Positions 1-64,000 of a DNA stretch of 64,000 nucleotides are shown piece after piece. A program made the position numbers and the translations under genes. This DNA comes from Geothermobacter ehrlichii (GTDB lineage Bacteria > Desulfobacterota > Desulfuromonadia > Desulfuromonadales > Geothermobacteraceae). The stretch spans positions 62,001 through 126,000 of the forward strand of contig NZ_VNIB01000003.1 in NCBI RefSeq assembly GCF_008124615.1, written 5' to 3'. The notes below the pieces were generated by a model. The model did not search any database and had not been told where the DNA came from. It saw nothing but the letters and a program-made list of their open reading frames with translations. Each line of letters begins with the position of its first letter. Position 1 is the first letter of the stretch.

Positions 1-231
1 CTGCTGCTGGCGCTCCGGCGGCAGCTGCTTGAACTGGCGATAGCGCTTGCGCAGCAGCTCCTTCTGTTCCGGGGTGAGCTGTTGCCAGCGTTTCAGCGCC
101 TGGCGGAAAGCGGGAGACTCGGTGTCGGTCAGTTGCGGCTTCGAACCGGGGGGGGCGGTGGCGGTCGCCGGCTGGCCGGCGGCAAGCAGCAGGGCCGCTG
201 TCAGTATGAGCAGAATCCGGGACGTCTTCAT
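1..231 (-). CDS. DUF3106-type exported protein (3' end cut by window edge)
   Basis: Read from the reverse complement, the protein begins MKTSRILLILTAALLLAAG, a clear signal peptide with cleavage expected near QPATATA. Then comes a Trp/Gln/Arg-rich segment with RWQQLTPEQKELLRKRYRQF and QLPPERQQQ. That pattern (RWxxLsPeqrexLrxRyxxfkxLPPeeR) is typical of DUF3106 proteins, which lie beside ECF sigma/anti-sigma pairs in many proteobacteria. The start codon overlaps the stop of the 78-aa gene upstream (ATGA), so it is the last visible member of the sigma operon. The C-terminus lies outside the window. A periplasmic helical function is inferred; no biochemical role is established for the family. 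Confidence 0.75.
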   Translation of the reverse strand, partial: MKTSRILLILTAALLLAAGQPATATAPPGSKPQLTDTESPAFRQALKRWQQLTPEQKELLRKRYRQFKQLPPERQQQ

Positions 232-464
232 TGTTTTTCCTCCTCCAGAGCCTGGACGGTCTCGAGGTCTTGCAGCAGGTCGAGCAGCTCCAGCAGTTCG
301 ATCTGGGCGATCACTTTTTTGTCTTCGTCGCTCAGTTGCGCTTCGCTTTCCGGCTGTTTCCGGTTGGTGGGTGCCTTCTCATCACCGGCGCCTGCGGCTG
401 TCGGCAGCAGCAGAAGCGGCAACAGCAGAAACAGCGGCCATCGCCTAGCAGGTCCGGTTTTCAT
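228..464 (-). CDS. small exported protein with LLQDL-type tail
   Basis: This 78-residue protein has an N-terminal hydrophobic segment (WPLFLLLPLLLLPTAAGA, about residues 9-26) that looks like a signal peptide. A charged linker follows, then a C-terminal leucine/acidic segment, IELLELLDLLQDLETVQAL. The tail resembles the end of the anti-sigma factor encoded directly upstream, sharing the hexad L-L-(Q/E)-D/L-L-(E/D). Both gene ends overlap neighbours by ATGA, so translation is probably coupled to the anti-sigma gene and the DUF3106 gene. I recognise no named family. A periplasmic helical partner of the anti-sigma tail or of the DUF3106 protein is a reasonable but untested guess. Confidence 0.65.
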   Translation of the reverse strand: MKTGPARRWPLFLLLPLLLLPTAAGAGDEKAPTNRKQPESEAQLSDEDKKVIAQIELLELLDLLQDLETVQALEEEKQ

Positions 465-916
465 CCCAACTCCTCCAGATCCTGCAGCAGGTCAAGGTCC
501 TGCAACAGCTCAAGATCCTGCAACAGGTCGAGTTGTTCGAGAACGTCGATCTCGACCAGAATCCGGGGTGAGGTCTTTTGCGGGACAGGTATCGTCCCCG
601 GTTTCCAGAGGACCAGCAACAAAGAGAGGGCGGCGACGGTGCCCAGGGCCAGCGCCGGCAGCGGCCCGGGCAGCCAGCGCCGCTGGCGGCGCTGCCCGAC
701 CGAGTCGACCACCCGGCGGGCGAATCGTTTTTTTTCTTCGTCGGAGAGCCTGATCCGGTCACCGATGAGGGCCAGGTCGGCCGCGATTCGCTCCAGTTCC
801 TCCCGGCATGCGGCGCAGGACGCCAGGTGCCGCTCGACGGCGGCGGCCCGGTCCGCACTCAGTTCCCGGTAGTGATAGAGAAGCAGGTCGTGTTGCCGAC
901 AGTCCTTGCTGTTCAT
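461..916 (-). CDS. zinc-finger anti-sigma factor with repeat tail
   Basis: This 151-aa protein starts MNSKDCRQHDLLLYHYREL and carries the zf-HC2 anti-sigma motif (C6...H30-x3-C34-x2-C37, HLASCAAC). A cytoplasmic helix follows, then one transmembrane segment (PALALGTVAALSLLLVLW, about residues 90-107). The periplasmic part ends in a run of LLQDLE-type hexapeptides encoded by an 18-nt tandem repeat. The family binds and silences an ECF sigma factor, which is encoded just upstream. The start at 916 is preferred over an in-frame ATG at 949 because AAAGGA lies at proper spacing before it. The repeat tail is not part of the normal zf-HC2 fold and may be the sensory or docking element. Confidence 0.85.
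   Translation of the reverse strand: MNSKDCRQHDLLLYHYRELSADRAAAVERHLASCAACREELERIAADLALIGDRIRLSDEEKKRFARRVVDSVGQRRQRRWLPGPLPALALGTVAALSLLLVLWKPGTIPVPQKTSPRILVEIDVLEQLDLLQDLELLQDLDLLQDLEELG
479..532 (-). repeat. three 18-nt tandem units encoding hexapeptides
   Basis: Three near-identical 18-bp units at 479-496, 497-514 and 515-532, of the form (A/G)TCCTGCA(A/G)CAG(G/C)TC(A/G)AG on the plus strand, encode the LLQDLE-like hexapeptides of the anti-sigma tail. A related unit recurs near 268-290 inside the next gene. The units differ by single substitutions, so this is a genuine in-frame minisatellite. Confidence 0.8.
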
Positions 917-976
917 CGTCTGTCCTTTCTCGACTCCCGTTTCGTTCACGCGTCGCAGCCGGCGTGCTTGCGCGCA

Positions 977-1555
977 TCAGGCACCCTTCAGGTCGCCGAG
1001 GCTGGTCCGAAGGGTCTGTACGGCGCGGTGCAGGTGCGCTTTGACCGTGCCCTCGCTCAGCCCCAGGGCAGTTGCGATCTCTTTCAGCGGCAACCCCTCG
1101 TCGTGCCGCAGGGTGAAGACGGCCCGCTGCTGGGGCGACAGCTGTTGCAGGGCCTGGCGCAGCCGACGGACGCTTTCCCTGGCCTGCAGCTCTTCGTCCG
1201 GCCCGGGCCCGGGATCGGCCGCCAGCTCGACCGGATCGCTCCCCTCGTCGTCGGCTCCGCGAAAGAAAAAAATCCTGCGTTTCAGCTTTTCCCGCCGCAG
1301 ATGGTCGATGGCCAGTCGGCTCAGGGTCCGGTAGAGCCAGGTGGCGAGGCTGCTGTCGCCGCGAAAGCTGCCCAGGGAACGGTGCAGGCGCAGGAAGGTT
1401 TCCTGGGCCAGGTCCTCGGCCAGATCACGGCTGCCGGTCATGCGCCAGCCCAGATTGATCAGGGGCTGGATGTGGCGTTCGACCAGCCGGGCGAAGCTTT
1501 CGTCGTCGCCTTCCCTGGCTCGCTGCAGCAGAATCTCTTCGTCACGGTCGACCAT
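977..1555 (-). CDS. ECF RNA polymerase sigma factor (RpoE-like)
   Basis: From MVDRDEEILLQRAREGDDESF the protein is 192 aa, normal for ECF sigma factors. Region 2 is seen in RAREGDDESFARLVERH and the -10 recognition helix in AEDLAQETFLRLHRSLGSF...LATWLYRTLSRLAIDHLRR. Region 4 is QLSPQQRAVFTLRHDEGLPLKEIA followed by LGLSEGTVKAHLHRAVQTLR, a helix-turn-helix. A longer reading from an ATG at 1624 adds 23 residues without family similarity, and neither start has a strong Shine-Dalgarno, so the start is uncertain. It heads an operon with its anti-sigma factor, a small exported protein and a DUF3106 protein, the classic layout of an envelope-responsive regulon. Confidence 0.88.
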   Translation of the reverse strand: MVDRDEEILLQRAREGDDESFARLVERHIQPLINLGWRMTGSRDLAEDLAQETFLRLHRSLGSFRGDSSLATWLYRTLSRLAIDHLRREKLKRRIFFFRGADDEGSDPVELAADPGPGPDEELQARESVRRLRQALQQLSPQQRAVFTLRHDEGLPLKEIATALGLSEGTVKAHLHRAVQTLRTSLGDLKGA

Positions 1556-1866
1556 GGAGCGAGAGTAGCCGTCGACCGGGATGCTGTCAACGATGGCCAC
1601 AGCAGGGGCAGACCGGGTGACCATGGCGTCTGGGGCTTCGGCATATCGGGCAGCGTTTCATGGTGCAACTCCTCGGCGATCGTTCCTCCTGTCATTTGAG
1701 ACGAGCCGGCTGGCAAAAAGTTTACCGATGGTTGAAGAAAAAGGTGGAGAAAGGATTCGGCCACCGGCGATTGACAGCGTCGGAGCAATCCGTAAACTTG
1801 GGACGTTTCGCTGCCGACAGGTGTTGTCGCGGCGGTCTGCAAACCAAATTCAACGGGAGAGTCGAC

Positions 1867-3669
1867 ATGAAACAGGACGGGCAAGCGTGGGACCTTTCGC
1901 CCCTCTATGCCTCGCCGGAGGATCCGGCGCTTGAAGAAGATCTGAAGGAGGCGCTGCAGCTGGCCGGCTGTTTCCGGCACGATTTTCGTGGTCGTATCGC
2001 CTCCGACAACCTGAGCGCTGAACTGCTCGCCGCTGCCCTGCGCGCCAGCGAGCAGCTGCAGACACTGCTGCTGAAGCCATGCCTCTACGCCCAGCTGCTC
2101 TTCGCCGCCAATTCCGGCCCGGCGGCGCACAAGGCGCTGGTCGCCCGCACCCGCGAGGTCTGGAGCGAGGTCAGCGAGCAGACCCTCTTTTTCGAGCTGG
2201 AGATCCTGCGTATCGACCAGGAGCTCTATCAGCAACTGATCCGCGATCCGGAGGTCGCCCCCTACCGGCACCACCTCGACCGCTTGCGGGCGCAGGCGCC
2301 CTACACGCTCAGCGAACAGGTCGAGCAGGCGCTCAAGCGCAAGGACCTGTCCGGCCGCGAGGCCTTTGTCCAGCTCTTTGACGAGCTGACCGCCGGCCTG
2401 CGTTTCCGCTTTCTGATGCCGGAGGAGGAGGCCGAGCGGGAGGTGACCGGCGAGGAGCTGCTCAGCCTGCTTTATCATCCGGAGCGGCAGGTGCGGGAAC
2501 GGGCCTTCGCCACCTTCCTGCAGCGGCATGCCGAGCAGGAGCTGGTTCTGACTGCCTGCTTCAACAACATCCTGCTCGACCACGGCAAGGAGGCCGAGCT
2601 GCGTGGCTACCCCGACCTGATGACCCCGACCCATCTCGAGTGTGAAACCTCGCCGGAGATGGTGGAACGGATGATGGCGGTCACCGAGGCCAACTACGGC
2701 CTGGCCCGGGACTATTTCGAGCTGAAGAGGCAGCTGCTCGGATACGACGAGCTGAAGAATACCGACATCTATGCCCCGGTCGGAACGACGAGTCGCCGGT
2801 TCGCCCTCGACGAGGCCAGACAGCTGGTACATGAGGCTTTCGCCGGCTTTTCGCCCCGCATGGCCGAACTTGCCGATGCCTTCTTCTTCGAGCGGCGCAT
2901 CGACGTGCCGCCGCGGCCGGGCAAGACGGGCGGCGCTTTCTGCATCGGGATGTATCCCGGCTGCCCGCCCTACGTCCTGCTCAACTTCACCGGCACCCTG
3001 CGCGATGTCTCGACCCTGGCCCACGAGCTGGGACACGGGGTGCACTTTGCCCTGGCGCAGAAGCAGAATCTCTTTCACTACCAGGCACCGCTGCCTTTCG
3101 CCGAGACGGCCAGCGTCTTCGGCGAAATGCTGCTGACTCGTCACCTGCTGGCGCGGGAAAGCGATCCGCAGGTGAAGATCAGCCTGCTCTGTGCCAAGCT
3201 GGAGGAGATCATCGCCACCACCTTCCGGCAGAACGTGCTGACCCGCTTCGAGCAGAAGGCGCATGCCGCCCGCAGCGAGGGGCTGCTGTCGGCCGACGAT
3301 CTCTGCCGGCTCTGGTGGGAGGAGAATGCCCGGCTGTTTGGTGACAGGGTGAGCATGATCGAGCCCTACCGCTGGGGCTGGAGTTATATCAGCCACTTCA
3401 TCCACGCCCGTTTCTACTGCTATTCCTACGTGTTCGGCGAGCTGCTGACTCTCGCCCTCTACCAGCGCTACCTGGAAGATGGGCGCGACTTCGTTCCCCG
3501 CTTTCTCACCCTGCTGGAGAACGGCGGCAGCGACCGGCCGGAGAATCTGCTGCGTCCCCTGGGCATCGACCTGGCCGACGCCGGATTCTGGCAGCAGGGC
3601 TACGACCTGGTGGCGGAGCTGCTCGGCCAGCTGCGGGAACTGATGGCCGGACGGAACCGGCAGGTCTGA
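1867..3669 (+). CDS. M3 family oligoendopeptidase (PepF-like)
   Basis: This 600-aa protein is the usual size of M3B oligoendopeptidases. The zinc motif HELGHGVH is at about residue 386, preceded by GGAFCIGMYPGCPPYVLLNF and followed by FAETASVFGEMLL, whose glutamate is the third zinc ligand. The C-terminal YRWGWSYISHFIHARFYCYSY region is also typical. It has no signal peptide, so it should act in the cytoplasm on short peptides. I chose the ATG at 1867 (MKQDGQAWDLSPLY) because GGGAGA precedes it; the frame is open further upstream but without family similarity. It transcribes divergently from the sigma operon, with about 310 bp between starts. Confidence 0.93.
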   Translation: MKQDGQAWDLSPLYASPEDPALEEDLKEALQLAGCFRHDFRGRIASDNLSAELLAAALRASEQLQTLLLKPCLYAQLLFAANSGPAAHKALVARTREVWSEVSEQTLFFELEILRIDQELYQQLIRDPEVAPYRHHLDRLRAQAPYTLSEQVEQALKRKDLSGREAFVQLFDELTAGLRFRFLMPEEEAEREVTGEELLSLLYHPERQVRERAFATFLQRHAEQELVLTACFNNILLDHGKEAELRGYPDLMTPTHLECETSPEMVERMMAVTEANYGLARDYFELKRQLLGYDELKNTDIYAPVGTTSRRFALDEARQLVHEAFAGFSPRMAELADAFFFERRIDVPPRPGKTGGAFCIGMYPGCPPYVLLNFTGTLRDVSTLAHELGHGVHFALAQKQNLFHYQAPLPFAETASVFGEMLLTRHLLARESDPQVKISLLCAKLEEIIATTFRQNVLTRFEQKAHAARSEGLLSADDLCRLWWEENARLFGDRVSMIEPYRWGWSYISHFIHARFYCYSYVFGELLTLALYQRYLEDGRDFVPRFLTLLENGGSDRPENLLRPLGIDLADAGFWQQGYDLVAELLGQLRELMAGRNRQV

Positions 3670-3734
3670 GCTGCGCGAATCGGCACGGGCGGTTATACTG
3701 GAAGCTGACCCTGTTACCGCAATGGAGGAGCCGG

Positions 3735-3929
3735 ATGAAAAAGGAAAACGAAATGGCACGCACCGGCTGCGAGGGACCGCAGGCGCATGACGACCACCTC
3801 TGCCGGCTGATGGAGCGGGGGCTGGCGGCGGAAATCGACCGCCTGACCTGCGAGGCCAACTTCACCTGCCGCAACTGCGGCGCCTATGCCTCGCAGGCGG
3901 AATGTCTCTGCAATCCCGAGCCGCTTTGA
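3735..3929 (+). CDS. small cysteine-rich protein, possible zinc ribbon
   Basis: This 64-aa protein has a strong ribosome binding site (GGAGG, 7 nt before ATG). Residues 38-58 hold four closely spaced cysteines (TCEANFTCRNCGAYASQAEC plus LCNP), consistent with a small metal-binding knuckle. The N-terminal half is charged and includes HDDHLCRLMERGLAAEIDRL. I do not recognise a named family. It lies between the peptidase and a secreted protein, on the same strand and 34 nt from the next start, so the two small genes may be co-transcribed. Confidence 0.6.
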   Translation: MKKENEMARTGCEGPQAHDDHLCRLMERGLAAEIDRLTCEANFTCRNCGAYASQAECLCNPEPL

Positions 3930-3963
3930 CCCTGTGCGATCTTCTGTCTCGAGGAGATACGAC

Positions 3964-4746
3964 GTGCCGTTCAGGTTGACCTTGTTCCTCTGTCTTTTGA
4001 TGCTGCCCCTGTCCCTTCGTGCCGCGCAAAAGCCGGTGGTCTGGTTTGACCAGGCCCATGGCCAGGCGTTTCGCATCGACCGGCAGGGGCCGCTGCATCT
4101 GACCGATTTCGCCCGCCTGCTCATCGAGCAGGGGAGTGTCGCCGAAACCAGCCGGCAGCCGCTTGACAGCGGCATGCTCGACAAGGCCGAGGCGCTGGTA
4201 CTGTCGGGGGCCTTCCGGCCCTACAGCGAGGCCGAGATCGACGCGGTGATGGATTTTCTGCGGCGGGGCGGCCGTCTGGCGGTGATGCTGCATATCGCAC
4301 CTCCCGTCGGGACCCTGCTGCACCGGCTGGGAGTCGATTTCTCCAACGGGGTGATCCGCGAACAGGACCGGATACTCGGCGGCGACCCGCTCAACTTCCG
4401 GGTGGTCGACCTGGCCGCTCATCCGGTGTTGGCGGGTTTGCGCGGCTTCAACATCTATGGCGGCTGGGCACTGACCAATACCGGTTCCGGCTGTCGCATC
4501 ATAGCCCGCACCGGGCCGCGGGCCTGGGTCGATCTCGACCGCAACCGGCGGCTCAATCGTGGTGACGCCATGCAGAGGTTCGGGGTGGCGGTGGCCGGCA
4601 CACTCGGCAAGGGGGGCTTTATCATTTTCGCCGATGACGCCATCTTTCAGAACCGTTTTCTGGCGGCCAACCGCCGGCTGGCCGTCAATCTGGCCCGTTG
4701 GCTGTTGGGGAAGCCGACGCAGAACAGGCAGGTGGCGCAGCGTTGA
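3964..4746 (+). CDS. exported DUF4350-like protein
   Basis: A GTG start at 3964 is preferred because GAGGAG sits 7 nt upstream and it begins a good signal peptide, (M)PFRLTLFLCLLMLPLSLRA. The mature part (about 240 aa) starts KPVVWFDQAHGQAFRID and contains EALVLSGAFRPYSEAEIDAVMDFLRRGGRLAVML, the layout of DUF4350/GATase-like domains. Near the C-terminus GFIIFADDAIFQN and a LARWLL helix complete the fold. Such domains are non-catalytic relatives of class I amidotransferases. Function is unknown; a periplasmic location is inferred. A strong terminator lies about 75 nt after the stop. Confidence 0.7.
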   Translation: MPFRLTLFLCLLMLPLSLRAAQKPVVWFDQAHGQAFRIDRQGPLHLTDFARLLIEQGSVAETSRQPLDSGMLDKAEALVLSGAFRPYSEAEIDAVMDFLRRGGRLAVMLHIAPPVGTLLHRLGVDFSNGVIREQDRILGGDPLNFRVVDLAAHPVLAGLRGFNIYGGWALTNTGSGCRIIARTGPRAWVDLDRNRRLNRGDAMQRFGVAVAGTLGKGGFIIFADDAIFQNRFLAANRRLAVNLARWLLGKPTQNRQVAQR

Positions 4747-4819
4747 ATGCCGTTTCAGCACCTTTAAAAGGACGCTGCTGCTGCGAAATCTTGGATGTCT
4801 TGCAATCCGGTCAGCGCAC

Positions 4820-4858
4820 AAACGAAAAGGCCCGCCGTCAGGCGGGCCTTTTCGTTTT
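4820..4858 (+). terminator. intrinsic terminator, 16-bp perfect stem
   Basis: The arms AACGAAAAGGCCCGCC (4821-4836) and its exact complement (4841-4856) enclose a GTCA loop and are followed by TTTT. The near symmetry of the A and T tracts means it could stop transcription in both directions. It ends the transcription unit of the exported protein. Confidence 0.93.
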
Positions 4859-4872
4859 ACAAAGGAGGAGAG

Positions 4873-5010
4873 ATGAGACTAAAAGCCGTGGTGGCTGATG
4901 AAGCGTGTCCAGCCGAGCTTTCTGCGAGCCCGGGCCGAGAACTGAATCGGACAGGCCACCTGGTGATGGTGGCTGCGTCCGCTTTTTTTGCCCAGAAAAT
5001 AAAGTCTTGA
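4873..5010 (+). CDS. possible 45-aa small protein
   Basis: Just after the terminator an excellent Shine-Dalgarno (AAAGGAGGAGAG) runs straight into ATG at 4873, giving MRLKAVVADEACPAELSASP and ending AFFAQKIKS. A short hydrophobic stretch (HLVMVAASAFFA) lies near the end. No family is recognised and codon use is not decisive. The ribosome binding site is the main evidence; it might instead be a leader or chance feature. Confidence 0.35.
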   Translation: MRLKAVVADEACPAELSASPGRELNRTGHLVMVAASAFFAQKIKS

Positions 5011-5462
5011 AAAAATGCGCATTTAGTCTGTCTTTCGTCAAGGTTCATGGTGATGGTAAGACCACTGGCCCAGGCTGTCAACCGTGTGAAATCTGTAAAA
5101 AAATGTTTTAAATGAAAAAATAGCGTCAACCTGTTTGAAATGTTTGAAAATAAATTTGTCGATCAAAAAATTATTTTTTGTTCATTTATTGGTGCGAAAC
5201 GGCGTCATGCGTCCAAAACCCCAAAACTACCACCCATTTCGGGATTCGGCTGCCGGAACGGGCCCATCTGCCACGTTGCCGCTTCGGTGCTCGGCGAGGT
5301 GAGATCCACGCCTGCGCCCGAATCGGTCGGTCGCCTTGCAACTGGACCCGTTCCGGCACCCTCGGTCCGCAAAAAATGGTGGATTTGGGGAAACGGTGAT
5401 CTCTTGCGGCAAAAGCGGGGGCGGGGTAAGCTGGTGAAAACCGTTACGGGCAGGGTGCGAGG
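5011..5462. other. gene-poor region: AT-rich patch and palindromic element
   Basis: No convincing gene is seen. Bases 5080-5215 are markedly AT-rich compared with the rest of the window, with TGTTTGAAA repeated twice (near 5130 and 5141) and long A/T runs. Bases 5220-5390 hold a palindromic element listed separately. The patch could be a promoter or upstream activator for the membrane protein starting at 5463, or foreign DNA. Confidence 0.5.
5220..5390. repeat. palindromic intergenic element, copy 1
   Basis: The left end carries CACCCATTTCGGGATT (5231-5246) and the right end TGGTGGATTTGGG (5377-5389). Both are found again in the same order at 34401-34445. Inside is a perfect 12-nt inverted repeat, TGCCGGAACGGG (5251-5262) against CCCGTTCCGGCA (5347-5358). 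The ends are roughly inverted relative to each other (CCAAAAC...CCACC / GGTGGATTTGGGG). This resembles a small non-coding mobile or regulatory repeat. Confidence 0.65.
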
Positions 5463-6212
5463 ATGGAGCAGGAAAAGCCGCAATCGGGGGAAGGACTGAG
5501 GGGGATCGCCGGACTCTATACCCGGCAGGAAATAAAGAAATTCGTCTCCGGTTACCTGCTGCTGCTGGCGGTGGTCGAGGGACTGATCTTCTTTTTCTGC
5601 TGGGTCAGCTATCTTGGCGACGGCCAGACGGCCTTTCCCTGGAAGGCCTACCTGATCGCCTCCTTTCTCGTGCCGGTGGCCATCTCCTTTCTGCTGGGCG
5701 TTGTCGCCTATGGATTCGGCAGGTACCTGATGCCGGGCGAAGAAGCACCGGCAGACGGTGAAGTCGACCGGCCGCCGAACCGTTTCGAGGAGGCGATGCT
5801 CAGCCTGCGCCAGGTGCCCTTTCTGGTCGCCCTGCTGCTGCTGGTGCTGGCCGGTGGCCTGGTCTACAAGCTGGACGCCATTGTCGCCTTTGTCGCCCGG
5901 GCCGGTGGCGAGGCGGCCCGTTATCTCTTCATCCTGGTGCTGGTCGTTCTCGGGGTGGCCGGCGTGGTCGCCCTGGTCTGGATGATCCTCAGCTATCGCC
6001 TGCGCTGCCGGCGGCTGGCCTATCTGCACCAGTTCCGGCTCGAGGTCATCGAGCGCACCGGCATGGTGCTGCTCGAGGATGAAACCCTGGTCGACCGGGA
6101 CGGTCAGGTGGTGGAGCGTCCCGGGCAGTCGGAGATGTCCGCCTCTTTTTCGCGCGACGAACTGACCCTGCTGCCCCGGCTGCCGGGTCGCAGCCGCGAC
6201 GGAGAGCGGTAA
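5463..6212 (+). CDS. integral membrane protein of unknown function
   Basis: This 249-aa protein has four predicted transmembrane helices: about residues 28-48 (GYLLLLAVVEGLIFFFCWVS), 62-84 (LIASFLVPVAISFLLGVVAY), 118-135 (VPFLVALLLLVLAGGLVY) and 155-177 (YLFILVLVVLGVAGVVALVW). Soluble segments lie at both ends, and the C-terminal tail after RLRCRRLAYLHQ carries no recognised domain. GAGG precedes the ATG. I recognise no family, and there is no co-directional neighbour because the next gene points the other way. Confidence 0.65.
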   Translation: MEQEKPQSGEGLRGIAGLYTRQEIKKFVSGYLLLLAVVEGLIFFFCWVSYLGDGQTAFPWKAYLIASFLVPVAISFLLGVVAYGFGRYLMPGEEAPADGEVDRPPNRFEEAMLSLRQVPFLVALLLLVLAGGLVYKLDAIVAFVARAGGEAARYLFILVLVVLGVAGVVALVWMILSYRLRCRRLAYLHQFRLEVIERTGMVLLEDETLVDRDGQVVERPGQSEMSASFSRDELTLLPRLPGRSRDGER

Positions 6213-6297
6213 ATCGTTTTGCAAGGCCCGCCCAGGACCTCAGGTACGGTCAGGTTTTCTCCAGGTTTTCCCGCAGGTCTGGCGGCATCTGCCGCAC

Positions 6298-8685
6298 TTA
6301 TTCCATCCCGAACTCGTAGTTGAAAGCCGAGGTTCCCGGCAGCTCCCTGGGGCGGCGCAGGGCGTTCAGCACCTCCTTGCCGCGGGGAGAGAAGGGGCCG
6401 ATGTGGCTGAGGTCGGCGGTCCAGTTGCGGCAGCCGAGCCGGGCCAGCTCGTCGAGATGGCCGGTCAGGGAAAAGTCGGTCTGGCTGCTCAGGACGGTCA
6501 GTCCGTCCTGCTGCTGGACGCTGAAGCGGTCACCGCGGTCGGAGGTGAGGCTTCCCTGCTTTTGCAGTGTCGGCAGCGGGATGCGCGAGGTGAGCAGGGG
6601 GATGCGGGCGTAGACCGTCAGGTCGCAGGCAAGCCCCGTCTTTTTGCCGGCCAGCCGGGCGAGATTGTCGCGATCGTCCTCCACGGCGTACATCCCTTCG
6701 GCCAGACCGAGTTCGCGCCAGGCCCGGGCCGCTTCGCTGTTGAGGATGAAGAGCCGGTAGCTGCCGAACAGCCGGGCCTGCGGCCGGTCGGCGAACAGCT
6801 CGATGTGGCCGAGGTTGTGCAGCCGGAAGTTGACGAAGCCATGGGTCAGCAGGCGTTCAATCAGCTCCTCGATCCGTGCCCGGTCCCGGTCGAAAAGAAT
6901 GAAGGGCAGATCCCAGACCAGGCTTTCCTTCCGGCGGGCCCAGCGACCGCCGGAAAGCACGTCCTGTACCTGGCTTTCGCGCAGCGGCAGCACGACCCGG
7001 TCGACATGGTCCTGTCCCAGCACGTGCAGGTCACGACTGTGGCCGATGACCAGGGTGATGCGGACCGGCCCTCTGTCCGGCCGGTCGGCATCCCGTTCCG
7101 GCAGCAGATCGTCGATCGCCTGCCGGCGGTGCACCTGCGCGAGTCGTTGCCGCTGCCGACCGAAGGCCTGCTCCAGCTCAGCGTAGAATTCGCGCCGGAT
7201 CGCCTTGAGACGGCTGGGGGGAATGACCACCGGCGGCAGCTTACTGCAGCTCAGGCCGGCCAGGGCAAAGGGGGCGTTGCCGGTGGCGCGAAAGATCCTG
7301 TCCAGGATTGCGGGCGAGAGCGGGTTTTCGGTCGCGACGCTGCTTTCCACCTGCCAGGTCCGTTCCAGCTCGACCGGGCCGACCGTCGCCCGCACGGCCA
7401 GACTGCCGTTGTCCGGCATCCGGATGTGCAGCTTCAGGGGCGCCGCCTTGGCCCGGACCTGTTCCAGCCGGCGGCGACAGGCGGCTTCGCTCAGGCTGAA
7501 TGCCTGGCGGGACGAGACCTTGAAGACGGCGTCCCCCTTGCGGAAGCCGGCAAAGGGGGTGGCCAGCCAGACCTGACTGCCGGCGGGGACGTTCTGCACC
7601 TGGCGACGGCCGATTCGCAACCGGCGGACGGTGAAGGCCCGACCGGGCTGGTCGCTGGCCGGCTGGACGCGCACCCGGTCGCCGATCTGCAGGGGATCGC
7701 GGGTGGTGAAGGCGATGGCGTCCGGCCGGGCGGCGGTGATTTCTCCCAGCCAGCGGCCGGTGGCGCCGTGCCGGTGCCGGCTGGCGATGTCGGCAGGATT
7801 GTCGCCGGCGAGAAAACCGCGGGTCGGGGTCCGGCCGAAGGAGTCCCGCAGCAGTTCGCGCGCTTCGGCAAGGGCCTGCTGACGCCTTTTGCCGGTAGTG
7901 TCGAGCACCATCCGGTAGGCGCGCACCACGTTGTGCACGTATTCGGCGCTCTTCATGCGTCCTTCGATTTTCAGCGAGCAGATGCCCGCCTGTTCCAGCT
8001 GCGGCAACAGGTCGATGGCGGAAAGGTCGTTCGGCGAAAAGAAATAGCCTTCCTTCCCCTTGTGCCGGTAACGCCGGCGGCAGGGCTGGGTGCAGCGGCC
8101 GCGGTTGCCGCTCTGACCGCCGAGGTAGGAGGAGAAGAAGCACTGGCCGGAGAAGGAGAAGCAGAGGGCGCCGTGAACGAAATGTTCCAGCTCCAGGCGG
8201 GTCTGTCGCCGGATGGTCCGGATCTGTTCCAGGGTCAGCTCGCGGGCGAGGACGGCGCGGGTGAAGCCCATGCGTTCGAGCATGCGCACGCCGGCGGCGT
8301 TGTGGATGGTCATCTGGGTCGAGGCGTGCAGTTCCAGGCCGGGGAAATGGGTCTTGGCCAGCCGCCAGACGGCAAGATCCTGCAGGATGAGGGCGTCGAC
8401 GCCGATCTCTTCCAGGGCCGCCAGGGTGTCGACCAGTTCCGGCAGTTCCGCTTCCTTGACCAGGGTGTTGAGGGTGATGTAGAGGCGGCGGCCTTCGGCG
8501 TGCAGGTAGCCGGTCATCCGTTCGATGTCCCGCAGGCTGAAGTTTTTCGCCTTGGCGCGGGCCGAAAAGGCCTTCAGCCCGGCATAGACGGCGTCGGCTC
8601 CCGCCTCGACGGCGGCGAAAAAGGCCTCGAGACTGCCGGCCGGGGCGAGCAGTTCGGGTCTCTTGCTGGTGTTCTGTGTAGTCAT
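6298..8685 (-). CDS. U32 family protein (RlhA/TrhP-like, long form)
   Basis: This 795-aa protein opens ELLAPAGSLEAFFAAVEAGADAVY, the hallmark of the U32 fold. It contains the family signature EHFVHGALCFSFSGQCFFSS, then RGRCTQPCRRRY, which supplies the four cysteines that hold an iron-sulfur or redox centre. KIEGRMKSAEYV also matches. The long C-terminal half corresponds to the DUF3656 extension of the larger members. U32 proteins such as RlhA and TrhP act in prephenate-dependent hydroxylation of rRNA or tRNA; older annotations call them collagenase-like peptidases. RNA hydroxylation is therefore the likelier role, but which RNA cannot be told from sequence. The start has no strong Shine-Dalgarno. 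Confidence 0.88.
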   Translation of the reverse strand: MTTQNTSKRPELLAPAGSLEAFFAAVEAGADAVYAGLKAFSARAKAKNFSLRDIERMTGYLHAEGRRLYITLNTLVKEAELPELVDTLAALEEIGVDALILQDLAVWRLAKTHFPGLELHASTQMTIHNAAGVRMLERMGFTRAVLARELTLEQIRTIRRQTRLELEHFVHGALCFSFSGQCFFSSYLGGQSGNRGRCTQPCRRRYRHKGKEGYFFSPNDLSAIDLLPQLEQAGICSLKIEGRMKSAEYVHNVVRAYRMVLDTTGKRRQQALAEARELLRDSFGRTPTRGFLAGDNPADIASRHRHGATGRWLGEITAARPDAIAFTTRDPLQIGDRVRVQPASDQPGRAFTVRRLRIGRRQVQNVPAGSQVWLATPFAGFRKGDAVFKVSSRQAFSLSEAACRRRLEQVRAKAAPLKLHIRMPDNGSLAVRATVGPVELERTWQVESSVATENPLSPAILDRIFRATGNAPFALAGLSCSKLPPVVIPPSRLKAIRREFYAELEQAFGRQRQRLAQVHRRQAIDDLLPERDADRPDRGPVRITLVIGHSRDLHVLGQDHVDRVVLPLRESQVQDVLSGGRWARRKESLVWDLPFILFDRDRARIEELIERLLTHGFVNFRLHNLGHIELFADRPQARLFGSYRLFILNSEAARAWRELGLAEGMYAVEDDRDNLARLAGKKTGLACDLTVYARIPLLTSRIPLPTLQKQGSLTSDRGDRFSVQQQDGLTVLSSQTDFSLTGHLDELARLGCRNWTADLSHIGPFSPRGKEVLNALRRPRELPGTSAFNYEFGME

Positions 8686-8771
8686 GCGGTTGCTTGTGAT
8701 TTCATTGAACGGAAGATGGAGAGGGGCAGACTCGGAGAGAAAGAGAGATGGTTATTCTCCCGTTTTCTTTG

Positions 8772-8811
8772 CTCTGCGTCCTCTCCCCCTCTGCGCCTCT
8801 CCATTGAGAAC
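8772..8811. repeat. CTCTGCG-type intergenic repeat
   Basis: The stretch holds CTCTGCGTCCTCT, then CCTCTGCGCCTCTC and TTGAGAACC, a short-period degenerate repeat. It is like the CGCAGAGGCGCAGAG strings scattered between genes of many bacteria. It lies between radC and the U32 gene and has no coding capacity. Confidence 0.5.
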
Positions 8812-8825
8812 CATGGTCTTGCCAC

Positions 8826-8853
8826 GAAAAAACCGGGCTCTGACCGCCCGGTT
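8826..8853 (-). terminator. intrinsic terminator after radC
   Basis: On the minus strand AAACCGGGC, a GGTCAGA loop and GCCCGGTTTTTT form a 9-bp stem with a six-T tail, about 50 nt after the radC stop. Confidence 0.88.
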
Positions 8854-8899
8854 TCACCTCGGTTCAATCTAGCATGGCTGTCATCGTACGGGCAAGGCG

Positions 8900-9580
8900 C
8901 TACAGCCCCCGGTCGGCGAAACTGACGTAGTCGCCGTTGCCGATGATGATGTGGTCGAGCACCCGGATGCCCATCATCTCGCCGGCCTGGCGCAGACGGG
9001 CGGTCAGTTCGATGTCTTCGCGACTCGGCGTCGGATCGCCGGATGGATGGTTGTGGATGAAGAGGACGGCGGCGGCCGATTCGCGGATGACGGGGGCGAA
9101 GACCTCGCGCGGATGGACGATGCTGGCGGTCAGGCTCCCCTCGCTGACCTGGATCTCCCGGATGACCCGGTTCTTGGCGTCGAGCAGCAGGGTGAGAAAG
9201 ACTTCCTTCTTCCGGTCGCGCAGCCGCTCGTGGTAGTGCCGGTAGACATCGAGCGAACAGCCGTAACGTGCGCCGGGACGCAGCGGATCGGCGGCAAAGC
9301 GACGAGCCAGCTCGAAGACGCCGAGCAGCTCGGCGGCCTTGGCCGGCCCGATGCCCTTCTGTTGCTGCAGTTCGCTGCTGCCGGCCTGTCCCAGCGCCCG
9401 CAGGGAGCCGAACCGGTTCAGCAGCTCGCGCGCCTGGTCGAGGGCGCTGCTGCCGCTGGCGGCGTCGCCGGTGCGCAACACCAGGGCCAGCAGCTCGGCG
9501 TCGGAGAGCGCCTCGGCGCCCCGGCGCAGCAGTTTTTCGCGTGGCCGCTCATCCTCGGGCCAGTTCTTTATGGAGCGCAT
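8900..9580 (-). CDS. radC: RadC family JAB-domain protein
   Basis: This 226-aa protein has the family's full length. A helix-hairpin-helix-like N-terminus contains ALSDAELLALVLRTG and QQQKGIGPAKAAELL. The C-terminal JAB/MPN metalloprotease-like domain carries HNHPSGDPTPSRED at about residues 176-189, with the His-x-His-(x)-Asp zinc ligands intact. GGGAGG lies 6 nt before the ATG. Despite the name, a role in repair is not established; JAB chemistry implies a hydrolase. It is a single-gene unit ended by its own terminator. Confidence 0.93.
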   Translation of the reverse strand: MRSIKNWPEDERPREKLLRRGAEALSDAELLALVLRTGDAASGSSALDQARELLNRFGSLRALGQAGSSELQQQKGIGPAKAAELLGVFELARRFAADPLRPGARYGCSLDVYRHYHERLRDRKKEVFLTLLLDAKNRVIREIQVSEGSLTASIVHPREVFAPVIRESAAAVLFIHNHPSGDPTPSREDIELTARLRQAGEMMGIRVLDHIIIGNGDYVSFADRGL

Positions 9581-9653
9581 CCATACCCTCCCGTCCGCAG
9601 GCTGTCGCGGACAGGAAGGATTCTAGCAGTTGCGCCGTACGGGTCAAGCCCGA

Positions 9654-10151
9654 CTATTCGCGAACGTAGGTGTCGATGTCGGTTTCGTGCACCATGCCCA
9701 TGGTGCGGGCGTATTCCGATTCGATCAGGTCGTGGTGCTGCCGCGTCTGATCGGCGGCCCGTTCCAGAATCTGCCGGGCGACCGGATCGATCACCCTGGC
9801 GGCGGTCATGCGCAGCTGCCGTTCGATTTCCTTCTCTTCATGCAGGGCCAGCTCGCGGGCATGCCGGTCGTGCAGGTCGGCGGACGGCGCGTTCTTCAGT
9901 TCGGCCATCAGCCGCGAATCGCTGGCCGGGGGCGTTTCGATGAACTGCTCGAAGGTTCCAAGGTCGTCCCCGTAGTAGAGATGGAAGAACTGCCGCATGT
10001 TGTCGCGCACCTCGTCGGCGAGACGCGCGAAGACCTGCCGGCCGGAGGGGTGCTCGGCCCTGCGGCTCGCTTCACGGTATAAACCGTAAAGATCCTTCTT
10101 GGTTTTCAGGATTATCCGGATGGCTTCCTGGACCTTCATTTCCTGCGGCAT
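9654..10151 (-). CDS. ferritin-like/rubrerythrin-like domain protein
   Basis: This 165-aa all-helical protein has a strong GGAGGTG ribosome binding site. The helices carry carboxylate and histidine residues in ferritin-like spacing: EASRRAEHPSGRQVFARLAD, then LALHEEKEIERQLRMTAARV and ILERAADQTRQHHDLIESEY. It would bind a di-iron or similar centre in the cytoplasm, as rubrerythrin-like proteins do. It lacks the C-terminal rubredoxin domain, and not every canonical ExxH ligand is obvious, so catalytic competence is uncertain. It may guard against peroxide or store iron. Confidence 0.65.
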   Translation of the reverse strand: MPQEMKVQEAIRIILKTKKDLYGLYREASRRAEHPSGRQVFARLADEVRDNMRQFFHLYYGDDLGTFEQFIETPPASDSRLMAELKNAPSADLHDRHARELALHEEKEIERQLRMTAARVIDPVARQILERAADQTRQHHDLIESEYARTMGMVHETDIDTYVRE

Positions 10152-10453
10152 GGCACCTCCTTTCCCGGCAGGGCCGGAATGTAAGGGTTCTCTTTCATTA
10201 TGCCGCAGGATGGGGTGGGGGCAAGATGTCAGGCCATTAGTTTGCTTTCACCCGCAGGCTGCTGAAAAGGGCCTGTTGGCGGTGTCATCCTCATCTCCCG
10301 GCATTCGACGTACGATTAACAGTACGCCTCATGCCTCGACATTTCGGATGCCCTGCATCCGGACCTTGTTGAGCGGCCTGGCTGGTCGGCAAGCGCGAAG
10401 AAGGGACTGCAGGCGGGTCGTCCGACCCGCTTGCAGATAGATTTCGGAGGGTG
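10152..10453. other. intergenic region with a degenerate palindromic element
   Basis: About 300 bp between the ferritin-like gene and the cytochrome gene. Bases 10254-10382 are an inverted-repeat element listed separately. The rest shows no gene; the cytochrome stop is at 10454. Confidence 0.5.
10254..10382. repeat. MITE-like element with GCAGGCTGCTGAAAA ends (degenerate)
   Basis: The left end GCAGGCTGCTGAAAAGG (10254-10270) is complementary, with a few gaps, to the right end, which reads GCCAGGCCGCTCAACAAGG on the minus strand (10364-10382). The left end matches that of the element at 12352, so both appear to belong to one family of non-coding inverted-repeat elements. Confidence 0.6.
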
Positions 10454-10930
10454 TTACTTGAGGGCCTTGCCGCTGAAGACGCCGAGCACCTTCTGCTCGC
10501 GGGCGGACAGGTTGGCGCCGAAGCGGATCATTTTCTGCTGGATGGCGTTCAGGTCGCGGCCCTCGGCCAGGGCTTGGTCGATCCGGTCGCGGCTGTGACA
10601 GCCGGTGCAGCGCAGCTGGATGATCCGGTTGACCTCGGCGAACTGGTCGTCCTTCCAGTAGGCGGTGAGCATTTCCCGTTCCCCTGGCGTCAGGCTGGCG
10701 CCGCGGGCGGTCATCTTCTCGAGTATGACGCCGATGTTGATGCGGCGGCTCAGGGCCCGGTCGATGCGTTCGCGGCTGTGGCAGACGGTGCATTTTTTCT
10801 CGATGACCTTCTGAAAGGCGACCATTCCCCGGTCGGTGCTCAGGGCTCCGAGGTGCTGGGACTGGCCGACAGCGAAAGCGGGCGCCGCGGGCAGAAGGGT
10901 CAGCAGGGCAAAGAGAAGGGGGTAGCGCAT
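10454..10930 (-). CDS. periplasmic diheme c-type cytochrome
   Basis: This 158-aa protein has a signal peptide (MRYPLLFALLTLLPAAPAFA) and two heme c motifs, CTVCH (about residues 48-52) and CTGCH (about 107-111). The two halves are an internal duplication: KKCTVCHSRERIDRALSR and LRCTGCHSRDRIDQALAE align closely, each followed by a methionine-containing segment (LEKMTARGASLT, QQKMIRFGANLS) whose Met or His could be the distal ligand. It is expected to carry electrons in the periplasm, as many small cytochromes do in metal-reducing Desulfuromonadales. No electron-transfer partner is adjacent; the upstream gene is an M23 peptidase. Confidence 0.85.
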   Translation of the reverse strand: MRYPLLFALLTLLPAAPAFAVGQSQHLGALSTDRGMVAFQKVIEKKCTVCHSRERIDRALSRRINIGVILEKMTARGASLTPGEREMLTAYWKDDQFAEVNRIIQLRCTGCHSRDRIDQALAEGRDLNAIQQKMIRFGANLSAREQKVLGVFSGKALK

Positions 10931-11013
10931 GAAGATTCTCCTTCCGCAAATCGGTCCAAGGATGATTCCATGCTAGCAATGGAGCGTTTCGCCGGTCAAT
11001 CCGTCCGCCGCGA

Positions 11014-12315
11014 TCAGGATCCAGCCAGCTTGCGGGAAATGTTGTTTTTGACCCAGTTGCGGTCCCACCATTCGACCGGGTTGACCGGCAGGCCGTCGAC
11101 CAGCAGGCCGAAGTGCAGGTGGTCGCCCCCGGCCAGCCCGGTGGCGCCGGTGCGGCCGATCTCCTGCCCCTTGGTGACTTCGTCGCCGACATTGACCTCG
11201 ATGTTGCTCATGTGGCCGTAGAGACTCATCAGCCCGAGACCATGGTCGATGATGACGCACTGGCCGTAGATGCCGAACTCCTCGGCCAGCACCACCGTGC
11301 CGCTGTTGGCGGCGACCACGGGGCCGCGGGCGACCGAGGCGATGTCGACGCCGAGATGCACCTGGCTGTCGATCTTGCGTCCCCGGTAGAGATAGGTGCG
11401 CTCGGTGGCGAAGGGTTCGCGATTGCTCCCCCTGGGACGCAGGAAGGCGCCCTGCCACAGGGGCGAGGGGGCGGTTTCGGCGGCGATCTCCTTCAGCCGG
11501 TCCCGGTTGGCCCGGCGCAGTTCACGGTTGACCTTGAGAAAGAGCGCCACCAGGTCGTCGGTGTCCGGGAACTGGTCCTGGAAGTCTGGCATCTTGGTTT
11601 CGAGAAACCGGTCGCTGACGTTGATACGGGTCCGGTTGCGCGGCTTGCGGTTGAGATGGTGATAGAAGCCCGATCGCCGTTCGTTGCCGGCCCGGTCGAC
11701 GGCGACCACCCGGAAGGTCAGATTCTTCGGATCCTGGTTCCAGGGCGCTGAAAAGAGGCAGAGATAGCGGCCGTCCTGTTGTCGGAAGGCGGGGAAGAAA
11801 AGTTCTCCGACCTCGACGCCGGTTCGCTCGACCTCTTCGCTGAGGGTGTAGACGATCAGGCCGCTTCCTCCCTGGTTGAGGTTGTGGCTGCGGCTGACCA
11901 CCGAAATGGTGGGCGGTCTGCTGTCGAAGAGCAGCGAAAACTCCTGCACCGAGGTGTTCCCCTGCCCGAAATGGTAGATGGCGGTGTCTGTCGCCTCGAC
12001 CCGGATCTGCAGCGGGGCGTTCTTCAGTTTCAGCCCCTTGAGGGAGAGTTTCTGCTGCAGATGCCGTGTGCCCGGGGCGAAGTCGCGTTCCAGCAGGACC
12101 AGTTCGCGATCGTTCTGCCGCAGGCTGACCCGGACCCGTTTCAGGCCCGAGTCGGCATCGTCGACCACCAGCAGCAGCGGGCGGCGTACGGAGACTGGGC
12201 CGCCGTCGGGAGTCAGGCTGGCGACGGGGCCGCCGGTATCGCGAAAGTAATAGATGCCACCGGCGACCAGGCCGATGAGAACCACCAGAAGCAGAATGAC
12301 ACTCGATGTACGCAA
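11014..12315 (-). CDS. M23 family metallopeptidase (LytM-type), envelope
   Basis: This 433-aa protein has one N-terminal membrane anchor (VILLLVVLIGLVAGGIYYF). A long Ig-like extracytoplasmic region follows, containing VRRPLLLVVDDADSGLKRVRV and AVDRAGNERRSGF. The C-terminal LytM/M23 domain runs from about residue 300. Zinc ligands are visible in HLGVDIAS and in GGDHLHFGLLVDG (HxH), and YGHMSNIEVNVGDEV is typical. The likely start is a TTG at 12315, with AGGAG 8 nt upstream. The Asp of H-x3-D and the HLH are present, so it should be an active peptidoglycan endopeptidase, unlike EnvC-type activators. Confidence 0.88.
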   Translation of the reverse strand: MRTSSVILLLVVLIGLVAGGIYYFRDTGGPVASLTPDGGPVSVRRPLLLVVDDADSGLKRVRVSLRQNDRELVLLERDFAPGTRHLQQKLSLKGLKLKNAPLQIRVEATDTAIYHFGQGNTSVQEFSLLFDSRPPTISVVSRSHNLNQGGSGLIVYTLSEEVERTGVEVGELFFPAFRQQDGRYLCLFSAPWNQDPKNLTFRVVAVDRAGNERRSGFYHHLNRKPRNRTRINVSDRFLETKMPDFQDQFPDTDDLVALFLKVNRELRRANRDRLKEIAAETAPSPLWQGAFLRPRGSNREPFATERTYLYRGRKIDSQVHLGVDIASVARGPVVAANSGTVVLAEEFGIYGQCVIIDHGLGLMSLYGHMSNIEVNVGDEVTKGQEIGRTGATGLAGGDHLHFGLLVDGLPVNPVEWWDRNWVKNNISRKLAGS

Positions 12316-12351
12316 GATGACAACTCCTGAACGCGCTGATTGGATTGAGCA

Positions 12352-12495
12352 GCAGACTGTTGAAAAACTATCGCGGTTGGCGATACAGCGTTGAAAATGG
12401 TCTCCAAATGCTCATTTGCTGGCGTGTAAACTGCGTTTTGTCGGCCGTTTTCACCTTGTCTCGCCAGCCCTCATCACGTTTTTTCAACACCCTGC
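12352..12495. repeat. MITE-like element with TGTTGAAAAA ends
   Basis: The left end GCAGACTGTTGAAAAAC (12352-12368) faces a right end that reads GCAGGGTGTTGAAAAAACG on the minus strand (12477-12495). Inside, GGCGATACAGCGTTGAAAAT pairs imperfectly with TTTTCACCTTGTCTCGCC, so the whole 144-bp unit can fold into one long hairpin. It has no coding capacity. It sits between the M23 start and the PilZ stop. Confidence 0.72.
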
Positions 12496-12528
12496 CAGGG
12501 ACCGTCCGACCTGCCGGCCGAACGAAGG

Positions 12529-12904
12529 TCAGACGCCGGGTTCCTGTTGTCGGGCCCAGCCGTCGATGATGTCGCCGGTCTCCGCCGGCAGGTCGAGAAA
12601 GCGCAGTCCCATCCCCGGCTCATGGGGGGATGCCGCCCGATAGAGGCGTTTCCAGACGACTTCGCACTGGCAGAGAGCCGCGCCTTCGAGCGGCGGGGGA
12701 AGCGGCAGCTCGACCGTGACCCTGGTGTCGGGTTCGAGGGGGTTGACTGTAGCGATGATAGATGCCGCCGCGGCTCAGGTTCTTGCCGTAGCCGAAGAAG
12801 ACCTTGCGGCCTTCTTCGAGGCGAACCTTGCGCACCAGCAGAGGAGCTCGCAGATTGCGTCGCTTGTCGGCCTGTACCGGCTTCTCTTCCCGATGCTCGT
12901 TCAT
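12529..12904 (-). pseudogene. PilZ-domain protein broken by a +1 frameshift
   Basis: The first 48 codons from ATG 12904 (GGGGAGG 7 nt upstream) give MNEHREEKPVQADKRRNLR through GKNLSRGGI, the start of a PilZ domain with RRxxR-like and NLSRGG motifs. The frame then runs into unrelated sequence. Shifting by one base around 12755-12764 restores a convincing PilZ C-half: YIATVNPLEPDTRVTVELPL, CQCEVVWKRLY and GMGLRFLDLPAETGDIIDGW, ending at a TGA at 12529. Removing one base would give a protein of about 124 aa. PilZ domains bind c-di-GMP. The shift may be a real mutation, a sequencing error or, less likely, programmed. Confidence 0.85.
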
Positions 12905-12984
12905 GGGAGAGCCTCCCCGTCTGGGCGTTGGCAACGGCCGCTCGGTTGCGCGGTTTGCGCTCTTTCGCCGGGGCTCGTGGCATT

Positions 12985-14289
12985 TCATTTCCAGCTAGCC
13001 GGCGGACTCGGCGCAAGCATAGCATATTTTCGGTCCGGCGGCGTCTCTTTCTCCCCGTCGTTCTCGAGGCGGCGCAGCTTCTCGAGCAGGGTGGCGGTGT
13101 CGCCGTCGCCGTCCAGACCGGCGGCGGCCAGCAGGTCGCGGACTGCCGCCTCGGGGTCGGCGACCGGATGGGACGCCGACAGCAGGCGGATCAGCCGCCA
13201 GGTTTTCAGGGCGTCGAACCAGTCGTGAAAGGCCTTGCGCAGCCGCTCCGGACGGCGATGCTGGCGGCAGAGCCGCGGCCAGACATCGGTCCATCCCTCG
13301 CGTCGGAGAAACTCCGCCGCTTCGGGCGCTCCGGCGGTCAGTGCGTCGAGGACGGCGGCGGGCGGGGTTGCGGCCGTCGGTTCGAAATCGAGCAGCAGGC
13401 GCAGCTGGCGGAAGGCGGCCGGGGCCGGGAAGAGCAGGGCCGGCTCGCCGCGGGCCAGCCGGGCGACCTTCTCGCCGGTACCGAAGGGCACCCGTTGCGA
13501 GGTCCGGGATGAAGGATGGACACAGGTTCCGCCCAGGGGACGGACGCCGCTGGTCTTGGCCAGCTGCTGCAGAAAGTAGAAATCTTCGCCCGCCTTGCGC
13601 CGGTTCATGCCGCCGGCGGCGATGTAGGCGTCGGCCCGACAGGCGAAGGCGCTGCCGATGCTGTGGTAGGCGTAGGAGGAGCCGGCCAGGCGCAGGCCGA
13701 GGACATAGTGGCGCAGGTAGAGTTCGTACAGGTCGATGGCCCGCTGTTCCGCTTCGCCGGCCGCCGGCTGATGCCGGAAGGGGAGGGTGGCGCCGCCGGC
13801 GGCATGGGTGGCGAAATGCCGGCGGAGCGCCGGCAGGTAGGTGTCTTCGACCAGGGTGTCGGCGTCGAGGCTGACCAGGATGGCGGCGGGGCCGCGCAAA
13901 CGTTCGAGGGCCAGGTCGAAGCCCGTCTTGCGGGCCAGGCCGACTCCGGCGTCCCTGGCCGGAAACAGCGTCCCTTCATCGGTGGCGTCGACCCAGGCCA
14001 GGTGCGGCAGCATCTTTTGGTTTCGATGCAGCCAGTCGAGGGTGGCCAGGTTGTCCTCCTTCAGGCGCTCGTCGGCCGACGGCGGCTGGTTGACCACGAC
14101 CACCACCAGCCAGTCGCGCAGTTCCTTCTCCGGATTGGCCGCCAGGCCGGCCAGGGTGGCCGGCAGGTGGTCCGACTCGCCGCAGGCGGGAATGACCACC
14201 GCGCCGTCGAGATGGTCGGCGGTCGACCCCTCGAGCCGCCAGGGCCCGATGAGCAGGCGCTTGCGATAGCGGGACAGGTCGATGCTCAT
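12985..14289 (-). CDS. glycosyltransferase family 2-like protein
   Basis: This 434-aa protein has the GT-A opening DHLDGAVVIPACGESDHLPATLAGL near residue 26 and a DxD motif in AAILVSLDADTLVEDTYLPAL. An acceptor-site segment follows (GSAFACRADAYIAAGGMNRRKAGEDFYFLQQL, with the ED catalytic pair). There are no membrane helices, so it acts in the cytoplasm or at the membrane surface. The C-terminal 150 residues are helical and unassigned. Its ATG overlaps the miaA stop, so the two are translationally coupled. Donor and acceptor sugars cannot be inferred. Confidence 0.8.
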   Translation of the reverse strand: MSIDLSRYRKRLLIGPWRLEGSTADHLDGAVVIPACGESDHLPATLAGLAANPEKELRDWLVVVVVNQPPSADERLKEDNLATLDWLHRNQKMLPHLAWVDATDEGTLFPARDAGVGLARKTGFDLALERLRGPAAILVSLDADTLVEDTYLPALRRHFATHAAGGATLPFRHQPAAGEAEQRAIDLYELYLRHYVLGLRLAGSSYAYHSIGSAFACRADAYIAAGGMNRRKAGEDFYFLQQLAKTSGVRPLGGTCVHPSSRTSQRVPFGTGEKVARLARGEPALLFPAPAAFRQLRLLLDFEPTAATPPAAVLDALTAGAPEAAEFLRREGWTDVWPRLCRQHRRPERLRKAFHDWFDALKTWRLIRLLSASHPVADPEAAVRDLLAAAGLDGDGDTATLLEKLRRLENDGEKETPPDRKYAMLAPSPPASWK

Positions 14290-15242
14290 CGCTGGCGCAC
14301 CAGGACCGCGCCGGCGGCGCGCCAGCCTTCCTGTTCCAGCAGCTCGGCAATGGTCCGTTCCGGATCGTGTTCGCCGTTGACCCAGTGGATGGCGATTCCC
14401 TGCCGCTCCATGCGCCGGAACCAGGTTTCCTGCCGCTTGGCGAAGCGGCCGATGTCGCCGGCCAGCCGCTGCAGCATGTCGTTGTAGCTGGTCTGCCCCT
14501 GCAGAAAACGGGCTATATGGCGGTATTCCAGGCCGTAGTATTCGAGCCGCTTCCAGTCGACGCCGTTGGCGTGCAGCCGGCGGACCTCGTCGATCATGCC
14601 CTGTTTCAGGCGCTGTTCCAGGCGCAGGCGGATGCGGTGACGCAGTTTCCGGCGGTCCCAGCGCAGGCCGAAGACCAGCGGCCGCATGGCCGGCCAGGGA
14701 GGCAGGCTGTCGGTGGCTTTCGCTTCGCCTTCGGCGATTTCGATGGCGCGGATCAGTCGTTGCCGGTCTTCAAGGTCGGTGGTGTTGTGCTGGTGCGGCT
14801 TCAGTTTCTGCAGCCGTTCGCGGAGCTGTTCGTCGGTGCAGACGGCCAGCTCCCGACGCAGATGGGGATTTTCCGGCACCTCGACCAGGCGGTAGCCGCG
14901 CAGCGCCGCGTCGAGGTAGAGCCCGGTGCCGCCGACCAGCAGGGGGAAGCGCCGGCGTTGCCGGATATCCTCCCAGGCGGCGAGAAAGGCGCGCTGAAAG
15001 TCGAAAACGCTGAATTCCTCGCCGGCATCGCGGATGTCGATCAGGTGGGCCGGAACCTCCCCGTACTCTTCCAGGTCCTTGCCGGTGCCGAGATCCATGC
15101 CGCGAAAGACCTGGCGGGAGTCGGCGGAGATGATTTCACCGCCAAGCTCGCGGGCGAGAAAGACGCCGACCCGGGTCTTGCCGGTGGCAGTGGCGCCGAG
15201 CAGGGCGAGCAGACGGCATTCTTCTCTCGTTTCGGACGACAT
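14286..15242 (-). CDS. miaA: tRNA dimethylallyltransferase
   Basis: This 318-aa enzyme transfers a dimethylallyl group to A37 of tRNAs reading UNN codons. The P-loop GATATGKT is at residues 16-23, followed by ISADSRQVFRGMDLGTGK and the substrate-binding VGGTGLYLDAALRG. TTDLEDRQRLIRAIEI and WKRLEYYGLEYRHIARFL complete the family pattern. The length is normal. The Shine-Dalgarno is weak. It is divergent from pcnB with 89 bp between starts, and the downstream glycosyltransferase overlaps it by 4 nt. Confidence 0.94.
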   Translation of the reverse strand: MSSETREECRLLALLGATATGKTRVGVFLARELGGEIISADSRQVFRGMDLGTGKDLEEYGEVPAHLIDIRDAGEEFSVFDFQRAFLAAWEDIRQRRRFPLLVGGTGLYLDAALRGYRLVEVPENPHLRRELAVCTDEQLRERLQKLKPHQHNTTDLEDRQRLIRAIEIAEGEAKATDSLPPWPAMRPLVFGLRWDRRKLRHRIRLRLEQRLKQGMIDEVRRLHANGVDWKRLEYYGLEYRHIARFLQGQTSYNDMLQRLAGDIGRFAKRQETWFRRMERQGIAIHWVNGEHDPERTIAELLEQEGWRAAGAVLVRQR

Positions 15243-15331
15243 GCGGCTACTCTAGCGTTTTGCGGCCGACCGTTCAATCGTTGAAGCCCCTTCCCTGGCG
15301 ACCGACTTTCTGGTAAAAAGGCGCAGCTGCG

Positions 15332-16600
15332 ATGAAGAAGGAAGAGCCCCCCACATACGTTCCGCCCGAAGAGCCGATCATCCTGCCGCGCGCCGAGCAC
15401 CCGATTTCGCGTCGGCAGATCGATGAAAACTCCCTCAAGGTCCTCTATCGTTTGCACCGCAACGGCTACAAGGCCTATCTGGTCGGCGGCGGCGTGCGGG
15501 ATCTGCTGCTGGGCAGACAGCCGAAGGATTTCGATGTCGGCACCGACGCCACTCCGGGGCAGGTGAAGAAGCTCTTTCGCAACTGCTTTCTGGTCGGGCG
15601 TCGCTTCCGGCTGGCGCATATCCGCTTTGCCGGCGGGGCGCTGGTCGAGGTGGCCACCTTCCGGCGCGAGGCGACGCCCGAGGACGTGCCGGACGATTTG
15701 GCCAGCAATCCGCACTATGCCGAGAACCTGTTCGGTACTCCGCGCCAGGACGCCTTCCGGCGCGATTTCACCATCAACGCTCTCTTCTATGACATTGCCG
15801 ATTTCAGCGTCATCGACCATGTCGGCGGCCTGCGCGACCTGCGGGAGAAGCGGATCCGGGTGATCGGCGACCCCCTGGAGCGTTTTCGCGAAGATCCGGT
15901 GCGCATGCTGCGCGCTCTCGAGTTCGCCGCCCGTCTCGGATTCACCCTCGATCCGGCCGCCGAAGAGGGCATTCGCGCCCGGGCGGCGCTGCTGGCCGAG
16001 GCGTCACCGGCCCGGTTGCGGGAAGAGCTGATGGAGTTGTTCCGCCAGCGGGTGGCGGCAGCGGTTCTGCCCGAGTGCGAACGTTTCGGTCTGCTCGAAT
16101 ATCTGATTCCCGGCTACCGGCTGACCGACGGTACCAGGCGGCTGCTCGCGGCACTGGACGAGCGGCCGGAAGAGGGGACGGCCGTGGCGGAGCCGCAGGT
16201 TCTGGCCGCGCTCTACCATCAGCGATTCTTTGACAGCCTGGGTGACGGGCGGGAGATGAATCTGGGCGAGGTCATCGGCCGGGCCGGCCATCTGCTGCGT
16301 TCGCATTGCCAGCATTTCCGCATCGCCAACGGCATCCGGCATCAGGCGGCCGAATTGCTGATCGGTTGCTACCGGCTGCGGCAGGGGGTGGGCCGCCGGG
16401 GGCACCAGCGTTTTTTGCGCCATCCGGCCTTTCCCCAGGTGCTGCAGTTTTTCGAGCTCTGCTGTCGGGCGGGACTGGACGACCGGGAGCTGCTGCAGGC
16501 CTGGCGCACGTCGACCGAGGCGTCGGCACGCACCGCGGGCAAGCGGCGCCGCCGGCCGCGGCGACGACCGCGCCGCAAGCCGCATCATCCGGCAACCTGA
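15332..16600 (+). CDS. pcnB: poly(A) polymerase / tRNA nucleotidyltransferase family protein
   Basis: This 422-aa class II nucleotidyltransferase carries YLVGGGVRDLLLGRQPKDFD at residues 49-68, with the DxD metal pair. FGTPRQDAFRRDFTINALFYD and the RNA-binding RFREDPVRMLRALEFAARLGF follow. The C-terminus is an Arg/Pro-rich basic tail (RRRRPRRRPRRK), as in bacterial PcnB, which argues for poly(A) polymerase over a CCA-adding enzyme. The pcnB/cca distinction rests on this tail and on the ISRRQIDENSLKVLYRLHRNGYKAYLV-type N-terminus and is not absolute. It should act on RNA 3' ends in the cytoplasm. Confidence 0.85.
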   Translation: MKKEEPPTYVPPEEPIILPRAEHPISRRQIDENSLKVLYRLHRNGYKAYLVGGGVRDLLLGRQPKDFDVGTDATPGQVKKLFRNCFLVGRRFRLAHIRFAGGALVEVATFRREATPEDVPDDLASNPHYAENLFGTPRQDAFRRDFTINALFYDIADFSVIDHVGGLRDLREKRIRVIGDPLERFREDPVRMLRALEFAARLGFTLDPAAEEGIRARAALLAEASPARLREELMELFRQRVAAAVLPECERFGLLEYLIPGYRLTDGTRRLLAALDERPEEGTAVAEPQVLAALYHQRFFDSLGDGREMNLGEVIGRAGHLLRSHCQHFRIANGIRHQAAELLIGCYRLRQGVGRRGHQRFLRHPAFPQVLQFFELCCRAGLDDRELLQAWRTSTEASARTAGKRRRRPRRRPRRKPHHPAT

Positions 16601-16605
16601 GAGCG

Positions 16606-17127
16606 TCAGTTCTTTCGGTGACGGGCCGACAGGGCCAGGGTCCCCCTGTCGTTGCCGCCGGCCGAACCGACCAGGGTAATGCGGGCGTTCGGAAAGTCCC
16701 AGCGCCAGACCGGTAGTTCGAGGATGCTGCCGTCGTTTCTCTGTACCAGGCGGCTCAGGTCGGTCCCCGGGCCGAGGCGCTGCAGCAGCAGCCGGTGGAG
16801 TCTGCTCATGGCTGTGGCGGGAAAGCGGCCGATCAGCTTGTCGAGCCGGTCGTCGCGAAAATAGAGCCGCAGGCTGATGTCGATCCCGTCGATGCTCAGG
16901 TAGTCGATGGTGGCGACGGTGAAATAGGTGCCGGGGGGATTGCCGGCCGGCAGGGTTTCGGTGAACTGAAAGGGTCTGACCAGGGCGGCGTCGTCGAGGC
17001 TCATGCCCGGTTGGTAGCCCGCCAGGTTCAGGTCGTAGGTGACGAGTGTTTCTTCGGCCGGAACGGCCGGCGCCAGAACCGTCAGCAGCAGCAACGCCGC
17101 TGCGACGGCAAGCAGGGTGGTTCTCAT
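16606..17127 (-). CDS. exported protein of unknown function
   Basis: This 173-aa protein has a signal peptide (MRTTLLAVAAALLLLTVLAPAVPA). The mature part is mixed alpha/beta, with TYFTVATIDYLSIDGIDISLRLYF and LPVWRWDFPNARITLVGSAG. No domain is recognised. It converges with pcnB, with only 5 bp between stops. The region upstream (17128-17624) is gene-free with small hairpins. Confidence 0.6.
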   Translation of the reverse strand: MRTTLLAVAAALLLLTVLAPAVPAEETLVTYDLNLAGYQPGMSLDDAALVRPFQFTETLPAGNPPGTYFTVATIDYLSIDGIDISLRLYFRDDRLDKLIGRFPATAMSRLHRLLLQRLGPGTDLSRLVQRNDGSILELPVWRWDFPNARITLVGSAGGNDRGTLALSARHRKN

Positions 17128-17272
17128 CGATGGTCCCCCTCCCGACCCCGTGCCGGGGTCGACTTATCTTCCTCTGGTTCTCTGCCCCGCCGGCTGTTCG
17201 CCCGGCGAGATTGTTGCGGAATGTACCCGATGTCCGTTTCGGCTGTAAACAGGTTTATCTTTATCCAGGAAA

Positions 17273-17302
17273 AGCCCCGGCCTTGCGGACCGGGGCTTTG
17301 TT
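17273..17302. terminator. terminator-like hairpin
   Basis: The stem AAAGCCCCGG pairs with CCGGGGCTTT around a CCTTGCGGA loop. Short T or A tracts flank both sides. No gene points clearly into it, so it may be a remnant or a bidirectional barrier between the exported protein's promoter and the transposase. Confidence 0.5.
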
Positions 17303-17588
17303 GCTCATGCCGGCACATTGACTGCCGGTTCCCCACATGGGGGTTTTTCCGGGTTGCCCCGGTTTTTGTTTGTGTCATTTCATCGCTGTGGGGCTTTCCT
17401 GTCCGGTGGCTCAGAGATGCTCATCACATCCACCTCCATCTGACTTGGGTTACGATTTCACTATACCAAAAATGTGCCACGAAAAAAGGCGGTGGGCCGA
17501 GAAAAAGAACCGGCCGCGGCTTTCTTCCTCATCCCTCGGCCGGGCGGGACGGCAAGCGGGAAAAGTCGGGGGGCCTGCACAAAAACGG

Positions 17589-17600
17589 GGGACAGCTCCC
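17589..17600 (+). repeat. left REP-like 12-mer of the transposase unit
   Basis: GGGACAGCTCCC, an exact inverted copy of GGGAGCTGTCCC at 18288-18299, lies 24 nt before the transposase start. Confidence 0.75.
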
Positions 17601-17624
17601 ATCTTTTGTGCTAGATTCGCCGCC

Positions 17625-18302
17625 ATGCCGAGAGCCGCGCGCATCATACTCGAAGGCTATCCCCATTACATCCTGCAGCGGGGCCATGATCGCAGGCCGG
17701 TTTTTCACGACGTCGGCGATTACCTTGCCTTCATCGGGCAGCTGAGGCGTTTTCGCGATCAGTATCGGCTGGCGATCTGGGCCTGGTGCCTGATGCCGGA
17801 TCATGTCCACCTGCTCGCCGTTCCCCGCGACGGCGAGGGGCTGGCCAAGGGGATGGGGAGCGTCAGCCTGGTCCACGCCCAGTACCTCAACCGCAAGTAT
17901 GGCGGCAACGGCCGGATCTGGCACAATCGCTATTTTTCCTGTGTCGTCGACGGGAAGGAGCGGGTGCGGACGGCCGTCGGCCATATCGAACTCAATCCGG
18001 TGCGTGCCGGCAAGGTTCGGCGGCCGGAAGAATGGCCCTGGTCGAGCGCCCGCTTTCACCTGCTCGGCAAGCGGGATCCGCTGGCGACCGCCTTTCCCGG
18101 TTACCCGGGGCCGGAGGTGTGGCGCGACATTCTCGCCGCCCCAAATCCGGACGCGGCCGACGCCCTGCGCCGGGCGACCCGTTCGGGGCGGCCGTTCGCC
18201 GGCGAGGAGCTGATCGCCGAGCTCGAACGCCGGACCGGCCGCCGGCTGCGGCCGGGCAGGCCGGGGCGGCCGCGCAAGCAAAAGGCAGGGAGCTGTCCCT
18301 GA
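17625..18302 (+). mobile_element. REP-associated tyrosine (Y1) transposase
   Basis: The 225-aa product starts MPRAARIILEGYPHYILQRG. It has the Y1/HuH signature CLMPDHVHLLAVP (HVH at about residues 60-62) and the tyrosine region VHAQYLNRKYGGNGRIWHNRYF. GHIELNPVRAGKV and EWPWSSARFHLL are diagnostic of the RAYT group. RAYTs are single-copy, domesticated IS200-like transposases thought to mobilise REP palindromes. Perfect 12-nt inverted repeats flank the gene. The C-terminal tail PGRPGRPRKQK is basic, and the stop overlaps the right repeat. The metH operon starts 23 nt later and may rely on a promoter inside or upstream of this gene. Confidence 0.92.
18288..18299 (-). repeat. right REP-like 12-mer of the transposase unit
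   Basis: GGGAGCTGTCCC, the reverse complement of the 12-mer at 17589-17600, overlaps the last codons of the transposase gene and lies just before the metH Shine-Dalgarno. Confidence 0.75.
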
Positions 18303-18324
18303 TTTTCGTTCAGGAGATTATCGT

Positions 18325-19248
18325 ATGTCTTTCGTCGATCATCCGATACTGATCTTCGACGGTGCCTGTGGCACCAACCTGCAGCAGATGGTAATTCCGC
18401 CCGAGGCCTGGGGAGGCTGCGAAGGCTGCAACGAGGCCCTCAACCTCTACGGACCGGAATTCATTGTCCGACTGCATCGCGAGATGCTCGATGCCGGGGC
18501 GATGGTGGTCGAGACCGACACCTTCGGTGCCTCGAGCCTGGTGCTGGCCGAATACGGCCTGCAGGACCGGGTGAAGGAGATCAACCGGCTGGCGGTCGAG
18601 AACGCCCGCCAGGCGATCGCCGGGCGGGCCGGGCGCTATGTCGCCGGTTCGGTCGGTCCCGGCACCAAGCTGCCTTCCCTGGGGCATATCGAAGTGGCGG
18701 AGCTGGCCGCCTCGACCCGCGAGCAGATCGAGGCGCTGCTGGAGGCCGGCGTCGACTGCCTGATCATCGAGACCTGCCAGGATCTGCTGCAGACCAAGAC
18801 GGCCCTGGTGGCGGCCTTCGAGGTGCTGGAGGCGGGCGGGCTCGAGCTGCCGGTTCTGGTTTCGGTGACCATCGAGCAGCAGGGAACCATGCTGGTCGGC
18901 AGCGATATCGGCGCCGTGGTGGCGACCCTGGAGCCCTTTCCGGTCTTTTCCCTCGGCCTCAACTGCGCCACCGGTCCGCAGGACATGGCCAGCCATGTGC
19001 GTTATCTGAGTCGCAACTGGCCGGCGCGGATCTCCTGCATCCCCAACCAGGGGCTGCCGGAAGTGGTCGACGGCCGGACCGTCTATCCGCTGGAGCCGGC
19101 CGAATTCGCGGCGCAGATGCACCGGTTCGTCACCGAGGAAGGGGTCAGCGTCGTCGGCGGCTGCTGCGGCACCAGCCCGGAGCATATCCGGGCGCTGGCC
19201 GACAGACTCGCCGGTGTGACGCCGAAACAGCGGGAGGTGTGCCGATGA
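18325..19248 (+). CDS. metH: methionine synthase, homocysteine-binding subunit (split MetH)
   Basis: This 307-aa protein covers only the Hcy S-methyltransferase barrel: ILIFDGACGTNLQQM at the start, MVVETDTFGASSLVLAEYGL, and zinc-ligand cysteines in LGLNCATGPQDM and VVGGCCGTSPEHI. In most bacteria this domain is fused to the folate and B12 domains. Here it stops at 19248 while the next gene begins at 19245 (ATGA overlap), so the two products are made together. AGGAG precedes the ATG. The reaction is methyl transfer from methylcobalamin to homocysteine in the cytoplasm. An ordinary stand-alone homocysteine methyltransferase is less likely given the neighbour. Confidence 0.9.
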   Translation: MSFVDHPILIFDGACGTNLQQMVIPPEAWGGCEGCNEALNLYGPEFIVRLHREMLDAGAMVVETDTFGASSLVLAEYGLQDRVKEINRLAVENARQAIAGRAGRYVAGSVGPGTKLPSLGHIEVAELAASTREQIEALLEAGVDCLIIETCQDLLQTKTALVAAFEVLEAGGLELPVLVSVTIEQQGTMLVGSDIGAVVATLEPFPVFSLGLNCATGPQDMASHVRYLSRNWPARISCIPNQGLPEVVDGRTVYPLEPAEFAAQMHRFVTEEGVSVVGGCCGTSPEHIRALADRLAGVTPKQREVCR

Positions 19249-21692
19249 AAGCCCAGGTTGCCAGTCTCTACCAGGCGGTCGATCTGCAGCAGGAAATTCC
19301 GCCGCTGCTGATCGGTGAACGCTGCAATCCCAACGGCTCCAAGGCCTTTCGCGAGGCGCTTTTGAGCGAGGACTGGGACGCCTGCCTGAAGATCGCCCTC
19401 GACCAGGAGGCGCGCGGCGCCCAGGTGCTCGATCTCTCCGTCGCCTATGCCGGCCGCGACGAAAAGCGCGACATGATCACCCTGGTGAAGAAGTTCGCCG
19501 GAAGCTGTCGCGCGCCGTTGATGCTCGACTCGACCAGTCCCGATACCCTGGAGGCGGTGCTGCCGCTCTATCCCGGGCGGGCGATCATCAATTCGATCAA
19601 CCTCGAGGATGGCGGCAAAAACCTCGGCCGCATCTGCCGGCTGGCGAAGAAGTACGGTGCGGCGGTGGTCGCCCTGACCATCACCGAGGAGGGGATGGCC
19701 CTCACCTGCGAGCAGAAGGTGGCGGCGGCCAGGCGCATCTACGATCTCGCCGTCAATCGCTACGGCTTGCGGCCGCAGGACATTCTCTTCGACCTGCTCA
19801 CCTTCACCGTCGGCTCCGGCGACGAAAAGATGGTGGGGGCGGCGATCGAAACTCTCGAGGCCATCCGCCGGGTGAAGCGGGAGCTGCCCGGCGTCAGCTT
19901 CACTCTCGGGGTGAGCAACATCTCCTTCGGGCTGCGGCCGGCGGCACGCAAGGTGCTCAACTCGGTCTTTCTGCACGAGGCGGTCGAGGCGGGACTGAAC
20001 ACCGCCATCGTCGACGCCGCCAAGATCATCCCGTTCAACGCGATCTCCGAACGGGACCGCGAAGTCTGCCTCGACCTGCTCTACAACCGGGACCCGGACA
20101 GGGAAGAGTCGCCCCTGATGCGCTTCATCGCCCATTTCGAGCAGGCGGCGGAAGAGGAGGAAGACGGTGCGGATGAACGGACCTTCTGCGAGGAGGAGCT
20201 GCGGCGCAAGGTTCTCAGGGGGGAGCGGGAAGGTCTCGAGGATCTGCTCTGCGAGCTGCGCGGCCGCTGGCGGCCCCTCGACATCATCAACAACCTGCTG
20301 GTGCCGGCGATGCGCGAGGTCGGCGAACTGTTCGGTCGCGGCGAACTGCTGCTCCCCTTCGTTCTGCAGTCGGCCGAGGTGATGAAGCAGTCGGTCGCCC
20401 TGCTCGAACCGCACATGGAGAAGGTCGAGGGGGAGAGCCGGACCAGCCTGCTGCTCGCCACCGTCGCCGGTGACGTGCACGACATCGGCAAGAACCTGGT
20501 CGACATCATCCTCTCCAACAACGGCTACAAGGTCTACAATATCGGCATCAAGGTGCCGGCCGAAGAGATCATCGCCAAGGCGAAGGAACTCAGGCCCGAC
20601 GTCATCGGTCTGTCGGGACTGCTGGTCAAGTCGGCGCTGCTGATGAAGGAGAACCTGGCCCAGTTCCGGGCCGCCGGCCTGAACCAGCCGGTACTGCTCG
20701 GCGGCGCCGCCCTGACCGCCCGTTTTGTCGCCGAGGAGTGCGTTCCCAACTACCATGCGCCGGTGGTCTATTGTGCCGATGCCTTCGCCGGGCTGAAGGC
20801 GATGCGCGAGTTCGAGGCCGGAACGCTGGTCGCGACCCGGGTGGAGGCGCGTGACGCCGATCCCGGCAGTCGGCCGGGGCCACGGGCAGCGGAGATCGAC
20901 CGGGAGGTGGCCGTTCCCGAGCCGCCCTTCTTCGGCAGCCGTATCGCCGAGGCGATCGACCCGGAGGAGCTCTTCACCTTCGTCAACGAGCAGGCGCTGT
21001 TCCGTGGCCGCTGGGGCTACCGCCGCGGCAAGCTCTCGGCCGAGGACTACCGGCAGCTGGTGCAAACGGAGGTGCTGCCCGCCTACGAGCGCATCCGCAG
21101 CCAGGCGCTGGCCGAAGGACTGCTCCAACCCCGGGTGGCCTGGGGCTATTTCCGCTGCCGCAGCGAGGGGGACGAACTGGTGCTGGAACATGAGGGACGG
21201 GACTACCGCTACGCCTTTCCGCGCCAGGGATTCCCGCCGCACCGCTGCATCAGCGACTTCTTCCGCAGCGCCGACGAGGGCAGCGACGTCGCCGGGCTGT
21301 TCGTCGTCACCCTGGGGGAGCGCCTGGCGGAGAAGACCCGGGCGCTCTACGAGGCCGACAGCTACAAGGACTATCTGCTCTGGCACGGCTTCGGCGTCGA
21401 GCTGACCGACGCCCTGGCCGAGTACTGGCACCGGAAGATGCGCTTCGAGCTTGGCATCGCCCAGGACGAGCCGGAGACCGTCGACGGCTACGTGGTGCAG
21501 CGTTACCGGGGCAGCCGGTTCGGGTTCGGCTATCCGGCCTGTCCCGATCTTGAACTGCAGCGCCCGACTTTCGAGCTGCTGCAGCCGGGGCGCATCGGCG
21601 TCAGCCTGACCGAAAACTGTGAGATGGTGCCGGAGATGACGACGTCGGCGCTGGTGGCGCATCATCCGCAGGCGAAGTATTTTGCGGTGTAG
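19245..21692 (+). CDS. metH: methionine synthase, folate/B12/activation subunit (split MetH)
   Basis: This 815-aa protein carries the remaining MetH modules. The pterin-binding domain (LLIGERCNPNGSKAF, about residue 23) comes first, then a four-helix cap (REGLEDLLCELRGRWRPLDI...EVMKQSVALLEPHM). The cobalamin domain has the lower-ligand motif DVHDIGKNLVDIILSNNGY at about residue 410 and IGLSGLLVKSALLMKENL. The SAM-dependent reactivation domain ends with RGSRFGFGYPACPDLELQ at about residue 758. The ATG at 19245 has GGGAGG 7 nt before it and is preferred over the GTG at 19239. With the upstream subunit it forms a complete B12-dependent methionine synthase. Confidence 0.92.
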   Translation: MKAQVASLYQAVDLQQEIPPLLIGERCNPNGSKAFREALLSEDWDACLKIALDQEARGAQVLDLSVAYAGRDEKRDMITLVKKFAGSCRAPLMLDSTSPDTLEAVLPLYPGRAIINSINLEDGGKNLGRICRLAKKYGAAVVALTITEEGMALTCEQKVAAARRIYDLAVNRYGLRPQDILFDLLTFTVGSGDEKMVGAAIETLEAIRRVKRELPGVSFTLGVSNISFGLRPAARKVLNSVFLHEAVEAGLNTAIVDAAKIIPFNAISERDREVCLDLLYNRDPDREESPLMRFIAHFEQAAEEEEDGADERTFCEEELRRKVLRGEREGLEDLLCELRGRWRPLDIINNLLVPAMREVGELFGRGELLLPFVLQSAEVMKQSVALLEPHMEKVEGESRTSLLLATVAGDVHDIGKNLVDIILSNNGYKVYNIGIKVPAEEIIAKAKELRPDVIGLSGLLVKSALLMKENLAQFRAAGLNQPVLLGGAALTARFVAEECVPNYHAPVVYCADAFAGLKAMREFEAGTLVATRVEARDADPGSRPGPRAAEIDREVAVPEPPFFGSRIAEAIDPEELFTFVNEQALFRGRWGYRRGKLSAEDYRQLVQTEVLPAYERIRSQALAEGLLQPRVAWGYFRCRSEGDELVLEHEGRDYRYAFPRQGFPPHRCISDFFRSADEGSDVAGLFVVTLGERLAEKTRALYEADSYKDYLLWHGFGVELTDALAEYWHRKMRFELGIAQDEPETVDGYVVQRYRGSRFGFGYPACPDLELQRPTFELLQPGRIGVSLTENCEMVPEMTTSALVAHHPQAKYFAV

Positions 21693-22122
21693 GGAGAGGG
21701 CGGCGGTCACAAGATCGCCTGTGGCGTTGCGTCTGCCAGCGGCGCCTGGCGGGGCGCGATGATTTTTTTGCGACCTTCGGTCGGTTGACGTGGATTCCGG
21801 GGTTGCGCCCCCGGACGACGCCGTCCTCTTTTGCTGGCCCAAAAGAGGACGCAGAAAAGGGCCCTACGCCTGCGGCGGGCATAGCTGTTGCGCAGGTTCG
21901 GTGGGTCGAGGTACCGTTTGTCCCGTCAAAGGAGCGACAGCTCTTCGGGGCAGCAGAAGCCGGCTTGTTGGGCGGCGGCGTTGATAAGGGGTGCCGTTGT
22001 TCGCGACAGAAATAGAAAAGAAGCGTTTTTGCTTCCTTTTTTCGCGCTGAAAAAAGGAAGGCGCCTGGCGGGGCACGACCCGCCGGTTTTCACCTTGTCC
22101 CCGGTTTTTCCCCGATCCGACT
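21693..22122. other. intergenic region with strong hairpins and a duplicated 15-mer
   Basis: About 430 bp without a supported gene. It holds CCGGGGTTGCGCCCCCGG (21797-21814), a 12-bp perfect inverted repeat CGTCCTCTTTTG/CAAAAGAGGACG (21822-21851) and an 11-bp one, CTTCCTTTTTT/AAAAAAGGAAG (22032-22060). GGCGCCTGGCGGGGC occurs at both 21741-21755 and 22060-22074. The second hairpin could terminate the metH transcript, though its T tract lies within the stem. Confidence 0.6.
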
Positions 22123-23142
22123 ATGGCCAGCCCCCCTCTGATCTGCACCCGTCCCTTCGAGTGGTTCGAAATCCATCCCGACGGCTCGGTCTTTCTCTGC
22201 TGTCCCGCCTGGCTGAAGCGTCCGGCCGGCAATCTGTTGCAGCAGCCGGTCGAAGGAATCTGGAACGGGCCGGTCGCCATCGAGTTGCGCAAGTCGATTC
22301 TCAACGGCAGCTTCCACAACTGCAGCGCCAGGCGTTGCCCGCATCTGAAGCGGGCCTCAGGCGTGCTGCGACCGCTGACCGCCCTCCCGCCGGGGCCGGT
22401 ACAGGAGGCGCTGGCGGCAGGGGAGAGCCGGCTGACCTATCCGCCCCCCCGGCTCAATCTCTGTTTCGACCGGGCGTGCAATCTCGCCTGTCCCAGCTGC
22501 CGTTCTGGCCGACACCGCCCCGACACGGCCGAACGGCGGCAGGTGGCACGCATCCTGGATCTGGTGCGGGAGCAGCTGCTGCCGACGGCGGTGGACGTAA
22601 CCCTGAGCGGATTCGGCGAGCCCTTTGCCGCCCCGGGCTACCGGACTCTGCTGCACCAGATCGACCGGCAGGCCTGTCCGCGCCTGGAGCGGCTTTTTCT
22701 GCACAGCAACGGGCAGTTGTTCACGCCTGAAAACTGGCGGGCGCTGCCGAACCTGCATCCGCTGCTGGCCGGGGTGGAGATTTCCGTCGACGCTGCGACC
22801 GCCGGGACCTACGCGGTCAACCGGCCGGGAGGCGATTTCGACCGGCTGCTGCGCAACCTGGCCTTTATTGCCGGTCTCGGCGTACCGCTGAAGCTGAGCA
22901 TGGTCGTGCAGGCGAACAACTTTCGCGAGATGTCGGATCTGGCCGGGCTGGCGCGGCGGCTGGGCGCGCGCTGCTATTTCAGCGCCCTGGTCAACTGGGG
23001 CACCTTTTCCCGGCGGGAGTATGCGCGGCGGGCGGTGCACCTGCCGGGACATCCGGAGCATCAGGCGTTTCTGCGCCTGCTGGACACCCTGCGTGCCCTG
23101 CCGCACGTCGATCTGGGCAATCTGCCGGCGAAGCTGGTCTGA
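22123..23142 (+). CDS. radical SAM protein with N-terminal SPASM-like domain
   Basis: This 339-aa protein is unusual in domain order. The first 80 residues (CTRPFEWFEIHPDGSVFLCC, then AGNLLQQPVEGIWNG and CSARRCPHL) look like a SPASM auxiliary iron-sulfur domain, which normally follows the radical SAM core. The core comes next, with the 4Fe-4S site LCFDRACNLACPSCR (CX3CX2C) at about residues 124-130. TLSGFGEPFAAPGYRTLL and RLFLHSNGQLFTPENW follow, then EISVDAATAGTYAVNRPGG. No substrate peptide gene is adjacent. It may modify a peptide or protein, or be a radical SAM enzyme linked to surface polysaccharide genes. Confidence 0.8.
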   Translation: MASPPLICTRPFEWFEIHPDGSVFLCCPAWLKRPAGNLLQQPVEGIWNGPVAIELRKSILNGSFHNCSARRCPHLKRASGVLRPLTALPPGPVQEALAAGESRLTYPPPRLNLCFDRACNLACPSCRSGRHRPDTAERRQVARILDLVREQLLPTAVDVTLSGFGEPFAAPGYRTLLHQIDRQACPRLERLFLHSNGQLFTPENWRALPNLHPLLAGVEISVDAATAGTYAVNRPGGDFDRLLRNLAFIAGLGVPLKLSMVVQANNFREMSDLAGLARRLGARCYFSALVNWGTFSRREYARRAVHLPGHPEHQAFLRLLDTLRALPHVDLGNLPAKLV

Positions 23143-23151
23143 GAAGGAGAG

Positions 23152-23310
23152 TCAGTCGAGCGGATCGAAGGCGTCCTTGCCGAGATAGCACAGGGGACAG
23201 CACCAGGTGTCGGGCAGGGCGTCGAAGCCGGTGCCGGGTGGAATGTCGCTCAGCGGGTCGCCTTCGGCAGGGTTGTAGATGTAGCCGCAGTTGGTGCAGA
23301 TATAGCGCAT
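23152..23310 (-). CDS. rubredoxin
   Basis: The 52-aa product starts [19 protein letters not shown] and has the second iron pair in [15 protein letters not shown]. The CxxC...CxxC spacing and length are those of classical rubredoxin, a one-iron electron carrier of anaerobes in peroxide/oxygen defence or other redox steps. AGGGAG precedes the ATG. It converges with the radical SAM gene (9 bp between stops) and lies about 100 bp downstream of the MetF-like gene. Confidence 0.95.
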
Positions 23311-23348
23311 CGTTTGCTCCCTACGGTCGCAAGGCGCGTGGCGCCGGG

Positions 23349-23366
23349 TGCCAGGTGCCGGGAAAG
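23349..23366. repeat. GTGCCGGG-type intergenic repeat, copy 1
   Basis: TGCCAGGTGCCGGGAAAG in the gap between the rubredoxin and MetF-like genes nearly matches TGCCAGGTGCCGGGGAAAG at 40273-40291. It is preceded here by GGCGCCGGG, a direct continuation of the pattern. Confidence 0.5.
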
Positions 23367-23414
23367 GCTCTGTCCCGATGTCTTGAGCCCTGAGACAGTC
23401 GGCAATCGGCCGGT

Positions 23415-24155
23415 TCAGATGATTCCGTCGAGATATTTTTTGATGTCCGCCCGGATCGGCATGATGTAGGCGCTGGCGCCGCGCGCCTTGACGAAGTGCA
23501 GGGCGCGTTTGGTGAACTGGCGGTTCCATTCCAGGGTCGGTTCGAAGTCGGGCGGAAAGAAGCCGTTGTTCTTGTTTTCCCAGTAGGCCTGGCTCTTTTC
23601 GGTCAGCACCGGAGCGATGCCCCACCAGACGTCGAGGCCGATCAGCAGGTCGGCCCAGATCTCCATGAAGCGCAGGTCGAAGAAGGGCTGGGTAAAGAAG
23701 CCGTCGGCGCCGGCCTGCAGCTTGGCGTGAACGTAGTCGAGTTCCGCCTTGACGCCGCTGCGATAGGGGTCGAGGCCGGCGTAGACCTTGACTCCGGGCA
23801 GTTCCCGCTTCAGTCGGGCGATGAAGTCGGTGACCGGCGTGCGGTAGGTACGGTGCAGCATGTCCTGCGGCGGATCGCCGGAGATGGCCAGCACCGCCGG
23901 GCAGCCGCTGCGGCGAATGGCGGCGAGAAACGGCCAGTCGGCCTGCAGGTCGAAGTCGATTGCGCGCAGATGCGGGATGACCCGTCCGACCTGCGGGGCG
24001 ATGATTTCCCCGGCTTCCCAGGCGCGCAGGGGAAACTGCAGCAGGTCGGGAATGTTGATGGTCTTCACCTGGGGAAAGTGCTTCCGTACGGTGGCCAGAT
24101 CGCGCTCCAGAACCTCCCTGGAGCGGGGAACCAGTTCAATGGCGAGGTCGCCCAT
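23415..24155 (-). CDS. methylenetetrahydrofolate reductase family protein
   Basis: This 246-aa protein starts [20 protein letters not shown] and is a short MTHFR-like (PF02219) barrel. Recognisable parts are [42 protein letters not shown] and [34 protein letters not shown] replaces the usual GDPP segment. It lacks some N-terminal residues of classical MetF and may be one of the short homologs seen in anaerobes, acting in methyl-folate metabolism with MetH. The ATG overlaps the stop of the VOC gene upstream by one base. Confidence 0.75.
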
Positions 24156-24559
24156 CAGCTGTTCTCCTGGTCGGCGGCACTGAGGATCAGCAGATAGCCG
24201 TCGGGGTCGTGCAGCCAGAATTCCTTGCGGTCGTGTTCGTCGTCTTCGAGCTCGTAGAGCAGGTGCAGCCGGTGGCGCCTGATGGCCCGTCCTGTCGCTT
24301 CGATGTCGGGAATGTCCAGTTCCAGGGTCATGCCCACCCCCTTGGCGTGGCGGTCGATGTTCTGGAACAGGGCCGGATGGGAGGCCTCGAGATGCCGGCT
24401 TTGGCGAAAGAGGATGGCGGTATCCCCCTGCGGCAGCATGAGCAGCGGCGGAAAGCGGTCTCCCGGCTCGAGCCAATGCAGGCGCAGGCCGAGGATTTCG
24501 CGGTAGAAGGTCTCGGTGCGCTCCAGGTCGTGGACCGCCAGAGTCAGAATGAATCCCAT
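24155..24559 (-). CDS. VOC/glyoxalase family protein
   Basis: This 134-aa protein shows the vicinal-oxygen-chelate pattern MGFILTLAVHDLERTETFYREILGLRL, then GMTLELDIPDIEATGRAI and KEFWLHDPDGYLLIL. The paired His and Glu metal ligands are plausible, but the substrate is unknown. The stop is fused to the MetF-like start (TGATG), so the genes are co-translated. GGAGG precedes the ATG. A specific enzyme name is not justified. Confidence 0.75.
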   Translation of the reverse strand: MGFILTLAVHDLERTETFYREILGLRLHWLEPGDRFPPLLMLPQGDTAILFRQSRHLEASHPALFQNIDRHAKGVGMTLELDIPDIEATGRAIRRHRLHLLYELEDDEHDRKEFWLHDPDGYLLILSAADQENS

Positions 24560-24715
24560 CGGCTGCTTCCTCCGGTTGTGTTTGTAGCATGCGCGCCCGC
24601 GGACTGGCAACCGTCTCCCATCCACCACCTCCTTTCGGAATTCGGTCGCCGTTACCGATTCATCGGCGGCGTTGCCGGCGCCGCTTGAGCGGCGGATGGG
24701 GGACAATGCCGCCGG

Positions 24716-24745
24716 TTGACCCTTTTTCAAGCGCTGTGATTTAAT
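24716..24745 (+). promoter_or_regulatory. candidate sigma-70 promoter for folK
   Basis: TTGACC (24716-24721) and TTTAAT (24740-24745) are 18 bp apart and lie 33 bp before the folK ATG. This is a reasonable housekeeping promoter by eye. Confidence 0.55.
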
Positions 24746-24778
24746 GGAGCAGCGACTTTCAAGGGGCGTAAGTACCGC

Positions 24779-25273
24779 ATGGCGACCGTTTATCTGGGGC
24801 TCGGGTCCAATCTCGGGGCCCGCCTCGACAATCTGCGCCGGGCCCGGTCCGCGTTGCGGCGGTTGCCGGCGACGACACTGGTGACGGTGTCCGGTTGTTA
24901 CGAAACCGAGCCGGTGGGAGGACCTTCCGGGCAGCGCAGCTACTACAACGCGGTCGTCTGCCTGTCGACAGCTCTGGCGCCTCGCGATCTGCTGGAGCGG
25001 ACCCGGCGGATCGAGGAAGCGTGCGGACGGGTCCGCACGGAACGCTGGGGACCGCGGACCCTCGATATCGACATCCTGCTTTACGACGATCTGGTCAGTG
25101 ACGATCCCGAGCTGATCCTGCCGCATCCGCGGCTGCATGAACGCGGCTTTGTGCTGGCACCGCTGGCCGAAATGGCTCCCGATGTCCGCCCGCCGGGGCT
25201 CTCTTTTACCATCGAGCAGCTCTGGCGGAATCTTCCCCGTCCGGGTGGGGTGGTCCGGATCGGAGACTGGTGA
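24779..25273 (+). CDS. folK: 2-amino-4-hydroxy-6-hydroxymethyldihydropteridine pyrophosphokinase
   Basis: This 164-aa enzyme pyrophosphorylates the pterin alcohol ahead of dihydropteroate synthase in folate synthesis. The family markers are VYLGLGSNLGARLDNLR at the N-terminus, YETEPVGGPSGQRSYYNAVV, and the signature RWGPRTLDIDILLYDD with metal-binding aspartates. ILPHPRLHERGFVLAPLAEM completes the fold. AAGGGG lies upstream. The next gene starts 4 nt after the stop. Confidence 0.95.
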   Translation: MATVYLGLGSNLGARLDNLRRARSALRRLPATTLVTVSGCYETEPVGGPSGQRSYYNAVVCLSTALAPRDLLERTRRIEEACGRVRTERWGPRTLDIDILLYDDLVSDDPELILPHPRLHERGFVLAPLAEMAPDVRPPGLSFTIEQLWRNLPRPGGVVRIGDW

Positions 25274-25276
25274 CCG

Positions 25277-25537
25277 ATGATTCGACTCCTGCTGCTGGCC
25301 ATTTTCGGCTTTCTGTTCTATGTTATCTGGACGGCCCTGGTGCGCATCGTTCGTGCCGGCCGGGGCGCTGACGTCGAATCGCGACCGGAAAAGACGGTGG
25401 CCGGCGAGGAGATGGTCCGGGACCCGGTCTGTGGGACCTACGTGCCGCGCAGCGACGCGGTGCAGGCGCGCATCAGGGGGCGCCTCGCCTTTTTCTGCAG
25501 TACCGAATGTCGGGACGCCTACCGCCGACAGAAATGA
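25277..25537 (+). CDS. small membrane-anchored YHS/TRASH-like protein
   Basis: This 86-aa protein has an N-terminal membrane helix (LLLLAIFGFLFYVIWTALVRI). A short cytoplasmic domain follows with MVRDPVCGTYVPRSDAVQARI and FFCSTECRDAYRR. The CG-(x)n-C-x3-C pattern resembles YHS/TRASH or PP0621-type metal-binding knuckles. It is encoded directly behind folK, probably in one transcript with the transaldolase gene. The function is unknown; metal binding at the membrane is inferred. Confidence 0.75.
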   Translation: MIRLLLLAIFGFLFYVIWTALVRIVRAGRGADVESRPEKTVAGEEMVRDPVCGTYVPRSDAVQARIRGRLAFFCSTECRDAYRRQK

Positions 25538-25564
25538 CCAAGCACAGCGAAAGGGAGACGAAAG

Positions 25565-26209
25565 ATGAAATTCTTTATCGATACCGCCGAAGTCGACGAA
25601 ATCAGGGCGGCCTGTGAACTGGGGCTGGTTGACGGTGTTACCACCAACCCCTCGCTCATCGCCAAGAGCGGCCGCGATTTTCGGGAAGTGATCAGTGAAA
25701 TCTGCGGTCTGGTCGACGGGCCGGTTTCGGCCGAGGTCATCGCCCTCGACGCGCCGGGCATGCTTGCCGAGGGGCGCGAACTGGCGAAGATTGACGACAA
25801 GATCGTGATCAAGGTGCCGATGACCGAAGAAGGCCTCAAGGCGACCAGCCAGTTCACCGCCGAGGGGATTCGTACCAATGTCACTCTCATCTTTTCGCCG
25901 CTGCAGGCCCTGCTGGCGGCCAAGGCGGGAGCGACCTTCGTCTCGCCTTTCGTCGGCCGACTGGACGACATCGGCCACGAGGGGATGGAGGGCGTCGACC
26001 AGATCCGTACCATCTACGACAATTACGGCTTCACCACCGAAATCATCGTCGCCTCGGTGCGCAGCCCGATGCACGTGCTGGCGGCGGCCATGGTCGGTGC
26101 CGACATCGCCACCATTCCCTTCAAGGTGATGCAGCAGCTGGCCCGGCATCCGCTGACCGACATCGGCATCGAGAAGTTTCTCGCCGATCACAGAAAGAGC
26201 GGGAAGTAG
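25565..26209 (+). CDS. fsa: transaldolase-like fructose-6-phosphate aldolase
   Basis: This 214-aa protein is the short TalC/FSA type. It starts [20 protein letters not shown], contains [15 protein letters not shown], the Schiff-base lysine region [17 protein letters not shown] and [26 protein letters not shown], and ends [12 protein letters not shown]. It works in the pentose phosphate pathway (transaldolase) or as an F6P aldolase; the short form does not settle which. AAGGGAGACGAAAG precedes the ATG. Together with rpe in this window it supports a pentose phosphate route. Confidence 0.9.
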
Positions 26210-26316
26210 CCCTTTCGCCGCCGGGACAGGCCCGTTGCCGGATCTCTGCTAGACTCGAAAGGTCTGATGGCGGGGAGGCCGCAACGGGCTTTTCTCTGCT
26301 CCCGGCAGGCAAAAAA

Positions 26317-26329
26317 ATGGTCAGACCAT
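26317..26329. promoter_or_regulatory. GntR/FadR-type operator candidate
   Basis: ATGGTCAGACCAT is a perfect palindrome around a single base and matches TNGTnnnACnA, the half-site pattern of FCD-type GntR regulators (FadR, PdhR, LldR). It abuts the -35 box of the candidate sucC promoter. Confidence 0.5.
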
Positions 26330-26330
26330 C

Positions 26331-26359
26331 TTGACGCAAAGGAAAAAAAGGATTAAAAC
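26331..26359 (+). promoter_or_regulatory. candidate sigma-70 promoter for sucCD
   Basis: TTGACG (26331-26336), a 17-bp spacer and TAAAAC (26354-26359). The operator-like palindrome touches its upstream edge and GTATAC lies 7 bp after the -10. The leader would be about 270 nt. Confidence 0.5.
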
Positions 26360-26634
26360 CCTGCCGTATACCAGTTAAATCATTATTACAACATTGTTTT
26401 GTATAGGTTCCGACACCTGGCCGAGACGACCTGAGGGTCGATGGTTCATCAGATTCGTCTGACCAGAGGCGGATTCGGGGATGAGATGTCATCAGGCCAG
26501 GACGGCCGACGGGGAGAGCAGCATCGTTTGAAAAGGCGGCGGCATGGCGCACGGACCATGCCGGTTGGTTTTCTAGGTGCCGGCCCCATGACCGGAGCAA
26601 TCATTCCAACCCACTTGAGTCAGGTGAGGAGCCT

Positions 26635-27798
<1,164 letters not shown>

Positions 27799-27810
27799 GG
27801 AGAGAAAGCG

Positions 27811-28683
<873 letters not shown>

Positions 28684-28712
28684 GGTTTCGTTCCGGATAG
28701 TCCAGACAACGC

Positions 28713-28746
28713 AAGGCGCCGGCCGAAGGTCGGCGCCTTCTTTTTT
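28713..28746 (+). terminator. intrinsic terminator after sucCD
   Basis: AAGGCGCCG pairs with CGGCGCCTT (28713-28721 and 28731-28739) and is followed by CTTTTTT. Confidence 0.93.
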
Positions 28747-28860
28747 CCCTTCCCGTTGCTCGTCTTTTTTCTAAGCCCCTGACATCCCCCGGTCGATAGA
28801 AGATCGAACAGCTTCCGCCAAAGCAGGCCGGAAGCCGACTGTCGAGCCAGGAGAGAGCGG

Positions 28861-29391
28861 ATGAGCAAACCCCTGACCGTTTCGTCCCGCGATGAAGACG
28901 GCCATGCACTCAGGTTTCGGCTGATCGACAGATCGCTGAAAAAGGTTCAGTACCGGCAGGATGCCCTGATCGAGGTGCTGCACGCGGCGCAGGAGGCTTT
29001 CGGCCATCTGGACGAGGAGATCCTCGACTATGTGTCGCTGCAGCTCAGGCTGCCGCCGAGCTGGGTCTACGGGGTCGCCACCTTCTACAACTTCTTCACC
29101 CTCGATCCGCAGGGCGACCATACCTGCGTCGTCTGCCTCGGCACCGCCTGCTACGTCAAAGGCGCCGGCGAGATCGTCGCCCGTCTGGAAGAGGAGCTGG
29201 GGGTGAAGGCCGGTGGGACGACCGCCGACGGCAGGCTGAGCCTGATGACGGCGCGCTGCCTGGGCAACTGCAGCCTGGCGCCGATGCTGACCCTCGACGG
29301 CGAGGTGCTCGGCAGGCAGACGGCGACCTCGGCCTTTGAGACGGTCGACAGACGGCTGAACGACCGTGAACCGGTGAAGGAGGAAGGATGA
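28861..29391 (+). CDS. hoxE: NAD(P)-coupled NiFe hydrogenase subunit HoxE
   Basis: This 176-aa NuoE-like protein has a thioredoxin-fold [2Fe-2S] centre. The helical N-terminus contains [22 protein letters not shown], then [21 protein letters not shown]. The four cysteines are in [15 protein letters not shown] (C-x4-C) and [11 protein letters not shown] (C-x3-C). HoxE passes electrons between the diaphorase and the hydrogenase of group 3d bidirectional enzymes. Context decides between NuoE and HoxE: hoxF, hoxU, hoxY and hoxH follow without a break, the next start overlapping this stop. Confidence 0.9.
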
Positions 29392-31118
29392 ACCCGGCGG
29401 ATCTGGCGGCAGTGGCCGAGCAGGAGCGCCAGCGCCAGCGACAGCTGCTGCTGCGGATTTTTCTCTGTTACAGCACGCCCTGTCTTTCTGCCGGGGCGCA
29501 GCAGGTGCGAGGCGCGCTGGAAGAGCTGATCCGGGAGCGCGATCTGGCCGTCCGGCTGGAGATCGTGGCGACCGGCTGCATGGGGCCTTGCAGCCGGGGA
29601 CCGCTGCTCCGGCTGCGCCGGGCCGACGGCGACGAGCAGATCTTCGAGCGGGTGACGCCGGAGCTGGCCCGGGCAATTCTGCTGCAGGCGCTGGAACTGG
29701 CGCCGCCGCAGGTTGCGCCACTCGATCCGGACCTGCCCTTTTTCACCCGCCAGACCCGGGTGGTTCTGGCCAACAGCGGCTGGATCGATCCGGAGCGGCT
29801 CGAGGACAGCATCGCCCATGGCGCCTACGCGGCCCTGGCGCACGCCCTGCACGAGATGACCCCGGAAGAGGTCTGCGCCGAGATCAAGCAGAGCGGGCTG
29901 CGCGGCCGCGGCGGCGGCGGTTATCCGACCGGGGTCAAGTGGAACCTGGTGCGCAAGGCGCCGGCCGAGCGGAAATTCGTCGTCGCCAACGGTGACGAGG
30001 GCGATCCCGGAGCCTACATGGACCGTACGATCATGGAGTCGGATCCGCACCGGGTGCTCGAGGGGATGGCCATTGCCGGCTACGCGGTCGGTGCCGAGCA
30101 GGGCTACATCTATGTGCGCGGCGAATATCCGCTCGCCGCCAGCCGTCTGGCCGCGGCGATCCGGCAGGCCGAACGGCGCGGCCTGCTGGGCAGTCGCATC
30201 CTCGACAGCAACTTCAATTTCCGCATCGACCTGCGCATCGGCGCCGGGGCGTTCGTCTGCGGCGAGGAGACCGCCCTGATGAAGTCGATCATGGGCCGGC
30301 GCGGCCAGCCGGTGCCCCGTCCGCCCTATCCGGCGCAGAAGGGGCTGTGGGGATTTCCCACCCTGATCAACAATGTCGAAACCTATGCCAACGTCGGCCC
30401 GATCATCAGCCGCGGCGCCGAATGGTTCGCCGCCATGGGCACCGGCAAGAGCCGGGGGACCAAGGTGTTCGCGCTATGCGGCGAAGTGGTCAATTCGGGA
30501 CTGATCGAGGTCGAGATGGGCATCCGCCTGCGGGACATCGTTTTCGAGATCGGCGGCGGTCTGCCAGACGGCGGTCGCTTCAAGGCGGCGCAGACCGGCG
30601 GTCCGAGTGGCGGCTGCATTCCGGCACAGCACCTCGACACGCCCGTCGACTACGAGAGTCTGAAGGAGCTCGGCTCGATCATGGGCTCCGGTGGCCTGAT
30701 CGTCATGGGCGAGGGCAGCTGCATGCCGGACGTGGCGAAGTTCTTCATGGATTTCTGCATGGACGAAAGCTGCGGCAAGTGCGTTCCCTGCCGTGTCGGT
30801 ACCGTCGAGATGCGTCGCCTGCTCGGCCGCATCACTGACGGCAGCGCCACCATGGAAGATTTCGCCACCCTGGAGCAGCTCTGCGAGCTGGTGCGGGAAA
30901 CCAGTCTCTGCGGTCTCGGCATGACCGCCCCCAATCCGGTGCTCAACACGCTCAGGTACTTTCGCGACGAGTACCTGGCCCACATCGTCGACCGGCAATG
31001 CCCGGCCGGTGTCTGCAACCTCGACCGAATTCCCCTGCTCAAGCTGCCCGAACATGCCCATGTCCTGACCCTGTTCAAGGAGAGAACCGATGCCGGTCAT
31101 CACCCTGACGATCAATGA
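29388..31118 (+). CDS. hoxF: hydrogenase diaphorase subunit HoxF
   Basis: This 576-aa protein fuses an N-terminal thioredoxin-like [2Fe-2S] domain ([22 protein letters not shown]) to a NuoF core. FMN and NAD(P) binding are seen in [17 protein letters not shown] and [17 protein letters not shown], the SLBB region follows, and the 4Fe-4S site is [19 protein letters not shown] with a fourth cysteine in [13 protein letters not shown]. It oxidises or reduces NAD(P)(H) and exchanges electrons with the H2-activating unit. ATG overlaps hoxE by 4 nt; hoxU starts inside its last codons. Confidence 0.94.
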
Positions 31119-31806
31119 TGAACTGGTCAGTGCCCGCTCCGGCCAGTCGCTGCTGGAGGCCATCCGCGATCATGGCATCGACCTGCCGACCCTCTGCCAC
31201 CTCGACGGACTGAGCGCCCGCGGCGGTTGCCGTCTCTGCCTGGTGGAGGTGGCGGGCAGTCCGCGTCTGTTGCCGGCCTGCACCACCGAGGCGGTCGAGG
31301 GGATGGTCGTCACTACCCACAACGAGCGGATCGACCGCTACCGGCGGATGATTCTCGAGCTGACCTTCGCCGAGCGCAACCACACCTGCGCCGTCTGCGT
31401 CAGCAACGGCCACTGTGAGCTGCAGGCCCTGGCGGCCGAACTCGGCATGGATCGCGTGCGCTACGACTATCTCAATCCCGACCTCGGCCTCGACACCAGC
31501 CACCGGCTCTTCGGTGTCGACCACAACCGCTGCCTGCTCTGCCTGCGCTGTGTCCGGGTCTGTGACGAGGTCGAGGGGGCGCATACCTGGGACGTTGCCG
31601 GTCGCGGCATCGCCAGCCGGGTGATCACCGATCTCAACCGCCCCTGGGGACAGAGCGAAAGCTGCACCGAATGCGGCAAGTGCGTCGAGGTCTGTCCGAC
31701 CGGCGCCCTGTTCGACAAGGGAGCGTCGGTCGGCGAAATGGAGAAGGAATCGCGTTTTCTGCGGCGTATTCTCGACGGGCGCGAGAAGCGCCAGTGGCGT
31801 CGCTGA
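31090..31806 (+). CDS. hoxU: hydrogenase iron-sulfur subunit HoxU
   Basis: This 238-aa protein is equivalent to the N-terminal iron-sulfur part of NuoG. The [2Fe-2S] ferredoxin domain shows [22 protein letters not shown] and [13 protein letters not shown]. The His-Cys3 cluster is [18 protein letters not shown]. Two 4Fe-4S clusters follow in [18 protein letters not shown] and [17 protein letters not shown]. It relays electrons between HoxF and HoxY. GGAGAG precedes the ATG, which overlaps the hoxF end by 29 nt. Confidence 0.94.
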
Positions 31807-31825
31807 AGGGAGGGGACAGAAGCCG

Positions 31826-32371
31826 ATGACAACCGACAAGCGCAAGATCCGCCTGGCCACGGCCTGGCTCGGAGGCTGTTCCGGCTGCCACATGAGCTTT
31901 CTCGACCTCGACGAGCTGCTGATCGAGCTCGCCGGGCGGGTCGATCTGGTCTACGGGCCGCTGGTCGATGCCAAGCAGTTTCCCGAGGAGGTCGATCTGA
32001 CCCTGGTCGAGGGGGCGGTCACCAACGTGGACAATCTCCAGCTGGCACGCATCATTCGCAGCAACAGCCGGGTTGTGGTCGGCTTCGGCGATTGCGCCGT
32101 CACCGGCAACGTCACCAGCATGCGCAACCGGATTCCGGTTCGTGATCTGCTGACCGCCGTTTACCGCCAGGCCAGGGCGCCGATCGGCGAGGAGGCGCTG
32201 AAGGATCTGCCGGCGCTGCTGCAGCAGGCGCTGCCCCTGCATCAGGCGATCGCCGTCGATGTCTGTCTGCCCGGCTGTCCGCCCTCGCCGGAGCGGATCG
32301 CCGCCGTCGTCACCGCCCTGCTCGACGGCGAGCCGGTCGCGCTCGATGCTGCCATGCGAACCTTTGGCTGA
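31826..32371 (+). CDS. hoxY: NiFe hydrogenase small subunit HoxY
   Basis: This 181-aa small subunit has the proximal 4Fe-4S ligands in [31 protein letters not shown] and [13 protein letters not shown]. There is no Tat signal and no medial or distal clusters, so it is cytoplasmic, as expected for group 3d. It pairs with HoxH. GGGAGG precedes the ATG. Confidence 0.95.
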
Positions 32372-32383
32372 GGACTGGGAAAC

Positions 32384-33820
32384 ATGTCGCGAACCGTCAC
32401 CATCGAACCGATCACCCGCATCGAAGGCCATGCGAAGATCACCATCCTGCTCGATGAGCAGCAGCAGGTGGCCGATGCCCGCTTTCACGTCACCGAATTT
32501 CGCGGCTTCGAAAGATTCTGCATCGGCCGCTCCTTCTGGGAGATGCCAGGCATCACCGCCCGGGTCTGCGGCATCTGTCCGGTCAGCCATCTGATCGCCT
32601 CGAGCAAGGCCGGCGACGCCATCCTCGGAGTGCGCACCCCGGAGACGGCGGTCGCCCTGCGGCGGCTGATGAACTACGGACAGCTGGTGCAGAGCCACGC
32701 CCTGAGTTTCTTTCTGCTCTCCGGTCCCGACCTGATACTGGGCATGGATGCCGATCCCGCCAGCCGCAACCTGGTCGGCCTGATCCGCGAGCGGCCCGAG
32801 CTGGCCCGCGCCGGCATCCGTCTGCGCAGCTTCGGCCAGCAGTTGATCCGCGCCCTCGGCGAGCGCAGCATCCATCCATCCTGGTCGGTTCCCGGCGGCG
32901 TGCGCCGTCCCCTGGCGGCCGCCGAACGGGATCGCCTTCTTGGCCGGCTTCCCGAAATGTACCGGACCGTCGATCGGGCGCTCGATCTGATGAAGGAGAC
33001 CCTCGACCGTTTCCACGACGAGCTGCCGGCCTACGGCGATTTCCCCAGCCTCTTTCTCGGCCTGGTAGGTCCGGACGGAGGGCTGGAGCACTACGACGGT
33101 CTGGTGCGGGTGATCGACGCCGAGGGCAGGGTGCTGGAGGCCGGACTGGAACCGGAACGCTATGAAGAGATCATTGCCGAGGCCGAACAGCCCTGGACCT
33201 ATCTGAAGTTCCCCTACTACCGCCCCCTGGGGCTGGAGGACGATCGCGGCATGTACCGGGTCGGCCCCCTGGCTCGTCTCAACGTCTGCGACTTCGCCGG
33301 GACCCCGCGCGCTGACCGGGAGCTGCGTCAGTTCCGGCATTACGGCGGCAGCGGCCGGCCGGTGACCGGCAGCTTCTACTATCATTACGCCCGGCTGATC
33401 GAGATTCTGTTTTCCCTGGAACGGATCGAGGAGCTGCTGGCGGACGGGATTCTGGTCGACCATCACATTCGCAGCCGGGCCGATGTCAACCAGAATGTCG
33501 GCATCGGCGTCAGCGAAGCGCCGCGCGGCACCCTGTTTCACCGCTACCGGGTCGATGACGACGGCATTCTCGAAGATGTCAACCTGCTGATCGCCACCGG
33601 CCAGAACAATCTGGCCATGAACCGCACCGTCCGCCAGCTTGCCCGGCATTTTATCCGCGACGGCAGGCTGGAGGAAGGCCTGCTCAACCGCATCGAGCAC
33701 GGGATCCGCACCTTTGACCCCTGCTTGAGCTGTTCCACCCACGTGGTCGGCCAAATGCCCCTGCTGGTCGAACTGCGCGGACCCGGTGGTGAGCTGCTGG
33801 AGCGGATCGAACGGCGCTAG
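32384..33820 (+). CDS. hoxH: NiFe hydrogenase large subunit HoxH
   Basis: This 478-aa subunit carries the Ni-Fe site: the N-terminal pair in [11 protein letters not shown] (about residue 60) and the C-terminal pair in [10 protein letters not shown] (about residue 446). A 25-residue tail ([20 protein letters not shown] and more) follows the last histidine. A specific endopeptidase must remove it after metal insertion, but no maturation protease or hyp gene is seen in this window. The start [16 protein letters not shown] is typical. With HoxEFUY it forms a bidirectional H2:NAD(P) oxidoreductase in the cytoplasm. Confidence 0.95.
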
Positions 33821-33999
33821 CGCGGCTTCTCGCCGGCACGATCGAAGACCGGGATTTCAGGCTGGCATGAAGGGAGTCGCTGCTGGATCCGTGTGCACCT
33901 GCCGGCAGCGGCTGTTTCCAGGCTGGGGCAGGCCGGTGCGGTCTGCCGACAGCGGCAGGAAGAGCGGTTTGCCGGCGGTGCCGGGCGGGCTTGGGAGGA

Positions 34000-34254
34000 T
34001 CAGTTGCGCCTGCGGGCCTGCAGAGCCGCCCGGCAGATGGCGATGGCCGGGGTTTCACCGCGACCGGTGGCGATGGTCGAGCCGGTCTGCGGTTCGTAGA
34101 CCACGTACTCGTAATGCCCCTTCGCGTCCTGCCCCTGGTAGCGGAAGCGGACTGCGAGGCGGCGCATCACCTGCCTGGCGGCGGTGATGCTGCGGGCCGG
34201 GTTGTTGGGATTGGACGGATCCCAGAGCCCGGCCGAAATCAGTTGTTCACGCAT
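34000..34254 (-). CDS. small conserved-looking protein of unknown function
   Basis: From the ATG at 34254, preceded directly by GGAGAGAG, the product is about 84 aa, starting MREQLISAGLWDPSNPNNPA. In-frame ATGs upstream (34266, 34269, 34281) are possible. The protein has a basic helix, ARQVMRRLAVRFRYQ, and a segment HYEYVVYEPQTGSTIATGRGETPAIAICRAAL. No family is recognised. It runs opposite to hoxH with about 180 bp of unassigned DNA between. Confidence 0.5.
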   Translation of the reverse strand: MREQLISAGLWDPSNPNNPARSITAARQVMRRLAVRFRYQGQDAKGHYEYVVYEPQTGSTIATGRGETPAIAICRAALQARRRN

Positions 34255-34392
34255 CTCTCTCTCCATCATTGACACAAGCAATCGGCCAGAAGGACCCGCG
34301 GCGGCTGTCGCTCAGGTTGGGGTGGTCCCGTCTGCCGGCAATCCGGAAGACTATAGTCAAAATCGTATACGCTGGCAAGGGGGCGCTGCCGG

Positions 34393-34446
34393 CCCAAGTC
34401 CACCCATTTCGGGATTAGGCGCCGTAAACAGGTGGTGGATTTGGGA
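34393..34446. repeat. palindromic intergenic element, copy 2 (short form)
   Basis: CACCCATTTCGGGATT (34401-34416) and TGGTGGATTTGGG (34433-34445) repeat exactly the two ends of the element at 5220-5390, here separated by only 16 bp that include the palindrome GGCGCC. The whole forms an imperfect hairpin with CCCAA(A/G)TCCACC ends. It lies about 110 bp before def. Confidence 0.65.
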
Positions 34447-34555
34447 CCGCGACGGCGGTTGACTTGGCGCCTGTCGGAAACGTAGGATAAAAAGGTTGAA
34501 CCCGAAGGGAAAATCCAGGATACGGGCCGGAGTACGGCCCGTTGCGGGAGCCGTC

Positions 34556-35071
34556 ATGGCCTTGTTGAAAATCCACAGACATCCGGACCCGGTGCTGAAA
34601 CAGGTGGCCGAGCCGGTGACCGAATTCGACGCCGGGCTGAAGCAGCTGGCCGAGGACATGCTTGAAACCATGTACGCCGCGCCTGGAGTCGGTCTGGCCG
34701 CGCCCCAGGTCGGGGTGTCGCGCCGTCTCATCGTTCTCGACTGCGGCCCGAAGGAGGAACGCCAGCCGATCGTGGCCGTCAATCCGGAAATCCTTTCCGG
34801 CGAAGGTTCCTGCTGCGAGGAGGAGGGCTGCCTGTCGGTCCCCGGCTACTATGCCAGGGTCGAGCGTCAGGCCCGGGTGAGGGTCCGCTTTCAGGACCTC
34901 GACGGTAAAAGCCGGGAGATGGACGCCGACGGGCTGCTGGCCATCTGCTTTCAGCACGAGATTGATCATCTCGACGGCATTCTCTTCGTCGATCATCTCT
35001 CACCGCTGAAGAAAAGCCTTTTTCGCAAGAAGTACCAGAAAATTCTCGAGCAACTGGAGGAACAGCTCTGA
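34556..35071 (+). CDS. def: peptide deformylase
   Basis: This 171-aa metalloenzyme removes the formyl group from nascent N-terminal methionine. All three motifs are intact: GVGLAAPQVGV, EEGCLSVPGYYA and QHEIDHLDGILF (HEIDH, metal ligands). The ATG at 34556 has GGGAG 7 nt upstream. A small hairpin, ACGGGCCG/CGGCCCGT (34522-34542), lies just before this Shine-Dalgarno. The stop overlaps the fmt start, the usual def-fmt pair. Confidence 0.96.
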   Translation: MALLKIHRHPDPVLKQVAEPVTEFDAGLKQLAEDMLETMYAAPGVGLAAPQVGVSRRLIVLDCGPKEERQPIVAVNPEILSGEGSCCEEEGCLSVPGYYARVERQARVRVRFQDLDGKSREMDADGLLAICFQHEIDHLDGILFVDHLSPLKKSLFRKKYQKILEQLEEQL

Positions 35072-36030
35072 TGCAGCCGGCCGATCTGCGCACCGTTTTC
35101 ATGGGGACCCCCGACTTCGCCTGCCCGACCCTCCAAGGCCTGCTCGCCGCCGGCTGCAACCTGGTCGGTGTCTTCACCCAGCCCGACCGTCCGAGCGGGC
35201 GCGGCCGCAGGCTGACCCCGCCACCGGTCAAGCTTCTGGCCGAAAAGCATGGTATTGAGGTCTTTCAGCCGGAGCGACTGCGGCGTCCGGAAGCGGTCGG
35301 GCAGCTGCAAAAGCTGCGTCCCGATCTGGTGGTGGTGGTCGCCTACGGCCAGATCCTGCCGAAATCGGTGCTGGAGATTCCCCGCTACGGCTGCATCAAC
35401 GTTCATGCTTCGTTGCTGCCGAAATACCGCGGTGCCGCTCCCATCAACAAGGCGATCATCGATGGCGAGTCCGTCACCGGGGTCACCACCATGTTCATGG
35501 ACGAGGGGCTCGACACTGGCGACATGCTGGTGAAGATGAGCCTCGAGATCGGACCGGACGAAACCGCCGGGCAGCTGCACGACCGGCTGGCGCAGCTCGG
35601 GCGCGCGGCGATGGAAGAGACTCTGAAGCGGCTCTGCGCCGGCACCCTCGAGCGGATTCCGCAGAACGATGCCGAAAGCTGCTACGCACCCATGCTGAAG
35701 AAGGAGGACGGCGAAATCGACTGGCGGCAGCCCGCCGCCCGGCTGCACAACCTGGTGCGGGGGCTCGACCCCTGGCCTTCGGCCTATACCTGGCTCGACG
35801 GGGCGCTGCTCAAGCTGGCCGCCACTTCGGTGGAGGAGGCGGATGGCGAACCGGGGACCCTGCTGGCCGCCGAAAACGACGGGCTGGTGATCGCCTGCGG
35901 CGAAGGCGCGCTGCGGGTGCGGCAGCTGCAGCTGGCCGGCAAGCGGCGCATGCCGGCGGCCGATTTTCTCCGCGGCTGCCCGCTGACGCCGGGAATCCGT
36001 TTCGGCCGGAACCGGACAACGGATGACTGA
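35071..36030 (+). CDS. fmt: methionyl-tRNA formyltransferase
   Basis: This 319-aa enzyme formylates initiator Met-tRNA. It starts LRTVFMGTPDFACPTLQGLL, contains DLVVVVAYGQILPKSVLEIP and the catalytic INVHASLLPKYRGAAPINKAI (Asn, His and the distal Asp of MFMDEGLDTGDML). The C-terminal OB-like domain follows KKEDGEIDW. It overlaps def by one base and the DUF116 gene by 8 nt. Confidence 0.96.
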   Translation: MQPADLRTVFMGTPDFACPTLQGLLAAGCNLVGVFTQPDRPSGRGRRLTPPPVKLLAEKHGIEVFQPERLRRPEAVGQLQKLRPDLVVVVAYGQILPKSVLEIPRYGCINVHASLLPKYRGAAPINKAIIDGESVTGVTTMFMDEGLDTGDMLVKMSLEIGPDETAGQLHDRLAQLGRAAMEETLKRLCAGTLERIPQNDAESCYAPMLKKEDGEIDWRQPAARLHNLVRGLDPWPSAYTWLDGALLKLAATSVEEADGEPGTLLAAENDGLVIACGEGALRVRQLQLAGKRRMPAADFLRGCPLTPGIRFGRNRTTDD

Positions 36031-36790
36031 GGCAGACTTCAAACCGCGCAAGCGGCTCTTCATCCTGCTCATGGGCGGAGCCAGCCTGCTGGTGCTGGTG
36101 CTGGCCTTTCTGCTCTGGTATGTGCCGTCGGTGGGGCTGGCCAATATCCACCCCCTGCTGCCGACCCTTTTCGGCGGTCTGCTGGCGCTGGTTTCCCTGC
36201 TGGTGCTGGGAGGCCTCGGCCTGCTGGTGCTGACTCTGCTGACCGGCCGCGATCTCTTCTTTTCCGAACGGCTGCGCAAGATCGTCATCCGCTACATGTT
36301 TCCGGCGATCATCAATCTCGGCAAGCTGCTCGGCATCGACCGGGACACCCTGCAGCAGTCGTTCATCGCCCTGAACAACCAGCTGGTGCGGGCCAAGAAG
36401 CTGCGGGTACCGCCGCAAAAGGCGCTGATCCTGCTGCCGCACTGCATTCAGCTTTTCGACTGCGGCATCAAGATCACCGGCGACATCGGCAAGTGTGTTC
36501 GCTGCGGGCGCTGCGACATCAGCGGCCTGGCGGAGGTGGCGCAGCAGCGGGGGATCGATATCGCCGTCGCCACCGGCGGCACTCTGGCGCGCAAGATCAT
36601 CGTCGACAAGCGCCCGACCTTCATCCTGGCGGTGGCCTGCGAACGCGACCTGACCTCCGGCATCCGCGATTCCTATCCCTTGCCGGTCATCGGCGTGCTC
36701 AACCACCGTCCCAACGGTCCCTGCTTCAACACCCACATCGTGCTCGACGAGGTGCGGCAGGTGCTGGACGAGCATGTTCTGCCGGCATGA
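36023..36790 (+). CDS. DUF116 domain membrane protein
   Basis: This 255-aa protein has two N-terminal membrane helices (about residues 12-34 and 45-72). A cytoplasmic DUF116 domain follows with conserved cysteines: LLPHCIQLFDCGIK, GKCVRCGRCDISGL and LAVACERDLTSGI. The CxxCxxC cluster suggests an iron-sulfur or zinc site. DUF116 genes often follow fmt in deltaproteobacteria and clostridia, as here, but their function is unknown. The start overlaps fmt. Confidence 0.85.
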   Translation: MTEADFKPRKRLFILLMGGASLLVLVLAFLLWYVPSVGLANIHPLLPTLFGGLLALVSLLVLGGLGLLVLTLLTGRDLFFSERLRKIVIRYMFPAIINLGKLLGIDRDTLQQSFIALNNQLVRAKKLRVPPQKALILLPHCIQLFDCGIKITGDIGKCVRCGRCDISGLAEVAQQRGIDIAVATGGTLARKIIVDKRPTFILAVACERDLTSGIRDSYPLPVIGVLNHRPNGPCFNTHIVLDEVRQVLDEHVLPA

Positions 36791-36870
36791 TCTTGATTTT
36801 CGGCGCAGCAAACCCTATCTTTTTTCTGCCACTGCATTCCAATCCGAAAAAAACGACGAGGTGAACCCTG

Positions 36871-37704
36871 ATGAATACACTGAAGACCGTCCTGCTGATG
36901 ACCCTGATGACCCTGCTGCTGGTCGCCCTCGGCGGCGCCATCGGCGGTCAGGGCGGCGCCACCTTCGCCCTGGTCATGGCCGGCGTAATGAATTTCGGCA
37001 GCTACTGGTTCTCCGACCGGATCGTCATTGCCATGTATCGCGGCCAGGAGGTGCACAGCGGCCCGCTGTACGAGGTGGTTGCCGAACTCTGCCAGCGCAA
37101 CGGGTTGCCGATGCCGCGGGTCTACATCCTGCCGCAGTCGACCCCCAACGCCTTCGCCACCGGCCGCAATCCCGAACATGCCGTGGTGGCGGCCACCGAG
37201 GGCATCCTGCAGATTCTCTCCCGCGACGAGCTGATGGGCGTGATGGCGCACGAACTGGCGCATGTGCAGAATCGCGACATCCTCATCGGCTCCATCGCCG
37301 CCACCATTGCCGGCGCCATCTCCTGGCTGGCGCACATGGCCCAGTGGGCGCTGATCTTCGGCGGCGGCCGCGACGACGAGGACAGCAATCCCCTGGCGAT
37401 CATCGGCATGATGATTCTGGCGCCCATCGCCGCCATGCTGGTGCAGATGGCCATTTCCCGTTCGCGGGAATACCAGGCCGACGCCACCGGTGCGCAGTAC
37501 TGCGGCAATCCCCTGAGTCTGGCCAACGCCCTGCGCAAGCTGGAGGCCGCCAACCGGCGTCTGCCCATGCCCCAGGTCAACGAGGCGACGGCGCACATGT
37601 TCATCGTCAATCCCCTCAAGGGAAATGGTATCGCCACCCTCTTTTCCACCCATCCGCCGATGGAGGAGCGCATCCGCCGCCTGGAGAGCATGGTTCTCGG
37701 CTGA
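36871..37704 (+). CDS. htpX: membrane zinc metalloprotease HtpX
   Basis: This 277-aa protease has two N-terminal helices ([35 protein letters not shown]). The catalytic [13 protein letters not shown] motif (HExxH) is near residue 126. Two further helices follow, then [14 protein letters not shown], which supplies the third zinc ligand. It degrades misfolded membrane proteins. GAGGTG precedes the ATG. Confidence 0.95.
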
Positions 37705-37765
37705 GGGGCCTTCGGCACCGGATTCGCCGTTTTTCGACCCGTTTTTCTTGCAAAGGCTTCGCGCC

Positions 37766-39115
37766 ATGTCCCGACCCGAAACCGACCCGCGCCACCTGGC
37801 CCTGGAGATCCTGCTGCGGGTCGAGCGGGGGGGCTATGCCGACCTGACGCTCGACGAAATCCTGCGCCGCCATCCGCACATCGATCCGCGCGACCGCGGG
37901 CTGCTGACCGAACTGGTCTACGGCGTTTTGCGGCGGCGGGGACGGCTCGACTACGTTCTCGCCCGGCAGTGCCGGAAGCCGCTGGCCAGGCTTGAAGAGA
38001 AGGTGCTGCAGATCCTGCGGATCGGCGTCTACCAGCTCCTTGAGCTGAAGCGGATTCCGGATGCCGCCGCGGTCAACACCAGCGTCAACCTGGCCAAACG
38101 ACTCGGCCTGCAGCGGGCCGCCGGCTTCATCAACGGGGTGTTGCGCGGTCTGTTGCGCACCCAGCCCGAACTGCAGTGGCCCGATCCAGGGGCGCAGCAC
38201 CTCTCCTTTCTGGTCCATGCCTGTTCGCTTCCGGAGTGGCTGGCCCGAAGCTGGCTGGACGCCCATGGTTTCGACACCGCCCGCCGGCTGGCCGAAGCCC
38301 AGCTGCAGCCGGCGCCGCTGAGTGTTCGCTGCAACACCCTGGTGCAGTCGCCGGAGGCGTTCGGCCAGCTGGCATCTTCACTTGGGCTGTCCTGGTCGCG
38401 ATGCCGGTTCGCTTCGGAAGGGTTTCAGTTCGAGAGCCGGCGTGCTTTCGAACTGCTGCCCGCCGGCAGTTTTCAGCCGCAGGACGAAGCGAGCATGCTG
38501 GTGGCGCACCTGCTGCAGCCCGAACCGGGTGAGACGCTGCTCGACGCCTGCGCCGCGCCGGGCGGCAAGACCACGCACCTGGCCGCCCTCGGCGGCAACC
38601 GGCTCGAGATCCACGCCCTCGACCTGCATCCGGCGCGGGTCGAGCTGATCCGGCGGGGAGCCGAACGCCTGGGCTGTCGGGGGATTCGGGCCCGGGTCTG
38701 GGACATGACCCGGAAACCGGACTGGCTCGCAAGCGGCAGCCTGGATGCGGTGCTGGTCGATGCGCCCTGTACCGGACTGGGGGTGCTGCGCCGCAATCCG
38801 GAGATCCGCTGGCGGCGCCGGGCCGGAGATCCGGCGCGGATGGCCGAGCTGCAAAGGATTCTTCTCGACCGGGCCGCCGAGCTGGTCCGTCCCGGCGGCC
38901 GCCTGCTCTATTCAGTCTGCACCACCACTCCGGAAGAGACGGTGCAGGTGGTTGACCGGTTTGCCGCGGCGCACCCGGACTTCGTTCTCGAGGATCTTCG
39001 GCCGCTCTTTCCCGACTGGGCGTCCCTGTTCGACCAGCAAGGCCGTCTGGCGACCTGGCCCGGCCACCCGGAGCTGGACGGTTTCTTCGCCGCCCGTTTC
39101 CGGCGCATACCCTGA
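37766..39115 (+). CDS. rsmB: 16S rRNA (cytosine-967-C5)-methyltransferase
   Basis: This 449-aa enzyme has an N-terminal NusB-like RNA-binding domain (RHLALEILLRVERGGYADLT; RDRGLLTELVYGVLRRRGRL). The catalytic Rossmann domain has the SAM site LDACAAPGGKTTHLAAL. Both cysteines of the m5C mechanism are seen in LVDAPCTGLGVLRRNPEIRW and LLYSVCTTTPEET. The ATG at 37766 is preferred over upstream in-frame codons because homology begins there; the Shine-Dalgarno is modest. Confidence 0.94.
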   Translation: MSRPETDPRHLALEILLRVERGGYADLTLDEILRRHPHIDPRDRGLLTELVYGVLRRRGRLDYVLARQCRKPLARLEEKVLQILRIGVYQLLELKRIPDAAAVNTSVNLAKRLGLQRAAGFINGVLRGLLRTQPELQWPDPGAQHLSFLVHACSLPEWLARSWLDAHGFDTARRLAEAQLQPAPLSVRCNTLVQSPEAFGQLASSLGLSWSRCRFASEGFQFESRRAFELLPAGSFQPQDEASMLVAHLLQPEPGETLLDACAAPGGKTTHLAALGGNRLEIHALDLHPARVELIRRGAERLGCRGIRARVWDMTRKPDWLASGSLDAVLVDAPCTGLGVLRRNPEIRWRRRAGDPARMAELQRILLDRAAELVRPGGRLLYSVCTTTPEETVQVVDRFAAAHPDFVLEDLRPLFPDWASLFDQQGRLATWPGHPELDGFFAARFRRIP

Positions 39116-39201
39116 TGCCTGTTTCGGGCCGCCGGATTCAGGTTCAATTCCCGGCCCGGTCATGATACATAGAAGAAGCATTCCCTCCCAGGAGCCAGTC
39201 A

Positions 39202-39864
39202 ATGATCAAGATCGCCCCTTCGATTCTTTCCGCCGATTTCGGCCGCCTGGCCGAAGAGGTCAAAGCCGTCGACGCCGCCGGCGCCGACTATATTCACGTT
39301 GACGTCATGGACGGCCATTTCGTCCCCAACATTACCATCGGCCCGCTGGTGGTCGAGGCGGTGCGGCGGGCGACGGACAGGCCCCTCGACGTACACCTGA
39401 TGATCGAACGGCCCGATCTCTACATTCCCGAGTTCGCCGGTGCCGGCGCCGATATCATTACCGTGCATCAGGAGGCGGTGCCGCATCTGCACCGCACGGT
39501 GCAGATGATTCGCAGTCTGGGAAAGAGAGCTGGCGTCTCCATCAACCCGGCGACGCCCGTCGCCAGCCTCGAGGTGATTTTGGAAGAGATCGACCTGGTT
39601 CTGGTGATGTCGGTCAATCCCGGTTTCGGCGGCCAGGCCTTTATCGACAGTGCGCTGGAGAAGATCCGCCAGTTGCGCGAGATCATCGACCGGCGCGGTC
39701 TGACGGTGGAGATCGAGGTCGACGGCGGAGTCAAGCCGGACAACTGCCGGCGGGTGGCCGCTGCCGGCGCCGACGTGCTGGTGGCGGGAAGTGCCGTGTT
39801 CGGGGCAGCAGACTACCGGGCGACGATCGCGGCCATGAAGGAGAAGGCGGCCGGCGCGCGGTAA
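39202..39864 (+). CDS. rpe: ribulose-phosphate 3-epimerase
   Basis: This 220-aa TIM barrel has the family motifs [37 protein letters not shown] (metal His and Asp), [16 protein letters not shown] and [10 protein letters not shown]. It interconverts ribulose-5-P and xylulose-5-P. It is probably co-transcribed with rsmB, whose stop is 86 bp upstream. It converges with the glutaredoxin gene (6 bp between stops). Confidence 0.97.
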
Positions 39865-39870
39865 CCGGGG

Positions 39871-40137
39871 TCAGTTTGTGCGATAGCGGTCGAGCAGGGG
39901 ATCGAGTTCGCCACGCTCGTCGAGGGCGAACAGTTCGTCGCAGCCGCCGATCAGCCGGCCGTCGATGAAGATCTCCGGAACGGTCGTTCGGCCCGAACGC
40001 TGCCGCATCTCGGCTTCACGGTCCGGATCGTCGGTGACGTCGTATTCGATGAAGGGTACTCCCTTGATGCGGAGCAGCTCCATGGCCCGGAGGCAATAGG
40101 GGCAGTAGTTCTTGGTGTAGATTTCGATACCGTTCAT
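39871..40137 (-). CDS. grxC: glutaredoxin 3-like protein
   Basis: The 88-aa protein has the dithiol active site KNYCPYCLRAMELL (CPYC), the TVPEIFIDGRLIGGCDEL glutathione-binding region and a length typical of GrxC. It reduces disulfides in the cytoplasm. GGGAG precedes the ATG. Confidence 0.93.
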   Translation of the reverse strand: MNGIEIYTKNYCPYCLRAMELLRIKGVPFIEYDVTDDPDREAEMRQRSGRTTVPEIFIDGRLIGGCDELFALDERGELDPLLDRYRTN

Positions 40138-40453
40138 CCGTGCAAGGCTCCCGATTCGTGGATGTTTGTGGATGACATTCAATGGGCAGATTGCCGACAA
40201 AAAGGCTGATTTATCGAGGGGCCGGACGCGGGAGGCGGAATTTCGGGGCAAAAGAGGTAAGTTCAGCCTGGATGCCAGGTGCCGGGGAAAGAGGACAGCG
40301 CCGCGGGCCCCCTGTCTGCTGTCTGGACATGACCTGAATCCACGAGCGTGGCCCCGCCGGGCAACAGCCGCTTTTCACCCGGCGCACTGCCGGCTGGATT
40401 CAGTTACGAGAATTGATTTTACTCGGGATGAAACGACTTGCAAGGGGGAAAAG
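40138..40453. other. intergenic region with a GTGCCGGG repeat copy
   Basis: About 315 bp with no supported gene. TGCCAGGTGCCGGGGAAAG at 40273-40291 is a second copy of the repeat at 23349. The rest holds divergent promoter space for the glutaredoxin and lipoprotein genes, with no clear boxes. Confidence 0.5.
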
Positions 40454-40885
40454 ATGTATCGATCCACTGTCGCTTTTCTGATGTGCTGTTCCATTCTGCT
40501 GGCGGGATGTGCGGGGCTGGGTGATTTCTCCGGGGCCGGCAAGGGGCAAAGCGCATTCGGGCTGCTCAGCGACGATTTCGTGCAGCGGCTGCGCTGGCAG
40601 GATTATGTCGGTGCCGCCGTCCATCTCACTGAACCGAACCGCCAGGATTTCCTCGATCGCTTCCAAAAGGACCGGGATCTGAAGATCACCGATGTTCGCC
40701 TCGAATCGCTGGTTTTCACCAAGCAGGGGACTCTGGCCGACGGCGAGCTGATTGTCGAATATTACCGGCTGCCCTCCCTGACGGTGAAGACTGCCCGTTT
40801 TCCCGTCCGCTGGCGTTTCTACGGCCCTGACGATCCGACGCCGGTCGGCTGGAAAATCACTCTGTTAAGTCCGCATCTCCCCTAG
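40454..40885 (+). CDS. small lipoprotein of unknown function
   Basis: This 143-aa protein has a lipoprotein signal, MYRSTVAFLMCCSILLAGC, with lipidation at the cysteine of LLAGC. The mature domain (AFGLLSDDFVQRLRWQDYVG, DRDLKITDVRLESLVF, ARFPVRWRFYGPDDPTPVGW) looks like a small NTF2- or DUF4878-like fold, but I cannot name the family. AGGGGGAAAAG precedes the ATG. Envelope-attached, role unknown. Confidence 0.7.
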   Translation: MYRSTVAFLMCCSILLAGCAGLGDFSGAGKGQSAFGLLSDDFVQRLRWQDYVGAAVHLTEPNRQDFLDRFQKDRDLKITDVRLESLVFTKQGTLADGELIVEYYRLPSLTVKTARFPVRWRFYGPDDPTPVGWKITLLSPHLP

Positions 40886-40895
40886 TGTTCCGCCG

Positions 40896-40965
40896 GTATA
40901 CAAGGCCCAAAAATAGCTTGATTTGGGTTTCGACCCTGTGGTAATTAACTGCATACTGTATACAG
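40896..40965 (+). promoter_or_regulatory. sfr promoter flanked by two GTATAC sites
   Basis: TTGATT (40918-40923), an 18-bp spacer and TAATTA (40942-40947) make a candidate promoter. The perfect palindrome CTGTATACAG (40956-40965) lies about at the start site, and GTATAC recurs upstream at 40896-40901. The centres are about 62 bp apart, as for a looping or co-operative repressor. Confidence 0.5.
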
Positions 40966-41069
40966 AATCAGGGGAAGGCGGCAGTAGTGACTGCAGGCTC
41001 TTTCCCTTTTTTCAGGCAGTTTGACGCTCCCTGCCCGGCGGGGGTGCGGTTGACATCCGGAGGTAGATT

Positions 41070-43025
41070 TTGTCTCAGGTCGTTTTTTCCAGCTGGGGAA
41101 GGCAGATAGTCGACAACCGGCAGGGTGGCGAGGCGGATGCCGCTTCGCTGAAACTCAAGCTGCCGGAAAACTATCTCGACGAAGGTCCGGTCAGCGCGTT
41201 CATGGGCTGGGATGGCCTGGTGGTCTTCGACCGCGATGTCGATGTTGTCGCCATGGCCGCCGAGTACATGAAGCGGGTGCAGGAAAAATACTGCTGCGCC
41301 AAGTGCACGCCCGGCAAGAAGGGGACCCGCGTTCTGCAGGACACCCTGGCCCGCATCGTTTCCGGGCATGGTGAAGAGGCCGATCTGGCGATCATCGAGT
41401 CGCTGGCCGACCTGCTGCAGAACTGCAAGTGCACCCTCTGCATGACGGCGGTGACGCCGGTGCTCGACACGGTAAAGTATTTTCGCGAGGACTATCTCGC
41501 CTACATCCGTCGCGAGCGCAAGCCGAATCCGGCCAGGGTCTATCACGACAAGCTGACGGCGCCCTGCACCGATCGCTGTCCGGCCCACATCGACATCCCC
41601 TCTTATATCGAGGAGATCAAGAACTACCGCTTCGAGGAATCCCTCGACGTGATCCGCCGCAACATGCCGATCCCGGCGGTCTGCGGCCGCGTCTGTCCGC
41701 ATCCCTGCGAGTCGGCCTGCCGGCGCGCCCTGGTGGATGAGCCGATCAGCATCATGGTGCTCAAGCGGGTTGCTTCCGACCACGAGTGGATGCACCACAA
41801 GCAGCCGCCGATGCAGCCGGCTCCGCCCAAGGACAAGACCGTCTGCGTCGTCGGCGGCGGTCCCGCCGGTATCAGCTGCGCCTACTACCTGGCACTGGAG
41901 GGCTTCAAGGTGACCGTGCTCGACATGCTGCCCGAGCCGGGCGGCACGGTCGCCGTCGGCATCCCCGACTACCGCATGCCGCGTCACCTGCTGCGGCGCG
42001 AATACGAGATCATCCAGAACCTCGGGGTCGAGATCCGCTTCAATACCAAGCTCGGCCGGGATGTCTCGCTGCGCGAGCTGAAAGAGAAGTACGATGCCGT
42101 CTTTCTCGGCGTCGGCGCCTTCAAGTCGAAGCCGATGGGCGTCGAGGGCGAGGACAAGGGCTACGAAGGCTTCTCCGAAGGGGGGATCAACTACCTGCGC
42201 GCGGTGGCGCTCGGCCAGCCGATCAAGACCGGCAAGCGGGTGGTGGTGGTCGGCGGCGGCAACACCGCCATCGACTGCGTGCGGGTCGCCCTGCGCGAGG
42301 GCGCCGAGGAATCGATCCTGGTCTATCGTCGGACCCGCAAGGAGATGCCGGCCGAATACTACGAGGTTGACGACGCCGAGGAGGAAGGTGTCAAGTTCGA
42401 GTTTCTGCGCAACCCGACCCGGCTGGTGGCCGAAAACGGCAAGATCGTCGGCGTCGAGGTGGTAAAGATGGAGCTGGGCGAACCGGACGAGTCGGGACGT
42501 CGCCGGCCGCAGCCGGTGCCCGGCAGCGAATATGTCATTCCCTGCGACATGGTCATTCCGGCCATCGGCCAGGATCCCGATCTCTCGTTCCTGGCCGAGG
42601 ACGATCTCGGCATCGAGACCACCCGCTGGAGCACCATCGTCACCCGCGGCGGCGTGCTGATGACCGACTGCGAGGGCGTTTTCGCCGGCGGTGACTGCGA
42701 AATCGGACCGATGACGGTCGTCGCCGCCGTCGGTCAGGGCCGCCGGGCCGCACGCGCCATGGCCCGTTACCTGGAGACGGGCCGCGCCTACCTTGACGAG
42801 GAGGACGCCATGGAGGACATCGTCAACAATCTCGGTGTCTTCAACAAGGACGAGAATCCGGGGCTGGCCGGTGGCACCCACCGCGAACATCAGCCGAAGA
42901 TTCACGGCGCGGAGCGGGCCAGAACATGGGACGAGATCGAACTTGCCATGCCGGAGAGCCAGGCGGTGCGCGAAGCCGAACGCTGCCTGCGCTGCTACCG
43001 GGTCGGCATGCTGGCCGTCGGCTGA
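41070..43025 (+). CDS. sfrB: NADPH oxidoreductase SfrB-like (NuoF tail plus GltD module)
   Basis: The start is a TTG at 41070 with a strong GGAGGTAG. The 651-aa protein opens with a NuoF C-terminal-like segment (KYCCAKCTPGKKGTRVLQDT, NCKCTLCMTAVTPVLDTVKY) carrying a 4Fe-4S site. A GltD-type module follows: cysteines in CTDRCPAHIDIPSYI and VCGRVCPHPCESACRR, FAD binding in VCVVGGGPAGISCAYYLA and NADPH binding in VVVVGGGNTAIDCVRVAL. It closely fits SfrB of Geobacter, first described as part of a soluble NADPH-dependent Fe(III) reductase and more likely a general NADPH oxidising enzyme. sfrA follows. Confidence 0.88.
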   Translation: MSQVVFSSWGRQIVDNRQGGEADAASLKLKLPENYLDEGPVSAFMGWDGLVVFDRDVDVVAMAAEYMKRVQEKYCCAKCTPGKKGTRVLQDTLARIVSGHGEEADLAIIESLADLLQNCKCTLCMTAVTPVLDTVKYFREDYLAYIRRERKPNPARVYHDKLTAPCTDRCPAHIDIPSYIEEIKNYRFEESLDVIRRNMPIPAVCGRVCPHPCESACRRALVDEPISIMVLKRVASDHEWMHHKQPPMQPAPPKDKTVCVVGGGPAGISCAYYLALEGFKVTVLDMLPEPGGTVAVGIPDYRMPRHLLRREYEIIQNLGVEIRFNTKLGRDVSLRELKEKYDAVFLGVGAFKSKPMGVEGEDKGYEGFSEGGINYLRAVALGQPIKTGKRVVVVGGGNTAIDCVRVALREGAEESILVYRRTRKEMPAEYYEVDDAEEEGVKFEFLRNPTRLVAENGKIVGVEVVKMELGEPDESGRRRPQPVPGSEYVIPCDMVIPAIGQDPDLSFLAEDDLGIETTRWSTIVTRGGVLMTDCEGVFAGGDCEIGPMTVVAAVGQGRRAARAMARYLETGRAYLDEEDAMEDIVNNLGVFNKDENPGLAGGTHREHQPKIHGAERARTWDEIELAMPESQAVREAERCLRCYRVGMLAVG

Positions 43026-43097
43026 GGCGGGCGACGGCGAACCAGCGGTCGGAGATGTTGAGGTTTCCAACCGGTTGACGTGAAGGTGACTGCATCC

Positions 43098-45647
43098 ATG
43101 ATCAAACTGACGATCGACGGAAAAGCTGTTGAAATAGAAAAAGGGGCGACCATTCTGGCGGCGGCGGAAAAGGCCGGCATCACCATCCCGACCCTCTGTT
43201 TTCTGAAGAAGGTTTCGCCGACCGGCGCCTGCCGGGTCTGCGTGGTCGACATCGAAGGGGTGGAAAAGCCGATGGCCGCCTGTCACACCCAGGCGGTGGA
43301 CGGCATGGTGGTGACCACCCAGAGCGAGCGGCTGCACGCCATCCGCAAGCAGATCGTCGAGCTGCTGCTGGTCAACCATCCCCTCGACTGTCCGGTCTGC
43401 GACGCCGGCGGTGAATGCCAGCTGCAGGACATCACCTACGCCTTCAACGTCATCCGTCAGTCCTTCGAGGCCGAGGATGTCAATCCCGACACCATCGACC
43501 GCTGGCCGCTGATCCAGCAGGTTCCGAACCGCTGTGTCATGTGCGAAAAATGCGTCAAGGTCTGCCACGAGGTGATCGGCTCCAGCGCCCTTTTCGTCAA
43601 CGACAAAGGGGACCGGGCCTTTATCGACAAGAAGCTGGAGCTCTGCGAATTCTGCGGCAACTGCGTGCAGGTCTGTCCGACCGGCACCATGATCTCCAAG
43701 ACCTTCAAGTTCAAGGCGCGGCCCTGGGAGCTGCGCCGTACTGCGTCGGTCTGCACCCTGTGCAGCGCCCAGTGCGAGATCGATCTGCACAGCAAGCGGG
43801 GCGAGGTCTGCCGGGTCACCTCGGAGGACGGGGTGACGGTCAATGACGGCAACCTCTGCATCGGCGGCTTTTTCGGCTATGGATTCATCAACAGCGAACG
43901 ACGGCTGATGGCGCCCCGGGCCCGTTCCGGGAACGAGTTCAGAACGCTCGACTGGGACGAGGCCGTCGCCCTGATGGTGGACAAGGCCAGGGCTGCCGGC
44001 GGTGCGGCCAGCGCCGGGCTGGGTTCGGCCCGGCTGACCAACGAGGAGAACTATCTCTTCCAGAAACTGTTCCGGGTCGGTCTGAGCAGCAACAACATCG
44101 ATTCCGAGGCCCGTTTCGGTTATTTGCGCGGCGTCGAGATTTTGCGGAGGCAGCTTGGTCTCGGCGGCGCCAGCAACCGTATCGACCGCATCGGTCGTTC
44201 GCAGGCGGTTCTGGTCTTTGGTGCCGATGTCACCACCGAGGCGCCGGCCATCGACTGGCAGATCGAGCTGGCCTGCCGCAAGCGGGACGGCAAGCTGGTG
44301 CTGGCCAACATGCGCCAGGTCAAGCTGTCGCGCCATGCCAACGTCCAGCTGGCTTACCGGCCGGGCAGCGAAGTCGAACTGGCCCAGGCCCTGATCCGGC
44401 TGATCGTTGAGCGCGGGCTGGCCGATCGCGACTATCTCAACCAGTACCTGCAGGCGCCGGAAGAACTCGAATCGCTGGTCGCTGCCATCGACCTCGAGCA
44501 GGCCATCAGTGCCACCGGCGTTTCCCGTGAGCTGCTGGAGGAGGCGGCCGAATATCTCGGCAGCGCCGAGTCGGTGGCCATCGTCTTTGGAGCCGATGTG
44601 CTCAAGGGCCTCAATGCCGAGGCGGCGACCGGCGCGCTGGCCGACCTGGCGCTGGTTTCCGGCGCCCTGCGCGGCGACATCGGCGGCCTGTTCCCGGTCG
44701 ACGAGAAGGGGAACATCCAGGGCGTGATCGACATGGGGGTCGCTCCTGAGCTTCTGCCCGGTCAGAAGGACTACGCCGCCGCCCGTTCGGAGTTCGAAAA
44801 GGCCTGGAAAACGAGCCTGCCCGAAGGCGGCCGCGACGCCGCCGGCATTCTGGCCGGCATCGAAAGCGGCGAGATCCGTTTCCTCTATCTGGCCGGGGTC
44901 AATCCGCTGGTCGCCTTCCCCGAAGCGGGACGCTGGCGCCGGGCTTTGGAGAAGGTCGATTTTCTGGCGGTGCAGGACATCCTCGCCTCCGAGCTGACCG
45001 AGATGGCCGACCTGGTCTTGCCGGCGGCCAGCTTCGCCGAGAAGTCGGGCAGCGTCACCAGCATCGACGGCCGGGTCGGCTATCTGCAGCCGGCCATCGG
45101 CGCACCGGGCGAGGCGCGTCCCGATGGCTGGATTTTCGCTGCCCTGCTCGGCGCCCTGACCGGCCAGGCGGCGCCTTCGGAAAGCGTCCTGCAGCAGGAG
45201 ATCCGCCAGCTGTGCGGCATTCACGAGGATGTCTGCTTCGCCGGCAACGGTCGCAAAAGCTGCCTGAAACTGCCTTGGCGGCCGGAAAACAGGAGCCTGA
45301 AGCTGGCCCGGGGGGCCGGTGCCGCTCCCGGCGAGGGGCCGCTGTTGCTGGTCGGCAAGCATTTAGCTCATTTCGGGACCACCACGACCGCCGCCGCCGG
45401 ACCTTGCCAGGTGGTGGCCGAAGGGTTTGTCGAAGTGAACCCGGACGACCTCAAGACCTTCGGTCTGAGCGAGGGCGGAGCCGTCACCCTGACCACGGCG
45501 CTCGGCGCGGTGAAAAGCCGGGTGCGGGTCAATGCCGGCCTGCCGCAGGGACTGCTTTTCGCTCCCTACCACTTTGCCGACACGCCGGTGATGCAACTGG
45601 TGCCGGCCGGCAGCAACTGCGTGCCGGTGCAGGTGAGCAGGGGCTGA
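43098..45647 (+). CDS. sfrA: NADPH oxidoreductase SfrA-like (NuoG family)
   Basis: From ATG 43098 (MIKLTIDGKAVEIEKGATIL) the protein is 849 aa; a GTG at 43080 is an alternative. Iron-sulfur sites follow in order: [2Fe-2S] (TLCFLKKVSPTGACRVCVVD), His-Cys3 (NHPLDCPVCDAGGECQLQD), two 4Fe-4S (NRCVMCEKCVKVCHEVIG; CEFCGNCVQVCPTGTM), and VCTLCSAQCEIDL. The large C-terminal part is a molybdopterin-oxidoreductase-like domain, as in NuoG, probably without cofactor. With SfrB it forms a cytoplasmic NADPH-oxidising complex. A terminator follows the operon. Confidence 0.88.
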   Translation: MIKLTIDGKAVEIEKGATILAAAEKAGITIPTLCFLKKVSPTGACRVCVVDIEGVEKPMAACHTQAVDGMVVTTQSERLHAIRKQIVELLLVNHPLDCPVCDAGGECQLQDITYAFNVIRQSFEAEDVNPDTIDRWPLIQQVPNRCVMCEKCVKVCHEVIGSSALFVNDKGDRAFIDKKLELCEFCGNCVQVCPTGTMISKTFKFKARPWELRRTASVCTLCSAQCEIDLHSKRGEVCRVTSEDGVTVNDGNLCIGGFFGYGFINSERRLMAPRARSGNEFRTLDWDEAVALMVDKARAAGGAASAGLGSARLTNEENYLFQKLFRVGLSSNNIDSEARFGYLRGVEILRRQLGLGGASNRIDRIGRSQAVLVFGADVTTEAPAIDWQIELACRKRDGKLVLANMRQVKLSRHANVQLAYRPGSEVELAQALIRLIVERGLADRDYLNQYLQAPEELESLVAAIDLEQAISATGVSRELLEEAAEYLGSAESVAIVFGADVLKGLNAEAATGALADLALVSGALRGDIGGLFPVDEKGNIQGVIDMGVAPELLPGQKDYAAARSEFEKAWKTSLPEGGRDAAGILAGIESGEIRFLYLAGVNPLVAFPEAGRWRRALEKVDFLAVQDILASELTEMADLVLPAASFAEKSGSVTSIDGRVGYLQPAIGAPGEARPDGWIFAALLGALTGQAAPSESVLQQEIRQLCGIHEDVCFAGNGRKSCLKLPWRPENRSLKLARGAGAAPGEGPLLLVGKHLAHFGTTTTAAAGPCQVVAEGFVEVNPDDLKTFGLSEGGAVTLTTALGAVKSRVRVNAGLPQGLLFAPYHFADTPVMQLVPAGSNCVPVQVSRG

Positions 45648-45698
45648 ACGGAGCCGACGAGGTTTTTCCCACAAGGAGGAAATTTCAGGGTAGAATCG

Positions 45699-45731
45699 AG
45701 GCGCCCGGTCGATGGACCGCGGCGCCTTTTT
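45699..45731 (+). terminator. intrinsic terminator of the sfr operon
   Basis: AGGCGCC pairs with GGCGCCT, and inner CGGTC with GACCG around a GATG loop, followed by TTTTT. It lies about 50 nt after the sfrA stop. Confidence 0.92.
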
Positions 45732-45762
45732 GCTTCATTAGCGTTCCGAGCGGAGGACAACA

Positions 45763-46077
45763 ATGGAAACCGTCAGTTGTGACTACAGGGAGCTGATCGC
45801 CTACAGCGAGCAGAAGGCCAACAAGGTGGTGCTGGCCGAGCTGGCGCATTCCCGCACCACCCTCTGGTGTTTGCGCCCGGGACAGCGGATCGAGCCGCAT
45901 GTCCATGCCGGCGATCATGTCTGGGTGGTACTCGAAGGGAGCGGCGAATACCTGGGAGCATCGTCGCGTCGTCCCATCGCGCCCGGCAGCGTGCTGGCGG
46001 TGCCGGCGGGCGAGGCGCACGGGGTGGTCAACTCCGGCGACACCGGTCTGGTATTTCTGAGTATTTCCGCGGGGTAG
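45763..46077 (+). CDS. cupin domain protein
   Basis: This 104-aa single-domain cupin has motif 1 in GQRIEPHVHAGDHVWVVLEGSGEYL (two His and the downstream Glu) and motif 2 in AGEAHGVVNSGDTGLVFL (His). It likely binds a metal, and its substrate is unknown. It sits 7 nt ahead of the aminotransferase gene, so they probably form one unit. GGAGG precedes the ATG. Confidence 0.88.
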   Translation: METVSCDYRELIAYSEQKANKVVLAELAHSRTTLWCLRPGQRIEPHVHAGDHVWVVLEGSGEYLGASSRRPIAPGSVLAVPAGEAHGVVNSGDTGLVFLSISAG

Positions 46078-46084
46078 GAACGCC

Positions 46085-47248
46085 ATGACCGAGATACCTT
46101 TGTCGCGACGCTCCACCCGGGTGACTCCCTTTCTGGCCATGGAGGTAATGGAGCGGGCCAAGGAGCTGGAGGCCGCAGGAAAAGAGATCATCTACCTCTG
46201 TCTAGGTGAACCGGATTTTCCGACGCCGGAGCCGGTGGTACAGGCGGTGAGCGAGGCGCTTCGGGCCGGCGAGACCAGCTATACGCATTCTCTCGGTCGG
46301 CTCGATCTGCGGCAGGCGATCGCCGAACACTACCACCGTCGCTACCGGGTCGAGGTGGCGCCGGAACAGATTCTCGTTTCCGCCGGCACCAGTCCGCTGA
46401 TGCTGCTCCTCTTTGCCGCTCTGCTCGAGGCCGGCGACGAAGTGATCCTGCCCGATCCGAGTTACGCCTGCTATCCGAATTTCATCACCTTCTACGATGC
46501 CGTTCCCCGCTACCTGCGCACCCGGCCGGAGGACGCCTTCCAGCCGCGGCCGGAGGATGTGCGTCGGGCCATCACCGAACGGACGCGGGCGGTTCTGATC
46601 AATTCTCCCTCCAACCCCGCCGGATCCGTCATGCCGGCGGCCTGGCTGGAAGAGCTGGCCGATCTGCCGGTGCCGATCGTTGCCGACGAAATCTATCACG
46701 GCCTGACCTACCAGGGGGAGGAACGGTCGATTCTGGAGTTCACACAAGACGCCTTCGTCCTCGGGGGTTTTTCCAAGACCTATGCCATGACCGGCTGGCG
46801 CCTCGGCTACCTGATCTGCCCGGCACAGGTGGTGCGCACCCTGCAGAGCCTGCACCAGAACTTTCTGATCAGCGCCAACAACTTCGTACAGGCGGCCGGC
46901 ATCGCCGCCCTGCGACACTGTGACGGGGATGTGGCCCGGATGCGGCAGGCCTACGACCGTCGGCGCCGGCATCTGCTGGCCCGGCTGCCGGAGCTGGGAC
47001 TAAAAGTGGAGCGGCCGCCGGTCGCCGCCTTTTACGTACTGGCCGATGCCCGGCACATCAGCGGCGATTCCCAGGCGCTGGCGATGGAGATTCTCGAGCA
47101 GACCGGAGTCGCCCTGACCCCCGGCATCGATTTCGGTCCGGCGGCCGAGGGTTTTCTGCGCTTTTCCTACGCCAATTCCATCGACAACATCGACCGGGCA
47201 ATCGACCGGCTCGGGGACTATTTCGGCCGGCGCGGCTGGCTGCCCTGA
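46085..47248 (+). CDS. class I/II PLP-dependent aminotransferase
   Basis: This 387-aa fold-type I aminotransferase has YLCLGEPDFPTPEPV near the start, SYTHSLGRLDLRQAIAEHY, and the PLP-contacting NSPSNPAGSVMPAAWLEEL, VADEIYHGLTYQG and FSKTYAMTGWRLGYL (Schiff-base lysine in FSK). It ends with LRFSYANSIDNIDRAIDRL. The substrate is not determinable; related enzymes use aspartate, alanine or aromatic amino acids. Probably co-transcribed with the cupin gene. Confidence 0.92.
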   Translation: MTEIPLSRRSTRVTPFLAMEVMERAKELEAAGKEIIYLCLGEPDFPTPEPVVQAVSEALRAGETSYTHSLGRLDLRQAIAEHYHRRYRVEVAPEQILVSAGTSPLMLLLFAALLEAGDEVILPDPSYACYPNFITFYDAVPRYLRTRPEDAFQPRPEDVRRAITERTRAVLINSPSNPAGSVMPAAWLEELADLPVPIVADEIYHGLTYQGEERSILEFTQDAFVLGGFSKTYAMTGWRLGYLICPAQVVRTLQSLHQNFLISANNFVQAAGIAALRHCDGDVARMRQAYDRRRRHLLARLPELGLKVERPPVAAFYVLADARHISGDSQALAMEILEQTGVALTPGIDFGPAAEGFLRFSYANSIDNIDRAIDRLGDYFGRRGWLP

Positions 47249-47266
47249 GGGAGCGGATAGCATTCG

Positions 47267-47300
47267 ACACGGCCCGTCCTGGGCAGGACGGGCCGTCATG
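47267..47300. terminator. bidirectional hairpin between convergent genes
   Basis: ACGGCCCGTCC pairs with GGACGGGCCGT around a TGGGCA loop, located between the convergent aminotransferase and CoA-binding genes. T tracts are weak on both strands, so it is a likely but not canonical terminator. Confidence 0.6.
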
Positions 47301-47303
47301 GGT

Positions 47304-47708
47304 TCAGTGCTCGTGGTAGCCCAGTACCACCAGGACGCAGGAGCCGTCGGCGATGACGTTCAGTCCGGCGTCGCGGGCCGCGGCGACGGCGTCCGGGTGT
47401 TCGGCCCCAGGCTGCATCCAGATGTTTTCGATGCCGTGACCGATCGCCAGCTCGACGACCTTTTGCGTTACCTGCGGTGGGGTGATGATCGAAATGCTCT
47501 TGACCTCGGGAGGGAGCCGGTCGACCGAGGCGACGCAGGGTTGTCCCTCGATCTCCTTCTCAGCCGGGTGGACCGGAATCGCCCTGCGTCCGTTCTGCAG
47601 GTAGCAGCGCAGGACCTTGTTGCCGTATTTTTCCGGTTTGGTCGAGGCGCCGACGACGCCGAAGGCCGGCGAGGCAAGAAAGCGTTCAATCTGCTGGTCG
47701 ATGGTCAT
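47304..47708 (-). CDS. CoA-binding (YccU-like) protein
   Basis: This 134-aa protein is a stand-alone CoA_binding_2 Rossmann domain: FGVVGASTKPEKYGNKVLRCYLQNG, AIPVHPAEKEIEG, SIITPPQVTQKVVELAIGHGI and IWMQPGAEHPDAV. AGGAG precedes the ATG. Members bind CoA or a nucleotide; the cellular role is not settled. Confidence 0.9.
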   Translation of the reverse strand: MTIDQQIERFLASPAFGVVGASTKPEKYGNKVLRCYLQNGRRAIPVHPAEKEIEGQPCVASVDRLPPEVKSISIITPPQVTQKVVELAIGHGIENIWMQPGAEHPDAVAAARDAGLNVIADGSCVLVVLGYHEH

Positions 47709-48037
47709 ACCGTTCTCCTTTGGGTGAATCATGAATCCGTTAGCTTATCACCGGCGGATAGCACACGACATTGACGTACCTGCGCTTCTCAAAAAACACC
47801 GGTGAACCTTTGGGTGCCCTAAGATTTTTGAAAATCTCATTCAGGCCAGGCACCTGCACTATCTATTCGGCATGAGCTCACGGATTCAGGATAAATTTCA
47901 TCCATTCTACTGCCCGGCGATCTGGCAGACAACGCCGGCCAAAAAATTTTCCCTTAATTCGCCGTACATTTGGTCGATAAGTAGAGCAGAAGGTCGTCCT
48001 GCCTCATGGTGAAGCCGCACGAAGGAGAAGGTGCGAA
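47709..48037. other. intergenic region without supported gene
   Basis: About 330 bp between divergent genes. It contains the palindrome AGATTTTTGAAAATCT (47823-47838), a twice-occurring CTTTGGGTG (near 47718 and 47808) and an AT-rich tract at 47940-47985 that could be the promoter of the HDOD gene. No RNA motif is recognised. Confidence 0.45.
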
Positions 48038-49288
48038 GTGGGATTTGTCCTGGTCGACAGCCTCGAGGAGGGGATGGTCCTCGCTGAAGATCTCTTCAAC
48101 GAAAAGGGCCAGTTCATCCTTGCCAAGGGGGCCATTCTCGACAGCCGGCACATCGACGCCCTGAAGCGGTTCGGCGTGCTGGAGGCGGATATCGTCGGGA
48201 CCTCGCAGTCCGAACTGGACGGCGGCGAGCTCGATCCGAGCCTGATGGAGAGCGCCCGGGCCTACCAGCGCGAACGTTTCCGGCTCTGCGACCTGGAACA
48301 TGAGGGAATAAAGGCGGTTTTCGAGCTGGCGGTGGAAAAGACCGCGCGCCACCTGCAGGCGGGCTGGCAGCCGCCGGAGGCAGTAGCCGAGGTCGAGGTT
48401 CCGGCCGGACTCGACTGGTCGGCCAAGCCCTCGTCCGAATCCCTGGTTCGCGGCAAGGTCCGCATGGCGGCACTGCCCGATGTCTACAGCAAGATCGTTG
48501 CGGCGATCAATACTCCCAACTGCGCCGTCGAGCATCTGGCCGAAATTGTCAGCAAGGACAGCAGCATTTCCGTTCGCCTGCTCAAGCTGGTCAACAGCGC
48601 CTATTACGCCCTGCCGAAGAAAATCAATTCGATCAGCCGCGCCATCACCCTGCTCGGTACCAGGGAGCTTCTCAGTCTGGCGCTCGGCATCACCATCGTT
48701 CGGAAGTTCAGCAATCTGAACGATGAACTGGTGTCGATGGAGGTCTTCTGGAAACATGCCATCCGCACCGGGCTGTTCGCCCAGCAGATCGCCCGGCGCA
48801 AGGGACTGAAGGAGACGGAGTCCTTCTTCGTCGGCGGCCTGCTGCACGACATCGGGCGACTGGTGATGCTGGTGGAAATGCCCGAATACTACGCCAGCGC
48901 CCTGAACGACTATTACCGCAACGGCGAAATTGCTCTCTATCAGGCCGAACGTCAGACCCTCGGCTATGACCATGCCCAGGTCGGTCGTCTGTTGTGCGAG
49001 CGCTGGCATCTTCCCTTCAACCTGGCACAGATGGTCGGCTGGCACCACAAGCCGCAGGGAAGCCGCTTTGCCCTCGAGTCCTGCATCATCCATCTGGCCG
49101 ATTTCATGGCCCAGGCCATGGGGCTGGAGATGCCGCTGCCCGGCCGCCTTCCTCCCCTGCATCCCCGGGCTTGGGAAGTGGTGGCGCCGGATCTTGCCAT
49201 GTTGGCCGTCTCAACCCAGCATGTTGAACACAGCTTCCGTGAAATCGCCGGCAATTTTCTCGGCGAGGAGCCCCGTCCGGCAATCTAG
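48038..49288 (+). CDS. HDOD domain signalling protein
   Basis: The GTG start at 48038 follows GGAGAAGG. The 416-aa protein has an N-terminal domain (GFVLVDSLEEGMVLAEDLFN, KGAILDSRHIDALKRFGVLE) like that ahead of HD-GYP modules. The HDOD domain follows: LPDVYSKIVAAINTPNCAVEHLAEIVSKD, ISVRLLKLVNSAYYALPKKINSISRAI and GGLLHDIGRLVML. HDOD domains are catalytically silent HD relatives used in signalling. No output domain is attached, so the target is unknown. Confidence 0.9.
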   Translation: MGFVLVDSLEEGMVLAEDLFNEKGQFILAKGAILDSRHIDALKRFGVLEADIVGTSQSELDGGELDPSLMESARAYQRERFRLCDLEHEGIKAVFELAVEKTARHLQAGWQPPEAVAEVEVPAGLDWSAKPSSESLVRGKVRMAALPDVYSKIVAAINTPNCAVEHLAEIVSKDSSISVRLLKLVNSAYYALPKKINSISRAITLLGTRELLSLALGITIVRKFSNLNDELVSMEVFWKHAIRTGLFAQQIARRKGLKETESFFVGGLLHDIGRLVMLVEMPEYYASALNDYYRNGEIALYQAERQTLGYDHAQVGRLLCERWHLPFNLAQMVGWHHKPQGSRFALESCIIHLADFMAQAMGLEMPLPGRLPPLHPRAWEVVAPDLAMLAVSTQHVEHSFREIAGNFLGEEPRPAI

Positions 49289-49312
49289 CTCACTTCTCTT
49301 TCCTGTCCTCAT

Positions 49313-49333
49313 GCCGTTTTTCAACATTCTGCC
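49313..49333. repeat. solitary TTTTTCAACA end of the MITE-like family
   Basis: GCCGTTTTTCAACATTCTGCC resembles the right end of the element at 12352-12495. No matching left end was found nearby, so it may be a remnant. Chance cannot be excluded. Confidence 0.35.
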
Positions 49334-49436
49334 AATCGTGCGTGATGGCCTGCAGGGTCGTTCCGTCAGGAACAGATTGCCGGTCGGCGGCGAGGTCGCA
49401 GCTGACAGGGATAGGGCATTGCGTTAGGATGCCGGC

Positions 49437-49964
49437 ATGGCCAAGAAACGATTTCGCGACGCTCTTGAGCGCTACCGGCGCGAGCTGCAGCGCAATCTGC
49501 TCGCCCGACCCGGAGTGCACGAATTCGTGCTGGTGCTCGACGGCCTCAAGGCGGGTTACAACGTCGCCAAGATCCTGCGCTCGGCCGAGGTGTTCGGTGT
49601 CCGCCGGGTCTATTTGGTGGACATCGGTCCCTTCGATCCGGCTCCGGCCAAGGGGGCCCTGCGCAAGGTTCCGCTGCGCCTGTGCGCTTCCTTCGCCGAG
49701 GCCCATGCCGAGCTGAGTGACGAGGGCTATGCCTTCTTTCTGCTCGGTCCCGACGCCGAAAGTCCTCTGCACGCGGCGGAGATTCCGACGCGAAGCGCCT
49801 TCATCCTCGGTCACGAGGAATTCGGTCCGCGGCTGGACGGCCGCGACTGGCCCGGCATCCAATCCCTGTGCATCCCCCAGTACGGTCAGACCCAGAGCCT
49901 CAACGTCAGTGTTGCTGCCGGAATCGTCATGTACGAGTACTGCCGTCGATACGGGCGGACATGA
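49437..49964 (+). CDS. SpoU/TrmH-family RNA methyltransferase
   Basis: This 175-aa protein shows the SPOUT motifs: EFVLVLDGLKAGYNVAKILRSAEVFGV (motif 1, though the usual N-x-G is altered), FILGHEEFGPRL (motif 2) and IPQYGQTQSLNVSVAAGIVMYEY (motif 3 with the SLNVS knot loop). It would methylate a ribose 2'-OH in tRNA or rRNA using SAM. It is shorter than RlmB and lacks the N-terminal substrate-binding domain, so the target is uncertain. Confidence 0.88.
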   Translation: MAKKRFRDALERYRRELQRNLLARPGVHEFVLVLDGLKAGYNVAKILRSAEVFGVRRVYLVDIGPFDPAPAKGALRKVPLRLCASFAEAHAELSDEGYAFFLLGPDAESPLHAAEIPTRSAFILGHEEFGPRLDGRDWPGIQSLCIPQYGQTQSLNVSVAAGIVMYEYCRRYGRT

Positions 49965-50059
49965 AGTCGTTCAGTCCGGCAGGGCAAATGGACGCCATTG
50001 ACAGCCTGACGAATCTTGTTAGACCTGAATCTGTCTCCTGCCGCTGAACGGAGTTCCCC

Positions 50060-50716
50060 ATGCTCAGGATGCAATGCCGGATCTGCGGCAACCTGATCCG
50101 GTCGCAGCTTCTGACGGAAATGAAGTCGGTCTACTGCCGGCGTTGCGGCCATTTTCAGGGTGTCGGCGAACTCTACGTGACCGCCCGCGGATTTACCATG
50201 TTGCGCTCGCATCTGCTCGATCGTTTCCGACAGTGGGAAAGGCTGCTGCGGGATGCGCTGAAGGAACGCGAAATGCTCGAATTCTCCGAGCACGGTCATT
50301 CGGGGGATGCCGAGAGACTCGACTGGCTGATCGCCACCCTGCGCGAACTGCTGGATGGCGCCCGCGGCCACTTCCGGCTCTGTCTGGCGCTGCCGACGCC
50401 GGTTCGCTGCGACTGCCGGCGGGGAGAAGTCGCCGGTCAGCTGATCAATATCAGCATTTTCGGTGCTTGTGTGCAGTTGCACCAGGAGAGGGACGTGCCG
50501 GCCAGGGGAGAAGAGGTGGTCTTGCACTTCCACCTGCCGGAGGCGCCGCACGGGATGGAGACAGGCGGTCGCGTCGTTTGGGTGGCCGGGCGGCCGGGAC
50601 GTCTTCCCACCCGTGAGATGGGCGTAGAATTCGAAGCCCTGAAAACGCCTGTGCGTAACAGTCTGTGGAAGTACATCATCGCCCACAAGGACAGGACAGA
50701 CCCTTGCGGCGCCTGA
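50060..50716 (+). CDS. zinc-ribbon plus PilZ domain protein
   Basis: This 218-aa protein starts with a zinc ribbon (MQCRICGNLIRSQLLTEM...VYCRRCGHFQGVG; CxxC and CxxC). A helical middle follows (about residues 50-105), then a C-terminal PilZ-like domain: PTPVRCDCRRGEVAGQLINISIFGACVQL with an NISxxG motif and RVVWVAGRPGRLPTREMGVEF. The c-di-GMP-binding arginines (RxxxR) are not clearly present, so ligand binding is doubtful. Cytoplasmic; the partner is unknown. Confidence 0.7.
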   Translation: MLRMQCRICGNLIRSQLLTEMKSVYCRRCGHFQGVGELYVTARGFTMLRSHLLDRFRQWERLLRDALKEREMLEFSEHGHSGDAERLDWLIATLRELLDGARGHFRLCLALPTPVRCDCRRGEVAGQLINISIFGACVQLHQERDVPARGEEVVLHFHLPEAPHGMETGGRVVWVAGRPGRLPTREMGVEFEALKTPVRNSLWKYIIAHKDRTDPCGA

Positions 50717-50756
50717 GGGTGGCGAGAGGGCGAGGTTGTCGGTCAAGGGCGGGGTT

Positions 50757-51308
50757 TCAGGCCAGAAAGGCGGCCAGGGCCAGCAGCAGTCCACCGGCAA
50801 ATATCAGGCCCGCGTCCAGGGAACGACGACGCACCAGCAGCAGTCCCGTTAGCGTAACCAGAAGGATGACAATGGCGACCATGTCGGCGAAAAACACCCA
50901 TCCGGCCCCGGTTTTGAAGGCCTTGTGCAGCCGGTTCAGCCAGTTCCACGGCTGGCGGGGGTGTTTCTCGAAGCGTTCCATCGTGCCTTTCTGCGGATGG
51001 ATGACGTAGGTGACCTTGCCATGCGAGCCGTAGAGAAATTCAATGCTCCCGTCCGGTCTGATGCGAATGACCGCCGGGTCGTCGCTTCGGCCGATCATGG
51101 TCTTGCAGTTTTCGATAAAGCGGTGCAGAGGCTCTGGATCGGACACCGGAATGCGGCTTATGGACGTTTCCCTGGCAATGAAATAGCCGAAACTGCCGCG
51201 ATGGTTCAGCAACAGTCCGGTCAGGGCGTAAAAGACCAGAAAACCGGCCAACAGCAGCCCCCCGATGCGGTGAATGCGGCGCAGTACCTGGTTGGTTGTC
51301 TGTTGCAT
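50757..51308 (-). CDS. PepSY-associated membrane protein
   Basis: This 183-aa protein has a first helix with RRIHRIGGLLLAGFLVFYALTGLLLNHRGSF, an extracytoplasmic PepSY-like domain (RIRPDGSIEFLYGSHGKVTYVIHPQKGTME) and the HxxF segment WNWLNRLHKAFKTGAGW. Two more helices (about residues 136-158 and 163-182) complete it. PepSY-TM proteins often occur in heme or siderophore-type iron reduction and uptake. Here it is the last gene of a cobalamin-riboswitch operon. AGGAG precedes the ATG, 26 nt after the cbiL stop. Confidence 0.8.
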   Translation of the reverse strand: MQQTTNQVLRRIHRIGGLLLAGFLVFYALTGLLLNHRGSFGYFIARETSISRIPVSDPEPLHRFIENCKTMIGRSDDPAVIRIRPDGSIEFLYGSHGKVTYVIHPQKGTMERFEKHPRQPWNWLNRLHKAFKTGAGWVFFADMVAIVILLVTLTGLLLVRRRSLDAGLIFAGGLLLALAAFLA

Positions 51309-51333
51309 GGCGCTTTCTCCTGCCTGAGGCGGG

Positions 51334-52086
51334 TCACCCGCTGACTGCTTCCGGTCGCCAGTTCTGTCGGCCCACATGCACGATGAGCGTGGTCATGTAA
51401 TTGAGTGGCGTCGGTCGCCAGTTCTCCAGATTGTCGACCAGCAACTCCCCGTCCCCCTGTTCGGTGCAGCTGAACAGACGGGCGGAGCCGAGCAGCTTAC
51501 GTTCCGCGAGCAACGCCAGCAGGGGCTCGATGACCGGGCCTGCCTTGTAGAGCACCAGGGTTTCGCAGTGGTCGAGGGCCCCGGCGACCATCTCCAGGTC
51601 GGTGGCCGACATCAGCAGCAGGCGGTCCTCCTGCAGGGTGAGCGCTTCGCCGAAACGGCTGGCGCCGGTCTGAAAGGCGCTGATGCCGGGTACGATGTGG
51701 ATGTTGTCCGCTGGCAGGCGATGCTGCAGTTCCTGCAGCAGATAGGAGCTGGTAGCGAAAATCAGTGGATCGCCCAGAGTCACCTGGACCACGGCGCGCT
51801 GGCGCCGGCAGTGGGCCGCTACCTGTTCGGCCAGCTTTTGCCAGCGGGCGCGGGTGGCCTGGTCGTCGCGCTGCATGGGATAGCTGACGCAAAGCAGTTG
51901 CTGCTCGTGCACAAAAGGGCGGATCGCCTCCAGGGCCAGACTGCGGCTGGCGCCTTTGGCCTGCGGGGCGATGATCAGGTCGGCGCTCTCGATGATCCGG
52001 GCGGCGCGCAGGGTCAGCAGGTCCGGAGCGCCGGGGCCGACGCCGACTGCGTAGAAGTTTCCGGGCAGGGCGGGGGGGGAATTCAT
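51334..52086 (-). CDS. cbiL: precorrin-2/cobalt-factor II C20-methyltransferase
   Basis: This 250-aa SAM-dependent tetrapyrrole methylase has AVGVGPGAPDLLTLRAARII at the start. VVQVTLGDPLIFATSSYLLQEL and HIVPGISAFQTGASRFGEALTLQEDRLLLM follow, the C20-methylase pattern of CobI/CbiL. It adds the C20 methyl in corrin synthesis. The presence of CbiK in the operon argues for the anaerobic (early cobalt, CbiL) route. The ATG overlaps the substrate-binding protein stop (ATGA). No other cbi gene lies in the window. Confidence 0.88.
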   Translation of the reverse strand: MNSPPALPGNFYAVGVGPGAPDLLTLRAARIIESADLIIAPQAKGASRSLALEAIRPFVHEQQLLCVSYPMQRDDQATRARWQKLAEQVAAHCRRQRAVVQVTLGDPLIFATSSYLLQELQHRLPADNIHIVPGISAFQTGASRFGEALTLQEDRLLLMSATDLEMVAGALDHCETLVLYKAGPVIEPLLALLAERKLLGSARLFSCTEQGDGELLVDNLENWRPTPLNYMTTLIVHVGRQNWRPEAVSG

Positions 52087-52868
52087 CCGTTGTTTGCCTC
52101 CCTGAAGTAACGATTGAGCATCAGGACATTGTCGAAACTGCGGGTGTTGGCGCGGGAGAATTGCAGTTCGTCGACCCGCAGGAATCTGGCTCTGAGTCGA
52201 TTCAGCGGGCCGCGTTTTCCGGGCGGGATGGGATTTTGGTTCATCGGTCCGACCTGGTAGATGTAGATGTCCGGTTGGTGGGCGAGAACCGACTCCGGGT
52301 TGAAACGGACCAGCTTGCGCCTGCCCGGGGCGAGCAGGACGCCCCCCGCCCGGGCGACGATATCGGCCACGATGTTACTGCTGCCGGCGACCATGAGCGG
52401 CATGGCCGTCACTTCGAAAATCACTTTCGGCGACGTGGCAAGCGGTTTGATGGCGGCCAGCTTCTGCTGCTGGCGGGCAATCAGCTGCCGGCCGGCATCC
52501 ATTTTGTCCAGCAGCGCGGCCAGTTCGCCGATCTGCTGCAGGATCTCGTCGAGCGTGCGGGGATGGTAGGTGAAAACCGGGGCGCCGACCACAGCCGCCA
52601 TCTGCTCGGAGAAGAACCGGTTGGAGGAGATGATCAGCAGGTCGGGGGCGAGCGAACGGATGATCTCCAGGTTGGGGCGGATGTGCGAGCCGACCCGCCG
52701 GGCGCGCGGGAATTCTCTGAGGCTGCGGGTCACCCCAACCACCTGATCCTCCGCTCCCAGTTTGAGCAGGATGTCGCCGGCGGCCGGGGCCAGCAGCACG
52801 ATTCGCTTTGCGGCGGCAGCCTCAGTGCTGAAACAGAAAAGCAGCAGTACCAGTAGCAACCTGAACAT
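52083..52868 (-). CDS. ABC transporter substrate-binding protein, BtuF-like
   Basis: From ATG 52868 (GGAG 8 nt upstream) the 261-aa protein has a signal peptide (MFRLLLVLLLFCFSTEAAA). The class III periplasmic-binding fold follows: RIVLLAPAAGDILLKLGAEDQVVGVTRSL, IRPNLEIIRSLAPDLLIIS and AGGVLLAPGRRKLVRFNPESVLAHQPDIYIY. In a B12 riboswitch operon it most likely binds a corrinoid, cobalt chelate or precursor, though the family also binds iron chelates and heme. It overlaps both neighbours. Confidence 0.85.
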   Translation of the reverse strand: MFRLLLVLLLFCFSTEAAAAKRIVLLAPAAGDILLKLGAEDQVVGVTRSLREFPRARRVGSHIRPNLEIIRSLAPDLLIISSNRFFSEQMAAVVGAPVFTYHPRTLDEILQQIGELAALLDKMDAGRQLIARQQQKLAAIKPLATSPKVIFEVTAMPLMVAGSSNIVADIVARAGGVLLAPGRRKLVRFNPESVLAHQPDIYIYQVGPMNQNPIPPGKRGPLNRLRARFLRVDELQFSRANTRSFDNVLMLNRYFREANNG

Positions 52869-53559
52869 CGTAGGTCTCCGCAAGCAGTTCGGGGGTCAGT
52901 TCGTCTCTGGGCACATCGGCCAGCAGCCGGCCGTTTTTCAGCAACAGAAACCGCTCGAAAAAGCGGTGCGCGAGGTTGATATCGTGGACCGGCGCGACGA
53001 TGGTTTCCGTCCGCTCCCTGAGCAGGGAGAAGATCTCCAGGGCATGACGGATATCGAGGCCGGCGTTCGGCTCGTCGAGATAGAGCAGAGGGGCCTGCTG
53101 GTTGAGCACCCGGGCCAGCATGACCCGACGTTTTTCGCCTCCGGAGAGCTGGCTGAACGGCCGCTCGGCGAGATCGCTCAGATCGAGCAGGGCCAGCATC
53201 TCCTTGCTCAGCTGCCGGTCCGCGGCGGTGAAGGCATTCCCCTGCCGATGGGGGAAGCGGCCGAACAGGACCACCTCGAAGACGCTGAACGGGAAGATGA
53301 CTTCGCTGAACTGGGGCAGCAGGGCGAAGAGCTGTGCCCGGCGGGCCATCGGGATCTTCTTCAGCGGCTTTCCGGCATAGCTCAGCGTGCCGCCGTCCGG
53401 CGGCAGCAGCCCGGCCAGCAGCTGCAGCAGGGTGCTCTTTCCGCAGCCGTTTTCCCCCAGGATGGCGACCTTCTCTCCCGGCGCGATGCGCAGCCCGTCC
53501 AGCTCCAGGCTGAAGCCGCCCCGCCGGAAGCGCAGCTTGTCGACTCTAAGTTCAGCCAT
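52822..53559 (-). CDS. ABC transporter ATPase, BtuD/FepC-like
   Basis: This 245-aa ATPase has Walker A GENGCGKS, the Q-loop region LLPQFSEVIFPFSVFEVVLFGR, signature LSGGEKRRVMLARVL, Walker B PLLYLDEPNAGLD and an H-loop PVHDINLA. It energises the FecCD permease encoded just upstream. Its ATG overlaps the permease stop and its end overlaps the binding-protein gene by 47 nt. Confidence 0.92.
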   Translation of the reverse strand: MAELRVDKLRFRRGGFSLELDGLRIAPGEKVAILGENGCGKSTLLQLLAGLLPPDGGTLSYAGKPLKKIPMARRAQLFALLPQFSEVIFPFSVFEVVLFGRFPHRQGNAFTAADRQLSKEMLALLDLSDLAERPFSQLSGGEKRRVMLARVLNQQAPLLYLDEPNAGLDIRHALEIFSLLRERTETIVAPVHDINLAHRFFERFLLLKNGRLLADVPRDELTPELLAETYDVQVATGTAAFLFQH

Positions 53560-54502
53560 GCCAGAATCCTTCCCGGCGGGTCTGCAGCAGGTAGAGGAAG
53601 AACCCGCCGCCGAGCAGGGCGGTGATGATCCCTACCGGCAGTTCGGCTCCGCCGGGGATGATGGTCCGGGCCAGGGTGTCGGCGGCCATCAGCAGCAGGG
53701 CGCCGAGCAGGGAGGAGTAGAAGAGGTTGTGGCGCATGTCGCTGCCGAACAGGCTGCGGCAGATGTGCGGGACAATCAGGCCGACAAAGCCGATGATACC
53801 GGTGTGACTGACGGCGACGGCGACCAGCAGGGTGGCGACGACAAAGGCGAAGCTGCGCAGCCGGTGGACGTTGACTCCCAGACTCTGGGCCGAGTGTTCG
53901 TCGAGGGCCAGCAGGTTGAGTTGCAGGGCCCGGCGGGCGAACAGCAGGTAGGCGGCGGCGAAGACCGGCAGGCAGACCAGCAGCTTGCCCCAGTCGACCA
54001 CGAAGAAGCCGCCCATCAGCCAGAAGACGATCGACGAGAGGGAATCCTCGAAATAGTACTTGGCAAAACTGATCACCGCCGAGGCGACGATGTTCATGAC
54101 GATTCCGGCCAGGATCATGTTCACCGGATTGATGAACCCTTCCTGACGGGCCAGACGATAGACCAGCAGCAGTCCTCCCAGCCCGGTCAGCAGGGCAACC
54201 AGCGGCACCAGCGGCAGGGGAATGCCCAGGGCGATGGCGAGAACCGCGCCCAGGGCGGCCGACGAGGCCGCCCCGGTAGTGAAGCTGTCGGCCAGGGGAT
54301 TCTTCAAGGTCAGCTGGTAGACGCTCCCCGACAGCCCGAGCATTGCGCCGATCACGGCGCTGAACAGCACCCGCGGCAGTCGCAGCCCGAACAGGATGTC
54401 CCTCTCCACTGCCGTCAGGTTGAAGGGATGGATCACCGTCGAGCCGAGCAGGCAGGAGCCGAGCAGGGTCATGGCGAATATGAGCCAGAGCAGCCGCTTC
54501 AT
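53552..54502 (-). CDS. FecCD/BtuC-type ABC transporter permease
   Basis: This 316-aa membrane protein has about nine to ten helices and family features RLPRVLFSAVIGAMLGLSGSVYQ and NPLADSFTTGAASSAALGAVLAI. VSHTGIIGFVGLIVPHICRSLFG also matches. It forms the import channel for a corrinoid or metal chelate. The ATG at 54502 overlaps the ABC-2 permease stop, so the transporter is tightly coupled to the upstream exporter-like pair. Confidence 0.92.
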   Translation of the reverse strand: MKRLLWLIFAMTLLGSCLLGSTVIHPFNLTAVERDILFGLRLPRVLFSAVIGAMLGLSGSVYQLTLKNPLADSFTTGAASSAALGAVLAIALGIPLPLVPLVALLTGLGGLLLVYRLARQEGFINPVNMILAGIVMNIVASAVISFAKYYFEDSLSSIVFWLMGGFFVVDWGKLLVCLPVFAAAYLLFARRALQLNLLALDEHSAQSLGVNVHRLRSFAFVVATLLVAVAVSHTGIIGFVGLIVPHICRSLFGSDMRHNLFYSSLLGALLLMAADTLARTIIPGGAELPVGIITALLGGGFFLYLLQTRREGFWHG

Positions 54503-55239
54503 GCCTGCACCCTGGCGACGATCCGGCTGGCGAGCAGAAACAGGCCGACCAGCATGACCAGAAGCACCGGAAACAGGCCGGGCTCGACCGTTGCCCCCGG
54601 CAGCAGGGTCGAGCGGATCAGCCGGGTGGAATAGGTCAGCGGCGAGAGGCCGGCCAGCAGGCGGATCGGCAATGGCATCTGCGCCACCGGAAAGAAGGTT
54701 CCGGAGAGGAACATCATCGGCGTGATCAGAAAGGCGTTCATGGTCGCCTGATCGCTGTGGTTGCGCACCAGCAGGGCGACCACCAGTCCGAGCAGGGCGA
54801 AGATCCCCAGGTGCAGCAGCAACGCCAGCAGAAACAGCGCCCCGAAGTGCAGTTGTACACCGCACAGCAGGCTGTAGAGAGCGATGATCAGCACCGGAAT
54901 CAGTCCTTTGGTGATGCCGTAGCACATTTCGCCGATGACGATCTCCCAGCGCCGGATCGGAGCCAGCAGGTACTCCTCGAATACCTTGAAGTAGAAGCGC
55001 GAGATGTTGATCTCGGTGGCGATCCCGTAGCTCTGGTTCATGCTGCTCATGGTCAGCAGCCCCGGCAGCAGAAAGGCCAGATACGCCAGCCCGTCCACCC
55101 TGGCGTCCCGACCGACCCCGTAGCCGAAGGCGATCAAAAACAGTCCCGGCGAGACGGCCGACGAGAGCAGGGTCTTGACCAGTTTCTTGCGCAGAATCAG
55201 GATTTCGCGCAGATAGATGCCACGGACCCCGTTGAGCAT
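54499..55239 (-). CDS. ABC-2 type transporter permease
   Basis: This 246-aa protein (MLNGVRGIYLREILILRKKL) has six transmembrane helices in the ABC-2 arrangement. SGTFFPVAQMPLPIRLLAGLSPLTYSTRLIR is the typical ABC-2 signature, as in NodJ/DrrB. It pairs with the ATPase gene upstream and overlaps it by one base. ABC-2 systems generally export their substrates. What this one moves is unknown; its place between cbiK and a BtuCDF-like importer suggests a tetrapyrrole or metal complex. Confidence 0.85.
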   Translation of the reverse strand: MLNGVRGIYLREILILRKKLVKTLLSSAVSPGLFLIAFGYGVGRDARVDGLAYLAFLLPGLLTMSSMNQSYGIATEINISRFYFKVFEEYLLAPIRRWEIVIGEMCYGITKGLIPVLIIALYSLLCGVQLHFGALFLLALLLHLGIFALLGLVVALLVRNHSDQATMNAFLITPMMFLSGTFFPVAQMPLPIRLLAGLSPLTYSTRLIRSTLLPGATVEPGLFPVLLVMLVGLFLLASRIVARVQA

Positions 55240-56090
55240 CAGTCCTCCAGTCGCTTGCCGGTCAGGCGCAGAAAGACGTCCTCGAGGGTCGTCTCGCGGA
55301 TGCGCACCGGCATCTCGAGTTGCTTCAGACGCTCGAGGGCCTCTGCGCGGGTGGCGAAAAATTCGTTTTCCAAGGTTTCCTCCCGGTAGATGTCGAGGAC
55401 GAAGTGGCCGGCCTGCTGTTTCAGTTCGGTCGGGGTGCCTTCGGCGATGATCCGAGCCCGGTCGATGATCATCACCCGGTCGGCGAGGCTGTCCGCCTCT
55501 TCGATGTAGTGGGTGGTGAGAAAGACCGTGCAGTGCTGCTCGTGGTTGATGCGGCGCAGAAAGGCCCACATGCGGCGCCGGCTGTGCGGATCGAGTCCGA
55601 CCGTCGGTTCGTCGAGAAAGAGGATCCCCGGCCGATGGAGCAGGGCGCGGGCGATGACCAGCTTGCGCTTCATGCCGCCGGAGAGCTTGCCGGCCGGGGT
55701 GTCGCGTTTTTCGTTCAGGTCGGCGAAATCGAGGCAGAAGTCGATCCGCTCTGCCAGCTCCCGTCCGCCGAGACCGAACAGCCGGCCGTGAACCCGCAGG
55801 TTTTCACTGACCGTCAGCTCCTTGTCGAGATTGTTGTGCTGGGGGACCACGCCGATCATCCGTTTGACGGCCAGCCGGCCCGGGTCGAAGTCCTCCCCCC
55901 GATAGCGGATTTGTCCGCGATCCGGAGAGAGCAGGCCGGTCAGCAGGTTGATGGTGGTGGTCTTGCCGGCGCCGTTCGGGCCGAGAAAGGCGAACAGCTC
56001 CCCCCGGGCGACCCGGAAGCTGATGCCGTCAACCGCGCAGGTTTTTCCGAAGCGGCGGCAGAGGTCGATGACTTCGATTTCAGCGGGCAT
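55239..56090 (-). CDS. ABC-2 type transporter ATPase (NodI/DrrA-like)
   Basis: From ATG 56090 (MPAEIEVIDLCRRFGKTCAV) the protein is 283 aa. Walker A is FLGPNGAGKTTTINLL, the signature LSGGMKRKLVIARAL, Walker B GILFLDEPTVGLDPHSRRRM and the H-loop FLTTHYIEEADSLADRV. The C-terminal extension EMPVRIRETTLEDVFLRLTGK is typical of exporter ATPases. A TTG nine bases upstream is a weaker start. It drives the adjacent ABC-2 permease and starts 12 nt after the cbiK stop. Confidence 0.88.
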   Translation of the reverse strand: MPAEIEVIDLCRRFGKTCAVDGISFRVARGELFAFLGPNGAGKTTTINLLTGLLSPDRGQIRYRGEDFDPGRLAVKRMIGVVPQHNNLDKELTVSENLRVHGRLFGLGGRELAERIDFCLDFADLNEKRDTPAGKLSGGMKRKLVIARALLHRPGILFLDEPTVGLDPHSRRRMWAFLRRINHEQHCTVFLTTHYIEEADSLADRVMIIDRARIIAEGTPTELKQQAGHFVLDIYREETLENEFFATRAEALERLKQLEMPVRIRETTLEDVFLRLTGKRLED

Positions 56091-56101
56091 GGAGGGCAAG
56101 T

Positions 56102-57082
56102 CTATAGTTCCTCCAGCCGTTTCAGGCTTTCCTGCAGCTGGCGAATGTAATTCCGGTTGATTTTCTCATAGAAGCCGAGGCCCCGGAAGTAGGTTTTCCC
56201 TTCGTATTCCACGGTCAGGCTGTCGACCTCGATGCCGGCCTGTTCCAGCTCCATGGCCCAGGAGGGAACACCCTTGTCATCGGGCTTGGTGCCCATGATG
56301 TCGTTCATGATGTGATCGCCGGCGACATACATGAACGGTACCAGCCGCACGCGCTTCACCTTGCAGGCCCTGGCCCTGGCCAGGGCCTGTTCCCGGGTCA
56401 GGATGCCGTCCACGCCGCCGACGAAAACATTGTCGTATTTTTCGCTCAGGTAGCGGTCCAGACCGAGGTAGGTGGCGTTGGAGCCGGGAAAGGTCTCCGG
56501 GGTGCCATGGGCCACGAGCACGTTGCAGCCCTGGTCCGGGGGAAGGAAATAGGGTTCCAGGCTGTCGATCGTTTCGAACACCCAGGGCCATTCGTGCAGC
56601 AGGGTGCCGCCGTATTCGATTCGCAGGCCGATCTGCCGGAAGGCATCGATCTGCCTTTCCATGTCTTTGAATTCCTGACCGGGGAAGATGTGCAGGGACT
56701 GGATGGCGACCTTGCGATAGCCGTCGTTCTCCAGGTTGGCCAGCACCTGGGGCAGGCTGAGGAAACGTTTGTCGATCCCCTGCGCCTTGAACTTTTTGTT
56801 CGCCCGTTCACGGACGATTTCGGAAGTAAAGGCCCACTCGATTTTCAGCTTCTGGTATTTGGCCGGCAGTTCCCGGCGCAGCTGTTTTTCGAAGGCGTCG
56901 TAGGTCACCATGGCCCTGGTGGTGGTGCCGAAGGCGACGATGACGATCGCCGGTTCCCGCTTCAGGGTGCGGGTCATGCTCCAGGCCGAAGTTGTGTAGA
57001 ACGGCAACAGGAGCAGCGCCAGCAGAAAGGGGAGCGCACGGGTCGTGCGTTCGAAATGGCGGATGGTCGCGGTCTTTTGCAT
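56102..57082 (-). CDS. cbiK: exported sirohydrochlorin cobaltochelatase (CbiK type)
   Basis: This 326-aa protein is CbiK with an N-terminal export signal (RALPFLLALLLLPFYTTSAWS), as in periplasmic CbiK forms described from Desulfovibrio. The metal-binding regions are present: IVIVAFGTTTRAMVTYDAFE, SLHIFPGQEFKDMERQI with a His, NVLVAHGTPETFPGSNATYL and FMYVAGDHIMNDIMG with the second His. CbiK inserts Co2+ into sirohydrochlorin in the anaerobic B12 route. Export is odd because its usual substrate and product are cytoplasmic. GGGAGG lies 6 nt before the ATG. It is first in the riboswitch operon. Confidence 0.92.
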   Translation of the reverse strand: MQKTATIRHFERTTRALPFLLALLLLPFYTTSAWSMTRTLKREPAIVIVAFGTTTRAMVTYDAFEKQLRRELPAKYQKLKIEWAFTSEIVRERANKKFKAQGIDKRFLSLPQVLANLENDGYRKVAIQSLHIFPGQEFKDMERQIDAFRQIGLRIEYGGTLLHEWPWVFETIDSLEPYFLPPDQGCNVLVAHGTPETFPGSNATYLGLDRYLSEKYDNVFVGGVDGILTREQALARARACKVKRVRLVPFMYVAGDHIMNDIMGTKPDDKGVPSWAMELEQAGIEVDSLTVEYEGKTYFRGLGFYEKINRNYIRQLQESLKRLEEL

Positions 57083-57124
57083 CGATTGCCTCCCTGGGAG
57101 AGTCGGTCGTCTGATGACCCGTCA

Positions 57125-57163
57125 ACAAAAAATCCGCACATCCCGAACAGGATGTGCGGATTT
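57125..57163 (-). terminator. riboswitch-controlled intrinsic terminator
   Basis: On the minus strand AAATCCGCACATCC pairs with GGATGTGCGGATTT around a short loop and is followed by TTTTTT. It lies between the cobalamin riboswitch and cbiK, about 45 nt before the start codon, and is well placed as the expression platform. Confidence 0.85.
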
Positions 57164-57234
57164 CCGTATTCAAATCCACCGCTGTCGTTGCCCTTTGCTC
57201 CCAGAGTCCCGGGGAGCTGCTTGCGGGCGGTTCG

Positions 57235-57395
57235 TTCCGGCAGGTCTTCTGGCTCGCGAATCGTCCTCCGGGCCGCCTTCCCGATCCTGCAGATCAGTGG
57301 CAACCGGCCCTTCGTCCTCGCTCACAGCGGCGGGTCCGCGGGGGATTTGCACCCCTCTTCCCTATTAAACCCTGGCGGGTACCGGCGAACGTTAT
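57235..57395 (-). ncRNA. cobalamin (B12) riboswitch
   Basis: Read on the minus strand, the order is GGTACCCGCCAGGG, AATAGGGAA, GGTGCAAATCCCCCGCGGA, CCCGCCGCTGTGA, GCCACTG, GGGAAGGCGG and GAGCCAGAAGACCTGCC. This is the standard cobalamin-element layout, including the B12-box-like GCCACTG. It sits upstream of cbiK with a terminator between, so B12 should switch the operon off by termination. Exact ends are approximate. Confidence 0.95.
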
Positions 57396-57479
57396 TGTTT
57401 TTGGCTCGCTTTTAGTAGCACGAAGCCGACGCCAAGACAAGTCCGTATTGCGAAGGGCAGCGGCCCGACGTGTCGGTTC

Positions 57480-58895
57480 TCAGGGCAGAATCAGGCCGAT
57501 CAGGGCGTAGAGGGGGGTCGGATAGATGCCGAGCAGCAGCGCCAGGAAGAGGCAGACCACCACGACGGCATGCTCGCCGGAACTGCCGGGAGAGAGACAG
57601 AGGTCGCGCTCGCGGGCGAGGAACATGACGATGACCGGCCGCAGGTAGTAGTAGAGCGAAACCAGCGAAGCGAGAATGCCGAGCAGCGCCAGGCCGGTGT
57701 AACCCGCCTGCAGCGCGGCGTGAAAGACGTTGAACTTGGCAATGAAGCCGGCGGTGGGCGGAATGCCGGCCAGCGACAGCAGGAAGAAGGCCAGGGCGCT
57801 GCTGCGGCGCGGATGGTGGTAGCCGAGGCCGCGCAGATCCCGGTAGTTCTGCGGCTCCTCCCCCTGGATGGCGAAGGCGGTCAGCACGCCGAAGGCGCCG
57901 ATGTTGGCGGCAGTGTAGACCACCAGGTAGAAGATCACCGCCTCGCGGCCGGTCTCCCCCCAGGCGAGTAGCGCCGTCAGGGTGTAGCCCATGTGGGTGA
58001 TGGAGGAGTAGGCGAGCATGCGCTTGATGTTGTCCTGGCGCAGGGCGCAGAAGGTGCCGACGACCAGGGAGGCTGCCGCCAGCGCCCAGAGAACCGGAAT
58101 CAGCGACGCCAGATTGTCTCCGATGCCGAACAGCAGCCCGACCAGAGCGGCGAAGACCGCCCCCTTGGACCCGGTGGAGAGCAGGGCGGTGACCGGTGCC
58201 GGCGCGCCCTGGTAGACATCCGGTGTCCAGAGGTGGAAGGGCACCAGCGAAACCTTGAAGCCGATGGCGGTCAGCAGCATGGCCCAGCCGAGCAGACTGA
58301 GGGCGGCCGATCCGTCCTGCCGGACCAGGGCGGCATGAATCTCGGGAAAGTGGAAGCTGCCGGTTGCGGCGTAGATCAGGGCGATGCCGAAGCCGAGAAA
58401 ACCTGTGGCGACGATGCCCATGATCAGGTATTTCAGGCCCGCCTCGGTTCCGCGCGCGCTGGTCTTGTCGATGGCGATCAGGATGTAGAGCACCAGGGTG
58501 AAGGACTCCAGGCCGATGAGCAGGCCGACCAGGGAGGTGGCCGCCGACAGCAGGGCCATGCCGGCGGCGGCGAACAGGACAAGGGTCGGGTATTCGCCGG
58601 CCGGAAAGCGCCGGGCGTCGCCGTAGCGGTCGGAGAGCATCAGGACCAGGGCGGCCAGCAGGCTCCAGAGGATGGTGAAGAATCGGGCATAGGGGCCGGC
58701 GCCGAACATGCCGCTGATCTCCGGCACCGGCGGCGGTACGGCGCCGGCGACCAGGGCGGCCAGCAGGGCGAGAACGACGCCGCTCAGCAGCAGCGGCTGC
58801 CGGCGCGGCCACCAGGCGCCGACCATCAGCAGGCCGGTGGCGCCCAGGGCGAGGATGAGAACGGGCAGCAGGGCCAGCAGTTCGGCGCCGCTCAT
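57480..58895 (-). CDS. nuoN: NADH-quinone oxidoreductase subunit N
   Basis: This 471-aa antiporter-like subunit has about fourteen transmembrane helices. FKVSLVPFHLWTPDVYQGAPAPVTALLSTGSKGAVFAALV is the proton-channel region with its conserved lysine and acidic residues; DNIKRMLAYSSITHMGYTL follows. It is the last gene of the nuo operon. The ATG overlaps nuoM (ATGA). Confidence 0.96.
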   Translation of the reverse strand: MSGAELLALLPVLILALGATGLLMVGAWWPRRQPLLLSGVVLALLAALVAGAVPPPVPEISGMFGAGPYARFFTILWSLLAALVLMLSDRYGDARRFPAGEYPTLVLFAAAGMALLSAATSLVGLLIGLESFTLVLYILIAIDKTSARGTEAGLKYLIMGIVATGFLGFGIALIYAATGSFHFPEIHAALVRQDGSAALSLLGWAMLLTAIGFKVSLVPFHLWTPDVYQGAPAPVTALLSTGSKGAVFAALVGLLFGIGDNLASLIPVLWALAAASLVVGTFCALRQDNIKRMLAYSSITHMGYTLTALLAWGETGREAVIFYLVVYTAANIGAFGVLTAFAIQGEEPQNYRDLRGLGYHHPRRSSALAFFLLSLAGIPPTAGFIAKFNVFHAALQAGYTGLALLGILASLVSLYYYLRPVIVMFLARERDLCLSPGSSGEHAVVVVCLFLALLLGIYPTPLYALIGLILP

Positions 58896-60388
58896 GGCAT
58901 CCCTCCGTTGACGGCCACAAGGGGCGCCGCCTGTTCCAGCAGCAGCCGGACCGGCTGGTGCAGCGGCGCCAGGAAGGTTTCGGGATAGAGTCCCAGCCAG
59001 AGGGTGAAGAGCACCAGCGGCGCCAAGGCGATGACCTCGAGCGCCGTCAGGTCGGGCCAGGGGCGCCCCCTGGTCGGGCGTTCACCCCAGAGCGAACCCT
59101 GCACCATGCGCAGCGTGTAGGCGGCGGCGAAGACCACCCCGGCCACTGCCAACGCTCCCCAGAGGGGGACGGTTCTGAAAGCGCCGACAAAGACCAGGAA
59201 CTCGCCGCTGAAATTGGCCAGTCCCGGCAGTCCGAGTGAGGCCAGGGCGAAGAAGAGGAAGAAGCAGGAGAAGACCGGTGCCTCCTTCCACAGGCCGCCC
59301 AGGCGGTCGAGGTCGCGGGTGCCGGTGCGTCGGCGCAGCATGGAGACCAGGGCAAAGAGGGCGCCGGTGGTGACGCCGTGGCAGAGCATCAGCAGAATCG
59401 CCCCCTCCATTGCCGGTACGTTGGCCGACGCCAGGCCGAGCATGGTGACGCCGAGATGGGATACGGACGAATAGGCGATCAGCCGCTTGACGTCGTTCTG
59501 GACGTAGGCGCACCAGGCGCCGTAGAAGAGCCCGACCAGGGCCAGGGTCGCCAGCAGCGGCAGGCTGGCGGCGGCCGCTGCCGGAAAGAGCGGGAAGGCG
59601 AAGCGCAGAATGCCGAAAACGCCGGTCTTCAGCAGCAGCCCGGCCAGGTCGAGGGAGCCGGCGGCCGGGGCGACGGTGTGGGCGTCGGGCAGCCAGGTGT
59701 GGAAGGGGATGACCGGCACCTTGATGAGGAAGCCGAGCATGAAGCCGGCGTAGAGCCAGGGCTCCAGACCGCCGCAGTCGGTGGCTTTCAGCGCCTCGAG
59801 GGCGAAGCTGTAGTCGCCGGTTTGCCGGCCGTGCAGCAGGTAGAGGCCGATGATTGCCAGCAGCATCAGCAGCGAGCCGGCCAGGGTGAAGAGAAAGAAC
59901 TTGACGGCGGCGTAGACCCGGCGGCCGTGCCCCCAGATGCCGATCAGGAAGAACATGGGGATCAGCATCATCTCCCAGAACAGGTAGAAAAGGAGCAGGT
60001 CGGTGGCGAGAAAGACGCCGAGAATGCCACATTCCATCAGCAGCAGCAGGGCGTAGAAGAAGGCCGGATGCTTCTTCTGATGCCAGGAGATGAGCACGGC
60101 GATCACCTGCAGAAAGGCGGTCAGGGCCACCAGCAGCAGCGACAGGCCGTCCATCTCCAGGGTCAGGCGGGCGCCGAGACGCGGAATCCAGCGGTAGCTC
60201 TCGCTCAGGATCCAGCCGTCGGCCGCTGCCGGAAAGGTGAAGCACCAGATGCTGAAGCCGAGAATCACCAGGGTGACGGCCAGGGCAATCTCCCGGCACA
60301 GGTCGGCCTGCCGGCGAAAAAGCAGGCAGAGAGCCGTTCCCAGCAGGGGAAGCAGCAACAGGGTTGTCAGAACAGGGAAGGTTGTCAT
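58892..60388 (-). CDS. nuoM: NADH-quinone oxidoreductase subunit M
   Basis: From ATG 60388 (MTTFPVLTTLLLLPLLGTA) the protein is 498 aa; a TTG 18 nt upstream is less likely. It has about fourteen helices, with FLIKVPVIPFHTWLPDAHTVAPAAGSLDLAGLLLKTG and DVKRLIAYSSVSHLGVTMLGL marking the antiporter channel. It is preceded by a 115-bp repeat-bearing gap after nuoL. Confidence 0.95.
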   Translation of the reverse strand: MTTFPVLTTLLLLPLLGTALCLLFRRQADLCREIALAVTLVILGFSIWCFTFPAAADGWILSESYRWIPRLGARLTLEMDGLSLLLVALTAFLQVIAVLISWHQKKHPAFFYALLLLMECGILGVFLATDLLLFYLFWEMMLIPMFFLIGIWGHGRRVYAAVKFFLFTLAGSLLMLLAIIGLYLLHGRQTGDYSFALEALKATDCGGLEPWLYAGFMLGFLIKVPVIPFHTWLPDAHTVAPAAGSLDLAGLLLKTGVFGILRFAFPLFPAAAAASLPLLATLALVGLFYGAWCAYVQNDVKRLIAYSSVSHLGVTMLGLASANVPAMEGAILLMLCHGVTTGALFALVSMLRRRTGTRDLDRLGGLWKEAPVFSCFFLFFALASLGLPGLANFSGEFLVFVGAFRTVPLWGALAVAGVVFAAAYTLRMVQGSLWGERPTRGRPWPDLTALEVIALAPLVLFTLWLGLYPETFLAPLHQPVRLLLEQAAPLVAVNGGMP

Positions 60389-60419
60389 TGCATTCCCGAT
60401 CGCCAACGTTTGCAGTTCA

Positions 60420-60500
60420 TGAGGTCAATCTGTTTGTCCTGCCCCGAGTTCAGGCGTTTTTCTCCTGACTTTTGGCTTCTGGCTCCTGAATCTCCAAGGC
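60420..60500. repeat. CTCCTGA-type repeat in the nuoL-nuoM gap
   Basis: GTTTTTCTCCTGACTTTTGG and CTTCTGGCTCCTGAATCTCC form short direct repeats of CTCCTGA/CTCCTGG. A related string in the opposite orientation lies in the nuoJ-nuoI gap at 63200-63275. No coding capacity is seen. Confidence 0.6.
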
Positions 60501-60503
60501 CTT

Positions 60504-62369
60504 TCATCTGACTGTTTCCAGCAAAAACCAGAGCAGCAGGGCCAGCAGGCCCCAGGCGAAGCCGTGAACGTATGTGGTCACCCGGCCGGTGACCGAGCGG
60601 CGCAGCAGCTCGCCCTGCCGGTGCGCTCCGTCGGCCAGCAGGCGCAGCCCGCCCTCGATCACCGTCTGGTCGAGACCGAGTCCGAAGAAGATCGCCAGGG
60701 CACGGAAGGGTTTGAGCAGCGTCCATTCGATGCCGGTATCGGCCTGCCAGCCGGCGAGCAGAAAGCGCTTGATTCCGTTCGGCTGGTCGCCGGGATAGCT
60801 CCGGTAGCGTCCCCAGGCGGCCAGCAGGCCGAGCAGGAAGAGGCCGGCCGCCATCACCGCCAGTGCGTATTCGGTGCCGTGGGGAACGTCGGCGGTCCAT
60901 TCGTTCGCCACCGCGAGCAGGTGCTTCAGCATTTCATTGCCGCCCCAGGCCGGCGGCAGGTTGAGCAGCCCGCCGAACAGGCCGAGCAGGGCCAGCGGCG
61001 GCAGGGTCCAGCGCATCAGGGGCGAGAGCCGGTGCGGGTGCGTCCGCTGGCGCGCCTCGCCGGCGAAGACCAGGTAGAGCAGGCGGAAGGTGTAGAAACT
61101 GGTCAGAAAGGCGCTGACCAGGCCGAGCAACCAGACCAGCCGGTGGATGCCGTCGTCATGACTGAAACAGGCCAGCAGGATGCCGTCTTTGGAGAAGAAG
61201 CCGCCGGACAGGGGCATCCCCGCCAGGCAGAGCGCCCCGGCCAGGAACATCCAGAAGACGAAGGGACTTTTCTTTTTCACCCCGCCCATGCGATGGATGT
61301 CGTTCTCCTCGCCGCACAGGTGAATGACGCAGCCGGCACCCATGAACAGCAGGGCCTTGAAGAAGGCGTGGGTCAGCAGGTGGAACATGGCGCCGCTGAC
61401 CGAGCCGGCGCCGACGGCGATGAACATGTAGCCGATCTGGCTCATGGTCGAATAGGCGAGCACCTTCTTGATTTCCCGCTGGGCGACGGCGCAGGTGGCG
61501 GCGTAGAAGGCGGTCAGGCCACCGACCAGAGTGATGGCGGCCAGGCCGGTCGGCGACAGGGAGACCAGCGGGAAGAGGCGGCAGAGCAGGTAGACGCCGG
61601 CGGTGACCATGGTGGCGGCGTGGATCAGGGCCGAAACCGGGGTCGGTCCGGCCATGGCGTCGGGCAGCCAGGTCATCAGCGGCAGCTGGGCGCTCTTGCC
61701 GCTGGCGCCCGCCAGCAGCAGCAGGACGATGGCGGTGACCGCCGCCGGCGCCAGGGACGGAGCGGCGGCGTTGATTTCCGGAATGCCGAGATGGCCGGTG
61801 GCGGTAAACAGCCAGAGCAGGGCGACGGCGAGAAAGACGTCGCCGACCCGGGTCACCAGGAAGGCCTTCTGCCCGGCGCGGGCGTTGTCCAGCCGGGCGT
61901 ACCAGAAGCCGATCAGGCCGTAGGAACAGAAACCGACCCCTTCCCAGCCGAGAAAGAGCAGCAGCAGGTTGTCGGCCAGCACGATGCAGAGCATGGAAAA
62001 GACGAAGAGGTTGAGCAGGGCGAAGAAGCGGGCGGTGTCCTGCTCCTGTTCCATGTAGCCGACGGCGTAGAGGTGGATCAGGGTCGACACACCGGTGACC
62101 ATCAGGGTCATCGAGGCGGCCAGCGGATCGAAGAGGATACCGAAGTCGGCCCGCAGGCCGCCGCTGGCCAGCCAGGTCGCCAACAGGGTGCGGGTCCCCT
62201 CGCCGGCGGACAGGGGCCAGGCCAGGCAGGCCAGGGCAAAGCTCAGCGCCACCGAGACGACGGCGATGCCGCCGCGCCAGAGCGGGCGCAGGCGCATGCC
62301 GACCAGGATGTTGACGGCCGCTCCCAGCAAGGGGAGCAGGGGTATGAGAAACAGCAGTTTCGGATTCAT
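60504..62369 (-). CDS. nuoL: NADH-quinone oxidoreductase subunit L
   Basis: This 621-aa subunit starts MNPKLLFLIPLLPLLGAAVN. It has the antiporter channel residues in GKSAQLPLMTWLPDAMAGPTPVSALIHAATMVTAGVYLL and EIKKVLAYSTMSQIGYMF, about sixteen helices, and the C-terminal lateral helix ending LLLWFLLETVR. The membrane-arm distal subunit pumps protons. Its start overlaps the nuoK stop. Confidence 0.96.
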   Translation of the reverse strand: MNPKLLFLIPLLPLLGAAVNILVGMRLRPLWRGGIAVVSVALSFALACLAWPLSAGEGTRTLLATWLASGGLRADFGILFDPLAASMTLMVTGVSTLIHLYAVGYMEQEQDTARFFALLNLFVFSMLCIVLADNLLLLFLGWEGVGFCSYGLIGFWYARLDNARAGQKAFLVTRVGDVFLAVALLWLFTATGHLGIPEINAAAPSLAPAAVTAIVLLLLAGASGKSAQLPLMTWLPDAMAGPTPVSALIHAATMVTAGVYLLCRLFPLVSLSPTGLAAITLVGGLTAFYAATCAVAQREIKKVLAYSTMSQIGYMFIAVGAGSVSGAMFHLLTHAFFKALLFMGAGCVIHLCGEENDIHRMGGVKKKSPFVFWMFLAGALCLAGMPLSGGFFSKDGILLACFSHDDGIHRLVWLLGLVSAFLTSFYTFRLLYLVFAGEARQRTHPHRLSPLMRWTLPPLALLGLFGGLLNLPPAWGGNEMLKHLLAVANEWTADVPHGTEYALAVMAAGLFLLGLLAAWGRYRSYPGDQPNGIKRFLLAGWQADTGIEWTLLKPFRALAIFFGLGLDQTVIEGGLRLLADGAHRQGELLRRSVTGRVTTYVHGFAWGLLALLLWFLLETVR

Positions 62370-62671
62370 CCCTTCATCCCGTCGTAGGCATCGGCATCGA
62401 TGGTTCCCTTGCGCCGGTTGAGATAGACGACCATCGCCAGCGAAATGGAGACCTCGGCCGAGGTCAGGGCCATCAGCAGTACCACCACCAGCTGGCCGTC
62501 GGCCTGCCGCCAGAAGGCCGAGGCCCCGACCAGGGCCAGGCCGACGGCGTTGATCATCACTTCGACGCCGATCAGGATCATGATCAGGCTGCGCCGGGTC
62601 AGAACGCAGGCCAGACCGAGGCAGAACATCAGGCCGGCGACGATGAGGACATGCTCCAGTGGTACGATCAT
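62366..62671 (-). CDS. nuoK: NADH-quinone oxidoreductase subunit K
   Basis: The 101-aa protein has three helices and the conserved glutamates in RRSLIMILIGVEVMINAVGLAL and LTSAEVSISLAMVVYLNRR. Start and stop overlap nuoJ and nuoL by 4 nt each. Confidence 0.96.
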   Translation of the reverse strand: MIVPLEHVLIVAGLMFCLGLACVLTRRSLIMILIGVEVMINAVGLALVGASAFWRQADGQLVVVLLMALTSAEVSISLAMVVYLNRRKGTIDADAYDGMKG

Positions 62672-63189
62672 CGTTCGTCCCCCCTCGCCCGCCGCCGTGC
62701 GCGCTCGCCCCGGCCGACGTAGAAGGCACCCACCGCGGCGAACAGCAGCTGGAAGGAGACCACCTCCACCGCCAGGGCGTATTTTTCGAACAGGGCGTAG
62801 CCGAAATCCCGGGGCGAGACGTAGAATTCCTGCAGCCTGCCGGCGGTGCGCGGGTCGGTGACGACCAGCAGCACGGTGCAGGCGGCGATGACACCGCCGA
62901 GCAGCATCACCGGCAGCCACTGCCGCCAGCCGGGACCGCTCACCCCTTCGCCCGGCGTTAGCTCCAGCATCATGATGATGAACAGGAACAGCACCATGAT
63001 GGCACCGGCGTAGATGATCACCTCCCAGGCCGCCACCAGCGGCGCCCCGAGCAGGTAGAAAAGCAGCGCCAGGGCGAAGAAGGCGTGCACCAGGTAGATG
63101 ACCGCATGCACCGGGTTCTTCCTGGTGATGGTCAGCAGCGTCGCCAGCAGGGCGGCGGCGGAGAGGATGTAGAAAATGGCAGCGGTCAT
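62668..63189 (-). CDS. nuoJ: NADH-quinone oxidoreductase subunit J
   Basis: The 173-aa protein has five helices, with NPVHAVIYLVHAFFALALLFYLLGAPLVAAWEVIIYAGAIMVLFLFIIMM covering the conserved TM3 region. VSPRDFGYALFEKYALAVEVVSFQLLFAAVGAF lies near the end. Membrane arm of complex I. Confidence 0.95.
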   Translation of the reverse strand: MTAAIFYILSAAALLATLLTITRKNPVHAVIYLVHAFFALALLFYLLGAPLVAAWEVIIYAGAIMVLFLFIIMMLELTPGEGVSGPGWRQWLPVMLLGGVIAACTVLLVVTDPRTAGRLQEFYVSPRDFGYALFEKYALAVEVVSFQLLFAAVGAFYVGRGERARRRARGDER

Positions 63190-63199
63190 AAGGTTTCTC

Positions 63200-63275
63200 G
63201 TATCGAGGAGTCAGGATTCGGGAGCCAGGAGAAAAACTTCTTGATTCTGACTCCTGACTCCGGGCCCCTGACTCC
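63200..63275. repeat. GACTCCTGACTCC repeat forming an imperfect hairpin
   Basis: GGAGTCAGGATTCGGGAGCC is followed by CTGACTCCTGACTCCGGGCC and CTGACTCCTC; left and right halves are complementary. It fills the nuoJ-nuoI gap and resembles the string in the nuoL-nuoM gap. Confidence 0.65.
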
Positions 63276-63284
63276 TCTGGTTTT

Positions 63285-63815
63285 TCACGGCAGCAGACTC
63301 TTCACGTCCGCCGGTGGTTTTTCGTCCTCGTTGCCGCCGCGCGGGCTGACGACGCCGATGCCGGCGTGGCGGTAGAAGTTGTAGTCCGGCTCCTTGCCGG
63401 GGCCGTCGATGAGCAGGTCTTCCTTCTCGTAGACCAGACTCAGCGAGTCGCGCCGGCAGATCTCGTAGTCGGCGGTCATCTGGATCGCCCGGGTCGGACA
63501 GGCCTCGGTGCACATGCCGCAGAAGATGCAGCGGGTGAAGTTGATCCGGAACCAGGCGGCGTAACGGCGGCCGTTTTCGTCCTCGGCCGCCTGCATCGAG
63601 ATGCAGTCGACCGGGCAGGCGGCGCTGCACAGGTAGCAGGCGACGCAGCGTTCGCCGCCGTCCGGGTCGCGGGTGAGCACGATGCGCGCCCGGTAGCGCT
63701 CGAAGGGCACCCGCTTCTGTTCCGGGTACTGGATGGTCACCGGCCGGCGCAACATGTTGCGCAGGGTGACCCAGTAGGCCTGAACGATCGCCTTGATGTC
63801 TTGATACAGGTTCAC
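63285..63815 (-). CDS. nuoI: NADH-quinone oxidoreductase subunit I
   Basis: This ferredoxin-like subunit has two 4Fe-4S motifs, CVACYLCSAACPVDCI and CIFCGMCTEACPTRAI, after VTLRNMLRRPVTIQYPEQKR. The start is unclear: a GTG at 63815 (weak GGTGA upstream) gives 176 aa and begins where homologs do. A GTG at 63857 would add 14 residues encoded by repeat-like DNA. It links the peripheral arm to the quinone site. Confidence 0.9.
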   Translation of the reverse strand: MNLYQDIKAIVQAYWVTLRNMLRRPVTIQYPEQKRVPFERYRARIVLTRDPDGGERCVACYLCSAACPVDCISMQAAEDENGRRYAAWFRINFTRCIFCGMCTEACPTRAIQMTADYEICRRDSLSLVYEKEDLLIDGPGKEPDYNFYRHAGIGVVSPRGGNEDEKPPADVKSLLP

Positions 63816-63825
63816 TGCGTTCACC

Positions 63826-63894
63826 GCATCAGGCGCAGGGCTTTGGGCATCAGGCACCGGGTTTTTCCAGCGCCCGGCGCCCAGTGCCCGGCGC
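63826..63894. repeat. GCGCCCGG / GCATCAGGC repeats in the nuoH-nuoI gap
   Basis: GCATCAGGCGCAGGG and GCATCAGGCACCGGG are direct repeats; CGCCCGGCGCCCAGTGCCC and GGCGCC follow in tandem. Similar GTGCCGGG strings occur at 23349 and 40273. Confidence 0.55.
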
Positions 63895-64000
63895 CTATTC
63901 CAACAGGAGCAATATTGCTCCGGTTATCATCACGTTCGCCAGCGCCGCCGGCACCAGCACCTTCCAGCCGAAGTGCATAAGCTGGTCGTAGCGGAAGCGC
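63895..64000 (-). CDS. nuoH: NADH-quinone oxidoreductase subunit H (3' end only)
   Basis: The visible 34 residues, [20 protein letters not shown] to the end [10 protein letters not shown], are the C-terminal helix of NuoH. RYDQLMxxGWK is its conserved cytoplasmic loop. The rest lies beyond the right edge. Confidence 0.9.

Follow-up and report, generated by a model that had tools for sequence, protein, structure and literature searches.

A cobalamin-controlled operon of Geothermobacter ehrlichii as a possible cobalt-loading shuttle for anaerobic B12 synthesis

In the window, that is, the whole stretch of 64,000 nucleotides of Geothermobacter ehrlichii DNA analysed here, a cobalamin riboswitch precedes eight closely packed genes that bring together a predicted exported chelatase of the CbiK family, an ABC-2 transporter pair and a BtuFCD-like importer. 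This gene set is conserved across one bacterial order and was once transferred into a marine Photobacterium, and the ABC-2 pair is its new part relative to the published riboswitch-cbiK-btuCDF-cbiL core. We tentatively read the operon, at somewhat less than even chances, as a cobalt-loading shuttle for B12 synthesis that is switched off by B12. More tentative still is the specific form of this reading, in which a dedicated ABC-2 pump would export sirohydrochlorin, the exported chelatase would metallate it outside the cytoplasm and a dedicated importer would bring it back, the precursor thus serving as a cobalt carrier that replaces a cobalt importer.

All parts of the operon lie on the minus strand, and the eight genes downstream of the riboswitch overlap or are separated by gaps of at most 5 nt. 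In gene order they are as follows:

57222..57399, minus: cobalamin riboswitch RF00174 (cmscan, 114.5 bits vs a gathering threshold of 31.5; full length, 1-189)
about 57120..57165, minus: terminator, a hairpin with a 17-bp stem and U-rich tail that lies after the riboswitch and ahead of cbiK (RNA fold z = -4.0)
56102..57082, minus: cbiK with predicted signal peptide at the N-terminus, 326 aa (PF06180, 139.9 bits; residues His192, Asp225, His257)
55239..56099, minus: ABC-2 ATPase, DrrA/NodI-like (PF00005; best NCBIfam match TIGR01188, 279 bits, below its cut-off)
54499..55239, minus: ABC-2 permease, 246 aa (PF01061, 89.7 bits; predicted fold closest to KpsM, ABCG/ABCH and TarG)
53552..54502, minus: FecCD-type permease, BtuC-like (PF01032, 262.6 bits; best equivalogs are BtuC, below cut-off)
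52822..53559, minus: importer ATPase, BtuD/HmuV-like (PF00005; best NCBIfam match a heme ABC ATPase, 198.7 bits)
52083..52868, minus: periplasmic binding protein with signal peptide, class III, heme/BtuF-like (PF01497; structure model and profile matches)
51334..52086, minus: cbiL, cobalt-factor II / precorrin-2 C20-methyltransferase (TIGR01467, 172.1 bits vs cut-off 163.25)
50757..51377, minus: PepSY-type membrane protein (PF16357, PF03929; family called PepSY_TM-like)

The packed eight-gene operon behind a cobalamin riboswitch and terminator, as described in an earlier note on this DNA, is confirmed by the riboswitch score, the 17-bp hairpin and the Pfam families, and RF00174 is the sole Rfam match across the whole 64 kb. 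A promoter and terminator scan returned nothing; the hairpin, seen instead by direct folding, was missed by the simple scan because its U run is absorbed into the stem. Two starts were revised: the ABC-2 permease begins at 55239, its start codon overlapping the stop of the ATPase gene as ATGA, and for the binding protein a start at about 52868 is more likely. Since the operon is conserved in distant relatives, a chance arrangement is ruled out.

The chelatase scores above the curated cut-off of PF06180 (139.9 vs 26.2 bits), lies far under the CbiK equivalog cut-off NF047852 (106.3 vs 400) and is very divergent, with 34% as its best identity. Inspection, hydropathy and start-site analysis make its N-terminus, MQKTATIRHFERTTRALPFLLALLLLPFYTTSAWS, a plausible signal peptide, and signal peptides are conserved in the relatives. 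The residues His/Glu/His are catalytic in CbiK. The corresponding positions in the window protein are His192, Asp225 and His257, Asp replacing a Glu that is found in all relatives aligned, and the motif is retained in all exported CbiK relatives in which it is complete. The closest PDB structure is the chelatase 2xvx, the exported CbiKP of D. vulgaris; the CbiKP type is described as a tetramer that binds heme via two added histidines. The PDB matches also include 9b86, the heme-binding exported CbiK homologue FetB.

The ABC-2 permease, which comes with its own ATPase, belongs to the ABC2_membrane family and is modelled with a type V exporter fold (pLDDT 76). Type V ABC exporters (KpsMT, TarGH, Wzm-Wzt, ABCG) share the predicted fold and the domain order of the pair, at a sequence identity of about 20% or less. 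Judging from these matches to characterised folds, the pair would work outward. The importer in turn has the components of BtuFCD, namely a FecCD permease, an ATPase and a class III binding protein, and all three miss the respective equivalog cut-offs (216 vs 461 for BtuC, 114 vs 281 for BtuD, and 43 vs 234 for BtuF). The model of the binding protein (pLDDT 88) finds its best fold matches in BhuT, HmuT and RhuT, then BtuF, and the top profile match is V. cholerae BtuF. An invariant His67, considered as a mark of a ligand other than B12, was dropped, as V. cholerae BtuF also aligns a His there. The btuB, btuF, btuC and btuD genes of the window genome sit elsewhere, behind another cobalamin riboswitch, and the operon importer is therefore a second, B12-regulated importer.

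A family-by-family search of the window genome returned seven tetrapyrrole methylases and, where scanned, no second CbiL by family score, while the CbiL of the operon passes the TIGR01467 equivalog cut-off. The PepSY protein exceeds the cut-offs of both its families (PF03929, 43.7 vs 28.8; PF16357, 49.4 vs 27), conserves the histidines of RxHR, NHR and LHK motifs and has homologues immediately downstream of exported cbiK in L015, L024 and L021; it is a candidate inner-membrane reductase.

In the shuttle reading, the ABC-2 pair would move sirohydrochlorin without metal (factor II) into the periplasm, where CbiK, predicted to be exported, would put in Co2+, an activity expected from its family and active site, perhaps with the PepSY protein reducing the metal or the ring. 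The binding protein and the FecCD/ATPase importer would then bring cobalt-factor II back, and CbiL, the genome's only copy and assigned to its family by score, would methylate and so trap it. The models are consistent with such a cycle, in that the ABC-2 permease resembles type V exporters and the binding protein both heme and B12 binders. The cycle would stand in for a specialised importer of cobalt, for example CbiMNQO, which, together with cytoplasmic CbiK or CbiX, meets the same need of cobalt for an early step of anaerobic B12 synthesis, but imports bare cobalt. According to the count of cbi-linked CbiM, the two arrangements are mutually exclusive in this order: among 78 CbiD-bearing genomes, such a CbiM occurs in 0/17 with ABC-2 vs 24/61 without (Fisher P = 9e-4) and, by genus, in 0/7 vs 18/30 (P = 0.008), although kinship lowers the weight of these statistics. 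The window genome has one CbiM homologue. It was discarded as a candidate for cobalt import, since the genes around it, which encode a DUF4198 protein, a small protein and the Q and O components, match the NikKMLQO nickel type.

The ABC-2 pair was never found unlinked in relatives, a check that the earlier note had called for: it stands beside the FecCD permease, and the order ABC-2 ATPase, ABC-2 permease, FecCD permease, ATPase and binding protein is intact, in 17/17 relatives long enough to show it, Photobacterium lipolyticum among them. Of the 14 relatives tested, 13 have a cobalamin riboswitch upstream of cbiK, of the operon or of both. One Accumulibacter match (L100, 44%), the single one, was set aside for want of cbiK linkage. 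The signal-peptide CbiK is the sole detectable CbiK/CbiX in 13 of 18 genomes that carry the family's ABC-2 permease, including the single-contig genome G063, and CbiD is present in 12 of these 13. P. lipolyticum has the module behind a riboswitch and a cbi cluster without chelatase genes, and no CbiX, other CbiK or CbiM was found in its genome. The stricter claim that exported CbiK is the sole chelatase in every relative had to be cut back, given a CbiK fragment in G015 and weak CbiX-like pieces in G048, and is further limited by CbiX in the window genome and in Geothermobacter as well as by possible internal starts in some relatives.

The core of the arrangement is familiar. A Desulfovibrio B12-element operon cbiK-btuCDF-cbiL was described in 2004 (PMC545781), and with its periplasmic CbiKP (2xvx, 2xvy, 2xvz) it shares the B12 riboswitch, the signal-peptide CbiK, the BtuCDF-like importer and CbiL with the window operon, but it is reported without the ABC-2 exporter pair and without a PepSY gene. 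To call the set absent from every standard pathway is thus only partly correct. In the literature searched, mainly freely readable papers and thus not the D. vulgaris CbiKP work, neither an ABC-2/cbiK operon nor periplasmic cobalt insertion was found described.

Export of CbiK appears to follow the presence of a carrier. In the tree, signal-peptide-free CbiK nests within exported clades; its gene lies beside CbiMNQO genes in L064 and L065 and abuts cbiL in L032, L042 and L051, and the linked carrier is absent beside it. Exported class-B cbiK, in turn, adjoins a gene for a Gate-domain membrane protein at 20/20 loci. Context and domain suggest that this is CbtX itself (COG3366), a predicted cobalt transporter that clusters with cbiK in delta-proteobacteria (PMC545781). 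The CbtX-like protein may play the part of the ABC-2 and importer set, to which it is unrelated in protein family; against the shuttle, however, those relatives in which exported CbiK comes with a Gate protein and no ABC-2 pair must export by another way. In the cytoplasm, metallation might also be the work of CysG/SirC-type enzymes or happen spontaneously.

The window genome also encodes a cytoplasmic CbiX-CbiC fusion, and CbiX is present in Geothermobacter relatives too; periplasmic cobalt loading is therefore not forced there. A rather unlikely alternative is an ordinary B12-repressed mix, in which the importer salvages corrinoids, cbiL is biosynthetic, the exported CbiK binds cobalt or heme in the periplasm and the ABC-2 pair exports an unrelated substance; a common response to B12 would be the sole reason why these genes share an operon. 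The Desulfovibrio set has been read as synthesis plus B12 uptake (PMC545781), the profile match of the binding protein to BtuF fits salvage, and CbiX would supply the cytoplasmic metallation. Yet the genome is already served by a btuB-btuFCD set with a riboswitch of its own, the ABC-2 pair stays in the module in all relatives seen, exported CbiK is the sole chelatase found in many of them, and its export state tracks the linked carrier. The idea of export, loading and return put forward in the earlier note gains from the same sole chelatases, from this co-variation and from the separate btuBFCD locus; it is weaker for the window genome because of the cytoplasmic CbiX-CbiC and the replacement of the catalytic Glu by Asp.

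Less probable again is a metal-releasing uptake, in which the exported CbiK would run backwards on imported heme or corrinoids or swap their metal, while the importer takes the product and the ABC-2 pair expels emptied rings. By analogy, it builds on the proposed role of Porphyromonas gingivalis IhtB, a CbiK-like lipoprotein that belongs with IhtCDE to the iht system (PMC10913741). Like the window operon, this system has a binding protein, permease and ATPase next to an exported homologue of CbiK, but it serves heme/iron with a TonB receptor and, as described, is without ABC-2 pair, CbiL and B12 control. The FetB match, the modelled likeness of the binding protein to heme binders and a possible reductase role of the PepSY protein point the same way. 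Against it, the operon is under B12 control with cbiL inside, the copy in P. lipolyticum supplements a cbi cluster in which a chelatase is missing, and none of the loci seen links a TonB receptor to the operon importer or the ABC-2 module.

We consider it marginally less probable still that internal initiation yields a cytoplasmic CbiK for biosynthesis and that the exported form only scavenges periplasmic cobalt. A Met that ends the signal peptide is conserved among class A1 CbiK, and in six relatives (L066, L068, L086, L087, L089 and L091) an in-frame ATG at this place follows GGAGG at proper spacing, from which a cytoplasmic form may also be made. The signal is, however, only faint in the Geopsychrobacter-type genes (L063, L093-L095), P. 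lipolyticum has none, and in the window its spacing is poor; a combined synonymous-codon test gave only P = 0.02, a value that carries no kinship correction. Finally, a secreted cobaltophore, an exported tetrapyrrole that leaves the cell, binds cobalt outside and returns via a TonB receptor and then the importer, is very improbable: a B12-regulated TonB-B12-like receptor exists elsewhere in the window genome, and some exported cbiK genes adjoin outer-membrane protein genes (e. g., an OprD porin in L101), but that receptor has its own btuFCD and the ABC-2 module comes without one.

In the textbook view, anaerobic B12 synthesis runs in the cytoplasm and is supplied with cobalt ions by import. 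Should the shuttle reading be true, one step of the pathway would happen across the membrane. Many cbiK-bearing delta-proteobacteria are without a recognised cobalt importer (PMC545781), and the shuttle would be one answer both to the role of exported CbiK and to the cobalt supply of these bacteria, while CbtX-type Gate proteins would become candidate tetrapyrrole carriers instead of metal importers. The claim is open to testing in the cultured Photobacterium lipolyticum DSM 16190, Malonomonas rubra DSM 5091 and Geothermobacter hydrogeniphilus HR-1.

The eight-gene operon that the earlier note placed behind a cobalamin riboswitch proved to be real, as the riboswitch, the hairpin and all eight packed genes were recovered:

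57399-57222, minus strand: full-length cobalamin riboswitch (114.5 bits)
about 57165-57120, minus strand: strong hairpin running into a U-rich stretch, upstream of cbiK (fold z = -4.0)

The genes, all on the minus strand and separated by gaps of ≤5 nt or overlapping throughout, follow the hairpin in the order cbiK, ABC-2 ATPase, ABC-2 permease, FecCD permease, its ATPase, binding protein, cbiL and PepSY-type membrane protein. The G. ehrlichii genome assembly spans 3.24 Mb in 33 contigs, with a listed completeness of 100%, and contains three good cobalamin riboswitches. The first adjoins the main cbi/cob cluster (CbiX-CbiC, CbiD, CbiET, CbiF, CbiG, CbiH-CbiP, CbiB and more cob genes), from which CbiL is absent; the second is that of the window operon, whose CbiL is the sole one found among the seven tetrapyrrole methylases of the genome. 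Behind the third come genes for a TonB-B12-like receptor and then for a binding protein, a FecCD permease and an ATPase with the corrinoid ABC ATPase as best NCBIfam match. This makes the window importer, which has no linked outer-membrane receptor, a second class II importer under B12 control. CbiX-CbiC and CbiH-CbiP are gene fusions (main-cluster locus L033, 8584-9612 and 1449-3866). The same cluster contains a ThiC/BzaB-like gene (L033:9628-10965, G000:C6; ThiC 600.9 bits, BzaB model 543.5 and thus under its cut-off of 700) with a possible role in lower-ligand synthesis.

Across the order, the ABC-2 permease profile exceeds 300 bits in 18 of 136 genomes, and these matches are well separated from the next ones. 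When 84,980 species genomes were scanned, the named hosts added included Geothermobacter hydrogeniphilus, Malonomonas rubra, Desulfuromonas sp. and Geopsychrobacter sp., as well as the gammaproteobacterium Photobacterium lipolyticum (permease homologue of 62% identity). Seventeen loci extend far enough to reveal the order ABC-2 ATPase, ABC-2 permease, FecCD, ATPase, binding protein, and it is unbroken in every one. In most loci cbiK lies directly upstream and cbiL after the operon; cbiK is downstream in locus L101, and in Geothermobacter it is divergent from the operon, behind its own riboswitch. Of 14 relatives tested, 13 have a cobalamin riboswitch ahead of cbiK, of the operon or of both; L094 showed none. 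Such riboswitches stand in tandem before the operon at L086:7560-8038, L091:6400-6843, L090:7606-8042 and L085:7523-8019, and in one Desulfuromonadales genome from a metagenome a c-di-GMP-I-GGC riboswitch lies close to the operon (L089:18056-18142). The riboswitch, cbiK, btuCDF and cbiL are shared with a Desulfovibrio operon reported in 2004, when CbtX was also predicted to be a cobalt transporter (PMC545781). Furthermore, cbiK precedes btuCDF in the cobamide cluster of Sulfurospirillum multivorans (PMC7755780), and an exported lipoprotein resembling CbiK is part of the P. gingivalis Iht system, alongside a binding protein, a permease and an ATPase (PMC10913741). In the searchable literature, we found no description of the ABC-2-containing operon, of an exported CbiK as sole chelatase or of co-variation between CbiK export and carrier.

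By hydropathy, nearly all CbiK of the order, including main-cluster copies, carry a signal peptide or lipobox. In one family CbiK is a predicted lipoprotein (lipobox ending in GC; L044, L047, L049, L054, L055), and a Met some 6 residues ahead of the core is conserved there. Exported cbiK adjoins a gene for an unclassified exported protein of ~390-430 aa at L062:10329-11501, L067:7890-9068 and L071:10525-11820, and an OprD-family porin gene in L101 (15993-17249). Among class-B CbiK, a Gate-domain (PF07670) membrane protein gene adjoins cbiK in 20/20 exported loci, usually between cbiK and cbiL; where the signal peptide is missing (L032, L042, L051), cbiK abuts or overlaps cbiL and no Gate-domain gene is present. 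Class-A copies that lack the signal peptide (L020, L064, L065) all come from genomes with cbi-linked CbiM, part of the CbiMNQO cobalt importer, and those of L064 and L065 adjoin CbiM, CbiN and CbiQ-type genes. Among 78 genomes with CbiD, cbi-linked CbiM (linkage assigned by hand) and the ABC-2 operon never co-occur (counted per genome P = 9e-4, per genus P = 0.008, both inflated by kinship). In the CbiK tree, signal-less class-A copies branch within the clade of ABC-2-operon CbiK (support 100/94) and L032 is nested in the exported class-B clade, a placement in two exported clades that indicates joint loss of signal peptide and linked carrier at least twice.

The simplest reading of the module is a cobalt-loading shuttle, with export direction, ligands and activity as we infer them: the ABC-2 pair would export sirohydrochlorin, exported CbiK would load it with cobalt outside the cytoplasm, the importer would bring cobalt-factor II back, and CbiL would trap it. 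The predicted permease model resembles the exporters KpsM, ABCG/ABCH and TarG, the binding protein is similar to heme- and B12-binding proteins, and every exported CbiK relative with a complete motif retains the catalytic His, Glu and His. The PepSY protein is a candidate reductase; outside the ABC-2 operon, a PepSY gene lies directly 3' of exported cbiK at L015:1408-3080, L024:635-2429 and L021, the last being broken over two reading frames. Against the shuttle, CbiK of the window is divergent and has Asp in place of the catalytic Glu, and the genome retains CbiX, so the module may be auxiliary in G. ehrlichii. Moreover, six relatives (L066, 9778-9900; L068, L086, L087, L089, L091) have an in-frame ATG just where the signal peptide ends, preceded at good spacing by GGAGG; this possible second start could let the gene encode a cytoplasmic chelatase as well, for which a synonymous-codon test was only suggestive. 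Cobalt may also be inserted by CysG or SirC-type enzymes.

As to chelatases, 13 of the 18 ABC-2 genomes, one of them a single-contig genome (G063), lack CbiX and encode a single CbiK, which carries a signal peptide; CbiD is present in 12 of these 13. CbiX occurs additionally in the window genome and two Geothermobacter-family genomes, while G015 and G048 hold ambiguous extra chelatase fragments. Two CbiL-type methyltransferases, both above the CbiL equivalog cut-off, occur per cbi region in L034 (4760-5575, 7205-7963) and L101 (5294-6016, 13102-13875), one paired with exported cbiK and the other in the usual cluster position. In P. lipolyticum, where neither CbiX nor CbiM was found in the genome, the cbi/cob cluster lacks chelatase genes and the exported CbiK is the only CbiK, so that, judged from gene content, the transferred-in module likely provides that cluster with its cobalt-insertion step.
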